Both the position numbers and the translations under genes were made by a program. The notes beneath the pieces are model-generated. The model made no database searches and had not been told where the DNA came from. It saw only the letters and a program-made list of their open reading frames with translations. Below are positions 1-64,000 of a DNA stretch of 64,000 bases, in pieces. Source of the stretch: Kitasatospora sp. NBC_01246 (GTDB taxonomy: Bacteria; Actinomycetota; Actinomycetes; Streptomycetales; Streptomycetaceae); NCBI RefSeq assembly GCF_036226505.1, contig NZ_CP108484.1:4712001-4776000 (forward strand). Direction: 5' to 3'. The number at the start of each line of letters is the position of its first letter. Position 1 is the stretch's first letter.

Positions 1-274
<274 letters not shown>

Positions 275-295
275 TTACCTGAGGAAGGACCGGTC

Positions 296-1144
296 GTGTC
301 GTCCCTGTCCACGCCCGCAACCGGCGGCCCCGAACCGCTCCTCCTGCTCCTCGACCCGGCGGCCCGGCAGACCGACGGCGAGTCGGTGCGGATCGCGAGG
401 GACGTCCTGTGCGGAGGGACGGACGCCAAGGTGGCCTACCCGGAGAGCCCTTCCGAACTCGACCGGGTGCTTTCGCACCGGGGCCGCCGCCGACCGGTGG
501 TGATCGGCTCCGACCTGGCGATGCAACGGGTGCTCCAAGCCCTCTACCGCCAGCGTGAGCTGGGTGCGGACCCGGTCGGCATGGTCCCGGTGGGCCGGTC
601 CGACGAGCTGGTGGCGGCCCGCGCGCTCGGTGTGCCGGGCGAGCCGGTGCCGGCCGCGCGGGCGGTGCTCGGCGGCGTGCCGCGCAAGCTGGACCTGCTG
701 GTGGACGACGGTGGCGGAGTGGCGCTCGGCACGGTGCGGATCTCCGGCAGCGGAGCGCGCCGGATAGCGGGCCGTACGGGTGGCTGGCGTTCGCTATGGG
801 CGAAACTGGCTGCGGCCGAGCAGGGGACCTCACTCACGGTCGAGGCCGGCCGGGGCGAGCACAGCGCGCTGCTCCGGGTCGAGGCGGACGGCCGGCTGCT
901 GGCCGACCTCGACCAGCCGGTCCGGGTGGTCGAGGTGACCCTGCCGGGCGGGGAGGCGATCGGCGGCGTGATGGAGATCGTGGTCCGCACGCCCGGCGCA
1001 CTGGTGCGCGCCCGGGCGGCGACCCTCGCGGTGACGGGGCGCGGGTTCGGCTACGAGGCGGACGGCCAGCCGGTGGGCCCGGTCCGGGACCGGACCTGGA
1101 CGGTGCACCCGGGCGCCTGGGGGCTCCTGCTCCCGAGCACCTGA
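296..1144 (+). CDS. Diacylglycerol-kinase-like (lipid kinase fold) protein
   Basis: A 282-residue protein resembling the catalytic domain of diacylglycerol kinase/lipid kinase proteins. The N-terminal half is a Rossmann-like layer, with a strand followed by GSDLAMQRVLQAL and then MVPVGRSDELVAARALGVP, which corresponds to the family's nucleotide-binding segment. The C-terminal half is beta-rich. The canonical GGDGT glycine loop is degenerate here (VVIGSD), so kinase activity is uncertain. The GTG at 296 is preferred because GAGGAAGG lies 6 nt upstream; the frame is open further upstream but has no comparable ribosome site. It is divergent from purA. The fold assignment is fairly confident; the substrate is unknown. 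Confidence 0.7.
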   Translation: MSSLSTPATGGPEPLLLLLDPAARQTDGESVRIARDVLCGGTDAKVAYPESPSELDRVLSHRGRRRPVVIGSDLAMQRVLQALYRQRELGADPVGMVPVGRSDELVAARALGVPGEPVPAARAVLGGVPRKLDLLVDDGGGVALGTVRISGSGARRIAGRTGGWRSLWAKLAAAEQGTSLTVEAGRGEHSALLRVEADGRLLADLDQPVRVVEVTLPGGEAIGGVMEIVVRTPGALVRARAATLAVTGRGFGYEADGQPVGPVRDRTWTVHPGAWGLLLPST

Positions 1145-1505
1145 GGCCGGGGGAGGCCAGGGGAGAGCCGAACCGAGGACTGAACCCGAGGACTGAACCG
1201 AGGCCCGAAGGGGTCGAAGCGGAGGGCCGAAGACGGCCCCGCGAGGCCCGGCGGCCCCGCCCGGCCCCCGTCGGCCCCTGGGTGAGCAGGCTCACGTTGC
1301 CCGCCGTTAACCTCCGGGCCGTCCGCGGGCGGAAAGGCCCCAACGGGCGCGACCCACAAGGCCAAGCGCCCCTCGCCCGAATTCCGCGCCCTCGAAATCC
1401 GCCCCCGGTAAGGGGTTTTGTCTACGCGCGTTGCCGAGCGATCGCCCAAGAATCCGCGCCGCCCTGGTTCCGGAAGCCTGTGCCAACTGCCCTAGACTCG
1501 AAGGC
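1145..1505. other. Gene-free interval upstream of purF
   Basis: About 360 bp between the kinase-like gene and purF. It begins with a short tandem repeat (two copies of a CCGAGGACTGAAC-type unit, roughly 1172-1200) and then GC-rich sequence. The more AT-rich stretch 1405-1505 presumably holds the purF promoter. I see no convincing riboswitch or small gene. Confidence 0.4.
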
Positions 1506-3089
1506 GTGCCACGTGGTGACGGAAGACTCAACCACGATCTTCTTCCCGGCGAGAAAGGCCCCCAGGACGCTTGCGGCGTCTTCGGTGTCTGGGCTCCCGG
1601 CGAGGAGGTCGCCAAGCTCACGTTCTTCGGCCTTTACGCCCTGCAGCACCGCGGTCAGGAATCCGCGGGCATCGCAGTGAGCAACGGCTCCCAGATTCTC
1701 GTCTTCAAGGACATGGGACTCGTCTCCCAGGTCTTCGACGAGGCCTCCCTGGGGTCGTTGCACGGGCATATCGCCGTCGGACACGCCCGCTACTCGACCA
1801 CCGGTTCCTCGGTCTGGGAGAACGCCCAGCCGACCTTCCGCGCGACCGTTCACGGTTCGCTGGCCCTCGGGCACAACGGAAACCTGGTGAACACCGCCGA
1901 ACTGGCGGCCATGGTCGCCGAACTGCCCGGTGAGGAGCACGTCTCCCGCTCGGGCCGGTCCGCCGCGACCAACGACACCGACCTGGTGACCGCCCTCCTC
2001 GCGGGCCACCCGGACCTCTCCATCGAGGAGACGGCCAAGCTCGTCCTGCCCAAGGTCAAGGGCGCGTTCTCGCTCGTCTTCATGGACGAGCACACGCTCT
2101 ACGCCGCCCGCGACCCGCAGGGCATCCGCCCGCTGGTGCTCGGCCGGCTGGAGCGCGGCTGGGTGGTCGCCTCCGAGACGGCGGCGCTGGACATCTGCGG
2201 CGCCTCCTTCATCCGCGAGGTCGAGCCCGGCGAACTCATCGCCATCGACGAGAACGGCATGCGGACCTCCCGCTTCGCCGAGGCCAAGCCCAAGGGCTGC
2301 GTCTTCGAGTACGTCTACCTGGCCCGCCCCGACACCTCCATCGCCGGCCGCAACGTGCACCTCTCCCGCGTGGAGATGGGTCGCAGGCTGGCCGCCGAGG
2401 CGCCCGTCGAGGCCGACCTGGTGATAGCGACCCCGGAGTCCGGCACCCCGGCCGCCATCGGTTACGCCGAGGCCAGCGGGATCCCGTACGGCTCGGGCCT
2501 GGTGAAGAACGCCTACGTGGGCCGCACCTTCATCCAGCCCAGCCAGACCATCCGCCAGCTCGGCATCCGGCTGAAGCTCAACCCGCTGCGCGAGGTCATC
2601 CAGGGCAAGCGCCTGGTGGTCGTGGACGACTCGATCGTCCGCGGCAACACCCAGCGCGCGCTGGTGAAGATGCTTCGCGAGGCCGGCGCGGCCGAGGTCC
2701 ACATCCGGATCTCCTCGCCGCCGGTCAAGTGGCCCTGCTTCTTCGGCATCGACTTCGCCACCCGCGCGGAGCTGATCGCCAACGGCATGACCATCGAGGA
2801 GATCGGCCGCACGCTCGGTGCGGACTCGCTCTCCTACATCTCGATCGACGGCATGATCGAGGCCACCAAGCAGCCGAAGGACCGGCTCTGCCGGGCCTGC
2901 TTCGACGGCGAGTACCCGATGGAGCTGCCCGACCCGGCGCTGCTCGGGAAGCTCCTGCTGGAGGCCGAGATCAAGGGCGGCCAGCAGCCGCCCGCGGTCC
3001 GCGGCAAGCCGACCAGCGGCAGCGACCTGGACGGCGTCCAGTCCCTGCTCGGCGGAGCGGGCGCGGCCGACGCCCTGCGCCGCCCGTAA
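1506..3089 (+). CDS. purF: Amidophosphoribosyltransferase (PRPP amidotransferase)
   Basis: PurF makes 5-phosphoribosylamine from PRPP and glutamine, the first committed step of de novo purine synthesis. The 527-residue product starts at a GTG (MPRGDGRLNHD) and has a 22-residue propeptide before Cys23 (CGVFGVW), which would become the N-terminal nucleophile after processing. The glutaminase domain follows (LQHRGQESAGIA, GHNGNLVN). The phosphoribosyltransferase domain carries the PRPP loop VVVDDSIVRGNT. Family cysteines near CFFGID and LCRACFDG are present. The frame is open upstream, but the propeptide matches actinobacterial PurF. It is 78 nt upstream of purM and probably co-transcribed. Confidence 0.97.
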   Translation: MPRGDGRLNHDLLPGEKGPQDACGVFGVWAPGEEVAKLTFFGLYALQHRGQESAGIAVSNGSQILVFKDMGLVSQVFDEASLGSLHGHIAVGHARYSTTGSSVWENAQPTFRATVHGSLALGHNGNLVNTAELAAMVAELPGEEHVSRSGRSAATNDTDLVTALLAGHPDLSIEETAKLVLPKVKGAFSLVFMDEHTLYAARDPQGIRPLVLGRLERGWVVASETAALDICGASFIREVEPGELIAIDENGMRTSRFAEAKPKGCVFEYVYLARPDTSIAGRNVHLSRVEMGRRLAAEAPVEADLVIATPESGTPAAIGYAEASGIPYGSGLVKNAYVGRTFIQPSQTIRQLGIRLKLNPLREVIQGKRLVVVDDSIVRGNTQRALVKMLREAGAAEVHIRISSPPVKWPCFFGIDFATRAELIANGMTIEEIGRTLGADSLSYISIDGMIEATKQPKDRLCRACFDGEYPMELPDPALLGKLLLEAEIKGGQQPPAVRGKPTSGSDLDGVQSLLGGAGAADALRRP

Positions 3090-3097
3090 CGACCTGA

Positions 3098-3128
3098 CGG
3101 TGGGGTCCCGGAACCCGGGGCCCCACCG
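3098..3128 (+). terminator. Strong hairpin between purF and purM
   Basis: A 14-bp stem (left arm 3098-3111, right arm 3115-3128, loop AAC, one G-U pair) lies 8 bp after the purF stop and 39 bp before the purM start. It is as strong as the intrinsic terminators elsewhere in the window, although purF and purM are co-directional. It may act as a partial terminator or mRNA-stabilising hairpin. Confidence 0.6.
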
Positions 3129-3167
3129 CTGTTCCAACCCCCACTGACCCGAAAGGGCCGCACCGCA

Positions 3168-4253
3168 GTGACCACGAACCAGAACGGCGCCACCTACGCC
3201 GCCGCCGGCGTCGACATCGAGGCGGGCGACCGCGCCGTCGAGCTCATGAAGCAGTGGGTGAAGAAGGCCAGCCGCCCCGAGGTGGTCGGCGGCATCGGCG
3301 GTTTCGCCGGGCTCTTCGACGCGTCCGCCTTCAAGCGCTACGAGCGGCCGCTGCTGGCCTCGGCCACCGACGGCGTGGGGACGAAGGTCGCCATCGCCGC
3401 CGCCATGGACAAGCACGACACCATCGGCCACGACCTGGTCGGCATGGTCGTGGACGACCTGGTGGTCTGCGGCGCCGAGCCGCTGTTCATGACCGACTAC
3501 ATCTGCGTCGGCAAGGTCGTGCCGGAGCGGGTCGCCGCGATCGTCAAGGGCATCGCGGAGGGCTGCGCGCTCGCCGGCTGCGCCCTGGTCGGCGGCGAGA
3601 CGGCCGAGCACCCGGGCCTGCTCGGCCCGGACGAGTACGACGTGGCGGGCGCCGGCACCGGTGTGGTCGAGGCGGACGCCCTGCTGGGCGCCGACCGCGT
3701 CCGCGCGGGCGACGTGGTGATCGCGATGGCCGCCTCCGGCCTGCACTCCAACGGCTACTCGCTGGTGCGCCACGTGCTGCTGAACGAGGCCGGCTGGAAG
3801 CTGGACCGCAAGGTCGAGGAGTTCGGCCGCACGCTCGGCGAGGAGCTGCTGGAGCCGACCCGGATCTACTCGCTGGACTGCCTGGCGCTCACCCGGGCCA
3901 CCGAGGTGCACGCCTTCTCGCACGTGACCGGCGGCGGCCTGGCGGCCAACCTGGCACGGGTGATCCCGGACGGCCTGCACGCCCGCCTGGACCGCGGTAC
4001 CTGGACGCCGCTGCCGGTGTTCCAGACCGTCGCCGAGGTCGGCAAGGTGGCCACCCTGGAGATCGAGAAGACCCTGAACATGGGCGTCGGCATGGTCGCG
4101 GTCGTCCCGCCGCACTCGGTGGACGTCGTGCTGTCGATCCTGGAGGACCGCGGCGTCGAGTCCTGGCTGCTCGGCGACATCGTCGAGCGCTCCGGTGAGC
4201 ACGAGGGCGGCGCGGCGCTCTACAACGCCTACGAGGCCTTCACCGCGGGCTGA
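3168..4253 (+). CDS. purM: Phosphoribosylformylglycinamidine cyclo-ligase (AIR synthetase)
   Basis: PurM closes the imidazole ring of aminoimidazole ribotide using ATP, the fifth step of purine synthesis. The 361-residue length is normal for the family. Visible hallmarks are GIGGFAGLF, the ASATDGVGTK segment, GHDLVGMVVDDLVVCGAEPLF, GGETAEHPG and the C-terminal HVTGGGLAANL. The start is a GTG preceded by GAAAGG. It follows purF and is ended by a strong hairpin at 4264-4303. Confidence 0.97.
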   Translation: MTTNQNGATYAAAGVDIEAGDRAVELMKQWVKKASRPEVVGGIGGFAGLFDASAFKRYERPLLASATDGVGTKVAIAAAMDKHDTIGHDLVGMVVDDLVVCGAEPLFMTDYICVGKVVPERVAAIVKGIAEGCALAGCALVGGETAEHPGLLGPDEYDVAGAGTGVVEADALLGADRVRAGDVVIAMAASGLHSNGYSLVRHVLLNEAGWKLDRKVEEFGRTLGEELLEPTRIYSLDCLALTRATEVHAFSHVTGGGLAANLARVIPDGLHARLDRGTWTPLPVFQTVAEVGKVATLEIEKTLNMGVGMVAVVPPHSVDVVLSILEDRGVESWLLGDIVERSGEHEGGAALYNAYEAFTAG

Positions 4254-4263
4254 GCGGCATGAC

Positions 4264-4303
4264 GAAGGGCCCCTCCGGCGGGAGACCGCGGGAGGGGCCC
4301 TTC
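4264..4303 (+). terminator. Intrinsic terminator after purM
   Basis: A perfect 13-bp stem (GAAGGGCCCCTCC / GGAGGGGCCCTTC) begins 10 bp after the purM stop. The next gene converges on it at 4421, so it may serve both strands. Confidence 0.85.
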
Positions 4304-4420
4304 GCGTGTCCGGGGAGCCGTGACGGGACCGGCGGGGCCGGAGCGGAGCAACCGGACCCGGGGAACGCCGAAAACCGGCCCGGCGCTCTGGGCGCGCGGG
4401 CCGGTCAGGCCAGACTGTGA

Positions 4421-4678
4421 CTACGCGCGGCGGCGGGCCTGCGAAGGCCCGGTCCCCGACGTGCTGTCATCGTCCTCGTCGTCGTCGGCGTACCGAGCCG
4501 CGTATTCCGCGTAGGGGTCGTCGTCCTCTTCTTCCTCGATCGGCTCAGGCTCGATCGAGGCGGTAGAGGGCGATACGCCCAGCTCGTTGGACAGACGATT
4601 GGCGTCGAACCCGCCGCTGTTGTACTTCAGCTCGCGGGCGACCTTCGTCTGCTTGGCCTTGGCCCGGCCGCGCCCCAT
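4421..4678 (-). CDS. DUF3073 family small protein
   Basis: An 85-residue protein of the actinobacterial DUF3073 family. The N-terminus is basic (MGRGRAKAKQTKVARELKYN), followed by GFDANRLSNEL, then a very acidic tail with runs of Glu/Asp (IEEEEDDDP, ADDDEDDD), and it ends in basic QARRRA. The function is unknown. The charge segregation suggests binding to nucleic acid or a partner, which is inference. It lies immediately after purM in convergent orientation. Confidence 0.9.
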   Translation of the reverse strand: MGRGRAKAKQTKVARELKYNSGGFDANRLSNELGVSPSTASIEPEPIEEEEDDDPYAEYAARYADDDEDDDSTSGTGPSQARRRA

Positions 4679-5151
4679 GGGTCGACCCCCTCAACGATGG
4701 GGCTCACGGCCCCGAGTCTGACACGTGTTCATGATCAAGAGCGGCCTGCCCGAATGGGGAGAACCGTCCCTTGGAGCATTAACGGTACCTGTTTCTGCCG
4801 CTGGACGGTACGTCGTCGGTGTGACGTGGCGCGCACCGGCCGCACCCGAGACCAGGTCTTCCCAGGTCACGGGAGGTTTTGCGGCAGTTTGCGCGCTGTC
4901 CGGAGGTAGCTGAGGTCCGTCGTTCCGGGATCGATTATCCCCCCAAGGGGGGTGGTGGATCACCCGATCGGGCGCAGAAGTGAGAATCCGGTTCCACATC
5001 GTGATGCAGGCGGGACGAGTCGGCCCGGGCCCCCGCGGCGGGGCCGGGAGGGCCCTCGGGGCCCCGCGGCGGGCCGGAGACGGAGGAGCCGCCCCCCGGG
5101 CGCGTCACGGAGTCCGCGACGCGCCGGGGAGCGGCTCCGGCCGCTCGGGGG
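4679..5151. other. Gene-free interval upstream of the DUF3073 gene
   Basis: About 470 bp between the DUF3073 start and the valine dehydrogenase stop. Bases 4700-4900 are noticeably less GC-rich and probably hold the leftward DUF3073 promoter. A CCCCCCAAGGGGGG palindrome lies at 4939-4952. Around 5026-5076 the GC-rich element CCCCGCGGCGGG occurs twice, each copy able to form a short GGCCCC/GGGGCC-type hairpin; these may end the dehydrogenase transcript. No credible gene seen. Confidence 0.4.
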
Positions 5152-6315
5152 TCAGCCCCGGCGGGCACCCGGCAGCAGCACCGAGCGGAGCGCGCTGATC
5201 TCGCGCATCCGCTTCTCGGCGAGCCGGTCGGCGGCGACGGCCGGCGGCACGCCGTCGGAGGCGGCCCGGGTGAAGATCTCCAGGGTGGTGTCGAAGATCC
5301 GGGTGGCCTTGTTCTTGGCCCGGTCGAAGTTGAAGCCCTCGATCTCGTCGGCGACCTGGATCACGCCACCGGAGTTCACCAGGTAGTCCGGGGCGTAGAG
5401 GATGCCGCGGTCGGCCAGGTCCTTCTCGACGCCGGGGTGGGCGAGCTGGTTGTTGGCCGCGCCGCACACGACGGAGGTGCCGAACTCGCCGAGGGTGCCC
5501 ACGGTGTCGTCGGTGAGGGCGCCGCCGAGGGCGCAGGGGGCGTAGACGTCCAGCTTGCTCTGGAGCAGGGCGGCGCTGTCGGCCACCACCTCGACCTCCG
5601 GGTGAGCGGCGCGCACGCGGTTCACGGCGGCCTCGGAGACGTCGGTGATGACGACGGTGGCGCCGTCCGCGACCAGGTGGCCGACCAGGTAGTGGCCGAC
5701 CTTGCCGACGCCGGCCACACCGACCCGCTTGCCGCGCAGGGTGGGCTGGCCCCAGCGGGCCTGGGCGCTGGCGCGCATGCCCTGGAAGACGCCGAAGGCG
5801 GTCAGGATGGAGGAGTCGCCGGCGCCGCCGTTCTCGGGCGAGCGGCCGGTGACGAACCCGGTCTCGCGGGCGATGACGTCCATGTCCTGCACGTAGGTGC
5901 CGACGTCGCAGGCGGTGATGTAGCGCCCGCGCAGGGACTCGACGAAGCGGCCGTAGGCCCGCAGCATCGCCTCGTTCTTGTCCTTGTTCGGGTCGCCGAT
6001 GATGACGGCCTTGCCGCCGCCGAGGTCGAGCCCGGCCAGCGCGTTCTTGTACGACATGCCGCGCGAGAGGTTCAGCGCGTCCTCCAGGGCCGCTTCCTCC
6101 GAGGCGTACGGGAAGAAGCGGGTGCCGCCGAGGGCCGGGCCCAGGGCGGTGGAGTGGATGGCGATGATGGCCTTGAGGCCGGAGCTGCGGTCGTGGCAGA
6201 GGACGACCTGCTCGTGGCCGTCGCCGGGAGCGGCGCCGTCCTGTTCGGTACGGAAGATCCTGCTGAGCACTCCGGGTGCGGGGTACGCGGCGGATGCGGT
6301 CTGTACGTCGGTCAC
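5152..6315 (-). CDS. vdh: Valine dehydrogenase (Glu/Leu/Phe/Val dehydrogenase family)
   Basis: An NAD-dependent branched-chain amino acid dehydrogenase of 387 residues. It would deaminate valine (and leucine/isoleucine) to the 2-oxo acid, feeding acyl-CoA precursors in streptomycetes. The substrate region [10 protein letters not shown] (61-70) is followed by [15 protein letters not shown], in which Lys90 and Lys102 match the conserved substrate-binding and catalytic lysines. The Rossmann motif GVAGVGKVG lies near residues 199-207. The gene order vdh, unknown gene, bldC is a known streptomycete arrangement and supports valine over leucine specificity. It is divergent from the gene at 6514. Confidence 0.9.
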
Positions 6316-6513
6316 TGTGGTGACTCCAGTATCCGAGGCCCGCTGCTGTGGTGCGGGCGCCTAAGGCGAAGCGTAGTCGCGCGGTCGTCCTCGATCTGCC
6401 CTCTTGTACGAGCTTGCGCGGGTTGTCCGCGTACTGAGACGGGGGCGGGCGGAGCGCGTTCCCGAAGGGCTCCCGGCCGAAGGCCTCCCGGGCGGGGGCC
6501 GGTGCGTGCGACG

Positions 6514-7512
6514 ATGCAGAACGTGACCGTCGTGCGCACTTCCGTACTGCCGCCCTACGCCGCCCACCTGCGGGTCTACGAGCCGCTGGCCGCCTACCCG
6601 GAGCCCGAGCGCGCGCGCTGGCAGGCCTACGCCGCGGCGCACGGGCCGGATGCCGCGGAGGCCGGCCGTCCGGTCGCGGTGGCGGCGCTGGAGGAGCAGC
6701 GGGCGGCACTGGCGGAGCTGGTCGGCCGCACCCCCCGCGCCCTGCCGGAGCGGGAGAGCGAGCGGGCCTTCGTGCGGTCGGTGGACGGGGTGCTGTACGT
6801 CTGCCCCTGGGCGACCCGGCTGCGCACCTGGCAGGCGCTGGACGAACTGCGGGCGGCGGCGCCGGTGGCGCTGCTGGACACCGCGCTGCCGCCGGCCACC
6901 CGGGCGGCCGCCGAGGCGGACCGGGAGCGCTGGCGGGCCGAGCACCCGGACGCCCGGCCGTGGATCGTGACCAGCCGATGGGAGGTGCCGGTGCGCTGGT
7001 TCCTGCCGTTCGGGGAGGAGGACCGCTGCTTCGTGCCGGCGGGCGGCCCGGGCGCGACGGGCGATCAGGAGCCGGCCGGTGGCGCGGCGGAGCCCGGTGG
7101 CGCGGCGGGGCGGCCGGGTGCGGCCTCGGCGGGCGGCGCCGGGTTGGACCGCGGGGAGAAGGGGGAGCAGGCGGCGCTGTTCTACCTGACGCCGATGGCG
7201 CAGGCGCGCCGCCGGGTGGCCCGGGCCTACCGGGCGCTGCGCGAGGCCGTGCCGGAGGGGGACCTGGTGCGCGGGGCGGAGCTGGTGGGGCGGTGGCTGG
7301 AGGAGTTCCACCCGCGTTCCCTGGTGGAGCTGGACTACGGGGGGCTGGTGCACCTGCTGGGGCCGGAGCAGTTGCTGGCGGACCGTTCGGCGGGGGAGCT
7401 GGAGGACGGGCTGCGGGCGCTGCGGGCCGGCGAGGCGGCGGAGGCGCTGCGGGTGTACGAGGAACTGACGGTGCGCTGGCGGCGGGTCCTGGCACTGCGG
7501 TACGCGAACTGA
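6514..7512 (+). CDS. Unknown conserved protein between vdh and bldC
   Basis: A 332-residue protein that I cannot assign to a named family. The N-terminal two-thirds look globular, with SVDGVLYVCPWATRLRTWQALDEL and SRWEVPVRWFLPF as the most distinctive segments. A Gly/Ala-rich linker of about 35 residues (roughly 182-220) precedes a helical C-terminus (AQARRRVARAYRALREA). There is no signal peptide or membrane span. ATG 6514 or GTG 6523 could be the start; neither has a clear ribosome site. It is divergent from vdh. The position beside bldC looks like conserved synteny, but no role can be inferred. Confidence 0.75.
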   Translation: MQNVTVVRTSVLPPYAAHLRVYEPLAAYPEPERARWQAYAAAHGPDAAEAGRPVAVAALEEQRAALAELVGRTPRALPERESERAFVRSVDGVLYVCPWATRLRTWQALDELRAAAPVALLDTALPPATRAAAEADRERWRAEHPDARPWIVTSRWEVPVRWFLPFGEEDRCFVPAGGPGATGDQEPAGGAAEPGGAAGRPGAASAGGAGLDRGEKGEQAALFYLTPMAQARRRVARAYRALREAVPEGDLVRGAELVGRWLEEFHPRSLVELDYGGLVHLLGPEQLLADRSAGELEDGLRALRAGEAAEALRVYEELTVRWRRVLALRYAN

Positions 7513-8115
7513 GGCAGCGGGTAGGGGAGGGGGGTCGGTCCGGCCCGGGGGAGGCGTCGGAGGGCCGCGGGGAGGGGTGCGAGGTGCCGCGCGGGCCCGG
7601 TCGACGGGGCGTCAGTGCTGGCGGGGCGGGGTGTCGGTGGTACTTGTAAGACTGGAAGAGTCCTACGGCCCGAGCCGTATGACCAAGGTCCTGGTTCGGG
7701 TCAATAGCTATCGAACGTGACACTACTCACCGTTGACGCGAACTTACCCCTATGTGCAAAAATGGGACAACCAGCCCAACTTCACATGAGCGTGCCCACT
7801 TTTGGGTGGTTCTGGAACCGATGCGTACCTTGCGAGGAAACAGCGGGTCTGGTCTCCTCGTAACCGGATGTCACTATAAGGTGACTGCCCGTTATGGGGT
7901 GGTCCATCGCCATCCGTCAGCCTTGAACCCGTGAGGGGTCAATTTTGGCGGTTTGGTCGATAGGGCTGGACGGATGGTGTAGTTGTAGACACCAGGACAA
8001 GCCGTTCGTCCTATAACCGACTCGGCCCGTCTATGCCATTTCGGGCATCGCGGGCCAAGGTGCAGAATTTGAAGGATAGAACCGCCCTGGTTCGGTTCTC
8101 CCGAGGAGGCCGCTC
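7513..8115. other. Long bldC upstream region with reduced GC
   Basis: About 600 bp with no convincing gene. From roughly 7640 to 8060 the GC content is clearly lower than in the flanks, typical of a regulated promoter region or long leader. A GTCAC-TATAAG-GTGAC inverted repeat lies at 7870-7885. A 60-codon open frame starts at ATG 7752 but lacks a clear ribosome site and codon bias. Multiple bldC promoters or regulator sites are likely here (inference). Confidence 0.45.
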
Positions 8116-8322
8116 ATGACCGCTCGTACCCCTGATGCTGAACCCCTGCTGACGCCGGCAGAGGTCGCCACCATGTTCCGCGTGGACCCGAAGACGGTTA
8201 CCCGCTGGGCCAAGGCAGGCAAGCTCACGTCCATTCGCACGCTTGGCGGGCACCGTCGTTACCGCGAGGCGGAGGTGCGCGCCCTGCTGGCCGGTATTCC
8301 CGCCCAGCGAACCGAGGCCTGA
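8116..8322 (+). CDS. bldC: Developmental regulator BldC (MerR-like DNA-binding protein)
   Basis: A 68-residue protein matching BldC, the small MerR-like winged-helix regulator that holds back sporulation in streptomycetes and binds direct repeats cooperatively. The HTH core is LLTPAEVATMFRVDPKTVTRWAKAG (about 11-35). The wing contains LGGHRRYREAEVRALLAG (about 43-60). There is no effector or dimerisation domain, as in known BldC. GAGGAGG precedes the ATG. It is monocistronic, with a long upstream region and a strong terminator. Confidence 0.97.
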   Translation: MTARTPDAEPLLTPAEVATMFRVDPKTVTRWAKAGKLTSIRTLGGHRRYREAEVRALLAGIPAQRTEA

Positions 8323-8340
8323 TAGGCCGAAGGCTCTTTC

Positions 8341-8388
8341 AAAGGGGCTGCTTACCGGACTCCGCCGGGTCCGGTAAGCAGCCCCTTT
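8341..8388 (+). terminator. Intrinsic terminator after bldC
   Basis: A perfect 20-bp stem (8341-8360 with 8369-8388) with an 8-nt loop ends in CCCCTTT, 18 bp beyond the bldC stop. It is one of the strongest hairpins in the window. Confidence 0.9.
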
Positions 8389-8514
8389 GCATGCCCGCGG
8401 GCGCTCCCGGAGATCGTGCCGGGCGGCCGGAATGTTGAACTCCGGATAACGATTTGAGGCCCCTGGGGCGGGGGGGATATACAGTTCATAGCTGTGCAAT
8501 TTTACATATTAAAT

Positions 8515-8539
8515 TGGCACCCCTGGGGAAGGGGTGCCA
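8515..8539 (-). terminator. Hairpin with an AT-rich flank
   Basis: TGGCACCCC / GGGGTGCCA form a perfect 9-bp stem. Read leftward, the hairpin is followed by an unusually AT-rich stretch (about 8494-8514). This fits a second terminator for leftward transcription coming from the tRNA-Asp. The AT-rich flank could instead be a promoter; I cannot decide from sequence. Confidence 0.45.
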
Positions 8540-8639
8540 TGTGTCCGGTCTCGGGAAAAGATAAGTGACGACGATCACGCGGGTCGTTGCTTGTGGTCTA
8601 GACCTAGTCCGGGGTAGGGATCCCTCCCGGGGCAAACGC

Positions 8640-8673
8640 GAGAGGCCCGGAACCAAACGGTTCCGGGCCTCTC
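8640..8673 (-). terminator. Terminator of the tRNA-Asp transcript
   Basis: GAGAGGCCCGGAACC / GGTTCCGGGCCTCTC form a perfect 15-bp stem with a 4-nt loop. It starts 9 nt past the 3' end of the tRNA on the minus strand. Confidence 0.85.
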
Positions 8674-8681
8674 GGCTACGG

Positions 8682-8755
8682 CGATCCTGACGGGACTTGA
8701 ACCCGCGACCTCCACCTTGACAGGGTGGCGAGCTAACCAACTGCTCCACAGGACC
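8682..8755 (-). tRNA. tRNA-Asp (anticodon GTC)
   Basis: A 74-nt cloverleaf. The acceptor arms are GGTCCTG and CAGGATC with a G2-U71 wobble and G discriminator. The anticodon loop CTGTCAA contains GTC, and the T-arm is CGGGTTCAAGTCCCG. CCA is not encoded. It differs from the second tRNA-Asp at 23404 only by a compensatory U-A to C-G change in the acceptor stem. Confidence 0.95.
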
Positions 8756-8820
8756 AGAGTGTTCTGATCTTGTTCACTCGCTTTGCTGCGCTGCGAACAA
8801 GACAGACTGTAGCCCATGGT

Positions 8821-8853
8821 GGGCCCCCAGGTCGAACTGGCTCCTGAGGGCCC
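8821..8853 (-). terminator. Probable hrpA terminator hairpin
   Basis: GGGCCCCCAGG / CCTGAGGGCCC (one mismatch) form an 11-bp stem immediately downstream of the hrpA stop on the minus strand. Confidence 0.55.
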
Positions 8854-8861
8854 CTCCCAGC

Positions 8862-11800
8862 TCAGAGCGTGGCCCTGGCCGCCTCCATCGCCTTGGAGAT
8901 CCGCTTCTCCGAGACCGGGGTCGGCGTACCCAGTGACTGGGCGAAGAAGCTGACCCGCAACTCCTCGATCATCCAGCGGATCGCCAGCACCGCCGGGGAC
9001 GGCTGCTGCCCGGCCGGCACGGCCGCCAGCAGCTCCCCGTACTCCTGCTGCACCTGCTGCACCTTCAGCAGCTGCTGGGCGTCCCGCTGCGGGTGGTTGG
9101 GCAGCGCCTCCAGCCGGCGGTCCACCGCCAGCAGGTAGCGCTTGAGGTCCGGCAGCCGCTGCCAGCCGGCCTCGGTGACGAACCCCGGGTGCACCAGCGA
9201 GGCCAGGTGCAGCCGGATGTCGTTGACCGCCGTCAGCAGCACCGGGCTGCTCACCGCCTTCAGCCGGGTCGAGGCCCGGTGGTAGGCGATCAGCGCGGTG
9301 GCCGTCTTCAGCGTGGTGTCGGCCGACAGTTCGTAGAGGTCGGTGCGGACCTTCTCGTGCAGCTTGCCGAAGGCGGCCTCGTCCCAGGCCGGTCCGCCGG
9401 CCGAGGTCATCAGCCGGTCGGTGGCGCAGGCCACCACGTCCTCGAACAGGGCCGGGATCGACCCGTGCGGGTTGTACGACAGGGCGAGCTTCGCCTGGTT
9501 GCCCAGCCGCCCCTGGATCGACTTGGCGGGCGAGTTGGTGGTCAGCATCAGCAGCCGCCGGGTGCCCTCCCACATCGCCTGGGCCTGCGCCTGCGGGGTG
9601 TCGAAGAGCTTGATCCCGACCGTGTCCCGCTCGTCCACCAGGGCCGGGTAGGCGCGCAGCGAATGGCCGCGCGAGCGCTGCTCGAAGGTGCGCTGGAGCA
9701 CCGGCAGCGAGGCCGGCCAGGCGGTCAGCCCGGACTGCTCGATGCCCTGGCCCGAGGCGGCCGAGGAGAGGGTCTCCTTGAGCTTGGGCTTCAGCTGCAG
9801 CCGGAGGTCCTCCAGGTCCTTGGACTCGGCGAGCTTCTTGCGGCCGTCGACCACCCGGAAGGTGACCTTGAGGTGGTCCGGGACCCGCTCGTCGTCCCAG
9901 GCCTCCGGCGGGACGGTGATCGCCGTCATCCGCTTCAGGACGTGCTCCAGAGTGGGCAGCAGGGGCTCCTGGCGGTCCCTCACCTGGCGCAGGGCCGCCT
10001 TGGCGTAGTCCGGGGCCGGGACGAAGTTGCGGCGGATCGCCTTCGGCAGCGCCCGGATGTAGGCGGTGACCAGCTCCTCGCGCAGGCCGGGGATCTGCCA
10101 GTCGAAGCCCTCGGCGGTGACCTGGTTGAGCACCGGGAGCGGGATGTGGACGGTCACGCCGTCCGCGTCGCTGCCGGGCTCGAACTGGTAGGTCAGCTTG
10201 AAGCGGAGCTTGCCCTGCTGCCAGTAGTCCGGGTAGTCCGCCTCCGTGACGCCGTCCGCCGAGTCGTTGATCAGCATCGACTTCTCGAAGCTGAGCAGGT
10301 CCGGCTGGTCGTGCCGGGTCTTCTTCCACCAGGAGTCGAAGTGCCGGGTGGAGACGATGTCCTCGGGCAGCCGGCTGTCGTAGAAGTCGAACAGGGTCTG
10401 GTCGTCGACCATGATGTCCCGGCGGCGGGCCCGGTTCTCCAGCTCCTCGACCTCGCTGAGCAGCTTGCGGTTCTCGGCGAAGAAGCGGTGGTGGGTCTCC
10501 CAGTCGCCCTCGACCAGCGCGTTGCGGATGAACAGCTCGCGGCAGAGCTCCGCGTCGATCCGGCCGTAGTTGACCTTGCGCTGGGCGACGATCGGCATCC
10601 CGTAGAGGGTCACCTTCTCGTAGGCCAGCACCGCGCCGGCCTTCTTCTCCCAGTGCGGCTCGCTGTAGCTGCGCTTGATCAGGTGGCCGGCCAGCGGCTC
10701 CACCCACTCGGGCTCGATCTTCGCGTTGATCCGCGCCCAGAGCCGGGACGTCTCGACCAGCTCGGCGGACATCACCCAGCGCGGCGGCTTCTTGAACAGG
10801 CCGGAGCCGGGGAAGACCGCGAACCGGGCGCCGCGGGCGCCGCCGTACTCGCGCTTCTCGACGTCGTAGAGGCCGAGGTGCGAGAGCAGGCCGGCCAGCA
10901 GCGACTGGTGGATCCGGTCGGCGTCCGGTTCGGCGTCGGGATGGGGCTCCTCGATGGTGACGCCGAGCTGTTTGGCGACCGTGCGGAGCTGCGAGTAGAT
11001 GTCCTGCCACTCCCGTATCCGCAGGTAGTTGAGGAACTCGGCCTTGCACATCCGGCGGAAGGCCGAGGAGGAGAGCTCCTTCTGCTGCTCCCGTACGTAG
11101 CGCCACATGGCGAGGTAGGAGAGGAAGTCGGAGGTCTCGGACTGGAAGCGGCGGTGCCGGTCGTCGGCGGCCTGGCGCTTCTCGGTGGGGCGTTCGCGCG
11201 GGTCCTGGATGGAGAGCGCGGCGGCGATCACCATGACGTCGCGGACACAGCCGTTCTTGTCGGCCTCCAGGACCATCCGGGCCATCCGCGGGTCCACCGG
11301 GAGCTGCGCCAGCTGGCGGCCGAGCGGGGTGAGGCGCTTGCGGACGTCCTTCTCGTCGGGGTCGAGGGCGCCGAGTTCGTGGAGGAGGTTGACGCCGTCC
11401 TTGATGTTGCGGGAGTCCGGCGGGTCCAGGAACGGGAAGGCGGCGATGTCGCCGAGACCGGCGGCGGTCATCTGGAGGATGACCGAGGCCAGGTTGGTGC
11501 GCAGGATCTCGGCGTCGGTGAACTCGGGGCGGGAGAGGAAGTCCTCCTCCGAGTACAGCCGGATGCAGATGCCGTCCGAGGTACGGCCGCAGCGGCCCTT
11601 GCGCTGGTTGGCGCTGGCCTGGCTGATCGCCTCGATCGGCAGCCGCTGCACCTTGGTGCGGTGGCTGTAGCGGGAGATGCGCGCGGTGCCCGGGTCGATC
11701 ACGTACTTGATGCCCGGGACGGTGAGGCTGGTCTCGGCGACGTTGGTCGCCAGGACGATCCGGCGGGAGCTGGAGCGCTGGAAGACCTTGTGCTGCTCCG

Positions 11801-12863
11801 CCGAACTCAGCCGCGCGTAGAGCGGGAGGACCTCGGTGAACTTCAGCTTCAGCTTGTTGAGGGCGTCGGCGGTGTCGCGGATCTCGCGCTCGCCGGAGAG
11901 GAAGACCAGGATGTCGCCGGGGCCCTCGGCCTGGAGCTCCTCGGCGGCCTCGCAGATCGCCTGGATCTGGTCGCGGTCCCGGTCGGCGTCGCTGGGGCCG
12001 TGGTCGCCGTCCGCGTCGTCGGCGTCCTCGACGATCGGCCGGTAGCGGACCTCGACCGGGTAGGTGCGGCCGGAGACCTCGACGATCGGGGCGTCGCCGA
12101 AGTGGTGGGCGAAGCGCTCGGGGTCGATGGTCGCCGAGGTGATGACGACCTTGAGGTCGGGCCGGCGGGGCAGCAGCTGCTTGATGTAGCCGAGGATGAA
12201 GTCGATGTTGAGGCTGCGCTCGTGCGCCTCGTCGATGATCAGGGTGTCGTACTGGCGCAGCTCACGGTCGGTCTGGATCTCGGCGAGCAGGATGCCGTCG
12301 GTCATCAGCTTGACCAGGGTGTCCGGGCCGACCTGGTCGGTGAACCGGACCTTCCAGCCGACCGCCTCGCCGAGGGGCGTGCGCATCTCCTCCGCGACGC
12401 GCTCGGCCACCGTCCGGGCGGCGATCCGGCGGGGCTGGGTGTGCCCGACCAGGCCGCGGACCCCGCGGCCCAGCTCCAGACAGATCTTCGGGATCTGGGT
12501 GGTCTTGCCGGAGCCGGTCTCACCCGCCACGATCACCACCTGGTGGTCGCGGATGGCGGCGAGGATCTCGTCCTTCTTCTGGCTGACCGGCAGCTCGGCG
12601 GGATAGGTGATCTCGGGGACGGCGGCCCGGCGCTGCGCGACCAGCAGCTCGGCGCGCTCGACGTCGCGGGCGATCTCGGCGGCGACCTTCTGCCGGGCCT
12701 CGGGCTTGCGGACCCGCCGGGCGCCCTCCAGCCGCCGCCCGATCCGGACCTGGTCGCGCAGGGTCAGTTCGGGCAGACGGGCGGCCAGCTCGCCGATACC
12801 GGGGCCGCCGCCCTCCGTGGACGCGTCGGCGGACTGGACTGCGGGAGAACTCACTGCGGGCAT
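8862..12863 (-). CDS. hrpA: ATP-dependent RNA helicase HrpA (DEAH-box)
   Basis: A DEAH-box helicase of about 1333 residues, the usual length of bacterial HrpA. Walker A GETGSGKT (114-121), DEAH (210-213) and SAT (VVITSATI) lie in the first RecA domain. The second RecA domain ends with the QRKGRCGR arginine-finger motif. HA2/OB-type domains and the long C-terminal HrpA-specific region follow. HrpA acts on RNA, including stalled ribosomes in E. coli. The start is uncertain: ATG 12863 is used, GTG 12854 has a better-spaced GAGGG, and the frame is open to GTG 12899. It is divergent from nothing obvious and is followed by tRNA-Asp. Confidence 0.95.
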   Translation of the reverse strand: MPAVSSPAVQSADASTEGGGPGIGELAARLPELTLRDQVRIGRRLEGARRVRKPEARQKVAAEIARDVERAELLVAQRRAAVPEITYPAELPVSQKKDEILAAIRDHQVVIVAGETGSGKTTQIPKICLELGRGVRGLVGHTQPRRIAARTVAERVAEEMRTPLGEAVGWKVRFTDQVGPDTLVKLMTDGILLAEIQTDRELRQYDTLIIDEAHERSLNIDFILGYIKQLLPRRPDLKVVITSATIDPERFAHHFGDAPIVEVSGRTYPVEVRYRPIVEDADDADGDHGPSDADRDRDQIQAICEAAEELQAEGPGDILVFLSGEREIRDTADALNKLKLKFTEVLPLYARLSSAEQHKVFQRSSSRRIVLATNVAETSLTVPGIKYVIDPGTARISRYSHRTKVQRLPIEAISQASANQRKGRCGRTSDGICIRLYSEEDFLSRPEFTDAEILRTNLASVILQMTAAGLGDIAAFPFLDPPDSRNIKDGVNLLHELGALDPDEKDVRKRLTPLGRQLAQLPVDPRMARMVLEADKNGCVRDVMVIAAALSIQDPRERPTEKRQAADDRHRRFQSETSDFLSYLAMWRYVREQQKELSSSAFRRMCKAEFLNYLRIREWQDIYSQLRTVAKQLGVTIEEPHPDAEPDADRIHQSLLAGLLSHLGLYDVEKREYGGARGARFAVFPGSGLFKKPPRWVMSAELVETSRLWARINAKIEPEWVEPLAGHLIKRSYSEPHWEKKAGAVLAYEKVTLYGMPIVAQRKVNYGRIDAELCRELFIRNALVEGDWETHHRFFAENRKLLSEVEELENRARRRDIMVDDQTLFDFYDSRLPEDIVSTRHFDSWWKKTRHDQPDLLSFEKSMLINDSADGVTEADYPDYWQQGKLRFKLTYQFEPGSDADGVTVHIPLPVLNQVTAEGFDWQIPGLREELVTAYIRALPKAIRRNFVPAPDYAKAALRQVRDRQEPLLPTLEHVLKRMTAITVPPEAWDDERVPDHLKVTFRVVDGRKKLAESKDLEDLRLQLKPKLKETLSSAASGQGIEQSGLTAWPASLPVLQRTFEQRSRGHSLRAYPALVDERDTVGIKLFDTPQAQAQAMWEGTRRLLMLTTNSPAKSIQGRLGNQAKLALSYNPHGSIPALFEDVVACATDRLMTSAGGPAWDEAAFGKLHEKVRTDLYELSADTTLKTATALIAYHRASTRLKAVSSPVLLTAVNDIRLHLASLVHPGFVTEAGWQRLPDLKRYLLAVDRRLEALPNHPQRDAQQLLKVQQVQQEYGELLAAVPAGQQPSPAVLAIRWMIEELRVSFFAQSLGTPTPVSEKRISKAMEAARATL

Positions 12864-13047
12864 CCCTCTAGGTTCGCAAGGAGATGCGGCGGCGCGCACC
12901 TCGGTTTTCGAGCCCCTCCAGTGTCACAGCCGCCACGGCCTCCGGGCGAACCCCGCCCGGGGCGGCGCCCGGAGAACCGCGGCGGACCGGGGCGACGGTC
13001 GGTGCTCCGGGCGCCGGGGGCGCCGAGGACGGCCCGCCCGGAGGCCG

Positions 13048-14019
13048 TCAGCCGTCCAGGGCCGCCTCGTCCGGGCCGGGCAGCCAGTCACGGGCCGGGT
13101 CGTACTCCAGCCAGCGGCTGCGCCGGGCCGCCTCGGTGAACGCCCCGAGCAGCGGGTCCAGCCGGGCCGCCGGTTCGGCGCCGTCGCGCCAGAGCAGCGA
13201 CCAGGCGTAGAGCGGGGTGGGGTCGACCAGCGGGACGGTCCGGATGCCGGGACGGCCGGGGCCGCCCGCGGGGCCGGGCAGCGGGCAGTCGGCGGGGAGC
13301 AGCGAGAAGCAGGACGGGTCGGTGCGGATCCGGTCGGCGAAGCTCTCCAGGCCCAGATTGGTCGAGCCGGCCCGTTCCGCGATGCCGAAGCGGTCCGCGA
13401 ACCGGGTCAGGAAGTCCAGCCGGTCCACCGCGGCCGGGTAGCGCAGCACGCCGGAGCGCAGGTCCTCCGGGCGCAGCACGTCGCGGTCGGCCAGCGGGTG
13501 GTCGGTGCTCAGCAGCGCGTCCACCGGCTCCAGCCGGACCAGCCGGTGTGCCAGCCCCGCGTCCCGGCCGTCGGGCAGCGGGTGCACCCGGCCGAAGCCC
13601 GCGTCGGACTCGCCGCGCAGCAGGGCCGCCGCCACCGAGGGGAGGTCCCGCCCCGGGACGGGCTCTACCTCCAGCCCGGGCACCCCGTCGACGGCCCGGG
13701 CGACCGTCCGCATCGGCGCGTACAGGTGCCCCCAGACGTCGACGCGCAGCGGGCGCCGGGTACGGGCCACCGCCGCCACGGCGCGGTCGCCCTGGGCGAG
13801 CAGCCGCCGGGCGGGCTCCAGGAACCGGTGCCCGGCCCCGGTGAGCCCGACGCCGCGCGGGTCGCGGTCGAGCAGCCGGGCGCCGAGCGCCGCCTCCAGC
13901 CGGGCGATCCGCTTGGACACGGCCTGCTGGCTGATCGCCAGCCGGGCGGCGGCGCGGCCGAAGTGCAGTTCCTCGGCCGCCGTGGTGAAGGCGCGGACCT
14001 GGGAGAGATCGAGATCCAT
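13048..14019 (-). CDS. LysR-family transcriptional regulator
   Basis: A 323-residue LysR-type regulator. The N-terminal winged HTH (about 4-62) includes FTTAAEELHFGRAAARLAISQQAVSKRIARLE, the family signature. A periplasmic-binding-protein-like effector domain follows. It is divergent from the quinone-oxidoreductase-like gene at 14201, with about 180 bp between the starts. LysR regulators usually control the divergent neighbour, so that gene is the likely target. The effector is unknown. The ATG at 14019 fits the conserved LysR N-terminus. Confidence 0.9.
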   Translation of the reverse strand: MDLDLSQVRAFTTAAEELHFGRAAARLAISQQAVSKRIARLEAALGARLLDRDPRGVGLTGAGHRFLEPARRLLAQGDRAVAAVARTRRPLRVDVWGHLYAPMRTVARAVDGVPGLEVEPVPGRDLPSVAAALLRGESDAGFGRVHPLPDGRDAGLAHRLVRLEPVDALLSTDHPLADRDVLRPEDLRSGVLRYPAAVDRLDFLTRFADRFGIAERAGSTNLGLESFADRIRTDPSCFSLLPADCPLPGPAGGPGRPGIRTVPLVDPTPLYAWSLLWRDGAEPAARLDPLLGAFTEAARRSRWLEYDPARDWLPGPDEAALDG

Positions 14020-14200
14020 GGCCGCCCACCCTAGGGCCTCCCGGCCCGCCCACGGCCTGCCGCCGCCCGGAGGGCCCCGACAACGGTCGGTTGTCGGGAC
14101 CGCCGAGCGGTTGTTGGACCGGCTCCGGGCCGTCGCGGTCTGCTGGGACCACGAGCTCGGCCGGACCGGCCGGCGAGGGGGAGACGGAGGGCCGAGGGCC

Positions 14201-15121
14201 ATGAGGGCGCTGACACCGACCGGACGGGCGGACGCGACGGTGGCGTTCGCGGAGGTGACGCAGCCGCGACCGGGCCCGGGCGAGGCCCTGGTGAAGGTCG
14301 AGGCGTTCGCGGTGAACCGCGGCGAGACGTTCCAGCTGGAGGCGCCCCGGCCGGGCTGGCGCCCCGGCAAGGACATCGCGGGCCTGGTCGTGCAGGCCGC
14401 CGCCGACGGCTCCGGGCCGGCCGTCTGCCGCCGCGTCGTCGGCCACCCGCCGGCCGGCGGCTGGGCCGAGTACGTGTGCGTGCCGGTCGGCTCGCTCGCC
14501 GAGATCCCGGACGGGCTGGACGCCGTCCGCGCCGCCGCCCTGCCGCTGGCCGGTCTCACCGCGCTGCGGCTGCTGCGCACCGCCGGTGCGCTGGCCGGCC
14601 GCCGGGTGCTGCTCACCGGCGCCTCCGGGGGCGTCGGCCACTACGTCACCGAGCTGGCCTCGGCGGCGGGTGCGGAGCTGACCGCGGTCACCGCCTCGGC
14701 GGAGCGCGGGCGGCGGCTGGTCGAGCTGGGTGCGGCGGAGGTGGTCCACTCGGTGGGCGCGGCCCGCGGCCCGTACGACCTGGTGCTGGAGTCGACGGGC
14801 GGCGCCGACCTGCCGCTCGCGCTCGCCCGGCTGGCCCGCCGGGGCACGCTGATCTGGTTCGGCCAGGCCTCCCGGACCCCGGTGACGCTCGACTTCTTCG
14901 ACTTCTTCGCCGGGCCGGAGTCCGCCACGCTCCGGCACTTCCACTACACGGACTCCGACGTACCCGACGGTGAGGACCTCGCCACCCTGGTCCGGCTGGT
15001 GGGGGAGGGGCGGCTGACCCCGGAGGTCGGCCGGGTCGCGCCCTGGGCGCGGACCGCCGCCGTGCTCACCGATCTGCGGGAGCGGCGGATCCGGGGCAAG
15101 GCCGTCCTCACCCTGCCCTGA
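14201..15121 (+). CDS. Zinc-independent quinone-oxidoreductase-like medium-chain dehydrogenase
   Basis: A 306-residue MDR-superfamily protein. The GroES-like N-terminal domain (VNRGETFQ) is followed by a Rossmann domain with the NADP motif GASGGVG (140-146). Catalytic-zinc ligands are absent, pointing to a quinone or enone reductase rather than an alcohol dehydrogenase. It starts at ATG 14201 behind a purine-rich GGAGACGGAGG stretch. It is divergent from the LysR gene and probably regulated by it. The last codons run into a 9-bp tandem repeat. Confidence 0.85.
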   Translation: MRALTPTGRADATVAFAEVTQPRPGPGEALVKVEAFAVNRGETFQLEAPRPGWRPGKDIAGLVVQAAADGSGPAVCRRVVGHPPAGGWAEYVCVPVGSLAEIPDGLDAVRAAALPLAGLTALRLLRTAGALAGRRVLLTGASGGVGHYVTELASAAGAELTAVTASAERGRRLVELGAAEVVHSVGAARGPYDLVLESTGGADLPLALARLARRGTLIWFGQASRTPVTLDFFDFFAGPESATLRHFHYTDSDVPDGEDLATLVRLVGEGRLTPEVGRVAPWARTAAVLTDLRERRIRGKAVLTLP

Positions 15122-15162
15122 GCGCCTTGACCGCCCTGAGCGCCCTGAGCGCCCTGAGCGCC
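15118..15162. repeat. Five tandem copies of a 9-bp unit
   Basis: The unit CTGAGCGCC occurs four times exactly and once as TTGACCGCC. The first copy contains the TGA stop of the dehydrogenase gene. It looks like slippage-prone sequence in the 3' intergenic region. Confidence 0.85.
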
Positions 15163-15217
15163 CGTCCTGACTCCGCCCGACCGTGCACCACCGACCATGA
15201 GATGAGCGTGCTCCCCG

Positions 15218-16303
15218 ATGACCGGCTCCCCCGACCTCTCCTTCCTCGACCACCCCGACCTGCCGGCCGCCCTCGTCGAGGAGAACCGCCCGCGGGCCAC
15301 CGGCGCCGGCCTGGACCCGCACGAGTACACCCGGGTCACCTCGGCGCTGCGCTCCGCACAGGAGTGGCCCGAGGCGTTCCGGGCGGCCGGCCGGCGGCAC
15401 CGCGCCGCCGCCGACCGCGCCGCCGCCGAGGGCCGGTCGGTCTCGGCCGGCGAGGCCTACTGGAGGGCCGCCCGCTGGTTCCACTTCGCCGGCCTGCTCC
15501 CGCACCCCGACCGCGCGGCGGCCGGCGCGACCGCCACCGAGGCGGACGAGGCGATGCGGGCCGCGCTGGCCCACCTCGAACCGACGGCCGAGCGGATCGA
15601 GGGCGAGTCCTTCGCGGGCTGGCTCCGCCGCCCGGCCGGGCCCGGCCCCGCACCGCTGGTGATCGTCGTCCCGGGGATGGACTCCGGCAAGGAGGAGTTC
15701 CACGCGGTCGCCGAGGCGCTGCTGGCGCGCGGTACGGCCGTCCTCGCCCTGGACGGCCCGGGGCAGGGCGTCCTGGCCGGGGCCGCCGCGCCGGAGCCGG
15801 ACTACCACCGGGTGGTCGGCCGGGCGATCGACGCGGTCACCGGCCGGGAGGGCGTGGACACCGGGCGGATCGGCGTGACCGGGCTCAGCCTGGGCGGCTA
15901 CTACGCGGCGGTGACGGCCGCCCGCGAACCGCGGATCCGGGCGGCCGCCGTGGTCAGCGGCCCCTACCGGCTGGACTGGGACGCCCTGGTCCCGTTCGTC
16001 ACCGCGACCCTGACCCAGCGCTGCGGGAGCGCGGACGCGGCCCGGGCCTTCGCCCGCCGGGTCGACCTGACCGCCCTGGCCCCGGAGATCACCGTCCCGC
16101 TGCTGGTCGTCGAGGGCGGCGAGGACCGGATCCCCGGTGTCACCAACGCCGAGGCACTGGCCCACCGGGCACCCCGGGGCGAACTCCTGCACGTCCCGCA
16201 CGGCAACCACCTGCTCGGCAACGCCCTCGCCGACTGGCTCCCCGCCACCGCGGACTGGCTCACCACGGAGCTGACCCGTCCGACGGAGACCCGGACAGCC
16301 TGA
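15218..16303 (+). CDS. Alpha/beta hydrolase (FrsA/dienelactone-hydrolase-like esterase)
   Basis: A 361-residue cytosolic hydrolase. A helical N-terminal cap (1-140) precedes the alpha/beta core. The core has VIVVPGMDSGKEEF as the oxyanion region, the nucleophile elbow GLSLGG with Ser224, a likely acid residue in VEGGEDRI and a catalytic His in HGNHLLGN. The architecture resembles the pseudooxynicotine-hydrolase/FrsA group that acts on carbon-carbon or ester bonds. There is no signal peptide. It is co-directional with the dehydrogenase 97 bp upstream. The substrate is unknown. Confidence 0.85.
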   Translation: MTGSPDLSFLDHPDLPAALVEENRPRATGAGLDPHEYTRVTSALRSAQEWPEAFRAAGRRHRAAADRAAAEGRSVSAGEAYWRAARWFHFAGLLPHPDRAAAGATATEADEAMRAALAHLEPTAERIEGESFAGWLRRPAGPGPAPLVIVVPGMDSGKEEFHAVAEALLARGTAVLALDGPGQGVLAGAAAPEPDYHRVVGRAIDAVTGREGVDTGRIGVTGLSLGGYYAAVTAAREPRIRAAAVVSGPYRLDWDALVPFVTATLTQRCGSADAARAFARRVDLTALAPEITVPLLVVEGGEDRIPGVTNAEALAHRAPRGELLHVPHGNHLLGNALADWLPATADWLTTELTRPTETRTA

Positions 16304-16794
16304 CGGGCGGCGCGGGCCCCGGCGCCGGGGCCCGCTCGGTACGGCAGCAGGTCGCCCGTGACCAGGTCGAAGCCGAACGGCTCGGGGATGTGCAGCGTCT
16401 CGCCGAAGTCGACGTCCTCGCGGCGGTGGTACTTCGTGCCGTCGGGCCGGCTGAACAGGGTGACGGTCCGTTGCCCGGCGTCGATCAGCAGGTAGAGCGG
16501 GATGCCCATCTGGGGGTAGTCGCGGACCTTGCCGACCCAGTCGTTCTCGGGGTTCGAGGGGGAGACCAGGTCGACGGCGACGGCGGCGGCCTCGGCCGGC
16601 ACCTGATCGTCGGTGGTCTCCAGCACCTCGCTCGGAAGGTATGTGAGATCGGGGTTGCGGCTCTTGCCCAGGGCGGGTGAGACCAGGTCGGTGTTCTCGC
16701 TCGGCAGCAGCTCCAGCGGGGCGTGCGCGTCGAACTGGCGGCGGATCAGCAGCAGGTTCCGCTGGTGGATGCCCGAGGGGCCGACCATCATCAC
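15964..16794 (-). CDS. Uma2-family (DUF820) protein, apparently damaged at both ends
   Basis: The core matches the Uma2 restriction-endonuclease-like fold: RNPDLTYLP, an acidic AVDLVSPSNPENDWVGKVRDYPQMGIPLYLLID segment, and the closing FGFDLVTGDLLPY. The family-like sequence extends upstream of the first possible start (GTG 16794) for 34 open codons (16795-16896), including FKVELSGDTIV. No ATG, GTG or TTG occurs before an in-frame TAG at 16897-16899. At the other end, no stop follows the natural domain end near 16330. The frame continues about 340 bases antisense into the hydrolase gene. A decayed gene is likely; its function is not known. Confidence 0.55.
   Translation of the reverse strand: MMMVGPSGIHQRNLLLIRRQFDAHAPLELLPSENTDLVSPALGKSRNPDLTYLPSEVLETTDDQVPAEAAAVAVDLVSPSNPENDWVGKVRDYPQMGIPLYLLIDAGQRTVTLFSRPDGTKYHRREDVDFGETLHIPEPFGFDLVTGDLLPYRAGPGAGARAARQAVRVSVGRVSSVVSQSAVAGSQSARALPSRWLPCGTCRSSPRGARWASASALVTPGIRSSPPSTTSSGTVISGARAVRSTRRAKARAASALPQRWVRVAVTNGTRASQSSR
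16312..16335. terminator. Bidirectional GC palindrome after the hydrolase gene
   Basis: GCGGGCCCCGG / CCGGGGCCCGC is a perfect palindrome beginning 9 bp past the hydrolase stop, between the convergent hydrolase and Uma2 core. Its position suggests the intact Uma2 gene once ended just before it. Confidence 0.6.
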
Positions 16795-16899
16795 GATGGT
16801 GTCACCGGAGAGTTCGACCTTGAAGCCTGCGGGCAGCGCCCTGCGGGCTTCGTCGAGGAGGGCGAAACGCGTCGGGTGCCGGGAAGCCTCCTCAGGCTA

Positions 16900-17321
16900 G
16901 TTCCCGGAGCGTCGGGCGGTGGCGCCCGGGCGGTGGCGCCGTGCGGGCGGTGGTGCCTTGCGGGCGGTGGGTGTCGGGTGGGCCGTGGTCCGGTGGGGTG
17001 GGGCCGGTCGCTCGGGGCGTCGCGTGCTCCGGACGCGGATCGGCCGGGGCCGTCGAAGGGCCGTTGACCTGCGGTGGAACCGGTGGAGCGGAACGGCCCG
17101 AAGATTCTTCGAATCCACCTGCAACCCGGGCGGGGGTCACACGTCTAGTTCAGTGAGAGGCACGGAAGGTGGGCCACCTTCCGAAGGCGGGGGATCCTTC
17201 GCCCGTGACCCGGTGGTTCACGGGCCGTCACGGCCACTCACTCACTCACACATCCAGTCTTCGCCGGCGTCGCCGGGCCTGTCCTCGGCATGCCCGCACC
17301 CGGCACGTTCCAGGGGGAACC
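16900..17321. other. Gene-free interval upstream of the LAATG surface protein
   Basis: About 420 bp. The left part (16915-17010) is a low-complexity GGGCGGTGG-rich stretch. Around 17100-17210 the sequence becomes less GC-rich (AAGATTCTTCGAATC) and probably holds the rightward promoter. AAGGTGGGCCACCTT at 17165-17179 is a perfect 7-bp palindrome. No gene seen. Confidence 0.4.
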
Positions 17322-18617
17322 ATGTCCAGCACCGCCCGCGTCAGCCGTTCGCGCCGCACCGCCGCCGTCGCCGCCACGCTCGCAGTCGTCGCACTCGGCG
17401 GCTCGCTGACCCTGCCGACGCAGGCGTTCGCCGACGACGTGAAGGGCGCGAAGCTGTCGGTCCAGGCGCCGGCGTCGGTCGGCTTCGCCGGGCAGCCGGT
17501 CGCGTTCACCGAGACCATCACCAACACCGGCGAGAAGACCACCGACTTCCTGCTCGAACTGGGCACCACCAGCGACCTCGGCACCCCCTCGGACGCCATC
17601 ACCATCGACTACCGGAACCCCACGACCGGCAGCTGGGAGTCCGTCCCGCTGTCGTTCCAGTCCGGCCCCGAGTCGGCCAGCTACGAGGGCAGCGTGCCCG
17701 GCATCACCGTCGCGGCCGGCCGGACGGTCACCGTCGACCTGCGCATCGGCGCGCCCATGGGTCTGCCGCACCACGGGGCGACCAACGGCGGCTTCGACTC
17801 CATCGGCCTGCGCTCCGTCGTCACCGCGCCCGGCGGCTGGGTCAAGCTCGCCGAGCAGACCAGGACGATCGGGGTCGACTCCATCCGCACCTCCCTCGCC
17901 TCCGTCCCCGACACCGCGGTCGCCGGCGGTGCGCCGATCGAGTTCGACGCCGTCCTCACCAATGCCACCGCGTCCGGCTACGTCAACCTCGGCAACGTGC
18001 TCTTCAGTGACCCCCACGCCACCGTTCAGATCCGCAAGGCCGACGGCACCTGGGACACCCTCGCCAAGGTCACCGGCGGAGTCGGCGACGAACTGTCCGG
18101 CGTCTACCTCCAGGGCCGCAACTCCGGCATCGCCGCCGACCGGACCGAGACCACCCGGGTCCGGGTCGCCTACGACGTGAACACCCCGCTCGGGGCGACC
18201 CGGCTCAGCCCCTGCCTCTTCGTCAACGAGGGCGACACCCCGTTCGAGGGCACCACCATGTGCGAGACGGGCAGCACCGTCACCGTCCTCGCACCGGCCC
18301 CGACGCCGACCGCGGCGCCCACCACGGCGAAGCCCGCCGCAGCGAAGCCGGCCACGAGGAAGCCCACCGCCCCGGCCGCGGTCAAGCCCGCCGCCGAGGT
18401 CAAGCCGGCCGCCGCCCCGGCCCCGGCCGCCGCGGTCGCCGCCCCGGCCCCGCAGGCCCCCGCCCCCGCTGCGGCCGCCCCGGCCGCCCAGACCACCGGT
18501 GAACTCGCCGCCACCGGCTCCGGGTCGGGCACCGCCCCCGCGATCGTCGCCGCCGTCCTCGCCACCCTCGGCGCCGGCGCCGTCCTCCTCGGCCGCCGCC
18601 TGCGCCGCCGCTCCTGA
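17322..18617 (+). CDS. Secreted cell-wall protein with LAATG sortase signal
   Basis: A 431-residue exported protein. A twin-arginine-containing n-region (RSRRT) and hydrophobic core end at AFA (cleavage after about 37). Two Ig-like modules follow (VQAPASVGFAGQPVAFTETITNTG and the similar GGAPIEFDAVLTNATASGYVNLGN). An Ala/Pro/Lys-rich wall-spanning stretch (about 325-392) leads to LAATG at 395-399, a hydrophobic span and RRLRRRS. LAxTG is the signal recognised by class E sortases in actinobacteria, so covalent attachment to peptidoglycan is expected. No sortase gene lies in the window. AGGGGG precedes the ATG. Confidence 0.88.
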   Translation: MSSTARVSRSRRTAAVAATLAVVALGGSLTLPTQAFADDVKGAKLSVQAPASVGFAGQPVAFTETITNTGEKTTDFLLELGTTSDLGTPSDAITIDYRNPTTGSWESVPLSFQSGPESASYEGSVPGITVAAGRTVTVDLRIGAPMGLPHHGATNGGFDSIGLRSVVTAPGGWVKLAEQTRTIGVDSIRTSLASVPDTAVAGGAPIEFDAVLTNATASGYVNLGNVLFSDPHATVQIRKADGTWDTLAKVTGGVGDELSGVYLQGRNSGIAADRTETTRVRVAYDVNTPLGATRLSPCLFVNEGDTPFEGTTMCETGSTVTVLAPAPTPTAAPTTAKPAAAKPATRKPTAPAAVKPAAEVKPAAAPAPAAAVAAPAPQAPAPAAAAPAAQTTGELAATGSGSGTAPAIVAAVLATLGAGAVLLGRRLRRRS

Positions 18618-18631
18618 GGCGTCGACGCGCC

Positions 18632-18664
18632 GGTGCCTCCCCGACCCGCGGCCGGGGAGGCACC
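18632..18664. terminator. Bidirectional terminator
   Basis: GGTGCCTCCCCG / CGGGGAGGCACC form a perfect 12-bp stem between the convergent surface-protein and response-regulator genes. Confidence 0.8.
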
Positions 18665-18672
18665 CGCGCGTG

Positions 18673-19380
18673 CTACCCGGGCTGGTCCCCGGCCGTCGCC
18701 CGCGCGGTGACGAGTCCGGACTCGTAGGCCGCGATGACCGCCTGGGCGCGGTCCCGGACGGCGAGCTTGTCGAAGATGCTGGTGATGTAGTTCTTGACCG
18801 TGGAGACGCTGATGTCCAGCGCACGGGAGATCCCGCCGTTGTCGAGGCCGGTGGCCATCAGGCGCCACACCTCGACCTCGCGCGGGGTCAGGTCGCCCAG
18901 ACCGGTGGGCGCCGGCTGCGGACCGCCGGGGGCCCGGACGTAGGTGGAGATCAGCCGGGTGAGCAGGCGCGGCGCGACGGCGGCCTCGCCCGCGTGCACG
19001 GTGTGGATCGCCGCGGCGAGGTCCTCCGGGGAGCTGTCCTTGGGCAGGAACCCGTAGGCGCCGGCGCGCAGGGCGCCCACCACGTACTCGTCGAGGTCGA
19101 AGGTGCTGAGGGCCAGGACGCGGCAGCCGGGCACGGTGGCGGCGAGTTCGCCGGTCGCGCCGACCCCGTCGAGGACGGGCATCCGGATGTCCATCACCAC
19201 CACGTCCGGGCGCAGCCGTTGGGCGAGGGTGACGGCCTCGGCGCCGTTCTCGGCCTCCCCGACCACCTCGAAGGACGGGTCGGGGGAGAGGATCAGTGAC
19301 AGGCCGCGCCGGACCAGCGGCTGGTCGTCCACGATCAGCACCCTGATCCTCGGCGGTGTCGTCGGCCCCGTCCCGGTCAT
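18673..19380 (-). CDS. NarL/LuxR-family response regulator
   Basis: A 235-residue response regulator. The receiver domain has the acidic pair Asp18/Asp19, phospho-acceptor Asp64 (VVMDIRMP) and Lys114. A LuxR-type HTH follows in the C-terminal third (LTPREVEVWRLMATGLDNGGISRAL). Its ATG overlaps the stop of the upstream histidine kinase gene (ATGA), so the two are translated as a pair. The MMPL exporter gene lies divergent to the kinase and is the best candidate target. Confidence 0.93.
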   Translation of the reverse strand: MTGTGPTTPPRIRVLIVDDQPLVRRGLSLILSPDPSFEVVGEAENGAEAVTLAQRLRPDVVVMDIRMPVLDGVGATGELAATVPGCRVLALSTFDLDEYVVGALRAGAYGFLPKDSSPEDLAAAIHTVHAGEAAVAPRLLTRLISTYVRAPGGPQPAPTGLGDLTPREVEVWRLMATGLDNGGISRALDISVSTVKNYITSIFDKLAVRDRAQAVIAAYESGLVTARATAGDQPG

Positions 19381-20648
19381 CGGTACGCCCCTTCCTGTCG
19401 GACGGCCGCCCCGGCCGTCCGGTCCGTGTCAGCCGTGTCGGCCGCTTCAGCCGCGTCGGCCGTGTCGTTGCCGCTCAGCGGCAGGTCGGCCAGCACCGCG
19501 AAGCCGCCGCCGGCCTGCGGACCGACGGTGAGGGTGCCGCCGTGCAGGGCGACCCGCTCGCGCATGCCGATCAGGCCGTAACCGCCCGGACCCGTCGCCG
19601 GCGTCCGCTCCGCCGGCGCAGCGCCCCCGCCGTCGTCCCGCACCTCGACGGTGACCCCGTCCCGGCGGTACGTCAGGTGCACGGAGGCACGGGCCGGCCC
19701 GGCGTACTTGCGGGTGTTGGTGAGGGCCTCCTGGACGATCCGGAACACCGTGAGGCCGACGGTCGGCGGCAGCGGACGCTGCGGCCCGCGGACGACGAAC
19801 TCGGTCGGCAGCCCGCCGAGCCGGGCCTCGCCCACCAGGCGGTCGAGGTCGTCGGCGCCGGGCTGGGGCGGCGACGGCGCGGCCTCCGGTTCGTCGCCGG
19901 CCCGCAGCACGTCGAGCAGCTGGCGCATCTCGCGCAGCGCGAGCCGCCCGGAGGACTCCAGGGTGACCAGGGCCTCCCGGACCACCTCCGGACGGCCGAG
20001 GTTGGCCCGGGCGCCGCCGGCCATCAGCTGCATGGTGGTGATGTGGTGGGCCACGATGTCGTGCAGCTCCCGGGCGATGCGGCGCCGTTCGTCCGCCACC
20101 GCGCGGTCGGCGAGGAGCTGCCGGTTGGCCGCCACCTGCTGCTGCCACTGGTTCACCGCCAGCGCGGTGCCGACCACGATCAGGGTGGAGAGGACCGCGC
20201 TGACGGTGGCCTCCCAGGTCGGCGTCCGGCCGTGGCTCTGGCTCAGCAGCGTCAGCGTCACCGTCGCGACGGCCGCGACCGCCGTCACCCGGCCGGTGCA
20301 GGCCCGGGCCGCCGAGAACAGGGCGACCACCAGCACGGACCCGAAGTGGACGGGCAGTGACGCCGTCAGGGAGGAGGCCGCGTCGAGCACCAGGACGGCG
20401 GCCAGTGCCGCCCCCGGGTGGCTGCGCCGGGCGAGCAGCGGCAGGGCCGCCAGCGCGACGAGGAGGAACCCGAGCACGCTCACGGCGTGCCGGCCGTCGG
20501 GGTAGGCGAAGAACACGTAGCTGAGCAGGTTCATCGCGCAGGCCCCGCCGGTCACCAGCGCGTCGTTGCGGGTCCACGGCGGCTCGAAGCCGTCGGCGTC
20601 CAGCGGCTCCCGGGCATCGCCGGGCCCGCTCCGTCGGTTCCTGGGCAT
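19377..20648 (-). CDS. Sensor histidine kinase, NarL-partner type
   Basis: A 423-residue membrane kinase with about four to six hydrophobic segments in residues 34-165 and no large extracellular loop. A HisKA_3 dimerisation domain carries the phospho-acceptor His196 in RRRIARELHDIVAHH. A HATPase domain has the N-box EALTNTRKYA and G-box GGYGLIGMRERV. The short loops suggest sensing within the membrane or through a partner. ATG 20648 is followed by a charged n-region. It partners the regulator at 18673 through a 4-nt overlap and is divergent from the MMPL transporter. Confidence 0.9.
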   Translation of the reverse strand: MPRNRRSGPGDAREPLDADGFEPPWTRNDALVTGGACAMNLLSYVFFAYPDGRHAVSVLGFLLVALAALPLLARRSHPGAALAAVLVLDAASSLTASLPVHFGSVLVVALFSAARACTGRVTAVAAVATVTLTLLSQSHGRTPTWEATVSAVLSTLIVVGTALAVNQWQQQVAANRQLLADRAVADERRRIARELHDIVAHHITTMQLMAGGARANLGRPEVVREALVTLESSGRLALREMRQLLDVLRAGDEPEAAPSPPQPGADDLDRLVGEARLGGLPTEFVVRGPQRPLPPTVGLTVFRIVQEALTNTRKYAGPARASVHLTYRRDGVTVEVRDDGGGAAPAERTPATGPGGYGLIGMRERVALHGGTLTVGPQAGGGFAVLADLPLSGNDTADAAEAADTADTDRTAGAAVRQEGAYR

Positions 20649-20913
20649 CTGGGTACTCCCCCTGCGTCCGGCCTCCTGTCCCCCCGACAGCCTCGCACAG
20701 CCGCCGCCGTGCGCGGACCCGCCCGACGGCCGGGGACGGGGCCCTGACCAGGACCAGGGTCCTGGGTGCGGGCCCGGGCGGGAGCGCGGGCCCCGGTGCG
20801 GATCATCCGCCGCCACGACGCCCGGAGGGCCTGCGCGGTGATGGTCTTGAGACCGGTCGGGGAGTCCGTCCCCGGCAGGCATCCGCACTCAAGTCCGTCC
20901 GTCGGAGGACATC

Positions 20914-23124
20914 GTGATCCGCGCCCTGACCGGGTACTCCACCAGACATCCCTGGAAGGTCGTCGCCCTCTGGGGCGTGCTGGCCGTCGTCCTGACCGCC
21001 CTGGCCCCGATGCTGATGTCCCGCGTCACGCAGAGCCAGACCGCCGACTTCCTGCCCCGCAGCTACGACTCGGCCGCCGCGATGCGGATCGCCGAGGAGC
21101 AGTTCGGGCTGAACCCCGACGCCACCGTCGTGACGGTGCTGGTCGCCCGGTCCGACGGCAAGGCCCTCAGCGCGGCGGACCAGACGCGGGTCGAGGCCGA
21201 GGCGGAGAAGCTGGGCAAGCGCCGGGTCGCCATGCCCAGGGCGGACGACGAGCCGACGTTCCTGCTCCCCGACCGTTCCCAGACGCCCCGGATCGCCCCG
21301 GCGATGGTGGCGCCCGACCGGAGCTTCGAGCTGCTCTCGGTCGAGCTGGTCGGGAACGCCGCGGACCAGGGCGTCCAGGGCGTCTACCGGGCCTTCCGGG
21401 ACGGCACCCGGACGCAGTTCGCCGAGGCGGGGATGCGCACCGGCTTCACCGGCGGCCTCGCCGACTCCGTCGACTCCGCCGACTCCCACAAGACCGCGTC
21501 CACGGTCGGGGGCGCCGTGGTGATGGGGCTCATCGTCCTGCTCAACGTGCTGGTGTTCCGCAGCGCGCTGGCCGCGGTGCTGCCGCTGCTCGCGGTCGCG
21601 CTGATCGGCGGCGTGGCGGGCGGGGCCGTCGCGGGGGCCGCCCTGCTCACCGGGCTCAAGCTGGACGCGGGCACCCCGGGGCTGATCAGCGTCGTCCTGC
21701 TGGGCATCGGCATCGACTACATGCTGTTCCTGTTGTTCCGCTTCCGCGAGCACCTGCGCGCCCGGCCCGAGCAGCCGGCCCGGGAGGCGGCCGCGCAGGT
21801 CTCCGCCCGGGTGGGTACCGCGATCACCTCGGCGGCGCTGACCATCGTGGCCGCGTTCGCCACGCTGGGCCTGGCCACCTTCGGGCAGTTCCGCTCGATG
21901 GGCCCCGCGATAGCCGTCGCGGTCCTGGTGATGCTGCTGGGCAGCCTCACCCTGCTGCCGGCGCTGCTCGCCGTCGCCGGGCGCAAGATGTTCTGGCCCT
22001 CCAAGGCGCTGCTCCGCGAGCCGCGCGACCGCCGCGCCGCCCGCTTCGGCGAACTGGTCGCCCGGCGGCCGCTGCTGATGCTGGCCGCCTCCGTCACGCT
22101 GCTCGCCGCACTGGCGGCCGGGACGATCGGCCTGCGGATGGACTACGGCCGGGGCGACTCCGGCCCGCAGACCGCGGCGGCGGCCACCGCGGTCGAGATC
22201 TCCCACGCGCTGCCGGCCGGCGTGTCGGACCCGACGAGCGTCTACGTCACCGTCACGGACGGGGGCACCCTCAGCACGGACCGGCTGACCGGCCTCTCCG
22301 GGGCCCTCGCCCGGGTCGACGGCGTGGGCCAGGTCGCGGCCACCGTGCTGAACCAGGACCACCGCGCCGCCCGGATCGACCTCTACCCGACCGTCGACCC
22401 GCAGAGCCCGGAGGCCCGTGACCTGGCCTCCGGCCCGATCCGGGCCGCGGTCGCCCAGCACACGCCCGCCGGGACGACGGCCCACGTCGGCGGCACACCG
22501 GCGATCTTCGCCGACGTCTCGGCCGCCGTCGACCACGACCTCAGGATCGTCTTCCCGGTCGCGGCCGCGCTGATCGCGCTGATCCTGCTGCTGCTCCTGC
22601 GCAGCCTGCTCGCCCCGGTGGTCCTGATGCTCTCGGTCGGCCTCGGTTTCGCCGCCACCCTCGGCGCGGCGACGCTGCTCTTCCAGCACACCCTCGGCGA
22701 GCCGGGCATCAGCTTCACCCTCCCCCTGGTGCTGTTCCTGTTCGTGGTGGCACTGGGCACCGACTACAACATCCTGATCACCGACCGGATCCGCGAGGAG
22801 ATGCAGCGCCCGGGCCCGGCCCGGGGTGCCGTGGCCCGAGCGGTCCGGCACACCACACCCGCCATCGCGATGGCCGGACTGGTGCTCGCCGGCTCCTTCG
22901 CCACCCTCGCCACCACCCCGGGCAGCGAACAGGTCGCCTTCGCGATGGCGCTCGGCATCATGCTCTCGGCGCTCGTGCTGTCCCTGGTCCTGGTCCCCGC
23001 CCTGGCCGCCCTCCTGGGCCGCTCCCTCTGGTGGCCGGTCCGGCCCCGCCCCGCGGCGGTCGCCCACCCCCGGCACGCGGCGGCCGGCGCCGCGCGGGAA
23101 CCCGAGCGGATCTCGGCCTACTGA
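20914..23124 (+). CDS. MMPL-family RND transporter
   Basis: A 736-residue membrane protein with the two-fold MMPL/RND architecture. One membrane span lies at about 15-37, then an extracytoplasmic domain, then a five-helix bundle containing GIGIDYMLFLLFRFRE. A second copy ends with ALGTDYNILITDRIREE. The Asp-Tyr pairs are the proton-relay residues of MMPL exporters, which move lipids, siderophores or drugs outward. The start is GTG 20914 behind GGAGGA. It is divergent from the histidine kinase, which suggests induction by that two-component system. The substrate is unknown. Confidence 0.92.
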   Translation: MIRALTGYSTRHPWKVVALWGVLAVVLTALAPMLMSRVTQSQTADFLPRSYDSAAAMRIAEEQFGLNPDATVVTVLVARSDGKALSAADQTRVEAEAEKLGKRRVAMPRADDEPTFLLPDRSQTPRIAPAMVAPDRSFELLSVELVGNAADQGVQGVYRAFRDGTRTQFAEAGMRTGFTGGLADSVDSADSHKTASTVGGAVVMGLIVLLNVLVFRSALAAVLPLLAVALIGGVAGGAVAGAALLTGLKLDAGTPGLISVVLLGIGIDYMLFLLFRFREHLRARPEQPAREAAAQVSARVGTAITSAALTIVAAFATLGLATFGQFRSMGPAIAVAVLVMLLGSLTLLPALLAVAGRKMFWPSKALLREPRDRRAARFGELVARRPLLMLAASVTLLAALAAGTIGLRMDYGRGDSGPQTAAAATAVEISHALPAGVSDPTSVYVTVTDGGTLSTDRLTGLSGALARVDGVGQVAATVLNQDHRAARIDLYPTVDPQSPEARDLASGPIRAAVAQHTPAGTTAHVGGTPAIFADVSAAVDHDLRIVFPVAAALIALILLLLLRSLLAPVVLMLSVGLGFAATLGAATLLFQHTLGEPGISFTLPLVLFLFVVALGTDYNILITDRIREEMQRPGPARGAVARAVRHTTPAIAMAGLVLAGSFATLATTPGSEQVAFAMALGIMLSALVLSLVLVPALAALLGRSLWWPVRPRPAAVAHPRHAAAGAAREPERISAY

Positions 23125-23175
23125 GGCCCCTCCCGGCCGGAGCCGGAGGACCGGCGCGCACACCGCACGCACGCC

Positions 23176-23218
23176 GCCGACGGGGCGGGTACTCGGATCG
23201 AGTACCCGCCCCGTCGGC
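23176..23218 (+). terminator. Intrinsic terminator after the MMPL gene
   Basis: A perfect 20-bp stem (23176-23195 with 23199-23218) and a 3-nt GAT loop lie 51 bp after the transporter stop. Confidence 0.88.
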
Positions 23219-23252
23219 GTGCCCCGCGCCCGGTGGACGCGGCAGGCACGCA

Positions 23253-23286
23253 AAAGGCCCCGGAGAGCGAACTCTCCGGGGCCTTT
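23253..23286 (-). terminator. Terminator of the tRNA operon
   Basis: AAAGGCCCCGGAGAG / CTCTCCGGGGCCTTT form a perfect 15-bp stem just downstream of tRNA-Phe on the minus strand, with a U-rich end. Confidence 0.88.
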
Positions 23287-23302
23287 CTGCTGTTCGCAGC
23301 TG

Positions 23303-23376
23303 TGGCCAGGGCCGGGGTCGAACCGGCGACCTTCCGCTTTTCAGGCGGACGCTCGTACCAACTGAGCTACCTGGCC
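23303..23376 (-). tRNA. tRNA-Phe (anticodon GAA)
   Basis: A 74-nt cloverleaf with acceptor GGCCAGG/CCTGGCC and A discriminator. The anticodon loop CTGAAAA contains GAA, and the T-arm is CCGGTTCGACCCCGG. It is last in a leftward Glu-Asp-Phe cluster. CCA is not encoded. Confidence 0.95.
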
Positions 23377-23403
23377 GTACTGCACCGTCTCTTGCGAGAC
23401 GAG

Positions 23404-23477
23404 CGATCCCGACGGGACTTGAACCCGCGACCTCCACCTTGACAGGGTGGCGAGCTAACCAACTGCTCCACGGGACC
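23404..23477 (-). tRNA. tRNA-Asp (anticodon GTC), second copy
   Basis: A 74-nt cloverleaf with acceptor GGTCCCG/CGGGATC and G discriminator. The body is identical to the tRNA-Asp at 8682 except for acceptor pair 6-67. It lies 27 nt from tRNA-Phe and 56 nt from tRNA-Glu. Confidence 0.95.
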
Positions 23478-23533
23478 TGGTGTGGATTGCTCCACATAGG
23501 TCTTGCGCACTGCACTTTACTACGGTACTGCTG

Positions 23534-23606
23534 TGCCCCCAACGGGATTCGAACCCGTGCTACCGCCTTGAAAGGGCGGCGTCCTGGGCCACTAGACGAT
23601 GAGGGC
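23534..23606 (-). tRNA. tRNA-Glu (anticodon TTC)
   Basis: A 73-nt cloverleaf with acceptor GCCCTCA/TGGGGGC (one G-U pair) and A discriminator. The anticodon loop CTTTCAA contains TTC, and the T-arm is CGGGTTCGAATCCCG. It is first in the leftward Glu-Asp-Phe cluster. Confidence 0.95.
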
Positions 23607-23719
23607 TTGCGGCCTGTCCGGCTGTTTCCAGCGTTCGGGGACGTCGAGAAGCATATGGGATGTCGGGCGGATCGCCAAAACGACTTCGGCCCGGCCGGGT
23701 GGCGGGTCCGGCGGGCCGG

Positions 23720-24067
23720 TCAGGACCAGCCGAGCTCGTCGAGCTCGTGGTCGTCGAAGCCGAAGTGGTGGGCGACCTCGTGGATGACCGTGGTGCGGAC
23801 CTCCTCGACCGCCTGCTCGTGGGTCTCGCAGTGCCGCAGGGTCGGGCCCCGGTAGATGATGATCCGGTCGGGGAGCACACCGGCGTACCACTCGCCGCGC
23901 TCGGTGAGCGGGGTGCCCTCGTAGAGGCCGAGGAGCTCCGGGTCGGCGGGGTCGGGCTCCTCCTCGACGAACACCGCGACGTTGTCCATCATGGCCGCGA
24001 GTTTCGGGGGGATCCGGTCGAGGGCGTCGCTGACGAGCGTCTCGAAGTCTTCCCGGGTCATCTCCAC
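23720..24067 (-). CDS. Small zincin-like metallopeptidase family protein
   Basis: A 115-residue protein with a clear HEVAHHFG zinc-binding motif near the C-terminus (VIHEVAHHFGFDDHELDELGW). The middle contains the family segment GLYEGTPLTERGEW and LPDRIIIYRGP. This is the short actinobacterial metallopeptidase family formerly called DUF1025. Proteolytic activity is inferred from the motif; no substrate is known. GTG 24067 is used because relatives begin with a similar xEMTRE sequence, but ATG 24061 is possible. It lies upstream of, and divergent from, the crcB pair. Confidence 0.88.
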   Translation of the reverse strand: MEMTREDFETLVSDALDRIPPKLAAMMDNVAVFVEEEPDPADPELLGLYEGTPLTERGEWYAGVLPDRIIIYRGPTLRHCETHEQAVEEVRTTVIHEVAHHFGFDDHELDELGWS

Positions 24068-24131
24068 CGGATCATTGTCGGGTCTGGGGTGACGGTGTGC
24101 CAGGCGGTGGGGGCCGGTGTTTCATGGGCCC

Positions 24132-24608
24132 ATGACGACATCGGAGGGCGGGGCGGGCGCGGCGGCCGACGCGGTGCCCCCGCGCCGGGAGCCGGTGCTG
24201 CGCGGGCAGGGGCCCGCGGTGGCGGCGGTCGCGCTGGGCGGCGCGATCGGGGCGTCGGCGCGGTACGGGGCCGGCCTGCTCTGGCCGACCGGGCCGACCG
24301 GCTTCCCGTGGACCACGCTGGTCGTGAACGGGACCGGCTGCGCGGTGATCGGGGTCTTCCTGGTGGTGGTCACCGAGGGGCGGCCCGCGCACCCGTTGCT
24401 CCGGCCGTTCTTCGGCACGGGGGTGCTGGGCGGGTTCACCACCTTCTCCACGTACGCGCTGGACATCCGGCAGCTGCTGGCGCACGGGCGGCCCGGGGCC
24501 GGGGCGGCCTACCTGGGGCTGACGCTGCTGGTGGCGCTGGCCGCGGTCCGGGGGGCGGCGGGGATGACGCGCCGTCTGCTCCCGGGCGCGGTCCGGAGGC
24601 CGGGGTGA
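24132..24608 (+). CDS. crcB: Fluoride efflux channel subunit CrcB (first of two)
   Basis: A 158-residue four-helix membrane protein of the CrcB/Fluc family, which lets fluoride leave the cell. Signatures are [28 protein letters not shown] (the conserved Asn) and the [11 protein letters not shown] segment with the fluoride-contacting Phe/Thr/Ser. An extra 30-residue hydrophilic N-terminus precedes the first helix. Actinobacteria usually encode two dissimilar subunits that form an antiparallel heterodimer; the second gene is 58 bp downstream. I see no fluoride riboswitch upstream. Confidence 0.92.
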
Positions 24609-24666
24609 GGCGGTCGGCGGGGTCGGCCGGGGCGCCCGCCGTTCAGGCGGCGGAGGGGGCGGGGCG

Positions 24667-25041
24667 GTGAACTGGTTGCTGGTGGTGGCCGGGGCGGTGG
24701 TCGGCGCGCCGCTGCGGTACCTGACCGACCGGGCGGTGCGGGCCCGGCACGACTCGGCGTTCCCGTGGGGCACCTTCACCGTGAACGTGGCCGGCTGCCT
24801 GGTGCTCGGGCTGGTGACCGGGGCGGTGGCGGCCGGCGCGGCCTCCTCGCACGTCCAACTCCTGCTCGGGACGGGCTTCTGCGGGGCGCTGACGACCTAT
24901 TCGACCTTCTCCTGGGAGACCCTGCGGCTGGCCGAGGGCGGGGCCGGACGGTACGCGCTGGCCAACGTGGCGGGCAGCGTGGCGGCGGGGCTCGCCGCGG
25001 TGTACGCGGGGGCGGAGGCGGCCTCGGCGCTCTGGGGCTGA
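24667..25041 (+). CDS. crcB: Fluoride efflux channel subunit CrcB (second of two)
   Basis: A 124-residue CrcB/Fluc protein with GAVVGAPLRYL, FPWGTFTVNVAGCLVLG and CGALTTYSTFSWE. The motifs parallel those of the first subunit but the sequences differ, as expected for a dual-topology heterodimer. The start is GTG 24667, and translation coupling with the upstream gene is likely. No terminator follows directly; GC-rich simple repeats extend from 25042. Confidence 0.93.
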   Translation: MNWLLVVAGAVVGAPLRYLTDRAVRARHDSAFPWGTFTVNVAGCLVLGLVTGAVAAGAASSHVQLLLGTGFCGALTTYSTFSWETLRLAEGGAGRYALANVAGSVAAGLAAVYAGAEAASALWG

Positions 25042-25308
25042 GCGGGCCGGGCGGGCCGGGCGGGTCCGGGCGGGTCCGGCGCGGTGGTCGGGGCTTCCGC
25101 CGGCGCTCGTACCGGTGTTCGGCGTCGTGGCGAGCGCCGTGGTGAGCGCCGGGGTTCGCGCCGGTGGTGTTGCGCCGGGTGGATGGCGCCGGGCGCTTCC
25201 TGTCGGGCGGCCCGTGTCCCGGTGCCCGGGGCGCGCGTTGGGCACCGAAAGTGCCGCGCGCGACGGCGGCGGCCCGGGCCCGGGTGGGGCAGTGGAAGAG
25301 GGAGCTCG

Positions 25309-26136
25309 GTGGCGGCGATGCGTTCGGTGCGCGAGGTGGGTGCTCAGGAGGAACGTTCGGCCGGTCGGGCGCCGGTGGTTCGTCCGGCGGTCGACCGGCC
25401 GGTCGTGGTGCGGGCGGTGGTGGTCCGGCAGGCGCCGGAGCGCAAGCCCAGGGCGGTGGCGGTGCGCGACGGTGTGGTGCGCGCGGCGGCGGTGCTGGCG
25501 GTGGCCGGGTTGGGCCTGACCGGGTGCATGTCGGTCGGACCGGGCGCGGACGAGAAGCACGGCACCGTCCCGGTCGGGCAGGCCGGGACGGTGGGAAAGC
25601 CCGCGGGCGGCGCGTCGGCCACGCCGGCCGGCGTCCGCCAGGGTGGCGCGTCCGGGCGGCCGGAGCGTTCCGGGAGCGCGCAGCCCGGGGGCACGCCGGG
25701 AGCGGGCCAGAACGCGGCGGCGGGCGGGGCGTCCTCGGGCGCGAACGGTGCGGCCGCCGGTGCGGAGGAGGCCCCGGGAGCCGTCCCCGGGCAGGACGCG
25801 CCGGGCGCGAACGGTGATGCCGGGGGCGTGAACGCCAGTAGCGCACCCCAACCGGGTACCGGTACCTCGGCCGGCGGGGCGGCGGCCGGTACGGGTGGCA
25901 CAGGCGGTGCGGGGGCGGCCGGAGGCACCGGCAGCGGCGGTTCCACCGGCGGCACCGGGGACGGGCGCTCCGGCGGCGGCGCCGCGACCCCGCCGGCGGC
26001 GAGCCCGACCGTCCGGCCGTCGGCCTCCCCCGATCCGAGCCCGGTCACCCCCGCCCCGCCCGCCACGCCGGCGCCCGAGCCCACGCCCGGCAACTCCGGA
26101 TCTTCGGCCCCGAGCGCCGCTTCGGGCGGCCACTAG
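25309..26136 (+). CDS. Low-complexity putative lipoprotein
   Basis: A 275-residue protein. A long basic n-region (about 57 residues) leads to a hydrophobic stretch and the lipobox LTGC with Cys73. The mature part is almost entirely Gly/Ala/Pro/Ser-rich and ends PEPTPGNSGSSAPSAASGGH, so it looks like a flexible surface-tethered chain rather than a folded enzyme. The GTG at 25309 has GAGGGAG 4 nt upstream; ATG 25318 is an alternative. The unusually long n-region makes lipoprotein export less certain. The function is unknown. Confidence 0.65.
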   Translation: MAAMRSVREVGAQEERSAGRAPVVRPAVDRPVVVRAVVVRQAPERKPRAVAVRDGVVRAAAVLAVAGLGLTGCMSVGPGADEKHGTVPVGQAGTVGKPAGGASATPAGVRQGGASGRPERSGSAQPGGTPGAGQNAAAGGASSGANGAAAGAEEAPGAVPGQDAPGANGDAGGVNASSAPQPGTGTSAGGAAAGTGGTGGAGAAGGTGSGGSTGGTGDGRSGGGAATPPAASPTVRPSASPDPSPVTPAPPATPAPEPTPGNSGSSAPSAASGGH

Positions 26137-26331
26137 CGCGCTGGCCAGTGCATTTGCCTTTGATCCCGAGGTTCCCCTATGGTGGTAGATCGTTCGTTTG
26201 ATTCATTTGACTGGCGCCCTAATTCCCATCTGGCGCCCTTGGCGCGTACCGGCGATCCGTGGCTGACCGCATAGAGGCGGTTGTGAAACAGAACCCGGAC
26301 TTTGGCGCGTGCCACTTCCGGAAGGTTTTGC
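26137..26331. promoter_or_regulatory. Leader region of the DEAD-box helicase gene
   Basis: A 195-bp interval noticeably richer in A/T than its flanks (for example 26180-26215). TGGCGCCC occurs twice, at 26212-26219 and 26231-26238. It must contain the helicase promoter and 5' leader. DEAD-box helicase genes of this kind are often cold-induced through their leaders, but I identify no specific element. Confidence 0.4.
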
Positions 26332-28677
26332 ATGTCTCTCGTTGACGACGCCCGCTTCGCCATGCCCGCGAGCGAGTCCGCCGCCGATGTCACCCTCGTC
26401 GATGCCCCCGAGGTCGAGCTGTTCGACGCCGACCAGGACATCGACCCCGCCGCCGACCAGGACGCCGCCGACGAGGCCGCGACCGAGGAGAGCGCCGAGG
26501 CCGCCGAGCCCACCATCACCTTCGGCGACCTGGGCCTGCACGACGACGTCGTGCGCGCCCTCGCCAAGCGCGGCGTCACCACCCCGTTCCCGATCCAGGC
26601 CGCGACCATCCCGGACGCGCTGGCCGGCAAGGACGTGCTGGGCCGGGGCCGTACCGGCTCCGGCAAGACCCTCAGCTTCGGCCTGCCGCTGCTGACCCGC
26701 CTCGCCGGCGGCGAGCGCACCAAGCCCAAGCACCCGCGCGGCCTGATCCTCGTCCCGACCCGCGAGCTGGCCATGCAGGTCGCCGACGCGCTGGAGCCGT
26801 TCGGCTCGGTGCTCGGCCTCAAGCTCAAGGTCGTCTGCGGCGGCACCTCGATGTCGAACCAGATCTACGCGCTGGAGCGCGGCGTCGACGTCCTCGTCGC
26901 CACCCCCGGCCGCCTGCGCGACCTGCTGAACCGCGGCAGCGCCAAGCTGGGCGAGGTCAAGACCGTCGTGCTCGACGAGGCCGACCAGATGGCCGACATG
27001 GGCTTCCTGCCCGAGGTCACCGAGATCCTCGACCAGGTGCCGGCCGGCGGCCAGCGCCTGCTGTTCTCCGCCACCCTGGAGAACGAGATCGACAGCCTGG
27101 TCAAGCGCTACCTGAAGAACCCGGTCACCCACGAGGTCGACCCGTCGGCCGGCGCGGTCACCACCATGACCCACCACATCCTCGTGGTGAAGCCCAAGGA
27201 CAAGGCGCCGATCACCAACGCGATCGCCGCCCGCAAGGGCCGCACGATCATCTTCGTCCGCACCCAGATGGGCGCCGACCGCGTCGCCGAGCAGCTCATC
27301 GAGGCCGGCGTGAAGGCCGACGCGCTGCACGGCGGCATGACCCAGGGCGCCCGTACCCGCGTCCTCGGCGACTTCAAGGACGGCTACGTCAACGTCGTCG
27401 TCGCGACCGACGTCGCCGCCCGCGGCATCCACGTCGACGGCATCGACCTGGTCCTGAACGTGGACCCGGCCGGTGACCACAAGGACTACCTGCACCGCTC
27501 CGGCCGCACCGCCCGCGCCGGCCGCTCCGGCGCCGTCGTCACCCTGGTGCTGCCGCACCAGCGCCGTGGCGTGTTCCGCCTGATGGAGGACGCGGGCGTC
27601 GACGCCTCGCGCCACATCCTCGACCACGCCTTCGACGCCGAGGTCGCCAAGATCACCGGCGCCCGTTCGCTGATCGAGGTCCAGGCCGAGAGCGCCGCAG
27701 GCATCGCCGGTGCCGCCGAGCGCGAGCTCGCCGACATGACCCGCCAGCTGGAGCGCGCGCAGCGCCGCGCCACCGAGCTGCGCGAGGAGGCCGACCGCCT
27801 GGCCGCCCGCGCCGCGCGCGAGCGGGCCGACCTGGGCATCGAGGACGAGGCGCCCGCCGCCGAGGCCGAGGCCGCCGAGACCGCCGAGGCCGCCGAGGTT
27901 CCCGCGGAGACGGCCGCCCCGGCCGCCGCCGTGACCGAGGAGCGGGCCCCGTCCTACCGCGAGGCGCGCACCGAGCGCCCGGCGTACAACCGTGACCGTG
28001 ACGACCGCGGTGGCCGTTCCTTCGGTGACCGTGACAACCGCGGCGGTGGCTTCAACCGTGACCGTGACGACCGCGGCGGCCGCTCCGGTGGCTTCAACCG
28101 TGACGACCGTGGCGGCCGTTCCTTCGGTGACCGTGACAACCGTGGCGGTGGCTCCGGTGGCTTCAACCGTGACGACCGCGGTGGCCGTTCCTTCGGTGAC
28201 CGTGACAACCGCGGCGGTGGCTTCAACCGTGACCGTGACGACCGCGGCGGCCGCTCCGGTGGCTTCAACCGTGACGACCGTGGCGGCCGTTCCTTCGGTG
28301 ACCGTGACAACCGCGGCGGTGGCTCCGGTGGCTTCAACCGTGACGACCGCGGTGGCCGTTCCTTCGGTGACCGTGACAACCGTGGCGGTGGCTCCGGTGG
28401 CTTCAACCGTGACCGCGACGACCGCGGCGGCCGCTCCTTCGGCGACCGTCCGGCCCGCACCTTCGGTGACCGTCCGGCCTTCGGCCGCGACGAGCGTGGC
28501 GCCGCCGGCAGCAGCAGCCGTCCGTTCTCCCGCCGTGACGACCACCGCTCCGGTGGCCGCCCGCAGGCCTCCGGCGGCTTCAACCGTGACCGCGGCGACG
28601 ACCGCGGTGGCCGCTCCGGCGGCTTCAACTCCGGTGGCTTCAACCGCGACGACCGCAAGCCGCGCTGGAAGAACTGA
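26332..28677 (+). CDS. DEAD-box ATP-dependent RNA helicase with long RGG-like tail
   Basis: A 781-residue helicase of the RhlE/DeaD group that unwinds RNA during ribosome assembly or decay. An acidic N-terminus (1-60) precedes the Q motif (TFGDLGL, PFPIQ), Walker A GRTGSGKT (106-113), PTREL, DEAD (216-219), SAT and HRSGRTARAGR. A helical, Glu/Ala-rich linker (about 455-540) leads to a tail of repeated RDDRGGRSFGDRDNRGGG blocks (about 553-750). Two 57-residue units (561-617, 618-674) are identical at protein level. Such tails bind RNA non-specifically and promote condensates. GGAAGG precedes the ATG. Confidence 0.95.
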   Translation: MSLVDDARFAMPASESAADVTLVDAPEVELFDADQDIDPAADQDAADEAATEESAEAAEPTITFGDLGLHDDVVRALAKRGVTTPFPIQAATIPDALAGKDVLGRGRTGSGKTLSFGLPLLTRLAGGERTKPKHPRGLILVPTRELAMQVADALEPFGSVLGLKLKVVCGGTSMSNQIYALERGVDVLVATPGRLRDLLNRGSAKLGEVKTVVLDEADQMADMGFLPEVTEILDQVPAGGQRLLFSATLENEIDSLVKRYLKNPVTHEVDPSAGAVTTMTHHILVVKPKDKAPITNAIAARKGRTIIFVRTQMGADRVAEQLIEAGVKADALHGGMTQGARTRVLGDFKDGYVNVVVATDVAARGIHVDGIDLVLNVDPAGDHKDYLHRSGRTARAGRSGAVVTLVLPHQRRGVFRLMEDAGVDASRHILDHAFDAEVAKITGARSLIEVQAESAAGIAGAAERELADMTRQLERAQRRATELREEADRLAARAARERADLGIEDEAPAAEAEAAETAEAAEVPAETAAPAAAVTEERAPSYREARTERPAYNRDRDDRGGRSFGDRDNRGGGFNRDRDDRGGRSGGFNRDDRGGRSFGDRDNRGGGSGGFNRDDRGGRSFGDRDNRGGGFNRDRDDRGGRSGGFNRDDRGGRSFGDRDNRGGGSGGFNRDDRGGRSFGDRDNRGGGSGGFNRDRDDRGGRSFGDRPARTFGDRPAFGRDERGAAGSSSRPFSRRDDHRSGGRPQASGGFNRDRGDDRGGRSGGFNSGGFNRDDRKPRWKN
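28012..28353 (+). repeat. 171-bp tandem duplication inside the helicase gene
   Basis: Bases 28012-28182 and 28183-28353 are identical at 170 of 171 positions; the only difference is a silent CGT/CGC arginine codon. Shorter partial copies continue to about 28440. The unit length is a multiple of three, so gain or loss keeps the frame. Confidence 0.93.
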
Positions 28678-28706
28678 CCCCGCGTAGCGCATCCGCGCCG
28701 ACGCCC

Positions 28707-28742
28707 GACGGGCCCGCTCCACTTCGGTGGGGCGGGCCCGTC
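28707..28742 (+). terminator. Intrinsic terminator after the helicase gene
   Basis: A 16-bp stem with one internal mismatch and a stable TTCG loop lies 30 bp after the helicase stop. Confidence 0.85.
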
Positions 28743-28832
28743 CGCGTTCCCCCGCCCGCCGGTCGCCGCGTTGTTCTGTCGGTGAGAATAACCGGTGGCG
28801 CGCGGGCGGCCCCGTCCCTTACGGTCACGGAC

Positions 28833-29699
28833 ATGAGCAGCAGACTGCATGGCGTGGCGGTGGTGAACGAGGAGATCGCCGAGCGGGGGAGCTACCGGGC
28901 AGCCGGGGGCGAACTCGTCCAGGTGACGGAGCGACTGGCGGCGGCCAGGGCGGGGACGGTGTCGTACCGGCCGCAGACGCTGGACGAGCTGCTGCGGGCG
29001 GCGGCGCCCGGGCCCGGTCCGGCCCCGGCGGCGTCGGGGGCGTCGGGGGCGTCGGGGGCGGCGGCCGTCGAGGTGACGGCCGAGGGCAGCATCGCGGCCG
29101 CCCGGCGCCTGGTGGCGGCCGGTGCGGGCCGGGTCGGGGTGCTCAACTTCGCCTCGGCGCGCAACCCGGGGGGCGGCTATCTGCGCGGCGCCCGGGCCCA
29201 GGAGGAGGACCTCTGCCGCAGCGCCCTGCTGTACACCTGCCTGCGCGAGGCCCCGGACTACTACGCGGCGCACCGCGCCAGTGACGACCTGCGGTACAGC
29301 CACCGGGTGATCGTCTCGCCCGACGTGCCGGTGATCCGGGGCGGGGACGGCGAGCTGCTGGCAGAGCCCTACCCGGTGACGTTCCTGACCTCGCCGGCGC
29401 CCAACGCCGGCCAGTTGGCACGGCGTTCGGCGGAGGTGGACGTCCGGGGGGTGCTCGCCGAGCGGGCGGTCCGGGTGCTCGCGGCGGCGGCCCGGCACGA
29501 GGTGCGCGCGCTGGTGCTGGGGGCCTGGGGCTGCGGGGTGTTCGGCAACGACCCGGCACAGGTGGCGGAGGCCTTCGAGGGGGCGCTGGCGCAGTACGGC
29601 GCGGCCTTCGAGCGGGTCGTGTTCGCGGTCTGGGACCGCACGCCCGTCTCGCCGAACCGGGCCGCTTTCGAGGCCAGGTTCGGCGCGGTGGCCGGCTGA
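28833..29699 (+). CDS. Bacterial PARG-like macrodomain protein (TIGR02452 family)
   Basis: A 288-residue protein of the microbial poly(ADP-ribose) glycohydrolase-like family. The diagnostic pair is present: the GGG loop in NPGGGYLRG (113-115) and the catalytic QEE in AQEEDL (123-125). The AWGCGVFGNDP segment near the C-terminus contacts ADP-ribose in relatives. It would hydrolyse ADP-ribose chains or O-acyl esters in the cytoplasm. A Gly/Ser/Ala repeat at about 66-77 interrupts the N-terminal part. No ADP-ribosyltransferase gene is visible nearby, so its substrate in this cell is unknown. Confidence 0.88.
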   Translation: MSSRLHGVAVVNEEIAERGSYRAAGGELVQVTERLAAARAGTVSYRPQTLDELLRAAAPGPGPAPAASGASGASGAAAVEVTAEGSIAAARRLVAAGAGRVGVLNFASARNPGGGYLRGARAQEEDLCRSALLYTCLREAPDYYAAHRASDDLRYSHRVIVSPDVPVIRGGDGELLAEPYPVTFLTSPAPNAGQLARRSAEVDVRGVLAERAVRVLAAAARHEVRALVLGAWGCGVFGNDPAQVAEAFEGALAQYGAAFERVVFAVWDRTPVSPNRAAFEARFGAVAG

Positions 29700-29733
29700 C
29701 GGGCGGCCGCCACCGGGGTCCGGGCGGGTCGGC

Positions 29734-30069
29734 TCAGCTCCGGCGGGAGCCCAGCACGCTCGCGGCGGTCGAGGCGGCGGCGACCACGCCGGTGACGGCG
29801 AGGACGGACGGCCAGGCGCCGATCCTCTTCGCCAGCGGATGCGAGCCGCCGAAGGCCGCCACGTAGAGGCCGGTCAGGGCGGCGGCGGTGGCCGCGCCCG
29901 AGCTGCGGTGCCACTGCGCGGCGGCGCCCGCCCCGGCCACGGCCAGGACGGCACCGCCCAGTTCGCGCTGGCCGGTCCACCGGGCGACGCCGTAGCCGCC
30001 GACCAGGCCGCTCGCCGCGGTCAGCGCGGCGGGCGCGGCGGTCGAGAGCACGTTCGGGATCCTCGCCAT
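29734..30069 (-). CDS. Small hydrophobic unknown protein
   Basis: A 111-residue protein with three to four hydrophobic segments (about 9-28, 39-55, 59-75 and 85-105) and short polar loops, so it is probably a small integral membrane protein. No family recognised. ATG 30069 has GTGGAG upstream at good spacing; GTG 30081 is possible. It converges with the PARG-like gene. Confidence 0.65.
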   Translation of the reverse strand: MARIPNVLSTAAPAALTAASGLVGGYGVARWTGQRELGGAVLAVAGAGAAAQWHRSSGAATAAALTGLYVAAFGGSHPLAKRIGAWPSVLAVTGVVAAASTAASVLGSRRS

Positions 30070-30212
30070 CGTCGACTCCACTCCTCGGCATCCTCGGATC
30101 GTCCGACCCTAACCCGCCGGACTCCCGGCCCTGGCTCCAGCCCGGCCCGGCTCCAGCCCGGCCCGGCTCCGGGCCGACGGGCGCCCCCTACCGGGTGGGG
30201 CCGCCCTAACGG

Positions 30213-31346
30213 CTACCGGAATGCCTCCTCGAACGGCAGGGCCCGCGCCGCCCGGGAGAGCCGGTCCGCGGCCTCGGCCGGTGCCAGCACCCGCTCCAGC
30301 CGGAGGTCCCCCGGCACCTGCTGGATGTACCGGCCCGCCGACCAACTGCGCTCGTACGCCTGCGGCTCCAGCACCAGGGTGCGGAAGCCGTCCACCACCG
30401 GGATGTCGCTCGGCGTGCCCTCGTTCCAGATCCACGTCCCGTCGGGCGCGACCAGGTTGAACGAGCCGTACGCGGTGACCCGGCGGCGCCCGTCCAGCTC
30501 CTCGGTCCGGCTGAGCGCGACGGCCTCCGGGTCCGGCGGGGAGCCGGGCAGGTGTCCGCCGCCGATCAGCACGTCGGCGAGCAGCGTGTGCAACTGGAAG
30601 TTGTCGGTCAGACCGTCCATCCGCAGCAGGTAGCCGGTACCGCTCGGGCGGTCCAGCACCAGCAGCGGCTCGTCGTCGAGCGTCTTCGCCAGGTGGTTCA
30701 GGCCCTTGAGGTCGTGCTGCCCCTCGCCGTAGCGGTCGATCAGTTCGAGCAGGACGTCCGTCACGCCGTCGGCCCGGGCCGCGGTGCGGACGGCCGCGTG
30801 GGTGCAGACCGCGAACGAGGCCATCTGCCACAGGTGGAGCGTCCACCAGCCGATCACCGCCCGGTGGGCGTGCCACTCGGCCAGCCGGTCCGGGTCCTCG
30901 ATCCGGGCGTGCGCCAGGGCCGGGTCGTCCTCGTCCGGGTCGGGCAGGTCGCCGCCGCCGGTCTCGGCCCAGCGCTCGACCAGCAGCAGCGCGCCGCTCA
31001 GCGCTCCGCGCAGGCCCGCCAGCACCTGTCCGGCGCAGGCCACCGGGTCGGCGCCGCGCTCGACGCAGGCGCCCACCATCATCGCCAGCCGCGCCCGGGG
31101 GAACGGCGGCAGCTCCGGGAGCAGCGCCGCCAGCCGGGGGCCGACCGCCGCCGACTCGGCCTCGCCGGCCGGGCCCAGCAGCCCGCCGAGCCGTTGGAAC
31201 GCGGCCGCCACCCGCTCGTCGTCGCCGGCCGCGACGGCCGCCTCCAGTTCGGCCGTCGCCCGGTCGAGGGCGGGTTGCTGACGGTCCGACGGATCCGGGG
31301 AGCCGTCGTGCGGGGGAATGCGGTCGGACACCATTCGCCGCAGCAT
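30213..31346 (-). CDS. Unknown cytosolic protein
   Basis: A 377-residue protein with no motif I recognise. The N-terminal half is helical, with repeated Ala/Leu/Glu segments (ATAELEAAVAAGDDERVAAAFQRL). The middle contains WWTLHLWQMASFAVCTHAAVR. The C-terminal half is more beta-like (VTAYGSFNLVAPDGTWIWNEG). There are no signal peptide or membrane spans. Codon use is normal for the window. ATG 31346 or ATG 31334 could be the start; neither has a clear ribosome site. Confidence 0.7.
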   Translation of the reverse strand: MLRRMVSDRIPPHDGSPDPSDRQQPALDRATAELEAAVAAGDDERVAAAFQRLGGLLGPAGEAESAAVGPRLAALLPELPPFPRARLAMMVGACVERGADPVACAGQVLAGLRGALSGALLLVERWAETGGGDLPDPDEDDPALAHARIEDPDRLAEWHAHRAVIGWWTLHLWQMASFAVCTHAAVRTAARADGVTDVLLELIDRYGEGQHDLKGLNHLAKTLDDEPLLVLDRPSGTGYLLRMDGLTDNFQLHTLLADVLIGGGHLPGSPPDPEAVALSRTEELDGRRRVTAYGSFNLVAPDGTWIWNEGTPSDIPVVDGFRTLVLEPQAYERSWSAGRYIQQVPGDLRLERVLAPAEAADRLSRAARALPFEEAFR

Positions 31347-31473
31347 AGGCGCCCGCCCGGCGGTGGCCCGCTACCGGGGGGCGACGATCCACCCACCGGC
31401 CCGGTCGGCCGTCGGGACTGCCCGGCCGAGCCGTCGGGGACGGGGGCGGCCGCCCCGGTGGGAGACTGCCGGC

Positions 31474-31920
31474 GTGACTGACCACGTGATCACGGACGGC
31501 CTCTACCGGGTGCGCAACGTCGGCAGCGGGCTGCTGCTGGAGGTCGCCGACGGGAGCCGCCGCAGCGGTGCCAAGGTCGTCCTCGGAGCGGAGAGCGGCT
31601 CCGAGGCCCAGCTCTGGCGGTTCGGCGCCGTCCACCCGGGTGGCGCCCTGTACCACGTCGAGAACGCCGCCAGCGGGAAGCGCCTGGACGTCACCGGTGC
31701 CTCCCCGGAGGACGGCGTCCTGATCCAGCAGTGGTCGCCCAACGCCTTCGGGGCGCAGGAATGGCTCCTCGAACACCACCTCGACGCTCCGGGCACCTAC
31801 ACCCTGACCAGCTTCATCAGCGGCAAGCCGCTCACCGCCACCACCCCCGGCAGTCCGGTCGAACAGCGCGAGGACGACGACTCGCCCGCGCAGTGGTGGC
31901 GCCTGGAGCGCCAGGGGTAG
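31474..31920 (+). CDS. Ricin-type beta-trefoil (RICIN) domain protein
   Basis: A 148-residue protein made of a single beta-trefoil. Three repeats are visible: GLYRVRNVGSGLLLEVADGS, ALYHVENAASGKRLDVTGAS and GTYTLTSFISGKPLTATTPG. Later repeats show the family Q-x-W-type signature (QLWRFG, QEWLLE, QWWRLE). Ricin-type domains bind galactose-like sugars, usually on secreted enzymes. This one has no signal peptide and no attached catalytic domain, which is unusual. The start is GTG 31474. It converges with the phosphatase gene. Confidence 0.88.
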   Translation: MTDHVITDGLYRVRNVGSGLLLEVADGSRRSGAKVVLGAESGSEAQLWRFGAVHPGGALYHVENAASGKRLDVTGASPEDGVLIQQWSPNAFGAQEWLLEHHLDAPGTYTLTSFISGKPLTATTPGSPVEQREDDDSPAQWWRLERQG

Positions 31921-31927
31921 GGGGTGC

Positions 31928-31957
31928 CCCGCGGGCCGCGGCGGGGCGGCCCGCGGG
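31928..31957. terminator. Bidirectional terminator hairpin
   Basis: CCCGCGGGCCGC / GCGGCCCGCGGG form a perfect 12-bp stem between the convergent RICIN and phosphatase genes. Confidence 0.7.
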
Positions 31958-31962
31958 CCCGG

Positions 31963-32691
31963 TCAGGCCGAGAGGTTGGTCCGGAGGGCGGTCAGCTCCT
32001 CGTCGGTGGTGCCGTGGGCGCGCAGGTAGTCGGTGACGGAGCCGTGCCGGGCCCGGATCCAGCTGAGGGACGAGGCCAGGAGCGGGGCGGAGATCGGGCG
32101 GGAGACGCGTTCGGTGCCGGTCTCGTCGAGGTAGGGGGTCGGGCCGTCGAGCAGGCCGAGGCCGGCGTTGGAGAGCAGGAAGTCGGCCATCAGCTCGGCC
32201 TCGGAGGCGCCCAGCAGGGACTGCACGACCGCGATGGTCAGACCGGTGCGGTCCTTGCCGACGGCGCAGTGCACGACGGCCGGTACGCCGCCGGGGGTAC
32301 CGAGCCGGCGGATCGCGGCGACCAGCGAGGGGCCGGCGGTCTCGGCCATGAAGGGGTAGAGCTCGGCCTGGTCCTCGGGCCACGGACGGTCGATGTCCTC
32401 GCGGTTGGCCGGGAGGGTGGGGAGGCTGAGCGCCTCGTGGTCGAGCCCGAACCGCAGGTCGGGCCAGGTCGCCAGCTCGAAGGGGCTGCGCAGGTCGATC
32501 ACGGTGCGCAGGCCGAGGTCCTTGAGCCGCTGGGCGCCCTCCGGCGTGAGGTTGTGGAAGGAGCCGGAGCGGTAGAGCACGCCCGTGCGCAGGGCGCCGA
32601 CGCCCCCGGCGTCGCGGAAGTTGCGCACACCGGGGATGTCGAGGAACGCGGACGGCAGGTCGGGTTCACGGTCCGGCAGGTCGTCGGTCAT
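31963..32691 (-). CDS. Tyrosine-protein phosphatase (DSP/PtpB-like)
   Basis: A 242-residue phosphatase. The N-terminal NFRDAGG motif and the P-loop HCAVGKDRTG, with catalytic Cys142 and Arg148, are those of the Mycobacterium PtpB/lipid phosphatase group; the Lys-Asp-Arg loop often allows phosphoinositide or dual-specificity activity. VIDLRSPFE supplies the general-acid region. It is cytosolic. ATG 32691 directly follows GGTGGAGG; GTG 32700 is possible. It is 56 bp downstream of the SDR gene on the same strand, so the two may be co-transcribed. Confidence 0.92.
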   Translation of the reverse strand: MTDDLPDREPDLPSAFLDIPGVRNFRDAGGVGALRTGVLYRSGSFHNLTPEGAQRLKDLGLRTVIDLRSPFELATWPDLRFGLDHEALSLPTLPANREDIDRPWPEDQAELYPFMAETAGPSLVAAIRRLGTPGGVPAVVHCAVGKDRTGLTIAVVQSLLGASEAELMADFLLSNAGLGLLDGPTPYLDETGTERVSRPISAPLLASSLSWIRARHGSVTDYLRAHGTTDEELTALRTNLSA

Positions 32692-32747
32692 GGCCTCCAC
32701 CGTACGGGCGGGAGAGGCGGCCGGGGAAGGAAACGGACGGCGTCGTC

Positions 32748-33527
32748 TCAGCGGCCGCCGGAGACGTCCAGGAAGGTGCCCGTGCTGTACGAGGCGGCGG
32801 GGGAGAGCAGGTAGAGGATCGCCTCGGCGACCTCCTCCGGCCGTCCGCCCCGCCGCATCGGCAGCCCGGGCGCGACCCGGTCCACCCGGCCGGGCTCACC
32901 GCCCAGGGCGTGGATGTCGGTGTGGATCAGGCCGGGGCGCACGGCGTTGACCCGGATGCCCTCGGCGGCGACCTCCAGGGCGAGTCCGCGGGTCATCGAG
33001 TCGACGGCGCCCTTGGCGGCCGCGTAGTCCACGTACTCGTTCGGCGAGCCGAGCCGGGAGGCGGCGGAGGAGACGTTGACGATGGCGCCGCCGCACCCGC
33101 CGTACCGGGTGGACATCCGGCGGACGGCCTGCTTCGCGCAGAGGAACGGGCCGGTGATGTTGGAGGCCCAGATCCGGTTCAGCCGGTCCTCGTCGATCTC
33201 CTCCAGCCGGCACTGCTTCTCCAGCGTGCCGGCGTTGTTCACCAGGGCGGTGAGCGGGCCCAGTTCGGCGTCCACGGTGGCGAACAGCCGCTCCACCTCG
33301 GCGGTCCGGGTGACGTCGGCCCGGACGGCGAGGGCGGTACCGCCCCCGGCCCGGACGGCGTCCACCACGGCGGTGGCGGCGGCCTCGTCGGCGCGGTAGT
33401 TGACGCAGACCCGGTAGCCGCGCCGTCCGGCCAGCAGGGCGGTGGCCGCGCCGATGCCGCGCCCGGCACCGGTGACCAGGAGGACCTCGGGGCGGTCGGC
33501 GGCGGCGGGAGGAAGGGAGGAGTCCAT
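32748..33527 (-). CDS. SDR-family oxidoreductase
   Basis: A 259-residue classical short-chain dehydrogenase. The cofactor motif is TGAGRGIG (19-26), then NNAG (97-100), catalytic Ser153/154, and Tyr168 with Lys172 (YAAAK). An Arg/Tyr-rich stretch after beta-2 (VNYRADE) favours NADP. It resembles glucose/3-oxoacyl-type reductases, but the substrate is unclear. GAGG-rich sequence precedes the ATG. It lies upstream of the phosphatase gene and is divergent from the nucleotidyltransferase gene. Confidence 0.92.
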   Translation of the reverse strand: MDSSLPPAAADRPEVLLVTGAGRGIGAATALLAGRRGYRVCVNYRADEAAATAVVDAVRAGGGTALAVRADVTRTAEVERLFATVDAELGPLTALVNNAGTLEKQCRLEEIDEDRLNRIWASNITGPFLCAKQAVRRMSTRYGGCGGAIVNVSSAASRLGSPNEYVDYAAAKGAVDSMTRGLALEVAAEGIRVNAVRPGLIHTDIHALGGEPGRVDRVAPGLPMRRGGRPEEVAEAILYLLSPAASYSTGTFLDVSGGR

Positions 33528-33654
33528 GGTCCGCACGCTACCCCGGTGGCCGGCGGGAGCGGCCGACACCGGTTCGGGGCACCGGAATTCGTTCGCCCCG
33601 AGCGGCCCGGGCGGGGCACACTCCTCGGACCGCCGCGACCCCCGAGGAGACCTC

Positions 33655-34389
33655 ATGCCCCCCGCACCCGGCACCGTCCTGCTCGCGGGCGTGGTCGGCT
33701 CGACCGCGTACGGCTTCGCGCACGCCGGCTCGGACGTCGACCGGCTCGGCCTGTTCGCCGCGCCGACCGAGGACTTCCACGGCCTGCACCGCCCGGCGGA
33801 GTCCCAGGTCACCACCGAGCCCGACACCACCCTGCACGAGGCCGCCAAGTGGTGCCGCCTGGCGCTCACCTGCAACCCGACCGCCTCCGAACTGGTCTGG
33901 CTGCCGGCGGACCTGTACGAAGTGCGCAGCCCGCTGGGCGAGGAGCTGATCGCGATCCGCGGCTCCTTCCTGAGCGCCACGGCCGTCCGGAACTCCTATC
34001 TCGGCTACGCCGACCAGCAGTTCCGCAAGCTGCTCGGCCGCGACACGGCGGACCCGGCCGGTCTCCGCCGGGCCGCCAAGCACGCCCGCCACCTGGTCCG
34101 GCTCACCGAGCAGGGCGTCCGGCTCCACGAGACGGGCGAGAACGTCGTCCGGCTGCCCGACCCGGAGCGGGTGCGCGCGCTCGGCGACCGCATCGCGGAA
34201 CACCCTGCCGCCGCCGAGCCGCTGCTGGCCGCCGCCGCCGAACGCTTCGCCCGCCCCGGCGCCCTCCCCCCGGCGCCGGACCCGCGCCCGGCCGAGGCCT
34301 GGCTCCGCCGCGTCCGCGCCGCCCACTACACCCCGCCCGCCCAGGACGCCCCGCTCGTCCGCACCCCACCCGTCCCGGCCGCCCGCTGA
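33655..34389 (+). CDS. Nucleotidyltransferase-fold protein
   Basis: A 244-residue protein with the minimal nucleotidyltransferase signature GSTAYGFAHAGSDVD, in which the Gly-Ser loop and two Asp residues bind metal and NTP. A helical C-terminal half follows (RRAAKHARHLVRLTEQG). It resembles the predicted nucleotidyltransferase group found in many actinobacteria and phages. The acceptor is unknown, and no antitoxin or partner gene is adjacent. GAGGAG precedes the ATG. It lies directly upstream of tRNA-Lys. Confidence 0.8.
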   Translation: MPPAPGTVLLAGVVGSTAYGFAHAGSDVDRLGLFAAPTEDFHGLHRPAESQVTTEPDTTLHEAAKWCRLALTCNPTASELVWLPADLYEVRSPLGEELIAIRGSFLSATAVRNSYLGYADQQFRKLLGRDTADPAGLRRAAKHARHLVRLTEQGVRLHETGENVVRLPDPERVRALGDRIAEHPAAAEPLLAAAAERFARPGALPPAPDPRPAEAWLRRVRAAHYTPPAQDAPLVRTPPVPAAR

Positions 34390-34476
34390 GCCCGGCGCGT
34401 CCGCACAATCCACTGGCGGAGGCGTGGGCGCCAACGGGTAGGATCGCCCTGGCCCGCCCCGCACGGGGCGGCCGAC

Positions 34477-34549
34477 GGGCCGCTAGCTCAATTGGCAGAG
34501 CTGCGGACTTTTAATCCGTAGGTTCAGGGTTCGAGCCCCTGGCGGCCCA
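34477..34549 (+). tRNA. tRNA-Lys (anticodon TTT)
   Basis: A 73-nt cloverleaf with acceptor GGGCCGC/GCGGCCC and A discriminator. The anticodon loop CTTTTAA contains TTT, and the T-arm is CAGGGTTCGAGCCCCTG. CCA is not encoded. No integrated element or att-like repeat of its 3' end was seen downstream. Confidence 0.94.
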
Positions 34550-34555
34550 CCCGTG

Positions 34556-34590
34556 AAGGCCCCGGTCAGACACCGTCTGACCGGGGCCTT
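34556..34590 (+). terminator. Terminator after tRNA-Lys
   Basis: AAGGCCCCGGTCAGAC / GTCTGACCGGGGCCTT form a perfect 16-bp stem with an ACC loop followed by T residues, 6 nt after the tRNA. Confidence 0.92.
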
Positions 34591-34985
34591 TCGGGTTTCC
34601 GGCAGCGGGCCGCCGGGCGGGCGGGGCGGCTCGCCGCCCGGTGCGCGGGTGAGTGTGCGTCAGGGGTTCGCGGTCCAGCCCGGACGGGTGGTGGGGGTCG
34701 GGCGTTCGGCCGAAGTGCCGTGGGGGCCGGGGGAGATGGGGGTGGGGTCCTGGTCGGGGGACGGGGGTGGGCGAGGCGGCTGGAATAATACGACCGGCTT
34801 GTATGCTCCGACAGGGGCTTGTGGTGCCTGCGGGGGCTCCGGGGGACGGGGTGGGAAGGGTCGCGGGGGCGTTCGTCGGTCATTACGACCTTCGTATGTG
34901 CAACCTGGGGGCGGCCCGGACCGTCCTTCTTGTATGCGGAGTGCCCGGTCGTGGGGCGTCGCGTCGGCCGGTGAAAGGTACACGG
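34591..34985. other. Gene-free interval upstream of the LCP gene
   Basis: About 395 bp. Two less GC-rich patches stand out: GGAATAATACGACC to CTTGTATGC (about 34780-34806) and 34880-34900. The latter contains the small dyad TACGA-CCT-TCGTA. Both are plausible promoter or operator sites for the LCP gene. No gene seen. Confidence 0.4.
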
Positions 34986-36752
34986 ATGTCAGGTCAGTGG
35001 GGCGAGGGCCCGGCTCGTGGTGACGACGCGCCCGGCGCGCTCACGGCCGAGGGCGGCGACGGCGGGGTGCCGCAGCCGCGGGCCGGGGGCCGGGCGCAGG
35101 CGCGGCGCGCGGCGCAGGGCAAGGGGGGTCGGGTGGCCGGCGCGGCCGGCGCCGATGGGGCCGCGGCCGGCGGTGGCCGGGCGGCGGCCCGCAACAGCCG
35201 CAAGCCCAAGAAGAACGTGAAGAAGATCGTCGCCTGGTCGGCGGCCGGTGTGCTGGTGCTGATGGCCGGCGCGGGCGGCGCGATCTACCTCAAGCTCAAC
35301 GCCAACATCAAGACCTTCGACGCGGACGCGATAGCCGGCGACCGGCCGCCGGAGGCGCAGGCCGACGCGGACGGCAACAAGCCGGTCAACGTCCTGCTGA
35401 TCGGCTCGGACAGCCGCGGCAAGAACAACGCCGACCTGGGCGGCGGCGAGGACGGCGGCGCCCGCTCGGACACCACGATCCTGCTGCACGTCTACGCGGA
35501 CCACAAGCACGCCGTCGGGATCTCCATCCCCCGCAACGCCATGGTGGCGATCCCGTCCTGCAAGCTCCCGGACGGCAAGTGGACCAAGGCCGCCACCAGC
35601 GACCTGTTCAACGCGGCGTTCTCGAAGGGCGAGAGCGACGACGGCAACCCCGCCTGCACCCAGAACACGGTGGAGAAGCTCACCGGCATCCGGGTGGACC
35701 ACACCATCGTGGTGGACTTCCAGGGCTTCTCCGCGATGACGAAGGCCGTCAACGGGGTCGACGTCTGCCTGCCGAAGCCGATCTACGAGAACGACATCAA
35801 CCCCAAGCTCCCCAAGAAGGGCGCCGTCGTCCTGCCGCAGGGCAAGCAGAAGGTCGAGGGCCAGCAGGCGCTGAACTTCGTCCGGCTGCGGTACGGCATC
35901 GGGGACGGCTCCGACATCGGCCGGATGAAGCGGCAACAGGCCTTCCTCGGCTCGCTCGCCTCCAGCATCAAGAGCCAGGGCCTCAACCCCACCACGCTGC
36001 TCCCGCTCGCGGACGCCGCCACCAAGTCGATGACCGTGGACCCGGGCCTCGGCTCCGCCGACAAGCTGCTCTCCTTCGGCCTCTCGCTGAAGAACATCGA
36101 CATGCACGAGCTCAAGTTCGTGACGCTGCCCTGGCGCTACCGCACCCAGGACAAGAACATCGACATCATCCAGCCGGACGCCAACAAGCTCTGGGACACC
36201 CTCAAGGCCGACCGGACCATCGACGGTCAGAACGCCACCGGCCAGCAGACCGACGCGCCGGCCGCACCGACCGACGCCGGCTCGCCGAGCGCTCCGGCGG
36301 CGCCGACCACGCCGCCCGCCGCGGCCTCCGACCCGGGCAACGCCGCGGTCAAGGTGTCCGTCTACAACGGCACCACCACCACCGGGCTGGACGGCAAGGC
36401 GAGCGAGGCGCTCAAGGCGGCCAAGTTCACCGCCACCAAGGCCGGCCCGGCGGCCAGCACCAAGTACGCGACCACGATGATCGAGTACGGCTCCGGGCAG
36501 AAGGCCAACGCCGAGAAGGTCGCCGAGCTGTTCCCGGGGGCCACCGTCGAGGCGGCCAAGTCGGCCGGCATCACCGTGATCGTCGGCAAGGACTTCGCGG
36601 CGGCGAACGGCGGTGGCGCGGCCGCCCCCGGTACCGCCGCGGCCCCCGGCACCGCGGCCGCCCCCTCGGTGCCGGCCCCGCTGCCCACCAGCGTGACCAA
36701 CGACGCCCGCTCGGCGGACGAGGACATCTGCGCCGACGTCTCCTACGGCTGA
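34986..36752 (+). CDS. LytR-CpsA-Psr (LCP) family cell-wall glycopolymer ligase
   Basis: A 588-residue membrane-anchored protein. LCP enzymes transfer teichoic acid, arabinogalactan-like or capsule chains from lipid carriers to peptidoglycan. A disordered basic N-terminus (1-80, KPKKNVKK) precedes a membrane span at about 81-103. The LCP domain follows (NVLLIGSDSRG, ARSDTTILLHV, ISIPRNAMV, NFVRLRYGIGDGSDIGRMKRQQ) with the Asp/Arg residues that bind the pyrophosphate lipid. A Pro/Ala linker (about 420-452) joins a LytR_C domain (VKVSVYNGTTTTGLDGKA). GAAAGG precedes the ATG. Confidence 0.95.
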   Translation: MSGQWGEGPARGDDAPGALTAEGGDGGVPQPRAGGRAQARRAAQGKGGRVAGAAGADGAAAGGGRAAARNSRKPKKNVKKIVAWSAAGVLVLMAGAGGAIYLKLNANIKTFDADAIAGDRPPEAQADADGNKPVNVLLIGSDSRGKNNADLGGGEDGGARSDTTILLHVYADHKHAVGISIPRNAMVAIPSCKLPDGKWTKAATSDLFNAAFSKGESDDGNPACTQNTVEKLTGIRVDHTIVVDFQGFSAMTKAVNGVDVCLPKPIYENDINPKLPKKGAVVLPQGKQKVEGQQALNFVRLRYGIGDGSDIGRMKRQQAFLGSLASSIKSQGLNPTTLLPLADAATKSMTVDPGLGSADKLLSFGLSLKNIDMHELKFVTLPWRYRTQDKNIDIIQPDANKLWDTLKADRTIDGQNATGQQTDAPAAPTDAGSPSAPAAPTTPPAAASDPGNAAVKVSVYNGTTTTGLDGKASEALKAAKFTATKAGPAASTKYATTMIEYGSGQKANAEKVAELFPGATVEAAKSAGITVIVGKDFAAANGGGAAAPGTAAAPGTAAAPSVPAPLPTSVTNDARSADEDICADVSYG

Positions 36753-36989
36753 CCCGACCGGCGGGAGAGCGCCCGCGGCGGCCCCCGTCCGCCGCCCGCG
36801 TCCGGGTGGCCCGCCGGGTCGCCGTCCGGTGGCGGGATCGCGGTGGCCCGGTGAAGGTGGGCGGTGTACCGCCCGCCGGTCGCGCCGCCGCCCGGGCCTC
36901 CGCCCGCGTCGCGGCCCGGGGCCCGGGCTCCGGGCACCCCGGCCGGTCGTGGCGGAGGACGAGGAACCCGTACTCCCGGAGGCCCAGAA

Positions 36990-37775
36990 ATGCCCGAAGT
37001 GACCGCTCCGTACGCGCCCGGCACCCCGTGCTGGATCGACCTGATGGCGAGCGACCAGCAGGCCGCCCTCGACTTCTACCGCGACCTGTTCGGCTGGCAG
37101 GGGGAGGTCGGCCCGCCCGAGTTCGGCGGCTACGCCGTATGCGCGCTGAACGGGAAGCCGGTGGCCGGGATCATGGCGCAGATGGCGCCCGAGGGCCAGC
37201 CCCTCCCGCCCGTCGGCTGGACCACCTACCTGGCCTCGGACGACGCCGACGCCGCCGCCCGGTCCGTCGCCGAGAGCGGCGGCACGATCCTGTACCCGGT
37301 GATGGACGTCGGCACCGTCGGCCGGATGCTGGTCGCGGCGGACCCGACCGGCGGGGTGTTCGGCGTCTGGCAGAAGGTCGACTTCATCGGCGCGGGCGTC
37401 GTGAACGAGCCCGGCGCGCTGGTCTGGAACGAGCTCAACACCACCGACACCGACGCGGCCGGGGCGTTCTACCAGCGGGCGCTGGGCCTGAGCCCGGCCG
37501 CCCTGGAGAGCGTGGAGGGGTACTACTCGCTGAGTGTCGGCGACCGCTCGGTGGGCGGCATGCAGCGGCTCCCGGACTACCTGCCGCCCGGCACGCCCCC
37601 GCACTGGCTGACCTACTTCTCGGTGGACGACACCGACTCCACCGTGGACGCCCTGGTCCGGGGCGGCGGTTCGGTGCTCCAGCCGCCGTTCGACATGGCG
37701 GCCGGGCGGATGGCCGTCGTCCAGGACCCGCAGGGCGCCGTCTTCGCAGTGATCGCCTCGCCCACCGCGCCGTAG
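36990..37775 (+). CDS. VOC-superfamily (glyoxalase/bleomycin-resistance fold) protein
   Basis: A 261-residue protein made of two VOC modules, each starting with a PCWIDLMASDQQAALDFYRDLFGW or ALVWNELNTTDTDAAGAFYQ type segment. Metal-ligand positions are partly replaced, so catalysis is uncertain; many two-module members are sugar- or antibiotic-binding proteins. GGAGG lies 7 nt before the ATG. It is followed by a run of 15-bp degenerate repeats and a hairpin. Confidence 0.88.
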   Translation: MPEVTAPYAPGTPCWIDLMASDQQAALDFYRDLFGWQGEVGPPEFGGYAVCALNGKPVAGIMAQMAPEGQPLPPVGWTTYLASDDADAAARSVAESGGTILYPVMDVGTVGRMLVAADPTGGVFGVWQKVDFIGAGVVNEPGALVWNELNTTDTDAAGAFYQRALGLSPAALESVEGYYSLSVGDRSVGGMQRLPDYLPPGTPPHWLTYFSVDDTDSTVDALVRGGGSVLQPPFDMAAGRMAVVQDPQGAVFAVIASPTAP

Positions 37776-37849
37776 CCACCGCGCCCTAGCCAGTCACGTC
37801 GTAGCCCGTCACGGCGTAGCTCGTCACGGCGTAACCCACCGCGCCGTAA
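37773..37849. repeat. Degenerate 15-bp repeats carrying stop codons
   Basis: Six units begin at TAG/TAA triplets at 37773, 37787, 37802, 37817, 37832 and 37847, spaced 14, 15, 15, 15 and 15 bp. The consensus is roughly TAGCCCGTCACGGCG. The first unit is the stop codon of the VOC gene. Confidence 0.75.
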
Positions 37850-37883
37850 TCACGCCGTCGCGCCCCGTAGTCGCGGCGCCCCC

Positions 37884-37930
37884 GGAAGCCTCCCGTTCCC
37901 GCGACGCGCCGCCGGGAATGGGAGGCTTCC
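37884..37930. terminator. Long inverted repeat between the VOC and HAD genes
   Basis: 18-bp arms (37884-37901 and 37913-37930, one mismatch) with an 11-nt loop lie after the VOC gene and 27 bp before the HAD start. It is probably the VOC terminator, but the closeness to the next start means it could also influence expression of the phosphorylase operon. Confidence 0.65.
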
Positions 37931-37956
37931 CCGGTTTCGCGGGTAAGACTGCACCC

Positions 37957-38706
37957 ATGCTGGGGCTTCCGGACGACATCCGCGCTTTCCTCTTCGACCT
38001 CGACGGGGTGCTCACTCAGACCGCCAAGGTGCACGCGGCGGCCTGGAAGGACACCTTCGACGCCTTCCTGCGCGCCGAAGCGGCCCGCACCGGTGGGCAG
38101 TTCGTCCCCTTCGACGCCGTGACCGACTACGACACCCACGTCGACGGCCGCCCGAGACTCGACGGCACCCGGGCCTTCCTGCACAGCCGGGGCATCGACC
38201 TCCCCGAGGGCACCGACGCCGACCCGCCCGGGGCCCGCACCGTGCACGGCGTCAGCCTGGCCAAGAACGAGACCGTGCTGCGGATGATCCGCGAGCAGGG
38301 CGTCCAGCCGTACGACGGTTCGGTCGCCTACGTGCGGCGGCTGCGCGGGCTCGGGCTGCCCGCCGCGGTGGTCTCCTCCAGCGCCAACTGCCGGGACGTG
38401 CTGCGCGCCGCCGGCATCGAGGAGCTGTTCGAGGTGGTCGTGGACGGCGTGGTGGCGAAGCGGGACGGCCTGCCGGGCAAGCCCGCGCCGGACACCTACC
38501 TGGCCGCCGCCCGGGCCCTGGGCGTCGAGCCCGCGCACGCCGCGGTCTTCGAGGACGCGCTCGCCGGGGTCGCCTCCGGCCGGGCCGGCGGCTTCGGCAC
38601 GGTGGTGGGCGTGGACCGCACCGGCCAGGCCGACGAACTGCGCCGCCACGGCGCCACCGTGGTCGTCGCCGACCTCGCCGAGCTGCTCGAAGGAGGTGCG
38701 GCATGA
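37957..38706 (+). CDS. Beta-phosphoglucomutase-type HAD hydrolase
   Basis: A 249-residue HAD-superfamily protein of the beta-phosphoglucomutase group. The nucleophile motif FLFDLDGVLT has Asp14 and Asp16. Motif II is VVSSSANC and motif III includes GKPAPDTYLAAARALGV, with the acidic pair in FEDALAGV. With the GH65 phosphorylase it overlaps by 4 nt, it would turn beta-glucose 1-phosphate into glucose 6-phosphate. The cap region is slightly longer than in minimal enzymes. It is cytosolic. Confidence 0.92.
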   Translation: MLGLPDDIRAFLFDLDGVLTQTAKVHAAAWKDTFDAFLRAEAARTGGQFVPFDAVTDYDTHVDGRPRLDGTRAFLHSRGIDLPEGTDADPPGARTVHGVSLAKNETVLRMIREQGVQPYDGSVAYVRRLRGLGLPAAVVSSSANCRDVLRAAGIEELFEVVVDGVVAKRDGLPGKPAPDTYLAAARALGVEPAHAAVFEDALAGVASGRAGGFGTVVGVDRTGQADELRRHGATVVVADLAELLEGGAA

Positions 38707-41111
38707 CCGGGCTGGACAACTTCGCCGTCGATCCCTGGCAGATCACCGAACAGGGCCTCGACCTGGGTGCGATGGCCCGCGCCGAGTCCGTCTTCGCGCT
38801 CTCCAACGGCCACATCGGCCTGCGCGCCAACCTGGACGAGGGCGAGCCGCACGGCCTGCCCGGCACCTATCTGAACGGCGTCTTCGAGCTGCGGCCGCTG
38901 CCGTACGGCGAGGGCGGCTACGGCTACCCGGAGTCCAGCCAGAGCGTCATCAACGTGACCAACGGCAAGATCATCCGGCTGCTGGTGGACGACGAGCCCT
39001 TCGACCTGCGCTACGGCGAACTGCTCAGCCACCGGCGCTGGTTGGACTTCCGGACCGGGCTGCTGCGGCGCGAGGCGGAGTGGACCTCCCCGGCCGGTCG
39101 GACCATCAAGGTGCACTCGACCCGGCTGGTCTCCCTCACCCAGCGGGCGATCGCCGCCGTGGAGTACACCGTGGAGGCGGTGGACGGTCCGGTCCGGATC
39201 GTCCTGCAGTCGGAGCTGGTCGCCAACGAGCAGCTGCCCGGCGGCGCCGAGAGCGACCCGCGGGCCTCCGCCGTGCTGGAGGCGCCGCTGCTCGCCGAGG
39301 CGCACCACGCGGGCGGCACCAAGGCCGTCCTGGTGCACCGGACCCGCTACAGCGGCATCCGGGTCGCGGCCGGGATGGACCACATCATCGACGGCCCGGA
39401 CCGGCTGGACACCGTCGCCGAGGCCGAGGCGGACAACTGCCGGATCAGTGTCACCACCCTGCTCGAACCGGGCGAGAAGCTGCGGCTGGTGAAGTTCATG
39501 TCCTACGGCTGGTCCGCGACCCGCTCGCTGCCCGCCGTGCGGGACCAGGTGGAGGCCGCGCTGACCGCGGCCCGGTACACCGGCTGGGACGGCCTGGTGA
39601 CCGAGCAGGCCGGGTTCCTGGAGGAGTTCTGGGAGACCAGCGACATCGAGGTCGAGGGCGACGTCGAGCTCCAGCAGGCCGTCCGGTTCGCCGTCTTCCA
39701 CGTCCTCCAGGCCGGTGCCCGCAGCGAGGAACGGGCCATCCCCGCCAAGGGGCTGACCGGCCCGGGCTACGACGGGCACAGCTTCTGGGACACCGAGACC
39801 TTCGTCCTGCCGGTGCTCACCTACTGCCTGCCGAGCGCCGTCAACCAGGCGCTGCGCTGGCGGCACACCACGCTGCCGCTGGCCCGCGAGCGCGCGGTCC
39901 AACTCGGCCTCGCCGGAGCGGTGTTCCCCTGGCGGACGATCCGCGGCGAGGAGTGCTCCGGCTACTGGCCGGCCGGCACGGCGGCGTTCCACATCGGCGC
40001 GGACATCGCGGCCGCCGTCTCCCGCTACGTGCGCGCCACCGGGGACGTCGAGTTCGAGCGCGAGTACGGGCTGGAGCTGCTGGTCGAGACCGCCCGGATG
40101 TGGCGCTCGCTCGGCCACCACGACGCGGCCGGCAACTTCCGCATCGAGGGCGTCACCGGCCCGGACGAGTACAGCGCCGTCGCCGACAACAACGTGTTCA
40201 CCAACCTGATGGCGCAGAGCAACCTGCGCGCCGCCGCCGAGGCCGCCGCCCGGCACCCGCACGAGGCGGCCGCGCTCGGGGTGGACACCGAGGAGACCGC
40301 CGCCTGGCGGGACGCCGCCGCCGCGATGTTCGTCCCCTACGACGAGAACCTCGGCGTCCACCCGCAGGCCGACGGCTTCACCGACCACCAGGTCTGGGAC
40401 TTCGAGCACACCCCGGCGCAGAACTACCCGTTGCTGCTGCACTATCCGTACTTCGACCTGTACCGCAAGCAGGTGGTCAAGCAGGCCGACCTGGTGCTCG
40501 CCATGCAGGTGCGCGGGGATGCGTTCACCGACGAGCAGAAGGCCCGCAACTTCGCCTACTACGAGCGGCTGACCGTCCGCGACTCCTCACTGTCCGCCTG
40601 CACCCAGGCGGTGATCGCGGCCGAGGTCGGACAGTTGGACCTCGCGTTCGACTACACCGCCGAAGCCGCCCTGATGGACCTGCACGACCTCGGAGGCAAC
40701 ACCGGCGACGGTCTGCACATGGCCTCGCTGGCCGGGGCCTGCATCGCCCTGGTGGCCGGGTTCGGCGGGTTGCGGGACCACGGCGAGGCACTCTCCTTCC
40801 GGCCCCGGCTGCCACCCGGGCTGATGCGGCTGAGCTTCTCGCTGATGGTGCGCGGCCAGCTGCTCGGGGTGCGGATCACCCACGCGGGCACGACGTACAC
40901 GCTGCGCCGCGGCGAGGTGATCCACCTGCGCCACGACGGCGAGGGGGTGCAGGTGAAGGTCGGGTCGCCGGTCACCCTGCCGACCACCGTGCCGCCCGCC
41001 CAGGAGCGGTGCAGCCAGCCGCCGGGCCGCGAGCCGGCCCGGCGCCAGCCGCAGGCCGGGGTGATCGGCGGCACCCTGGGCCCCGGGCCGGAGCACCTCG
41101 CGGCCGAGTGA
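38703..41111 (+). CDS. GH65 family disaccharide phosphorylase
   Basis: An 802-residue member of glycoside hydrolase family 65 (maltose, trehalose, kojibiose and nigerose phosphorylases). It has the N-terminal beta-sandwich, an (alpha/alpha)6 barrel with GHSFWDTETFVLP and the catalytic general acid Glu489 in GVTGPDEYSAV, and a small C-terminal beta domain. The pocket KQADLVLAM contacts phosphate in relatives. The ATG overlaps the HAD stop (ATGA) behind GGAGG. Together they form a disaccharide-to-glucose-6-phosphate route. The exact linkage cannot be read from sequence; the 60-residue Pro/Arg tail is unusual. Confidence 0.92.
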   Translation: MTGLDNFAVDPWQITEQGLDLGAMARAESVFALSNGHIGLRANLDEGEPHGLPGTYLNGVFELRPLPYGEGGYGYPESSQSVINVTNGKIIRLLVDDEPFDLRYGELLSHRRWLDFRTGLLRREAEWTSPAGRTIKVHSTRLVSLTQRAIAAVEYTVEAVDGPVRIVLQSELVANEQLPGGAESDPRASAVLEAPLLAEAHHAGGTKAVLVHRTRYSGIRVAAGMDHIIDGPDRLDTVAEAEADNCRISVTTLLEPGEKLRLVKFMSYGWSATRSLPAVRDQVEAALTAARYTGWDGLVTEQAGFLEEFWETSDIEVEGDVELQQAVRFAVFHVLQAGARSEERAIPAKGLTGPGYDGHSFWDTETFVLPVLTYCLPSAVNQALRWRHTTLPLARERAVQLGLAGAVFPWRTIRGEECSGYWPAGTAAFHIGADIAAAVSRYVRATGDVEFEREYGLELLVETARMWRSLGHHDAAGNFRIEGVTGPDEYSAVADNNVFTNLMAQSNLRAAAEAAARHPHEAAALGVDTEETAAWRDAAAAMFVPYDENLGVHPQADGFTDHQVWDFEHTPAQNYPLLLHYPYFDLYRKQVVKQADLVLAMQVRGDAFTDEQKARNFAYYERLTVRDSSLSACTQAVIAAEVGQLDLAFDYTAEAALMDLHDLGGNTGDGLHMASLAGACIALVAGFGGLRDHGEALSFRPRLPPGLMRLSFSLMVRGQLLGVRITHAGTTYTLRRGEVIHLRHDGEGVQVKVGSPVTLPTTVPPAQERCSQPPGREPARRQPQAGVIGGTLGPGPEHLAAE

Positions 41112-41221
41112 CGCCCGGCCCCGCCCGTCACCCCTTCGGCCCGGCCGGGGTGCGGCGCGGGGCGCTCCGCCGGAGGGTGCAGGTGTCCCGTGGCAACCGG
41201 CGGCCGGTGAAGGAGCGCCCC

Positions 41222-42955
41222 GTGGTGAGTGTGGCCGAGCAGATGGTCGAGGTGCTCCGGCAGGCCGGGGTGGAGCGGGTCTACGGCGTGGTGGGGGACA
41301 GCCTCAACCCGGTGGTGGACGCCATCCGCCGGGCCGAGGGGATCAGCTGGGTGCACGTCCGCAACGAGGAGGCCGGCGCCTTCGCGGCGGCCGCCGAGGC
41401 CGAGCTGAGCGGGCGGCTGGCCGTCTGCGCGGGCTCCTGCGGGCCCGGCAACACCCACCTGATCCAGGGCCTGTACGACGCCCAGCGCAGCGGCCTGCCG
41501 GTGCTGGCGCTGGCCTCGCACATCCCGTCCGGGCAGATCGGCACCGGCTTCTTCCAGGAGACCCACCCCGAGCGGGTGTTCACCGACTGCAGCAGCTGGT
41601 GCGAGACGGTGTCCACGCCCGCGCAGCTGCCCCGGCTGCTGCGGATCGCGATCCAGCACGCGCTGGGCGCGCACGGCGTCTCCGTCCTGGCCTTCCCCGG
41701 CGACATCGCCGCGCTGCCGGCCGCCGGGCCGACCGGCAGCAGCCACTTCCTCACCGAGCAGGCGGTCGCGGCGCCGCCCTGGGACCAGGTCCGGGCGCTC
41801 GCCCGCGCCCTCAACGGGGCCCGGAAGGTCACCCTGTTCTGCGGCGCGGGCGTCCGCGGGGCGCACGCCGAGGTGATGGCGGTCGCGCAGGCCCTGAACG
41901 CGCCGGTCGGGCACTCCCTGCGCGGCAAGGAATGGATCCAGTTCGACAATCCGTTCGACGTCGGCATGAGCGGCCTGCTCGGCTACGGCGCCTGCCACGA
42001 AGCGCTGCACTCCGCCGACCTGGTCGTGCTGCTCGGCACCGACTTCCCCTACGACTCCTTCCTCCCGCAGGCCCGCACCGTCCAGGTGGACCACGACGCC
42101 ACCCGGCTCGGCCGCCGCACCCCGCTGGAGCTGGCCGTCCACGGCGACGTCTCGGCCACCCTGCGCGCGGTCCTGCCGCTGCTGGAGCCCAGGGACGACC
42201 GCGCCTTCCTGGACGAGCTGCTGGACAAGCACTGCCGCTCGCTGGAGGACGTCGTCGGCGCCTACACCCGGGACATCGAGAAGCACCTGCCGATCCACCC
42301 CGAGTACGTCGCCTCGGTGCTGGACGAAGTCGCCGCCGACGACGCGGTGTTCACCGTGGACACCGGGATGAACAACGTCTGGGCCGCCCGCTACCTCCAG
42401 CCCAACGGCCGCCGCCGGGTGATCGGCTCCTTCCTGCACGGCTCGATGGCCAACGCGCTGCCGCACGCGATCGGCGCCCAGCTGGCCTGCCCCGGCCGGC
42501 AGGTCGTCTCGATGTCCGGGGACGGCGGGCTCTCGATGCTGCTCGGCGAACTGCTCACGGTGGTGCGCCACCGGCTGCCGGTGAAGACGGTGGTCTTCAA
42601 CAACGGCGCGCTCGGCATGATCAAGCTGGAGATGCTGGTCTCCGGCTACCCCGAGGCGGAGATCGACAACGGGGACGTGGACTACGCGGGGATCGCCCGG
42701 GCGATGGGCATCCCGGCCAAGCGCGTGACCGACCCGGCGCGGGTGCGGGAGGTGCTCACGGAGGCGCTGGAGCGGCCCGGTCCGGCGCTGGTGGACGTGG
42801 TCACCGACCCCAACGCGCTCTCCATCCCGCCGCGCATCACGGCCGCCCAGCTGAAGGGCTTCGCGCTGGCCGCCGGGCGGACGGTGCTCTCCGGCGGGGT
42901 CGGCCGCATGATCGACCTGGCCCGGAGCAACCTGCGGAACATCCCCCGCCCGTAG
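41222..42955 (+). CDS. poxB: Pyruvate oxidase/pyruvate dehydrogenase (quinone), PoxB-like
   Basis: A 577-residue thiamine-diphosphate and FAD enzyme that decarboxylates pyruvate to acetate with quinone as acceptor. The PYR domain (VYGVVGDSLNPVVDAIRR, VRNEEAGAFAA with the catalytic Glu) is followed by the FAD domain and the PP domain with the ThDP motif GDGGLSMLLGELLTVVRHRLPVKTVVFNN. The C-terminal region is the membrane/lipid-activated segment in E. coli PoxB. GTG 41222 is chosen because AAGGAG lies 6 nt upstream; GTG 41225 is equally possible, and GTG 41207 lacks a site. Confidence 0.92.
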   Translation: MVSVAEQMVEVLRQAGVERVYGVVGDSLNPVVDAIRRAEGISWVHVRNEEAGAFAAAAEAELSGRLAVCAGSCGPGNTHLIQGLYDAQRSGLPVLALASHIPSGQIGTGFFQETHPERVFTDCSSWCETVSTPAQLPRLLRIAIQHALGAHGVSVLAFPGDIAALPAAGPTGSSHFLTEQAVAAPPWDQVRALARALNGARKVTLFCGAGVRGAHAEVMAVAQALNAPVGHSLRGKEWIQFDNPFDVGMSGLLGYGACHEALHSADLVVLLGTDFPYDSFLPQARTVQVDHDATRLGRRTPLELAVHGDVSATLRAVLPLLEPRDDRAFLDELLDKHCRSLEDVVGAYTRDIEKHLPIHPEYVASVLDEVAADDAVFTVDTGMNNVWAARYLQPNGRRRVIGSFLHGSMANALPHAIGAQLACPGRQVVSMSGDGGLSMLLGELLTVVRHRLPVKTVVFNNGALGMIKLEMLVSGYPEAEIDNGDVDYAGIARAMGIPAKRVTDPARVREVLTEALERPGPALVDVVTDPNALSIPPRITAAQLKGFALAAGRTVLSGGVGRMIDLARSNLRNIPRP

Positions 42956-42992
42956 GGCCGCTCCAGCCCCGTCGAGGGGGACCCGCGGGGGT

Positions 42993-43007
42993 TTGCCTCT
43001 GAGGCAA
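42993..43007. promoter_or_regulatory. Perfect palindrome upstream of the XRE-cupin gene
   Basis: TTGCCTC-T-GAGGCAA, two perfect 7-bp arms, ends 40 nt before the XRE-cupin ATG. A half-site TTGCC recurs at 43013. The position fits autoregulation by the encoded HTH protein (inference). Confidence 0.6.
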
Positions 43008-43047
43008 GTTTCTTGCCCGCACGGCAGGCGGGGTGTCCACTGGTCAC

Positions 43048-43683
43048 ATGACCACCAGCCCAGCCGGCCCCTCCACCCCCGGCGACCGGACCGACGACCT
43101 GGAGGTCGCCGGCCTCGCCGCGAGGCTGCGCGAGCACCGGCTCGGCAGCCGCCTCACCCTGGAGGTCGCCGCCTCCCGGGTCGGACTCTCCCCAGCTTAT
43201 CTGTCCCGGCTGGAGACCGGCCGGCGCCAGCCCTCACTGCCCGTCCTGCTCGGACTCGCCCGCGCCTACGGCACCTCCGTCTCCGGCCTCCTCGGCGAGT
43301 CCCCGGCCGAGGCGGACCCGGTGGTGCGCGGCGGCGCGATCGACCCCGGTCGCGCGGGCGGCTGGGGCTACCGCCGGGCCGGCGCGCCCGGGCGGGCGAT
43401 GCAGGCGCTGCGGGTGCACGTCCCCCCGGGCGTGCAGGACGCGGTGGTCCGGGTCCACCCCGGTGAGGAGTGGCTGTACGTCCTGCAGGGCCGGCTGCGG
43501 CTGACCCTCGGCGACCGCACCCACCTGCTCGACGAGGGCGACTCCGCGCACTTCGACTCGCTCACCCCGCACTGCATCGCCGCCGACTCGGCGGACGGGG
43601 TGGAGCTGCTCTTCGTGCACACCCTGCTGCAGAGCCCCGGCGGCGAACTCTGCCTCGGCGGCGGCCCCGCAGCCCCGCACTGA
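43048..43683 (+). CDS. XRE-family regulator with C-terminal cupin
   Basis: A 211-residue regulator. The N-terminal XRE HTH (about 24-80) includes LTLEVAASRVGLSPAYLSRLETGRRQPSLPVLLGLARAYG. The C-terminal cupin barrel (about 118-200) has VHPGEEWLYVLQGRLRLTLGDR and DSLTPHCIAA. Regulators of this type sense small acids, polyamines or metals. It is followed after 32 bp by a DUF6126 gene, a recurrent pairing in streptomycetes. A palindrome upstream may be its own operator. Confidence 0.92.
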   Translation: MTTSPAGPSTPGDRTDDLEVAGLAARLREHRLGSRLTLEVAASRVGLSPAYLSRLETGRRQPSLPVLLGLARAYGTSVSGLLGESPAEADPVVRGGAIDPGRAGGWGYRRAGAPGRAMQALRVHVPPGVQDAVVRVHPGEEWLYVLQGRLRLTLGDRTHLLDEGDSAHFDSLTPHCIAADSADGVELLFVHTLLQSPGGELCLGGGPAAPH

Positions 43684-43715
43684 CCCACCGTCGGACCTCC
43701 TGGAGGAGATCTCCC

Positions 43716-43931
43716 ATGGCTGATCCCACCACCGTCACCACCGTTACCGCCGTTACCGCCGCCGCCGCCGCGACTCCCGTCGCGGCCGCCGCCGACGCCC
43801 CGAAGACCGTCGACGCCGGCAAGTGGGCCAACCGCCGGGTCGGCATCCGGGTGCTGATCTACATGGTCGCCACGCACGCCTTCGCCGGCTTCATCATGCT
43901 GCTCTTCGAGCTGGGCAACCGGAACAAGTAG
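43716..43931 (+). CDS. DUF6126 small membrane protein
   Basis: A 71-residue protein. An Ala/Thr/Val-rich N-terminus (1-28) is followed by KWANRRVGIRVLIYMVATHAFAGFIMLLFELG with a single membrane span at about 46-64 and a polar GNRNK end. This matches the DUF6126 family found beside XRE-cupin genes. GGAGGAG precedes the ATG. Probably co-transcribed with the regulator and possibly its membrane effector; the function is unknown. Confidence 0.85.
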   Translation: MADPTTVTTVTAVTAAAAATPVAAAADAPKTVDAGKWANRRVGIRVLIYMVATHAFAGFIMLLFELGNRNK

Positions 43932-43971
43932 CCGGTGGGATAAGGCTGTTCAACAGCCCCGGCCGACCCGG

Positions 43972-45420
43972 TCAGGCCGTCCGCAGCAGCTCGCAGAGCG
44001 CGTCCAGGGCGGCCGGGAAGAGCCGGTCGTGCGGCGTGGCGTAGCCGACCACCAGGGCCGGCGAGGCGTCCGGGGCGAGCGCCGGGTCGGCCAGGTGCCA
44101 GGAGAGGCCGGTGACGGCCAGGTCGAGCGTCCCGGCGCGGGCCAGCAGTTCGGCCTCCGTCGGCGCCCCGGGCGGCAGTTGCAGCACGGCGTGGAGCCCG
44201 GCGGCGATGCCCGTCACCCGGACGTGCGGGGCGCGTTCGGCCAGTGCCGCCACGAGCGCGTCGCGGCGCCGCCGGTAGTGCAGCCGGCAGCGGCGCACGT
44301 GCCGGTCGTAGGTGCCGGAGGTGATCAGCTCGGCGAGGGTCAGCTGGTCCAGCACGGGGGACATGGTGTCCGCCAGCTGCTTCCGCCGGGCCACCGGCTC
44401 GACCAGGGCGTCCGGCAGGGCGAGCCAGGCCAGCCGCAGGCCGGGCGCCAGGCTCTTGGCCGCGGTGCCCGCGTACACCACCCGTTCCGGGTCGAGCGCC
44501 TGCATCGCCCCGAGCGGCTGCCGGTCGTAGCGGAACTCGCCGTCGTAGTCGTCCTCGATCACGTACCCGTCCTGCTCGCGGGCCCAGCCGACGGCCGCCG
44601 ACCGGCGTTCGGCGGCCAGCGCGGCGCCGGTCGGGTACTGGTGGGCGGGGGTGAGCAGGACGGCCGCGTCCCGCCGGGCGCCGAGCAGGTCCGTCCGGGC
44701 CCCCGCGCAGTCCACCGGCAGCGGCGCCGGGGTCAGCCCCGCGGCCCGGACCATCTCGCGCTGCGGGGGCAGACCGTACCCCTCGACCGCCAGGGTGCGG
44801 GTCCCGCGCGTCCGGGCCGGACCGCGCTCGCGCAGGGCGGCGCAGAGCAGGCCGATGCCCTGGGTGAAGCCGGAGCAGATCAGCAGGTGGTCCGGGTCGG
44901 TCCGGACGCCGCGCACCCGGGCGAGGTAGTCGGTGAGCGCCTGCCGCAGCTCGATCCGCCCGAGCGGGCTGCCGTAGCCGAAGGCCTCGTGCGGCGCGGT
45001 GGCGAGCGCCCGCCGCGCGGCGGTCAGCCAGGCGGTGCGCGGGAAGAGCGAGACGTCCGGCCGCCCGGGCGTCAGGTCGTGGCGGGCGGTCCGGCGCTCG
45101 GGCGGCGCCTCGGCCGGGCGACGGCCGGACCGCGGGGCGGTCCGCCCGGCCACCGTGGTGCCCGAGCCCTGCCGCGAGGCGAGCCACCCCTCGGCGGTCA
45201 GCTGCCCGTACGCCTCGACCACGGTGTTGCGGGCGATCCCGAGGTCCTCGCCGAGCGCCCGGGAGGAGGGCAGGCGCGTCCCCGGGGCCAGCCGGCCGTC
45301 CTGCACGGCCTCCCGCAGCGCGTCCTCCAGGGCCGCCCGCAGGCCGACCCCGGCGGCCCGCCGGCCACTGAGGTCGAGGTGCAGATCGCCGCCGAACGCG
45401 GTCCAGGAGGTGGTGCTCAT
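43972..45420 (-). CDS. MocR/PdxR-type regulator (GntR HTH fused to aminotransferase fold)
   Basis: A 482-residue fusion. The GntR winged HTH (about 18-88) contains [26 protein letters not shown] class-I aminotransferase domain follows, with [16 protein letters not shown], where Lys322 would hold pyridoxal phosphate. MocR proteins sense PLP or amino-compound adducts and control vitamin B6, GABA or taurine genes. Its ATG overlaps the stop of the upstream CMD reading frame (ATGA), so it may be in the ECF41-driven transcript. No pdx genes are nearby. Confidence 0.92.
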
Positions 45421-46031
45421 GGGGAGGGCCGATCCGTGCGGGGCGCTGTGCCGTCCGGGTTGTGTCCGTAGGGGATTATCGCGTGGCCGCGGGCGGCTGG
45501 GCGGCGGCCCCGCCCCCCGCGCCGCCGGTCGGTGCCGGTCGGTGCCGGTGCGCGGGCCCGCACCGCGGTCAGCCCCAGGTCGCGCCGGCGGGCTCCCTGG
45601 ATGGTGGCGTTCAGCCGGTTGAAGAGGTTGGTCAGGCCGATCATCAGAATGATCGCGGAGAGCTGCTCCTCGTTGAAGTGGTCGGCGGCCTCGTCCCAGA
45701 CCGCGTCCGGCACGGCCGGGCCGGAACGGTCGGCCAGCCGGGTGGCCGCCTCGGTCAGGGCGAGGGCCGCGCGCTCCTCCCCGGTGAAGAAGGGGGCCTC
45801 GCGCCAGGCGGCGACGGCGTGCAGGCGCTCGTCGGTCTCACCGGCCTTCTTCGCGTTGGTCACCCCGGCGAAGACGCACGCGGAGCAGCCGTTGATCTGG
45901 CTGGCCCGCAGGTGCACCAGCTCCATGATCTGGGGCGGGACGCCGCCCTGGTACATGGCCTTGTAGATGTTCTGGATGCCCTTCATCGCGTCGGGCAGGA
46001 CCATCGCGGGGTTCTTCATCCGAGCGGTCAC
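45417..46031 (-). CDS. Carboxymuconolactone decarboxylase (AhpD-like) protein with frameshifted C-terminus
   Basis: Residues 1-145 are a normal CMD/AhpD-like protein: [11 protein letters not shown] with redox Cys49 and Cys52, [22 protein letters not shown], and [11 protein letters not shown]. The family normally ends about 8 residues later. Here the frame continues 59 residues in basic, low-complexity sequence. In the next frame the sequence reads EPAGATWG and stops at 45569-45571, a typical family ending. One surplus G (a C in the plus-strand run 45595-45597) explains this. GGAGGAAAC precedes GTG 46031. A predicted ECF41 promoter drives it. Confidence 0.85.
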
Positions 46032-46102
46032 GGCGTTTCCTCCGTCGCGTCAGGAGCCCGAGTGCCTTGCGCGCCGGGCCGGTTATCGTCCTTCACTGCA
46101 CC

Positions 46103-46129
46103 GACGGATCGCGGAACGGGGATGTGACA
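46103..46129 (-). promoter_or_regulatory. ECF41-type promoter driving the CMD gene
   Basis: On the minus strand TGTCACA (46129-46123) is followed by exactly 16 nt and CGTC (46106-46103). This is the published ECF41 consensus (TGTCACA -35, CGTC -10). It points at the CMD gene 72 nt downstream and overlaps the ribosome-binding region of the divergent ECF41 sigma gene. Confidence 0.85.
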
Positions 46130-46130
46130 G

Positions 46131-47036
46131 GTGAGCGGGAACGAATGTCTGGCCGGGCAGTTCGAGGAGCACCGGCTCCAACTGAGGGCGGTCGCCTACC
46201 GGATGCTGGGCTCGCTCAGCGAGGCCGAGGACGCCGTCCAGGAGACGTGGTTGAAGCTGGACCGCTCGGACGTCAGCGCCGTGCAGAACCTCGGCGCCTG
46301 GCTGACCACCGTGGTCGGCCGGGTCTGCCTGGACCTGCTGCGCTCGCGCACCGCGCGGCGCGAGGACCCGCTGGACGGGCCGGACGGGCAGGAGGGCGCG
46401 GTCCGGCTGCCCGATCCGGTGGTCGGCGCCTTCGGCGTCGTGGACCCGGAGCAGGAGCTCCTGATGGCCGACTCGGTCGGGATCGCGCTGATGATCGTGC
46501 TGGACACGCTCGCCCCGGCGGAGCGGCTCGCCTTCGTCCTGCACGACCTGTTCGCCGTCCCGTTCGACGAGATCGCGCCGATCCTCGGCCGCACCTCCGC
46601 CTCCACCCGCCAACTGGCCAGCCGGGCCCGCCGCCGCGTCCAGGGCGCCGCGCCCGCCCAGGACGGCGACCTGAACCGCCGCCGCGAGGTGGTGGACGCC
46701 TTCCTCAGCGCCGCGCGCGGCGGCGACTTCGACGCCCTCCTCGCGCTGCTCGACCCCGGGATCGTGGCCCGCTCGGACGGCGGCGCCCTGCGGCCGAGCA
46801 CGCTGCGCCGCGGTGCGGCCGAGGTCGCCTCGCAGGCGATCACCTTCGCCCGCTTCGCCGAGAACGCCCGCCCGGTGCTCGTCAACGGCGCGCCCGGGGT
46901 GCTGTCCTTCGCGGACGGCAAGCCGCTGTCGCTCATGGCGTTCACCATCCGGGACGGCCGGGTCACCGCGCTCGACATCCTCACCGATCCGGAGCGGCTG
47001 GCCCGGATCGACCTGGGGCCGATCCTCGGCGGCTGA
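46131..47036 (+). CDS. ECF41-type RNA polymerase sigma factor (SigJ-like)
   Basis: A 301-residue sigma-70 family factor. Region 2 has YRMLGSLSEAEDAVQETWLKL. Region 4 has TLAPAERLAFVLHDLFAVPFDEIAPILGRTSASTRQLASRARRRV. A C-terminal SnoaL/NTF2-like domain (about 180-295) replaces an anti-sigma factor and includes SDGGAL and DPERL, like the DGGGK and NPDKL motifs that modulate ECF41 activity. ECF41 genes typically sit beside CMD, oxidoreductase or epimerase genes; here a CMD gene is divergent. The start is GTG 46131. Confidence 0.92.
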   Translation: MSGNECLAGQFEEHRLQLRAVAYRMLGSLSEAEDAVQETWLKLDRSDVSAVQNLGAWLTTVVGRVCLDLLRSRTARREDPLDGPDGQEGAVRLPDPVVGAFGVVDPEQELLMADSVGIALMIVLDTLAPAERLAFVLHDLFAVPFDEIAPILGRTSASTRQLASRARRRVQGAAPAQDGDLNRRREVVDAFLSAARGGDFDALLALLDPGIVARSDGGALRPSTLRRGAAEVASQAITFARFAENARPVLVNGAPGVLSFADGKPLSLMAFTIRDGRVTALDILTDPERLARIDLGPILGG

Positions 47037-47311
47037 GCGGCTGAGCGGCCGGTCGGGGCGGCGGGCGCACCCACGCGCCCGCCGCCCCGACCGGAACGTC
47101 CACCGGCCACCGAAGGGGTGCGTTCCCGTTCGTCCCGGGGAGCGGCTCACTGGGGCGGCCGGTGGGACCGAATCGATGGAGTAGTCGGGAGAGGAAGCGA
47201 GAAGGGCCGGAAGTAAGTGGCAGTAAAGGCTGGACAAGGTGACTGGCGGTCTGTCAGGATCAGGGCTGTCGCCAGGGAACAGGGCCGGCGGCCACACCAG
47301 GGGAGGACCAC

Positions 47312-47842
47312 ATGTCGCAGGGCGACCAGCCGCAGTTCGTCTCGGTACCGGTGCCGAGTCAGTACGTCACACAGGTGTACGCCTACCTGGCCGGGCTGAC
47401 CGGCGCCACGGCGGGTGCCCCGACGGCCGCCGGGGCGGGCGGCGCTCCTCCGGCGCCCCCGGCCGCGCCGGAGGAGGGGGCGGCCGGGGAGCCCGGCAAG
47501 CTCCCGGTCGTCGAGTGGACCGTCGAGGACTTCCGCCGGCTGATGATCGAGCCGCTGGGATCGGTGCAGGTGGTGGCCCGGGTGCTGGACGTGCTGGCAA
47601 CCCAGCCCGACGCACGGGTGAGCTACACCGAACTGGCCACCCGGCTGGGCCTGGAGAAGAAGAGCCTGCAAGGCAACCTCGCCGCCTTCACCCGCGCGGT
47701 GCACCGGCACTACCACCGTCGCAACTGGCCGATGACCTGGGTGGAGGCGCTCACGAGCGAGCCGGGCCTCAAGTCGGAGTTCTTCTACACCGTCAACGCG
47801 ACCCTCGCGAGGCGCTGGCTGGAGGCCCGGGCGCAGGGCTGA
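47312..47842 (+). CDS. Unknown protein with winged-helix-like C-terminus
   Basis: A 176-residue protein. The N-terminus (about 1-30) contains PVPSQYVTQVYAYLAGL, then an Ala/Pro/Gly linker (31-62). The C-terminal domain includes WTVEDFRRLM, VSYTELATRLGLEKKSLQGNLAAFTRAVHRHY, suggesting an HTH of the winged type. AGGGGAGG precedes the ATG. It could bind DNA or RNA. It has no obvious operon partner. Confidence 0.7.
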   Translation: MSQGDQPQFVSVPVPSQYVTQVYAYLAGLTGATAGAPTAAGAGGAPPAPPAAPEEGAAGEPGKLPVVEWTVEDFRRLMIEPLGSVQVVARVLDVLATQPDARVSYTELATRLGLEKKSLQGNLAAFTRAVHRHYHRRNWPMTWVEALTSEPGLKSEFFYTVNATLARRWLEARAQG

Positions 47843-47891
47843 ACGACTCGCCCCGGCCGGGACGGGGGAGTCTGCCAGTTACTCCACTCGT

Positions 47892-48713
47892 CTATCCGAT
47901 CCGGCGCCAGCCGCCGGGCGTGCCCGGCTCCGTCACCGGGGTCGGGCCGAAGTCGTACCGCGGCCCGTCGGGCCCGAAGGCGAGCAGCGAGATCGAGGAC
48001 GAGCCCCAGATCCGCCCGTCGCCGAACTCCCGTCGCTGGACCAGCGCGGCCGGATCGTCGAGCGCCAGGCCGTCGCCGGAGACGATCGGCAGCCAGGCGC
48101 CCCAGGCCTGCTCGGTCGTGGTGGGGCCGGGCCGCGGCGCGGGCCGGACGGCGGCCCGGAAGCGGGCCCGGAAGTGCGCGGCGCGGGCGGCCATCAGCGA
48201 GCGGACCAGTTCGGACGCGGTGCGGTCCGCCGCCAGCCCCTCCGGTCCGTCGTTGAGCACCACGCTCAGCCCGACCGGCAGGTCGCGTTCCGCCAGGATG
48301 CTGCCGCCCCAGCTCAGTACCCGTGCGCCGGCCCGGCCGGCGAGGACGAGGTGGAACGGGTCGTACCGCTCCAGGTCGACGCCGGCGAGGCCGCCGTCCC
48401 GCAGGGCGATCAGCGGCAGCTCCCCGCGCGAGAGCCGGGCCCGGGCGGGTGCCATGGCCCCGAAGCCGTTCAGCAGACAGGCCGCGGCCGGCCCCGCGGT
48501 GCCCGGCTCCGTGGCCCCGGGCACCGCGGCCCCCGGTTCGATGGCGAGCCACGTCCCGCCCGCCGCAAGGTCGAGCCCGCCGACGGCCGCCGGGTGCGCG
48601 GGCCAGTGGTGGTCCGGCGGGGACCACCGCCGCCCGGCGTACTCGTCCCGCACCGACAGCAGCAGCACGGGCACCGATGCCGACGGTTCGATGCTGACGA
48701 ACGCGGTACACAC
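47892..48713 (-). CDS. NRDE (TANGO2-like) family protein
   Basis: A 273-residue protein that starts MCTAFVS and has the RDE motif at 22-24 (VRDEYAGR), the N-terminal signature of the NRDE/TANGO2 family; mature members expose Cys2 as an Ntn-type N-terminus. GGTWLAIEP is the next family motif. The biochemical role is unresolved, and human TANGO2 is linked to lipid metabolism. GTG 48713 is chosen because the next residue must be the conserved Cys. It converges with the gene at 47312. Confidence 0.85.
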   Translation of the reverse strand: MCTAFVSIEPSASVPVLLLSVRDEYAGRRWSPPDHHWPAHPAAVGGLDLAAGGTWLAIEPGAAVPGATEPGTAGPAAACLLNGFGAMAPARARLSRGELPLIALRDGGLAGVDLERYDPFHLVLAGRAGARVLSWGGSILAERDLPVGLSVVLNDGPEGLAADRTASELVRSLMAARAAHFRARFRAAVRPAPRPGPTTTEQAWGAWLPIVSGDGLALDDPAALVQRREFGDGRIWGSSSISLLAFGPDGPRYDFGPTPVTEPGTPGGWRRIG

Positions 48714-48944
48714 GATCCTGGCCCCCTGACCTCGCCCACCCCGGGCGGCCCGGCTGCACCACCCTCCCCGCGATCCTCGCACGATCGTTCGGACCCGGGC
48801 AGGTCCGGGCCCTCGCCCTCCGGCGCCCGCCGTGCCACACTCGGGCGAGCCGCCCGAGGGCCTGCCCCGACCGTGAAGTGGCCCACGATCTCTCGGCCCG
48901 AATGTGCCAGGGAGCCAGTCCAGTCGGACCCTAGGCTGGCCGGT

Positions 48945-49418
48945 ATGACGACGAACGACAACGCCACCGTGTCCGCCCCCGAGCAGCGGATCTCCCTCCC
49001 CGACCTCGCCCCCGAGTTCTACCGGGCCATGATCGCCCTGGACCGCGCCGCCCAGCAGGGCGTCGACCCCGTCCTCGCCGAGCTGGTCAAGGTGCACGCG
49101 TCGATGCTCAACGGCTGCTCCTTCTGCATCGACATGCACGCCACGGACGCCCTGAAGAACGGCGAGCAGAACCACCGGCTGCTCTCCCTGCCGGCCTGGC
49201 GGGAGACGTCCTGGTTCACCGCCGAGGAGCGGGCCGCCCTCGCGCTGACCGAGTCGGTCACCCTGCTGACCCAGGGGCACGTGCCGGACGCCGTCTACCA
49301 GGAGGCCGCCGAGCACTTCGAGCAGGCCGAGCTGGCCCAGCTGATCGCGCTGATCATCGCCATCAACTCCTGGAACCGGATCGGCGTCACCTCCCGCCTC
49401 AGCCCCGCCGCGAAGTAG
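48945..49418 (+). CDS. Carboxymuconolactone decarboxylase (AhpD-like) family protein
   Basis: A 157-residue CMD protein with NGCSFCIDMH, giving the CxxC plus His triad of AhpD-like peroxidases, and [25 protein letters not shown]. The normal C-terminus (INSWNRIGVTSRLSP) is intact here, unlike the CMD gene at 45417. No ECF41 consensus is visible upstream. It is 10 nt upstream of the PEP-mutase-like gene and probably co-transcribed. Confidence 0.92.
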   Translation: MTTNDNATVSAPEQRISLPDLAPEFYRAMIALDRAAQQGVDPVLAELVKVHASMLNGCSFCIDMHATDALKNGEQNHRLLSLPAWRETSWFTAEERAALALTESVTLLTQGHVPDAVYQEAAEHFEQAELAQLIALIIAINSWNRIGVTSRLSPAAK

Positions 49419-49428
49419 GGTGCCCGGC

Positions 49429-50241
49429 ATGACGACCACTCAGCACGAGCTGGCCCGAGCCCTCCACGCCCTGCACCGCCCCGGCGAGCCCCTGGTGCTC
49501 GCCAACGTGTGGGACGCGGTGGGCGCCCGGCTGGTCGCCGCCGCCGGTGCCCGGGCCGTCGCGACGGCCAGCGCGAGCGTCTCCTGGACGCTCGGCAGCG
49601 CGGACGGCGACGCGGCCGACCGCGCCGAGGTGCTGGCCCAGACCGCGCTGATCGTGCGCTCGGTCGCGCTGCCGGTGACGGCGGACCTGGAGAGCGGCTT
49701 CGGCGCGACGGCCGCCGAGGTCGGCGAGACCGTCACCGCGCTGCTCGGCACCGGCGCGGTCGGGGTGAACCTGGAGGACGGGGGGCGCCCCGCCGCCGAG
49801 GCGGCCGAACGGATCGCGGCCGCCCGGGCCGCCGCCGACACGGCCGGCGTCCCGCTCTTCGTCAACGGCCGCACCGATGTGTTCCTGAAGCAGCTCGGCG
49901 ACCCGGCCGGCCGGCTGGACGAGGCCGTCGACCGCCTGCGGGCGTACGTCGCGGCCGGCGCGGACGGCGTGTTCGTGCCCGGGGTCGCGGACCCGGAGAC
50001 GATCGCCGCCCTGGTGGCCGCAGTCCCGGTGCCGCTGAACGTCCTGGCCGGGCCGGGCTCACCGTCCGTACCGGAGCTGGCGAAGCTCGGCGTGGCCCGG
50101 GTCAGCCTCGGGCCGGGCCTGGCCAGGGCGGCGTACGCGGCGGTGCGCCGCGCCGCCGAGGAGGTGTACTCCGAGGGGACGTACACCGCGCTCGACGGCG
50201 GGCTCACCTACCAGGAGCTGAACGCCCTCGCGCAGGGCTGA
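49429..50241 (+). CDS. Isocitrate lyase/PEP mutase family protein
   Basis: A 270-residue TIM-barrel protein. LANVWDAVGARLV, the Mg-binding TADLESGFG, VGVNLEDG and LFVNGRTDVFLK are family motifs. The C of the isocitrate-lyase KKCGH loop is absent, so it belongs to the small PEP-mutase/oxaloacetate-hydrolase-like group of unknown substrate. ATG 49429 is chosen over GTG 49420. It follows the CMD gene by 10 nt. Confidence 0.9.
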   Translation: MTTTQHELARALHALHRPGEPLVLANVWDAVGARLVAAAGARAVATASASVSWTLGSADGDAADRAEVLAQTALIVRSVALPVTADLESGFGATAAEVGETVTALLGTGAVGVNLEDGGRPAAEAAERIAAARAAADTAGVPLFVNGRTDVFLKQLGDPAGRLDEAVDRLRAYVAAGADGVFVPGVADPETIAALVAAVPVPLNVLAGPGSPSVPELAKLGVARVSLGPGLARAAYAAVRRAAEEVYSEGTYTALDGGLTYQELNALAQG

Positions 50242-50341
50242 CCCGGAGCCGGCGTCCGGACCCGACCGCGAAGTCGGCGACGGACGCCGACCGCTGTGCG
50301 CCCCGAGCGGCGCGCAGCGGTGGCGGCCGCTTCGGAAGGAG

Positions 50342-50386
50342 AGCTGGGAGAGCCGGGAGAGCCGGGAGAGCCGGGAGAGCCGGGAG
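50342..50386. repeat. Five tandem copies of a 9-bp unit
   Basis: AGCTGGGAG followed by four exact AGCCGGGAG copies lie in the intergenic region between two convergent genes. Likely slippage-prone and variable between strains. Confidence 0.88.
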
Positions 50387-50447
50387 ACCACGGGGCCCGG
50401 GAGCCACAGGGGAGCTCCCGGACCGCCGGGTCCCCGCGCCGGACCGC

Positions 50448-50705
50448 TCAGCCGATCTGCCCGCTGAGGCCCGGGTGGGTCAACTGGTTGGTGCCGATCG
50501 CCTCCACCTCCTGCGCGGCGTGACCGACCAGCGGGAGCTTGCCGGCCTCCTTCAGGGCGAGGTCGCCCGGGGAGAGGTTGAGGCCGCTGGAGAGCCCGTC
50601 CAGGGCGTCCGGCGACGTGGCGGTGGAGGTCGTGGCCGACGCGGCCGGGGCGGCCAGGGCGAGGCCTGCCATGGTGAGGGCGGCCAGGGTGGCGAGTTTC
50701 TTCAT
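50448..50705 (-). CDS. Small secreted protein
   Basis: An 85-residue protein with a clear signal peptide (MKKLATLAALTMAGLALAAPAASA, cleavage after about 24). The mature part is about 60 residues with GLNLSPGDLALKEAGKLPLVGHAAQEVEAIG and no cysteine. It does not match chaplins or rodlins. The function is unknown; small secreted proteins of this kind are common in streptomycetes. It lies just downstream of the P450 pair on the same strand. Confidence 0.8.
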   Translation of the reverse strand: MKKLATLAALTMAGLALAAPAASATTSTATSPDALDGLSSGLNLSPGDLALKEAGKLPLVGHAAQEVEAIGTNQLTHPGLSGQIG

Positions 50706-50749
50706 GGAACCCCCAACGACCCGGCCGCCCTCAGGTCACCGCGGCGGCG

Positions 50750-51982
50750 TCAGACCGTCACCCGCAGCGTCCGCACGCTGTTGCTGATGAACGACCCGAT
50801 CGGCTCCGGCGCGGGCCCCTCGGCCAGGGCGATCCCCGGGAAGCGGTCGAACAGGTACCGCAGCGCGGTCTCCGCCTCCATCCGGGCGAGTCCGGAGCCG
50901 AGGCAGAAGTGCGGGCCGTGGCCGAGCGACAGATGCCGGTTCGGCTGCCGGGTGATGTCGAAGCGGTCGGCGTCCGGGTAGTGCGCGGCGTCCCGGCCGG
51001 CGGACGCGTATGAGGCGAGCAGCGCCTCGCCACGCCGGATCACCACGTCGCCCACCGGGATGTCCTCGGTCGCGTACCGCAGCGGGAACTGCCCGACCGG
51101 CGAGTCGTACCGCAGCGTCTCCTCGACCACCGCGGACCACGGCTGCTCCCCGTCGAGCACCAGCCGCAGCTGCTCGGGGTGCGAGAGCAGGGCGCGGACG
51201 GCGTTGGTGATCAGGTTGAGGGTGGTCTCGTGCCCGGCCACCAGCATCAGCAGCAGCGTGCCAACGAGCTCCTGCTCGCTGAGCCGGTCCCCGGACTCGC
51301 GGGCGGCGATCAGGTCGGTGGTCAGGTCGTCGCCGGGTTCGGCGCGCTTGGCCTCGACCACGGAGGCGAGCAGCGCCTGGAGCCCCCGCTGGGCGGCGAT
51401 CGCGGCGGCCGGGGTGGCGGAGCTGGAGACCAGGGTGTCGGAGAGCTCGTGCAGTTCGTCCTGCTGCTTGGGCGGCAGGCCCAGCAGTTCGCCGATGACC
51501 TGCATCGGCAGCGGGTAGGCGAAGTGCTCGCGCAGGTCGAACGGGCCCTCCAGCCCGGCGAGGTCGTCGAGCAGCGCCCGTGTGCGGGACTCGATGGCGG
51601 GCCGCAGTTCGGCGACCCGGCGCGGCGTGAAGGCCTGGGTGACCAGGCCGCGCAGCCGCCGGTGGTCCTCGCCGTCCACGGTGATCATGCCCGGCACGGT
51701 GACGAAGTTCAGCAGCGGCCATCCCTCGGGCAGCCGGCCCTCGGTGAAGGCGGTCCAGAGCTGCGGGTTCTTGCCCACCCGGGGGTCGGCGAGCAGCTCC
51801 TGGAGGGTGTCGTGCCGGGCTATCGCCCAGACCACCACCCCGCCAGGGAGTTCCACCAGGACCGCCGGGCCGGCCTCCCGGAGCCGGGCGTTCTCTCCGT
51901 GCTGGTCCCGTCCGAAGGGGTCGAGCCGGATGGGCTCGGGTCGGTGGCCGGGTCGGTCGAGCTCAGGGGCGGCGGTGTCCAT
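50750..51982 (-). CDS. Cytochrome P450, distal gene of the conservon
   Basis: A 410-residue P450. The I-helix motif is AGHETT (249-254), the K-helix has ETLR (288-291), and the haem loop LGHGPHFCLG places the ligand at Cys360. The sequence resembles CYP105/CYP107-like bacterial enzymes. It is the last gene of a leftward conservon (cvnA-B-C-D-P450-P450) and its first 163 bases overlap the tail of the preceding P450 in another frame. No ferredoxin gene is adjacent. The substrate is unknown. Confidence 0.93.
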   Translation of the reverse strand: MDTAAPELDRPGHRPEPIRLDPFGRDQHGENARLREAGPAVLVELPGGVVVWAIARHDTLQELLADPRVGKNPQLWTAFTEGRLPEGWPLLNFVTVPGMITVDGEDHRRLRGLVTQAFTPRRVAELRPAIESRTRALLDDLAGLEGPFDLREHFAYPLPMQVIGELLGLPPKQQDELHELSDTLVSSSATPAAAIAAQRGLQALLASVVEAKRAEPGDDLTTDLIAARESGDRLSEQELVGTLLLMLVAGHETTLNLITNAVRALLSHPEQLRLVLDGEQPWSAVVEETLRYDSPVGQFPLRYATEDIPVGDVVIRRGEALLASYASAGRDAAHYPDADRFDITRQPNRHLSLGHGPHFCLGSGLARMEAETALRYLFDRFPGIALAEGPAPEPIGSFISNSVRTLRVTV

Positions 51983-53316
51983 GACGGCCTCTCGGGGGCT
52001 GGCGGGCGGGGCGGGGTGAAGGCGCTGTAGAGCACCGGCAGGCTGACCAGGGCGCGTGACCAGGGCGACGGGCGCCAGGCCAACTCGCTGGGTGGTACGG
52101 CCAGTTGGAGATCGGGAAGGCGATGCAGCAGGGTCTCGACGGCGGTCTCGACGATGATCCGGGCCGGGTGCTGGGCCGGGCAGACGTGCTTGCCGGCTCC
52201 CCAGGCCAGGTGCGCCCGGTTGCCGCCGAGCGAGCCGTGCGCGGCGGCCGAGGCGCCCTGGGCGGCCGGGTCGGCGTTGGCCGCGGCCAGGCCGAGCACG
52301 AGCATGTCGCCGGCGCTGATGTACTGGCCGCCGAGGACGGTGTCGCCGGTCGCCCACCGGCCGGGGAAGTTCTGCGTCGGCGGGTCGCGCCAGAGCACCT
52401 CCTCCAGCGCGTCGGAGACGGTGAGCCGGCCGCCGGTCAGGGTGGCCCGGAACCGGCGGTCGGTGAGCAGCAGCCGCAGGGTGTTGCCGGTCCAGTTGAT
52501 GGTGGTCTCGTTGCCCGCGACCATCATCACCACCAGGTGGTGCACCGCCTCCTCGTCGCTGAGCGCGGCCGGGTGGGCCAGCAGCCAGGAGGTGAGGTCG
52601 GCCCCGGGCGTGGCGCGGCGGCGCCGGACGAGGTCGACCAGGATCGCCTGGAACTCCGCGCTGGCGCGCACGGAGTCCTTGCTGCTGTCGACGAAGTGGC
52701 TGATCAGCCCGACCAGGTGCGGTCCGGCCTCGGCGGGCAGTCCGATCAGCTGGGTGAAGACCAGCAGTGGCAGCCGACGGGCGTACTGCGCGATCAGGTC
52801 GGCGGTGCCGTCCGGGCCCCAGCTGTCGATCAGGGCGTCGGCGGCGGCCTCGGTGGTCTCGCGCAGCTGGCGGTGGTCGATCTCGGCCAGCGTGTCGGCG
52901 ACGGCGGCGCGCAGCCGCTGGTGCTCGGCGCCGTCCAGGTTGAGCAGGGTGGGACGCCAGGCGGTCATCGGCAGCAGCCGGGAGTCGGCGGCCAGCCGGC
53001 CCTCGGCCGGGACCCTCCAGCGGCGCGAGTCCTTGGAGAACAGCGCCTCGTTGCGGGTGAGTTCGAGCAGTTCGGGGTAGCCGAGCACGAGCCAGGCCTC
53101 GACCCCCGGCTCCAGCTCGATCGGCGCGACCGGGCCGTACTGGGCCCGCAGCCGGGCGTACAGGCCGTGCGGGTCGTCGGCGACGGCGGCGCCGTACAGC
53201 CGGGGCAGCGGCACCCCGGCGGGCAGGGTCCCGGCCGCGTGCGCCGGGCAGCCGGGGGGTGCGGACAGCTGCCCGGCGGACGGCGGAACGGCCGTGCCCG
53301 GGTCGGGGGTCGTCAT
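51820..53316 (-). CDS. Cytochrome P450 CvnE-like, with 66-residue extra tail
   Basis: A 498-residue P450. The I-helix is AGNETT (267-272), the K-helix EVLWR (306-310), and the haem loop WGAGKHVCPAQ has Cys379. P450s with this CPAQ-type loop are typical of conservons. The core ends near residue 432. The rest (433-498) is Pro/Ser/Thr-rich, ends SWWNSLAGWWSGR, and overlaps the next P450 gene by 163 bases. Its ATG overlaps the cvnD stop (ATGA). The tail may be real or the result of a lost stop codon. Confidence 0.88.
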   Translation of the reverse strand: MTTPDPGTAVPPSAGQLSAPPGCPAHAAGTLPAGVPLPRLYGAAVADDPHGLYARLRAQYGPVAPIELEPGVEAWLVLGYPELLELTRNEALFSKDSRRWRVPAEGRLAADSRLLPMTAWRPTLLNLDGAEHQRLRAAVADTLAEIDHRQLRETTEAAADALIDSWGPDGTADLIAQYARRLPLLVFTQLIGLPAEAGPHLVGLISHFVDSSKDSVRASAEFQAILVDLVRRRRATPGADLTSWLLAHPAALSDEEAVHHLVVMMVAGNETTINWTGNTLRLLLTDRRFRATLTGGRLTVSDALEEVLWRDPPTQNFPGRWATGDTVLGGQYISAGDMLVLGLAAANADPAAQGASAAAHGSLGGNRAHLAWGAGKHVCPAQHPARIIVETAVETLLHRLPDLQLAVPPSELAWRPSPWSRALVSLPVLYSAFTPPRPPAPERPSWTPPPLSSTDPATDPSPSGSTPSDGTSTERTPGSGRPARRSWWNSLAGWWSGR

Positions 53317-53945
53317 CGCTGGAGCTCCAGTACGGCGGTGGAGTGCAGATGGTCGACGAAGTCGATCAGCAGGTCGTACGCGGCCCGGCGGTCCCGGGCG
53401 TCGCAGTACAGGATCGGTACGTCGGGCAGCAGGTCGAGGGCGGAGCGCAGCTCCTCCTCGGGGTAACTCGGGGTGTCCGGGAAGGTGTTGACGGCGACCG
53501 CGAACGGGATCCGCTGCTCCTCCAGCCGGCCGAGCACGTCGAAGCTCTCGTCCGGGCGGCGCAGGTCGACCATCGCGATGGCGCCGAGCGCGCCGCGCGA
53601 CAGGTCGTCCCAGAGCGGCCAGAACCGCTGCTGCCCGGGGGTGCCGAAGAGGTAGAGGGCGAGCCGGGGGTTGAGCGTGATCCGGCCGAAGTCCAGCGCG
53701 ACCGTGGTGGTGGTCTTGCCCGGCCGCCCGGTGAGGTCGTCGATGCCGCTGCTGGCGGCCGTCATGGTCTCCTCGGTGCGCAGCGGCGTGATCTCGCTCA
53801 GTGCGCCGACCAGGGTGGTCTTGCCGACCCCGAACGGGCCGGTGACCAGGATCTTCACGGCGCCCTGGACGGACGGCGGCAGGTACTGGGGCTCCGGCGC
53901 CGAGGGCTCGGCGGTGCGCGGGTCAGCGGAGTTGGCGGAGGCCAA
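53313..53945 (-). CDS. cvnD: Conservon GTP-binding protein CvnD
   Basis: A 210-residue small GTPase-like protein. The P-loop is GPFGVGKTT (36-44), with LFGTPGQQRFWPLWDDL as switch II and VAVNTFPD in place of NKxD. In streptomycetes CvnA-D form a membrane-associated complex likened to GPCR/G-protein signalling. TTG 53945 is preferred because GAGG lies 6 nt upstream and the frame overlaps cvnC by 23 nt. Downstream overlap with the P450 is 4 nt. Confidence 0.92.
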   Translation of the reverse strand: MASANSADPRTAEPSAPEPQYLPPSVQGAVKILVTGPFGVGKTTLVGALSEITPLRTEETMTAASSGIDDLTGRPGKTTTTVALDFGRITLNPRLALYLFGTPGQQRFWPLWDDLSRGALGAIAMVDLRRPDESFDVLGRLEEQRIPFAVAVNTFPDTPSYPEEELRSALDLLPDVPILYCDARDRRAAYDLLIDFVDHLHSTAVLELQR

Positions 53946-54270
53946 CGAGCACCTCTTCCAGGAGGGTTGCGGGCAGGCGTTCGGCCTGCGGGACGGGCGG
54001 GAGCACCTGGACGGCGCCGAGGTCCCAGAGGTCGCCGACCAGCACCTTGACGACGCCGAGCGGCAGCCCGAGGTAGGCGGCCACCTCGGCGACCGACAGC
54101 AGGCTGCGGCAGAGGTCCAGGATGCGCTGGTGCTCGCGGTTGAGCAGGGCGTCCTCGGGGAGGTCGGGCCGGTCGGGTAAGGCGCTGACCAGGCTCTCGA
54201 CGGCGAGCGCGGACCGGGTGGGCCGGCTGCGGCCGCCGGTGATCACATAGGGCCGGACCGGCCCGTTCAC
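53923..54270 (-). CDS. cvnC: Conservon protein CvnC (DUF742)
   Basis: A 115-residue DUF742 protein with RPYVITGGRSRPT at the N-terminus and a winged-helix-like middle (LLSVAEVAAYLGLPLGVVKVLVGDL). It is the third component of the conservon complex. GTG 54270 overlaps the cvnB stop (GTGA), and the 3' end overlaps cvnD by 23 nt. Confidence 0.93.
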   Translation of the reverse strand: MNGPVRPYVITGGRSRPTRSALAVESLVSALPDRPDLPEDALLNREHQRILDLCRSLLSVAEVAAYLGLPLGVVKVLVGDLWDLGAVQVLPPVPQAERLPATLLEEVLVGLRQLR

Positions 54271-54680
54271 CGCCGGCCCCCCGCCGCGTGATCGACGCGC
54301 GGCGGGCTGGTGAGGTGGCTGCCGATCCGCTCGACGAGGACCTGCATCTGGTAGGCGACCAGGCCGGCGTCGACCGCCTCGCCGGTCACCACGGCCAGGT
54401 GGGCCCCGGCCCCGGCGGCGACCACGAAGAGGTAGCCGCCGCCGTACTCGATGACGATCTGGCGGGTGGCGCTGCCGTGGCCGCCGAAGCCCTGGGCGAC
54501 GCCGCGGGCCAGCGACTGCAGGCCCGAGCAGGCGGCGGCGAGCCGCTCGGCGTCCTCGCGCAGGATGCCCGCGCTGCGGCCGATCTCCAGGCCGTCGTTG
54601 GACACCACGACGGCGTGCTGGACCTCGGGGACGGAGATGATGTCGGCGAGCAGCCAGCCGAGATCAGGGGTGGTGGTCAT
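54267..54680 (-). CDS. cvnB: Conservon roadblock/LC7 protein CvnB
   Basis: A 137-residue roadblock/LC7-domain protein (LGWLLADIISVPEVQHAVVVSNDGLEIG; GGGYLFVVAAGAGAHLAVVT). Roadblock proteins regulate small GTPases, consistent with CvnD. It overlaps cvnA by 17 nt and cvnC by 4 nt. Confidence 0.94.
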   Translation of the reverse strand: MTTTPDLGWLLADIISVPEVQHAVVVSNDGLEIGRSAGILREDAERLAAACSGLQSLARGVAQGFGGHGSATRQIVIEYGGGYLFVVAAGAGAHLAVVTGEAVDAGLVAYQMQVLVERIGSHLTSPPRVDHAAGGRR

Positions 54681-55950
54681 GGAACTCTCCGAAGCGCTGG
54701 GGGAGCTGGGGGGAAGCGGGCAGGGAACGGTGGGGCTGGGCCTGCGTCCGGGCGGCCGACCGGCCGTCGGCGGTGCCGGCCTGGAACATCGCCATGAACG
54801 CCCGGGCATCCTGCGCCGACCGGTAGGGCGGGGCGGGCGCCGGCGGGGGAGCGGCCGGCGAGGCGTGGCGGTTGGAGCGGTCGCGCCGGTGGCTCCGGCG
54901 GGGAAGCGGCGGCGGAGCGGCGGGGCCGGCCGGCGGGGTCTCCACCAGGGGGTGTGCGGTGGTCCGCGGATGTCCGCCCGGGTAGGGGGAGGCCGGGTTC
55001 CGGTGGGGGTCGGCCGGGAACGCCGGGTCGTCGGGGCCGAGGCCCGGGACGGTCGGCGGGAGCGGCTCGGTGAGCAGCGCGTTCGGCAGCAGCACCACGA
55101 CCCGGACCCCGCCGTACGGGGAGGGCGCCGAACTGAGGGTGACCCGGAACCCGTACTGCTCGGCGAGCCGGCCGACCGCGGCCAGGCCCAGCTGCGGCAC
55201 CTCGCCGAGGCGGGACACCTCCAGCGAGGTGCCGCCGGCCAGCGCCGAGGCCGCCTTGGCGACGGCCGGCTCGGGCATCCCGACGCCGCCGTCGTCGATC
55301 TCGACGACGGCGCCGTTGTGGACGGGCATCAGCGTCACGAACACCTGGGTGCTGGGCGGTGAGTAGCGGGTGGCGTTGTCCAGCAGCTCGGCCACGGCGT
55401 GGATGAGCGCCTCGGCGGCGGCGCCGACCACGGCGGTCTCGATCCGGCTGCGGACCACCACCCGCTGGAAGGGCAGGATGCGCGACTGGGCACCGCGCAC
55501 CACGTCCTCCAGCGAGACCGGTTCGGGCCAGTGCCGCCCGGCCCGGGCGCCGCACAGGACGGCCAGGGTCTGGGCGAGGCGGGCCTGTTGGGCGGCGGCG
55601 TGGTCGGCCTTGAGCAGGCCCTCCAGCAGCGCCGGGTCGTCGTGGGTGCGCTCCATCTCGTCGAGCAGGGCCTGCTGGTCGTGGGCCATCACGAGGATCC
55701 GGCGGGCCACGCTGAGGAAGGCCCGCTGGGTGGAGGCGTTGAGTTCCTGCTCCTGCTGGACGGCCGCCAGTTCGCTGCCCCGGCGGGCGAGTTCGACGGC
55801 GAGCTGGTCCTGGAGGCGGGCGTTCTCGCGCTGCTGCCGGTCGGCCCGGCGGCGCTGGGTGACGGAGACGGCGCGGTAGCGGGCGGCGGCCACGAGGGCG
55901 AGGGCGGCGAGAACGCCGGTTGCCGTTGCACACCACTGAGTCATCGTCAC
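54664..55950 (-). CDS. cvnA: Conservon sensor-like ATPase CvnA
   Basis: A 428-residue protein. One membrane span (about 8-23) precedes a coiled-coil-like stretch and a HATPase_c domain (AVAELLDNATRYSPPSTQV, EIDDGGVGMPEPAVAKA). It lacks a standard phospho-acceptor His domain, as in other CvnA proteins. A Pro/Arg/Ser-rich disordered tail (about 300-428) follows. GTG 55950 or ATG 55944 may be the start; neither has a clear ribosome site. It is first in the leftward conservon. Confidence 0.92.
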   Translation of the reverse strand: MTMTQWCATATGVLAALALVAAARYRAVSVTQRRRADRQQRENARLQDQLAVELARRGSELAAVQQEQELNASTQRAFLSVARRILVMAHDQQALLDEMERTHDDPALLEGLLKADHAAAQQARLAQTLAVLCGARAGRHWPEPVSLEDVVRGAQSRILPFQRVVVRSRIETAVVGAAAEALIHAVAELLDNATRYSPPSTQVFVTLMPVHNGAVVEIDDGGVGMPEPAVAKAASALAGGTSLEVSRLGEVPQLGLAAVGRLAEQYGFRVTLSSAPSPYGGVRVVVLLPNALLTEPLPPTVPGLGPDDPAFPADPHRNPASPYPGGHPRTTAHPLVETPPAGPAAPPPLPRRSHRRDRSNRHASPAAPPPAPAPPYRSAQDARAFMAMFQAGTADGRSAARTQAQPHRSLPASPQLPQRFGEFHDHHP

Positions 55951-56105
55951 GCCGCGAATTCTAGGGTGATGATCCTACGAAGGTGTGAACGGATCTCGCC
56001 AAGTGACCGGATCTCGTCAATATCCCGTCCATACGACGTCAATCCGACCTGCTTCCGGCCCGGCCGCGCCCCGCCCGGGGCCGCTCCCCCGGCCCCGTCG
56101 GAGGC

Positions 56106-58433
56106 TCACTGAACCGGCGAACTCCGGTGCAGCAACAGCAGAGCGACGTCGTCCGGCCGGGAGCGGCGCTCGGTCACGTTGAGGGTGAGCAGATCGGCGA
56201 GGCGCTCCAGGGCGGCGGCCGGGCCGAGCCGGACCGGACCGGCCTGCCGGGCCCACAGTTCCAGCCCGCCGAGCATCCGCTGCACCGACTCGTCGTAGTC
56301 CTCCTCGCGGTCCTCGACCAGCCCGTCCGTGTAGACCAGCAGCGTCTCGCCGACCGCCAGGTGCCCGACCGTCAAGTGGTACGGCTGCCCCGGGTCCACG
56401 CCCAGCGGCGGGCCGCCCGGCAGGTCCAGTTCGACGGCCGCGGCGTCCGGCGCGATCCGGACCGGCGAGGGGTGACCGGCCCGGGCCGCCCGGACCGTCC
56501 CGTCGGCGGGGTCGAGGGTGAGGTAGAGGCAGGTGGCGAAGAGGTCGGTGTCGAGTTCGGACAGCAGCCGGCTGGTCCGGGCCAGGGTGGCGGCCGGGTC
56601 GTGGCCGTCGGTGGCGTACGCGCGCAGACCGCTGCGCAGCTGGCCCATCACGGCGGTGGCCTCGGCGTTGTGGCCCTGGACGTCGCCGATCACCAGGCCG
56701 ATCCGGCCGTCCGGCAGCCGCAGCAGGTCGTACCAGTCGCCGCCGATCTGCATGCCCTCGGTGCTGGGCAGGTAGCGCGCGGCGCTGGCGATCCCGGGCA
56801 GCCGGGGCAGGGTGCGCGGCAGCATGGCGCGCTGCAGCTCGGTGGCCCGGTGGTGGTGGGTGTCGTAGAGCCGGGCGCGCTCCAGGGACTGCGCCAGGAT
56901 GCCGGCGAAGGCGGAGTAGAGGGTGCGGTCCTCGCGGCCGAAGACCCGTTCGGTGGAGAAGGTGATCAGGCAGGAGCCGACCTGTCGCCCGGAGGCGACC
57001 AGCGGCAGCACCGCCCAGGACGCCGGGGTCAGTGGCCCGCCGCCGCCCGGCCGGGTGGTGGCGGGCTCGCTGAACAGCGGGGCGGAGCGGGCCAGCGAGT
57101 GCTGCATCACGCCCTCGGAGAGGTCGGCCAGCCGGGTCAGCTCGGTCCGGCGCGGGCCGCCGTACACGGTGTGCGAGACGGGCAGCAGCCGGCCCTCGTC
57201 GACCAGGTCGAGCACGATGCTGGCGGCGCCGAACGCCGGCCGGGCCACGTCGGTCACCGCGGTGGTCACGTCCCGGACGGTGACCGCGCGGGACAGCGCG
57301 CGGGTGAGCGCCAGCAGCAGCGCCGAGCGGGCGCCGGCCGCCGGGGCGCCGCCGCCCCCTCCGCCGCCGGCCGCCTCCTCCGCGGGGGCGCCCGCGCGGT
57401 CCCGGTCGGCCAGCAGCCCGGCGACCCGGACCGGCCGGCGGTGCACGTCCAGCATCACCTCACCGGTCTCCTCGATCCGGATCACACCGCCGTCGCGGCG
57501 CGGCACCCGGTACTCGATCCGGTACGGGCCGCCGGTGGCGAGTGCCTCGGCGAGGGCGGCCTGGACGTCCGGGAGGTCCTCGGGGTGGACCAGCCCGTCC
57601 AGGTCGGGTGCGGTGGGCGGGCCGTCGGGCGGCACGGGGCGGTCGACCACACGGTAGGCGGTGGCGTCCCAGAAGGTCTCGCCGGTCACCAGATCGCGCT
57701 CGAAGGCGCCGTGCCCGGCGGACCGGACGGCGAGCGAGAGCATCGGGTGGGCCAGTGCGGCGGACCGCCCGTCCGTACCGGCCTCGCCGCCGGGCCCCGG
57801 GTGGGCCGTCCCGGCCGGGCGGGCCCCCGCCCGCGCGCTGTCGAGCAGATGGGCGAGCCGGTGGGCGCAGGCGTCGCCGAGCGTCTCCAGCACGTCCAGA
57901 TCGCGGCGGGGGACGGTGCCCCGGTGGGCGAGGGCGAGGGCGAGCACGCCGATCGGCCGTTCGTCGACGATCATCGGCAGGGCGATCAGCGCGACCATTC
58001 CGGTGCCCATACCGGCATTGCGGTTGGGATAGTCGACGCTGGTGCGCTCCGGACTGAGCAGGTACGGGCGGCGCAGTCGCAGGGCCGTCGCGGCGGGCAG
58101 CTCGCTCGCCGGATCGATGACGCCGTAGCGCTCGTGGACCCAGTCGGGCAGGCCGTGCGAGGCGGTGAGCCGGAGCATTCCGGCGCTGTCCAGCAGGTAG
58201 AGCGCGGAGCCCTCACCGGTGATCCAGCCCGGGCCCTCGGCGAGCACGGTCCCGAGGAGTTCGGCGGCGGTGGTGCAGCCGAGCAGTAACCGGACACAGC
58301 GCATCGCGCTGCGCGCGGTGGGGCTGCTGCGCGGGGCCCGGCTCTCGTCCTCGGAGGGGGGAAGCCACGGTGAGGTCAGGTCCATGGGATTTCCCGGCCT
58401 TTCCGTCGCCTTGTCGGGCACCCAATTCTTCAT
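56106..58433 (-). CDS. SpoIIE-type PP2C phosphatase with GAF and PAS domains
   Basis: A 775-residue signalling protein. The order is a GAF domain (about 45-195), a PAS domain (about 230-345), a Gly-rich linker, a second GAF domain (about 365-515) and a PPM/SpoIIE phosphatase (about 535-770). The phosphatase has metal-binding GGDWYDLL and VIGDVQGH and the closing YTDGLVEDR. Such proteins dephosphorylate anti-anti-sigma factors in response to signals. It is cytosolic. ATG 58433 or ATG 58385 could be the start. It lies upstream of the conservon on the same strand but 155 bp away. Confidence 0.92.
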   Translation of the reverse strand: MKNWVPDKATERPGNPMDLTSPWLPPSEDESRAPRSSPTARSAMRCVRLLLGCTTAAELLGTVLAEGPGWITGEGSALYLLDSAGMLRLTASHGLPDWVHERYGVIDPASELPAATALRLRRPYLLSPERTSVDYPNRNAGMGTGMVALIALPMIVDERPIGVLALALAHRGTVPRRDLDVLETLGDACAHRLAHLLDSARAGARPAGTAHPGPGGEAGTDGRSAALAHPMLSLAVRSAGHGAFERDLVTGETFWDATAYRVVDRPVPPDGPPTAPDLDGLVHPEDLPDVQAALAEALATGGPYRIEYRVPRRDGGVIRIEETGEVMLDVHRRPVRVAGLLADRDRAGAPAEEAAGGGGGGGAPAAGARSALLLALTRALSRAVTVRDVTTAVTDVARPAFGAASIVLDLVDEGRLLPVSHTVYGGPRRTELTRLADLSEGVMQHSLARSAPLFSEPATTRPGGGGPLTPASWAVLPLVASGRQVGSCLITFSTERVFGREDRTLYSAFAGILAQSLERARLYDTHHHRATELQRAMLPRTLPRLPGIASAARYLPSTEGMQIGGDWYDLLRLPDGRIGLVIGDVQGHNAEATAVMGQLRSGLRAYATDGHDPAATLARTSRLLSELDTDLFATCLYLTLDPADGTVRAARAGHPSPVRIAPDAAAVELDLPGGPPLGVDPGQPYHLTVGHLAVGETLLVYTDGLVEDREEDYDESVQRMLGGLELWARQAGPVRLGPAAALERLADLLTLNVTERRSRPDDVALLLLHRSSPVQ

Positions 58434-58628
58434 ACCTCATTTCCGATGCCGGTGAAGGGTGACCCGGACGGCGCACCGGTGCCGGGGAGCGGACGCCGGT
58501 CGTGCCCTGCCCGGCCGCTCCGACCGGGTGGTCCGCCGTGGTCCGGCCGGCCCGCCGCGCGGGGTGCGCCGGGTGCGGCGCCCGGCCGGGGGAACTCACG
58601 GAGCCCGGGCGCGCGGTGGGGGCGGGGC

Positions 58629-59198
58629 TCAGGCCCCGGGCCAGTTCCGGAGGCCGCCGGTGAGGAGGGTGATCAGGCGGTCCTGGGTGTCGGAGAGGTT
58701 CTCGGCGAGCTGGAACCCGCCGCCGATCGACAGCGAGGCGAAGCCGTGGGCGACCGAGCGGACGGTCCGGGCGGCGTGGACGGCCTCGGAGCCCTCCAGC
58801 CCGTAGCCGCGGAGCACCGCGAGGATCACCCCGACCAGCCGGCCGCCCGCCCTGGTCAGGTCGTCGTCCGGCTGCGGGGCCTGCGGCAGCGCGGTGTACC
58901 GGTGCGGGTACTCGGTGGCGTAGCCGTGGTAGGCCCGCAGGACGGCGGCGACGGCGTCGTCCCCGCCGCGGCCGAGGGCGGCCTCGGCGAGCCGGTCGGC
59001 GAGTTCCTCGGTGACCCGGACGGCGATCAGCCGGCGCAGCTCGGCGAGTCCGCCGCTGACGTGCTTGTACAGCGAGGGGGTGGCCACCCGGGCCCGTCCG
59101 GCGACGGCGGCCAGGGTGAGGGCCTCGGGGCCCTGTTCGTCGATGAGGGCGAGGGCGTGGTCGACGACCTGCTCGGGGGTCAGTCCGACTCGGGGCAT
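58629..59198 (-). CDS. TetR/AcrR-family transcriptional regulator
   Basis: A 189-residue TetR-type repressor. The HTH (about 8-52) contains ALTLAAVAGRARVATPSLYKHVSG. The C-terminal ligand domain has the AYHGYATEYPHRYTAL segment of the WHG-type group. It lies 63 bp downstream of the alpha/beta hydrolase gene on the same strand, so it is probably co-transcribed with it and represses the shared promoter; a palindromic operator candidate is at 60139-60157. The ligand is unknown. Confidence 0.93.
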   Translation of the reverse strand: MPRVGLTPEQVVDHALALIDEQGPEALTLAAVAGRARVATPSLYKHVSGGLAELRRLIAVRVTEELADRLAEAALGRGGDDAVAAVLRAYHGYATEYPHRYTALPQAPQPDDDLTRAGGRLVGVILAVLRGYGLEGSEAVHAARTVRSVAHGFASLSIGGGFQLAENLSDTQDRLITLLTGGLRNWPGA

Positions 59199-59261
59199 GG
59201 TGCGGTCTCCGTGGGCGAGGTAGCGGGCGGGCTCGGGCCGGCGCGGCGCGGAAGGGCGGGC

Positions 59262-60086
59262 TCAGGCCAGCTCGGCGAGGAAGGGCAGCAGGGCGTCGGC
59301 GGTGGCCTGCGGCCGGTCGGCCATCGGGTAGTGCCCGGAGCCCTCGATCATCACCTTGCGGCCGTTCAGCGCGGCGGCCTGCCGGTCGGCGACCAGCTCG
59401 GGGTCGGGGAAGTCGGGGTCCTTGGTGCCCATCACGACCAGCGCCGGGCAGCTCACGGCGGCGGTCCAGCCGTTCGGCGCGGAGTCCCCGCGCACGTAGC
59501 CCCGGGTGGCCTGCTTGCGGCCCGGCGTGCGCATCGCGGCGACCAGTCCGTCCACGTAGGCGTCGAAGTCGGCCGGCTTGGGACCGGGGTACGCCATCTT
59601 GCGGTGGTAGAGGCCCCAGAACGCGGGCGAGTGCACCAGCAGGACGCCCATCGCGCCGAACATCGCGCGCTGCAGCGCGTTCGGCGGGTTCTCGACGAAG
59701 GCGTCCACCAGGACGATCCCGGCCACCCGCTCCGGCGCGTCCCCGGCCACCTTGACCACCGTCGCACCGGCGTAGGAGTTGCCGAGCAGCGTGGCGCGGT
59801 CGATGCCGAGGTGGTCCAGCAGGGCCAGGACGTCGGTGGCGATCGCGGCCGGCGTGTAGTCGTCCCAGGCGATCGAGGACTCGCCGAAGCCGCGCAGGTC
59901 CAGGGTGATCACCCGGTGGCCCGCGGCCACCAGCAGCGGGCGCAGGTGCCGGTACGCGGCACGGCTGTCGAGCATCCCGGGGAGCAGGACGAGGGGGGTG
60001 CCGTCGCCCTGCTCGGTGTCGTCGAAGGCCAGCCGGCCGCCGGGGACGTCGAGGTACTGGGTGCTGGGGGTGAAGGTGCCGGGCAT
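59262..60086 (-). CDS. Alpha/beta-fold hydrolase
   Basis: A 274-residue cytosolic hydrolase. LVLLPGMLDSRAAYRHL is the oxyanion region, LLGNSYAGATV the nucleophile elbow (GNSYAG, Ser), MGTKDPDFPDPEL the acid residue, and GSGHYPMADRP the catalytic His. It resembles haloperoxidase/epoxide-hydrolase-like enzymes of broad specificity. GGAGG precedes the ATG. A palindrome in its promoter and the TetR gene downstream suggest induction by its substrate or a related compound. Confidence 0.92.
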   Translation of the reverse strand: MPGTFTPSTQYLDVPGGRLAFDDTEQGDGTPLVLLPGMLDSRAAYRHLRPLLVAAGHRVITLDLRGFGESSIAWDDYTPAAIATDVLALLDHLGIDRATLLGNSYAGATVVKVAGDAPERVAGIVLVDAFVENPPNALQRAMFGAMGVLLVHSPAFWGLYHRKMAYPGPKPADFDAYVDGLVAAMRTPGRKQATRGYVRGDSAPNGWTAAVSCPALVVMGTKDPDFPDPELVADRQAAALNGRKVMIEGSGHYPMADRPQATADALLPFLAELA

Positions 60087-60138
60087 GTGGGCCTCCTCGG
60101 TCCGCGGGGCTGTCGGCGTTGCACCGATAGCCATAAAG

Positions 60139-60157
60139 CTAAGGCTAATAGCCTTAG
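60139..60157. promoter_or_regulatory. Palindromic operator inside a promoter spacer
   Basis: CTAAGGCT-AAT-AGCCTTAG is a perfect inverted repeat with 8-bp arms. On the minus strand it lies between TTGACG and TAGCTT, which are 17 bp apart and fit -35 and -10 boxes for the hydrolase gene. This is a typical placement for TetR repression. Confidence 0.7.
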
Positions 60158-60208
60158 CCGTCAACCCCTTGACCGGCCGGACCCCCGGGGTGGCCCCGGT
60201 GCCGCGGC

Positions 60209-60499
60209 TCAGACCCCCTCCACCTTGAACGGGTCGTGCTCGGCGAGCAGCTTCTCCAGCCGCGCCTGGTCCACCCGGGTGACGATCTCGTTGGTCTCCT
60301 GCCGGTCCCGGATCACTTTGGCCAGGGTGAAGGCGGAGGTGACGGTGTAGAGCAGGCCGACCGCGAGGAAGGCGCGGGTCCAGCCGCCGACCGGCAGATA
60401 GGCGATGCCGACGGCGAGGGCGCCGCCGGAGAGGGCGAAGGAGAGGACGGCCTGGAGGTGGTACGCGGCCGTGGTGCGTGACTGCATCGGTGCGTTCAT
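60209..60499 (-). CDS. YiaA/YiaB-like inner membrane protein
   Basis: A 96-residue protein with two membrane spans (about 15-34 and 41-60) separated by PVGGWTRA, and a charged C-terminal helix (KVIRDRQETNEIVTRVDQARLEKLLAEHDPF). This matches the YiaA/YiaB family. The function is unknown. ATG 60499 or ATG 60487 may be the start. It is divergent from the M23 peptidase gene. Confidence 0.85.
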   Translation of the reverse strand: MNAPMQSRTTAAYHLQAVLSFALSGGALAVGIAYLPVGGWTRAFLAVGLLYTVTSAFTLAKVIRDRQETNEIVTRVDQARLEKLLAEHDPFKVEGV

Positions 60500-60747
60500 G
60501 GCGCCAGGATCGCCGCGCCGGGAGCGCCGCACATGAGTAGGAGTACTCAAGTGGGGGACCGTTCGTTGACGTCCCCTCACGTTCGGTAGTGTCAGTTGCC
60601 GTCGATCCGCCCAAATCGCCCATCAGGTCACGTACCGTCCGGGTAGTATCCGGCTGTCCCGAACGGACGGCTTGGAATCAGAGGCTCCTAGGATTAACGT
60701 TTGATAACGCAGCGCGGTTCGTAACGCCGTACCCAGACGGCACCGTG

Positions 60748-60906
60748 CGCCGTCGCCTAATCCCGCCGGCCGGCCTCCGGGCAGGCCAGGGAGCCGGGGA
60801 ACCATGTTCCTTGGGGTGAATCGGCCGGGCCCAGGCCCAGCCGTAGGAGACCTTCCTGCTCCGAACCCGTCAGCTAACCCGGTAGGCGCGAAGGAAGGAA
60901 AGGAGC
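60748..60906 (+). promoter_or_regulatory. Cyclic di-AMP riboswitch (ydaO/yuaA type)
   Basis: The leader of the M23 peptidase gene contains the conserved blocks of the ydaO class in order: CGCCTAATCCCGCCGG, GAGCCGGGGAACC, TTGGGGTGAATC, CCGTAGGAGACCTTCC, CTCCGAACCCGTCAGCTAACC and GGTAGGCG. It ends just before AAGGAAAGGAG, the ribosome site. In actinobacteria this riboswitch controls cell-wall hydrolases and turns expression off when c-di-AMP is high. The 5' limit is approximate. Confidence 0.93.
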
Positions 60907-60914
60907 GCGCCTCC

Positions 60915-61775
60915 GTGGCGTCGTCGCACTCTCCGGCACACCTGCCCGGCTCCCCCGCCGGCACCCAGCTGCTCGACCACCCCTGGCCGCCCGCCCACCC
61001 GGGCGAGTTCGGCGGGTCCGGCGTCGAGACCGGGCCGCAGGCCCCCGACAGCAACCGGCACCGGATGCCCCGTCAGACCCGCGGCACCGCCCCGCTGCTC
61101 GGCGTCACCGCCGTGGCCGCCACCCTCGGTGCGACCGGCTTCGCCTCCGCCACCCCGGCCGCCGCCCCCGCCGTCGAGGTCCCGGACGAGACCCCGGTCG
61201 CGCTCGCCGCGGACCCGGGCCTCGCGCTCGCCGCCCGGATCCAGCAGCAGGCCGACAGCCAGCGCACCGCCGCCGAGGAGGGCGCCCGCCTGCAGGCCGC
61301 CAAGGAGGCCGAGGTCAAGCGCGCGGCCCAGCAGCAGGAGGCCAAGCGGGCCGCGGAGGAGGCCGAGAAGGCCAAGCTCGCCGCCATCGAGCTGCCGGTG
61401 CGCGACTACCACCTCTCGGCCCACTACGGCCAGAGCGCCTCCTACTGGGCCCACCTGCACACCGGCCTGGACTTCGCCGCCGACACCGGCACCCCGGTCT
61501 ACGCGGTCGGCCAGGGCACCATCACCTCGGCCGGCTGGGCCGGGTCGTACGGCTACCGGATCGTCGAGACGCTGCCCGACGGCACCGAGATCTGGTACTG
61601 CCACCTCTCCTCGATCATCAAGGGCTCCGGCAAGGTCGTCCCCGGCCAGCAGCTCGGCAAGGTGGGGGCCACCGGCAACGTCACCGGCCCGCACCTGCAC
61701 CTGGAGGTCCGCCCCGGCGGCGGTGCCCCGGTCGACCCGGAGAGCTGGTTCGAGCAGCGCGGCGTGACCCCCTGA
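60915..61775 (+). CDS. Secreted M23-family peptidase (LytM-like)
   Basis: A 286-residue exported peptidoglycan hydrolase. A long n-region leads to a hydrophobic segment (about 57-79, MPRQTRGTAPLLGV). A coiled coil (about 105-158, rich in EAKRAAEEAEKAK) precedes the M23 domain. Zinc ligands His182 and Asp186 (HTGLD) and the HLH motif (260-262) are intact, so endopeptidase activity is expected. GTG 60915 has AGGAG 9 nt upstream, immediately after the c-di-AMP riboswitch. Confidence 0.93.
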   Translation: MASSHSPAHLPGSPAGTQLLDHPWPPAHPGEFGGSGVETGPQAPDSNRHRMPRQTRGTAPLLGVTAVAATLGATGFASATPAAAPAVEVPDETPVALAADPGLALAARIQQQADSQRTAAEEGARLQAAKEAEVKRAAQQQEAKRAAEEAEKAKLAAIELPVRDYHLSAHYGQSASYWAHLHTGLDFAADTGTPVYAVGQGTITSAGWAGSYGYRIVETLPDGTEIWYCHLSSIIKGSGKVVPGQQLGKVGATGNVTGPHLHLEVRPGGGAPVDPESWFEQRGVTP

Positions 61776-61797
61776 CCGGCGTCACCTTCTGACAGCC

Positions 61798-61844
61798 CGC
61801 CGCGGTGCCCCGGCCGTCGTCACGACGGCCGGGGCACCGCGGCG
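61798..61844. terminator. Very strong bidirectional terminator
   Basis: A perfect 23-bp stem (61798-61820 with 61822-61844) lies between the convergent M23 gene and the acidic unknown gene, which ends 3 bp beyond it. It is the longest perfect hairpin in the window. Confidence 0.88.
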
Positions 61845-61846
61845 TC

Positions 61847-62851
61847 TCAGGCCCCGGCGGCCGCGTCGGCCCCGTCCGGCCGGTCGGCGGACCCGTGCAC
61901 GTGCCCGTCCCCGGGCGCGTAGCCGTCCTCGTCCCCGTACTCGTCGTCCCCGTACTCCCCGGCCTCCTCCGCCTCGCCGGGTGCCCCGGGCAGCTGCGCC
62001 AGGTACGCGTCGATCTCCTCCTGGCCCGGCTCCGGGGCCAGCTCCGGGAACTCCTCCACCAGCAGCCGCGGCAGCCCCGGCACCGTCCACTCGCCGAAGA
62101 GGTCCAGCGCGGCCTCGACGGCGGCCTCCTCGAACGCCCCGAAGTCCCCGGCCAGCTCGTCGGGCATCGGCCGGCCCTGCGCGGTGAGCTCCTCCAGGTT
62201 GCGGTAGCTGCGCCGCATCAGCCCCTGCTCCAGCAGCCGCCGGGCACCGTCGGTGGCCATCCCGACGCTGAGCGGCCGGGCGCCGTCCCAGCCCCCGTCG
62301 TCCACCGGGTCCAGCGCGCCCGCCGCCTCCAGCCGCTCGTAGGCGGCCGCCCGGTCCTCCGGCGCCAGCTCCCGGAACGCCTCCAGCCAGGCCCGGACCG
62401 CCGCCCCGTCGGCCGGGTCCACCCCGTCCGCGCGCAGCAGCAGCGTGTACAGCCGGGGCCAGGTCACCAGGTCGGCGCGGCGCAGCAGCCCGGCGGCCAC
62501 CTCGCCCTGCCACTCGGCCTCCGCGTGCAGCCGCTCCTGCCGCTTGGCGTTCAGCCGCTTCGCCGCCCGCTGGTGGTCGATCAGCAGCCGCACCGCGGCG
62601 CCGTACGCCAGCGGGTCCTGCTCCGGCTCGGGCTGGACGTACAGGTAGAGCCGCTCGTACAGCAGTTGTTCCACGGCGTCCGAGGTCAGCTCCGGCCAGC
62701 CGTCACGCATCCTGCCCTCACCCAGCTCCAGCAGCGCCAGCACCGCCCGCACCGGCGCCTCGGCCACCGGCGGGTGGCCGTGCGCCTGCGCCCAGGCGAG
62801 CAGTTCGGCGGCTTTGGTGCGCGGGGCGAGCCGCAGGTCTTCTTCTTCCAT
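61847..62851 (-). CDS. Unknown acidic protein
   Basis: A 334-residue protein with no family I recognise. It is largely helical, with RTKAAELLAWAQAHGHPP, RLLIDHQRAAKRLNAKRQERLHAEAEWQ and RELAPEDRAAAYERLEA as distinctive segments. The C-terminus is acidic and disordered (EAEEAGEYGDDEYGDEDGYAPGDG). No signal peptide or membrane span. ATG 62851 lies 42 bp from the divergent GNAT start, so the two promoters must overlap. Confidence 0.75.
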   Translation of the reverse strand: MEEEDLRLAPRTKAAELLAWAQAHGHPPVAEAPVRAVLALLELGEGRMRDGWPELTSDAVEQLLYERLYLYVQPEPEQDPLAYGAAVRLLIDHQRAAKRLNAKRQERLHAEAEWQGEVAAGLLRRADLVTWPRLYTLLLRADGVDPADGAAVRAWLEAFRELAPEDRAAAYERLEAAGALDPVDDGGWDGARPLSVGMATDGARRLLEQGLMRRSYRNLEELTAQGRPMPDELAGDFGAFEEAAVEAALDLFGEWTVPGLPRLLVEEFPELAPEPGQEEIDAYLAQLPGAPGEAEEAGEYGDDEYGDEDGYAPGDGHVHGSADRPDGADAAAGA

Positions 62852-62893
62852 GTCACGTAAGGTAACCGGAAAGCCCGGGTAGGGTCGGCAGGC

Positions 62894-63466
62894 ATGGTCC
62901 CCGTCCGACTCACCGGCCCCCGCCTGGCCATCCGCGAGTTCCACCACAGCGCCGCCGACGTCGACGCCCTGTACGCGGTGTTCGGCGACCGGGAGGCCAC
63001 CCGCTACCTCCCGTTCGAGCCGCGTGACCGCGAGGACTGCGCCGACCAGATCGAGCAGTACCTGGAGGAGGCGCAGCAGGACGAGCGGACGGTCTACCGG
63101 CTGGCCGTCACCCGCCGCGCCGACGCGGACGCCCCGTCCCGGGCCGTCCCGATCGGCAACGCCGCCCTCACGCTCGGCGGCCACCGCAGCGCCGACCTCG
63201 GCTACGCGCTGCGCCCGGACACCTGGGGCAACGGCTACGCGGGCGAGATCACCGGGCTGCTCTGCGACTTCGCCTTCGGCCCGCTCGGGCTGCACCGGCT
63301 GGTCGCCCGGGTGGACGTGGAGAACACGGCCTCGGTCCGGGTGCTCATCCGGGCCGGCTTCCGTCTGGAGGGCCGGATCCGGCACGACGTGCACCTGCGC
63401 GGCTGCTGGCGCGACTCCTTCCAGTACTCGCTGCTCGCCCACGAGTGGCCCCGGGTGGGGGGTTAA
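62894..63466 (+). CDS. GNAT-family N-acetyltransferase (RimJ/RimL-like)
   Basis: A 190-residue GNAT protein of the RimJ/RimL type. It has RLAIREFHHSAADVDALYAVFGD, the acetyl-CoA binding region ADLGYALRPDTWGNGYAGEI (Q/R-x-x-G-x-G/A variant) and the C-terminal NTASVRVLIRAGFRLEGRIRHDVHLRGCWRDS motif typical of protein or small-molecule acetylation. The start is ATG 62894. It is divergent from the acidic unknown gene. Confidence 0.93.
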   Translation: MVPVRLTGPRLAIREFHHSAADVDALYAVFGDREATRYLPFEPRDREDCADQIEQYLEEAQQDERTVYRLAVTRRADADAPSRAVPIGNAALTLGGHRSADLGYALRPDTWGNGYAGEITGLLCDFAFGPLGLHRLVARVDVENTASVRVLIRAGFRLEGRIRHDVHLRGCWRDSFQYSLLAHEWPRVGG

Positions 63467-63567
63467 CCCCCGGCCCGCTTCACGGGGGAGCCGGATGTCC
63501 GCCCGGCCCGGCCTTTGACAGGGTTGTGACGTCAGCCCGGCACGCCACCGAGAAGGACCCGAGGGCC

Positions 63568-64000
63568 ATGAGCAGCAGCCTCAGCACGCAGCGCAGCGAG
63601 GACGACCGCGACGACGCGGTACGGCGCACCGAGGAGCCGCCGTACGCCTGGCGGGCGCCGTTCTCGTCCTACTACTACCGGGAGCTCGGCTTCACCCTCA
63701 CCGCGGTGCCGGTGGCCCTCGCCGGGTTCGCCTTCGCCATCACGCTGTTCACCTTCGGTGTCGGCACTCTCGTCACCGTGCTCGGCATGCCGGTGCTGGC
63801 CGCTCTGACCGCCGGGGCCCGGGGCTTCGGCCGGCTGGAGCGGGCCCGGGTCCGCGGCATGCTGGCGCTGGACGTGCCCGGCCCGAAGCCGGTCCGGGTG
63901 CGCCGGCCGGGCAGCTGGGGCGCGATCACCGCGCGGCTGGTGGACGCGGCGGGCTGGAAGGCCGTGCTCTACCAGGTGGTGATGCTCCCGTGGGCGCTCT
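63568..64000 (+). CDS. Sensor-domain membrane protein, N-terminal part (runs off the window)
   Basis: The first 144 codons of a protein starting MSSSLSTQRSEDDRDD. The conserved SSYYYRELGFTLTAVPVALAGF segment and a second hydrophobic stretch (LFTFGVGTLVTVLGMPVLA) match the putative sensor domain found on streptomycete histidine kinases. A kinase domain downstream is therefore expected but not visible. ATG 63568 is preceded by GAGGG and AGAAGG. Truncated by the window edge. Confidence 0.8.
   Translation, partial: MSSSLSTQRSEDDRDDAVRRTEEPPYAWRAPFSSYYYRELGFTLTAVPVALAGFAFAITLFTFGVGTLVTVLGMPVLAALTAGARGFGRLERARVRGMLALDVPGPKPVRVRRPGSWGAITARLVDAAGWKAVLYQVVMLPWAL

What the first reader, a model, noticed from the sequence alone, without database searches (positions are those of the whole stretch)
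46103..46131. Exact ECF41 promoter between the sigma factor and its divergent CMD gene
The sequence shows TGTCACA, a 16-nt spacer and CGTC on the minus strand, pointing at the CMD gene. This equals the published ECF41 -35/-10 pair, and the adjacent sigma gene is ECF41-like with a C-terminal SnoaL domain. The -35 lies 2 nt before the sigma GTG, so polymerase at this promoter would cover the sigma ribosome site. This predicts the direct target and possible self-limiting of sigma translation.
Basis: partly seen in the sequence, partly recalled or inferred. Interest (0 to 1): 0.75.

Follow-up and report, generated by a model that had tools for sequence, protein, structure and literature searches.

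The report
Half of a face-to-face sigma-factor promoter
A bacterial gene-control protein and the enzyme gene it probably switches on share one short stretch of DNA, and in many related bacteria that stretch holds two facing start signals that probably cannot both be used at once; this genome has kept only the enzyme's half.

Summary
TGTCACA-N16-CGTC lies on the minus strand at 46103-46129, the only exact copy in the window. Five copies exist in the 8.93-Mb genome and four precede a CMD-family gene. It equals the ECF41 promoter mapped by Wecke et al. 2012. In the window's clade it is exact in 17 of 20 loci. The -35 fills the gap between the sigma gene's ribosome-binding site and its start codon.

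Many ECF41/SigJ-type sigma genes carry two face-to-face ECF41-type promoters, one for the sigma gene and one for the divergent target, with -10 elements 8, 9 or 11 bp apart. In 396 phylum genomes, 27 of 29 sites at those gaps begin a sigma gene, against 2 of 21 examined at other gaps. The two halves should exclude each other.

CMD was lost repeatedly while the promoter stayed, now facing a MocR-type gene, a possible further target. All functional statements are inference. The single promoter is known; I found no description of the facing geometry in the papers searched.

The parts
46103..46129 (-). Target-side ECF41-type promoter (P-): -35 TGTCACA 46123-46129, -10 CGTC 46103-46106, 16-nt spacer
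   Evidence: Only exact match in the window; exact in 17 of 20 clade loci, one -35 mismatch in 2, lost in 1; equals published consensus
46118..46122 (+). Likely ribosome-binding site of the sigma gene (GGGGA), inside the promoter spacer; the -35 fills the gap between it and the GTG
   Evidence: Sequence; GAGGA-type block conserved in 19 aligned loci
46131..47036 (+). ECF41/SigJ-like sigma factor, GTG start, 301 aa, C-terminal NTF2/SnoaL-like domain
45417..46031 (-). CMD/AhpD-like protein with a CSAC (CxxC) motif, GTG start; expected target
   Evidence: PF02627 1.2e-17; sequence
43972..45420 (-). MocR-type (GntR + aminotransferase) regulator; ATG overlaps the CMD stop as ATGA (45417-45420); possible second target
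   Evidence: directly faces the retained promoter in 6 CMD-less loci
46082..46095 (+). Conserved GTTATCGTCCTTCA element (GTTA.CGTCCgTCA in the clade); contains TATCGT (46084-46089), possibly the -10 of the present sigma-gene promoter; covers the relic -10 of the sigma-side ECF41 promoter
   Evidence: Footprint of 19 loci
46068..46094 (+). Place where the sigma-side promoter P+ sits in face-to-face relatives; decayed here (TGCGCGC for the -35, CTTC for the -10)
   Evidence: Position; letters read by eye; no site scores at this place in the window

Best explanation
46103-46129 is the target-side half of what was ancestrally a face-to-face pair of ECF41-type promoters. One half (P+) drove the sigma gene. 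The other (P-) drives the divergent COE gene, here CMD, probably with the downstream MocR gene. In complete pairs the two -10 elements face each other 8, 9 or 11 bp apart, so both directions would melt the same stretch and two polymerases should not bind at once. The P- -35 lies in the sigma gene's SD-to-start gap. Inferred working: sigma-RNAP chooses between making more sigma and making target. In the window's lineage P+ has decayed and P- is intact. Sigma is then made from another, perhaps weak promoter (candidate: the conserved TATCGT -10), and sigma-RNAP at P- should reduce sigma transcription as HrpL does. Shown here: motif, conservation, geometry, association with sigma genes, absence of P+. 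Inferred: promoter activity, exclusion, sign of feedback, direction of the evolutionary change, MocR as target.
For: Exact motif and chance estimate. Four of 5 exact genome sites precede CMD-family genes. In 19 aligned loci the upstream flank averages 0.43 bits per column and the sigma 5' end 0.98; the -10, spacer and -35 average 2.00, 1.70 and 1.92, the GTTA block 1.42 (-10 and -35 columns partly fixed by the search pattern). Start codon 1-2 nt after the -35 in 19 of 19. Face-to-face pattern in 396 phylum genomes: 58 sites in 51 genomes, control 0; 29 sites at gaps 8/9/11 and 29 over the 26 other gap values. A sigma gene begins at 27 of the 29 sites at gaps 8/9/11 and at 2 of the 21 examined at other gaps. 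In the 30 family loci fetched by the tool itself: 15 of 16 at gaps 8/9, 1 of 14 at others. Eleven of 80 named relatives have the pair beside sigma, including a Rhizobium and a Chloroflexi bin. Four clade members have P+. Mirror case L064: no CMD or MocR found, P+ 19.0, P- 9.3, under the 10.3 cut-off.
Against: No expression data. P+ is absent in the window itself, so the pair is an ancestral reading here. Only 4 of 20 clade loci hold the complete pair; 29 of 80 named relatives hold neither promoter above the cut-off and 26 hold P+ only. Some relatives have both promoters back to back, not facing. Sigma genes also sit at a few other gaps: 4, 16 and 19. The TATCGT element has no recognisable -35. 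The sigma factor's WLPEP and NPDKL motifs are altered. MocR relatives are common in the genus without this sigma factor, and in five clade loci 0.7-1.3 kb lies between CMD and MocR, so MocR as a target may be mere neighbourhood. CMD loss may be too recent for the promoter to have decayed.
Confidence: 0.72

Rival explanations
1. An ordinary ECF41 target promoter of the <ECF< >COE> class, as in Wecke 2012, whose overlap with the sigma start is only a result of a short intergenic region, with no regulatory coupling.
For: Wecke Table 4 counts 55 such loci, 41 with P_COE and 36 with P_ECF. The window has no P+ at the expected place.
Against: The -35 sits 1-2 nt before a start codon in 19 of 19 loci with the motif, and gaps of the facing pairs concentrate at 8, 9 and 11, which a merely short intergenic region does not predict.
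Confidence: 0.3
2. The conserved symmetric block (TCCGTCA-N6-TGACGGA in part of the clade) is an operator for a dimeric regulator such as the nearby MocR, not a promoter pair.
For: The inverted repeat is perfect in three loci (L050, L052, L056); MocR operators can contain inverted repeats (PMC5320631, passages); a MocR match lies on the target side in all 20 clade loci.
Against: The repeat is what two facing -10 elements give. The facing pattern also occurs where CMD-, epimerase-, ABC- and VOC-like genes are the neighbours, and its halves match a promoter mapped experimentally in two species.
Confidence: 0.1
3. Another SigJ-like sigma factor of this genome, not the adjacent one, reads the promoter.
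For: Eight SigJ-like matches of near full length in the genome, the window's own included, and four exact sites before CMD genes, one of them followed by its own sigma gene (L005/L010).
Against: Adjacency, and exact conservation of the site beside this sigma gene in 17 of 20 loci.
Confidence: 0.2

Closest known systems
ECF41 target promoters, B. licheniformis ydfG and R. sphaeroides RSP_0606 (Wecke 2012, PMC3426412)
   Same: TGTCACA with a CGTC or TGTT -10 before a CMD gene; sigma factor with a C-terminal extension; divergent loci often with both promoters
   Different: The text seen (abstract, sections 20, 21, 24, 25, 28 and search passages) gives no facing geometry, no 8/9/11-bp spacing, no -35 in the sigma SD-start gap and no MocR target
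HrpL-hrpJ negative autogenous control in Pseudomonas syringae (PMC5263251, abstract and passages)
   Same: ECF sigma gene divergent from its target; sigma-RNAP at the target promoter lowers transcription of the sigma gene
   Different: There it occludes activator and IHF sites of a sigma-54 promoter; here the two core promoters themselves overlap, and in complete pairs both would use the same sigma factor
Sigma-70 bidirectional promoters of E. coli (PMC12825309, introduction and passages)
   Same: Opposed promoters that only one polymerase can occupy at a time
   Different: There one symmetric -10 is shared, with start sites mostly 18 bp apart; here two separate -10s face each other, presumably read by an alternative sigma factor whose own gene is one of the two products

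Membership tests
ECF41 sigma factor | Sigma regions 2 and 4 | tested here: met
   PF04542 2.6e-14 and PF08281 1.3e-08
ECF41 sigma factor | C-terminal SnoaL/NTF2-like extension of about 100 aa | tested here: met
   SigJ match 7e-44 over residues 9-290; NTF2-like order of elements at 181-297, top fold hit SigJ 5xe7 (mean pLDDT 69, pTM 0.41); no Pfam SnoaL hit
ECF41 sigma factor | WLPEP linker motif and NPDKL C-terminal motif | tested here: not met
   RLPDP and DPERL here, similar forms in the clade: conservative but altered. I therefore call it ECF41-like, not a canonical member
ECF41 sigma factor | Named SigJ family cut-off (NCBIfam NF007214) | tested here: not met
   254.8 bits against 271
ECF41 sigma factor | COE gene next to it and TGTCACA-N16-CGTC before that gene | tested here: met
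ECF41 sigma factor | Activity controlled by the C-terminal extension | not testable with these tools
   Needs truncation assays
Face-to-face ECF41 promoter pair (described here) | Both halves present with facing -10s | tested here: not met
   Window lacks P+ at the expected place; 4 clade relatives have both
Sigma-70-type bidirectional promoter | Shared symmetric -10 element | tested here: not met
   Two separate -10 elements in the complete pairs
HrpL-type negative autogenous control | The sigma factor's target promoter overlaps the control region of its own divergent gene | tested here: inconclusive
   P- lies directly before the sigma gene, but the sigma gene's present promoter is not identified; repression itself is not testable here

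The most novel reading that the evidence does not exclude
Many ECF41-type sigma genes are wired to their target through one interlocked face-to-face promoter pair read by that same sigma factor, with a fixed 8/9/11-bp gap that forces sigma-RNAP to choose between self-amplification and target expression. Loss of one half, as in the window, turns a self-activating circuit into a self-limiting one.
Probability: 0.45. Interest if true: 0.68.

Novelty: new variant of a known kind. Interest (0 to 1): 0.52.

Why it matters
ECF41 is a large group without separate anti-sigma factors, and its circuit logic is little studied. A fixed promoter geometry that ties sigma production and target production to one polymerase-sized site gives a simple rule that can be tested with a two-colour reporter. 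Natural half-losses (window: sigma side; L064: target side) give matched variants.

Tried and rejected
Loose pattern GACG-N15..17-TGTGACA-N0..3-RTG in 297 family genomes: 160 have a match, but the reversed control also hits many, so I drew no count from it. The + strand site 46123-46149 (2 mismatches) lies inside the sigma gene start and was rejected as a promoter. A + strand score at 46026-46051 in the window (13.7, above the 10.3 cut-off) scores in no other clade locus at that place and was taken as chance. The exact site L002 precedes no CMD gene and was taken as chance. A sigma-70-like -35 for the TATCGT element was sought by eye and not found.

MocR as a strict partner of this sigma factor was rejected: 65 of 70 genus genomes have a MocR match at E<=1e-120. 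L051 and L064 were left out of the 19-row footprint because they lack the pattern. The locus L036 (71% identity) and a second contig copy in G045 were in the same identity range but not fetched; L036 falls outside the clade.

Limits of the geometry counts. The 20 stretches were chosen by me because their gaps were 8, 9 or 11; with the 30 loci fetched by the tool they cover all 29 sites at those gaps, while 8 of the 29 sites at other gaps were not examined for neighbours. One search's listing was cut, so its gap counts are for 75 listed sites only. One site is in both the named and the phylum set (L154 = L223), so the 40-locus set holds 39 distinct sites. L141 is counted 'P- only' because the scored stretch was cut at -110; the pattern search shows its pair.

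Papers seen: PMC3426412 (abstract, sections 20, 21, 24, 25, 28, passages), PMC12825309 (section 4, passages), PMC5263251, PMC8999054, PMC7730460, PMC5320631, PMC6180224 (passages). Searches for a prior description. Searches listed only part of their papers. 'ECF41' with 'bidirectional' gives one paper, unrelated by its title. Of the 7 papers with 'ECF41' and 'divergent' I looked into 3. The 2021 ECF reclassification paper (recalled) is not held and could hold relevant material.

Full report
1. Observation. The minus strand at 46103-46129 reads TGTCACA-N16-CGTC exactly. No other exact copy exists in the window; base composition predicts 0.012. The genome has 5 exact copies, the reversed control none. 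Four of the five precede CMD-family genes: the window, L001, L003 and L005, the last followed by a SigJ-like paralogue in CMD-then-sigma order. L002 looks like chance. The published ECF41 consensus is the same (PMC3426412), with start sites mapped and sigma-dependence shown in two species. A Sinorhizobium ECF41 operon has a mapped start with a matching motif (PMC6180224, passages).

2. Proteins. The sigma protein is 301 aa, aligns over nearly its whole length with SigJ models (below cut-off) and with the SigJ crystal structure 5xe7 (7e-44). A modest AlphaFold model (mean pLDDT 69, pTM 0.41) gives an NTF2/SnoaL-like C-terminal domain, and SigJ is the top fold match. The WLPEP and NPDKL signatures of ECF41 read RLPDP and DPERL here, so I call it ECF41-like. 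The CMD protein has CxxC (CSAC). Its stop overlaps the ATG of a MocR-type regulator (ATGA, 45417-45420).

3. Conservation. All 70 genus genomes searched have a SigJ-like match. I fetched 20 loci at 71-81% identity. The tree puts 19 of them and the window in one clade (100/100); L064 falls outside. In these 20 loci the promoter is exact in 17, has one -35 change in L045 and L054, and is gone in L051. In the 19 loci with the pattern, an ATG or GTG follows the -35 after 1-2 nt. Upstream flank columns average 0.43 bits and the sigma 5' end 0.98; promoter parts average 1.7-2.0 and an upstream GTTA.CGTCCgTCA block 1.42; the -10 and -35 columns were partly fixed by the search pattern.

4. CMD loss. 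Eight of the 20 clade loci have no CMD match between sigma and MocR. A MocR match lies on the target side in all 20 (L055 reaches the contig end, L053 is partial); in L046, L050, L052, L056 and L061, 0.7-1.3 kb lies between CMD and MocR. The tree needs 7 changes of CMD state, at least 3 forced by well-supported branches. The promoter is exact in 6 of the 8 CMD-less loci, where it lies 105-143 nt from the MocR match start; one-off in L045, where another ORF intervenes; lost in L051. This fits MocR as a second target, but MocR relatives occur in 65 of 70 genus genomes, so neighbourhood alone is possible.

5. Face-to-face pairs. Among 80 named relatives, themselves the best 80 of 452, a cut-off at the 99th background percentile gave P+ only 26, P- only 12, both 13, neither 29. 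Ten of the 13 with both have -10s facing 8-9 bp apart; three are back to back. By pattern search 11 of 80 have the facing pair beside sigma: Pseudonocardia, Nonomuraea, Rhodococcus (2), Actinomadura, Saccharothrix, Streptomyces, Kribbella, a Solirubrobacteraceae bin, a Chloroflexi bin and a Rhizobium; two further matches (L122, L140) lie far from sigma.

6. Test of the geometry. Pattern GTCAC-N18-GTC-N{0,28}-GAC-N18-GTGAC in 396 phylum genomes: 58 sites in 51 genomes, control 0. Gaps 8, 9, 11 hold 6, 11, 12 sites; the 26 other gap values hold 29 in all. Sigma genes begin at 6 of 6, 9 of 11 and 12 of 12 sites at gaps 8, 9, 11, and at 2 of the 21 examined elsewhere (gaps 4 and 16). One of the two misses, L207, ends at a contig end. 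In 297 family genomes 91 have a match, while the control hits 8 genomes; of 75 listed sites 40 are at gap 8 and 6 at gap 9. In the 30 of these loci that the tool fetched, a sigma gene lies within 300 nt at 15 of 16 sites at gaps 8/9 and 1 of 14 at others (L239, gap 19). Opposite genes include CMD, NAD-epimerase-like, ABC ATPase, VOC-like and others, named by eye from sequence, many of them COE classes of Wecke.

7. The window within this. Four clade loci (L050, L052, L056, L061) have the facing pair with gap 8. The window's P+ place reads TGCGCGC and CTTC, so P+ is lost; P- scores 19.9. L064 is the mirror: no CMD or MocR match, P+ 19.0, P- 9.3. I infer an ancestral pair and loss of one half in each lineage; the direction is inferred, not computed.

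8. Mechanism. The cores overlap, so one polymerase should exclude the other. E. coli bidirectional promoters show such competition (PMC12825309), and HrpL shows a sigma factor lowering its own gene's transcription from a divergent target promoter (PMC5263251). In the window this would be negative feedback on sigma transcription; in complete pairs, competition between self-amplification and target. The sigma gene must now start from something else; the conserved TATCGT is my best candidate, without direct evidence.

9. Known or new. The promoter and the divergent layout are known (Wecke Table 4). I found no description of the facing geometry in the passages read or in searches, within an open-access library only and partly from cut listings. 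Verdict: new variant of a known kind.

Noticed in passing
L001:1568-2071: CMD-family gene behind an exact ECF41-type promoter whose CxxC is replaced (GSTYL), unlike the ECF41-linked CMDs that Wecke describes as all having CxxC.
   Followed up: partly
window 48174-49418: A second AhpD/CMD-like coding stretch in the window, on the plus strand (by eye), with no ECF41-type promoter before it in the list.
   Followed up: no
40 face-to-face loci (one counted twice, L154 = L223): The base after the -10 CGTC is A in 31 of 40 (sigma side) and 36 of 40 (target side), suggesting a longer -10, CGTCA; the window has G.
   Followed up: partly
genus sites such as G036:C1:4420619-4420678: A second face-to-face type with GTCACC...GGTGAC-like outer boxes beside other SigJ-like paralogues, perhaps a different -35 specificity.
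   Followed up: no
window 28010-28378: Near-identical stretches recur at spacings of 69 and 102 bp in the listing, suggesting a tandem repeat.
   Followed up: no
window 45417-45570: The window's CMD is 204 aa with an odd C-terminal tail; 11 clade relatives' CMD ORFs are 154-181 aa and most matches end at residue 145, perhaps a lost stop.
   Followed up: no
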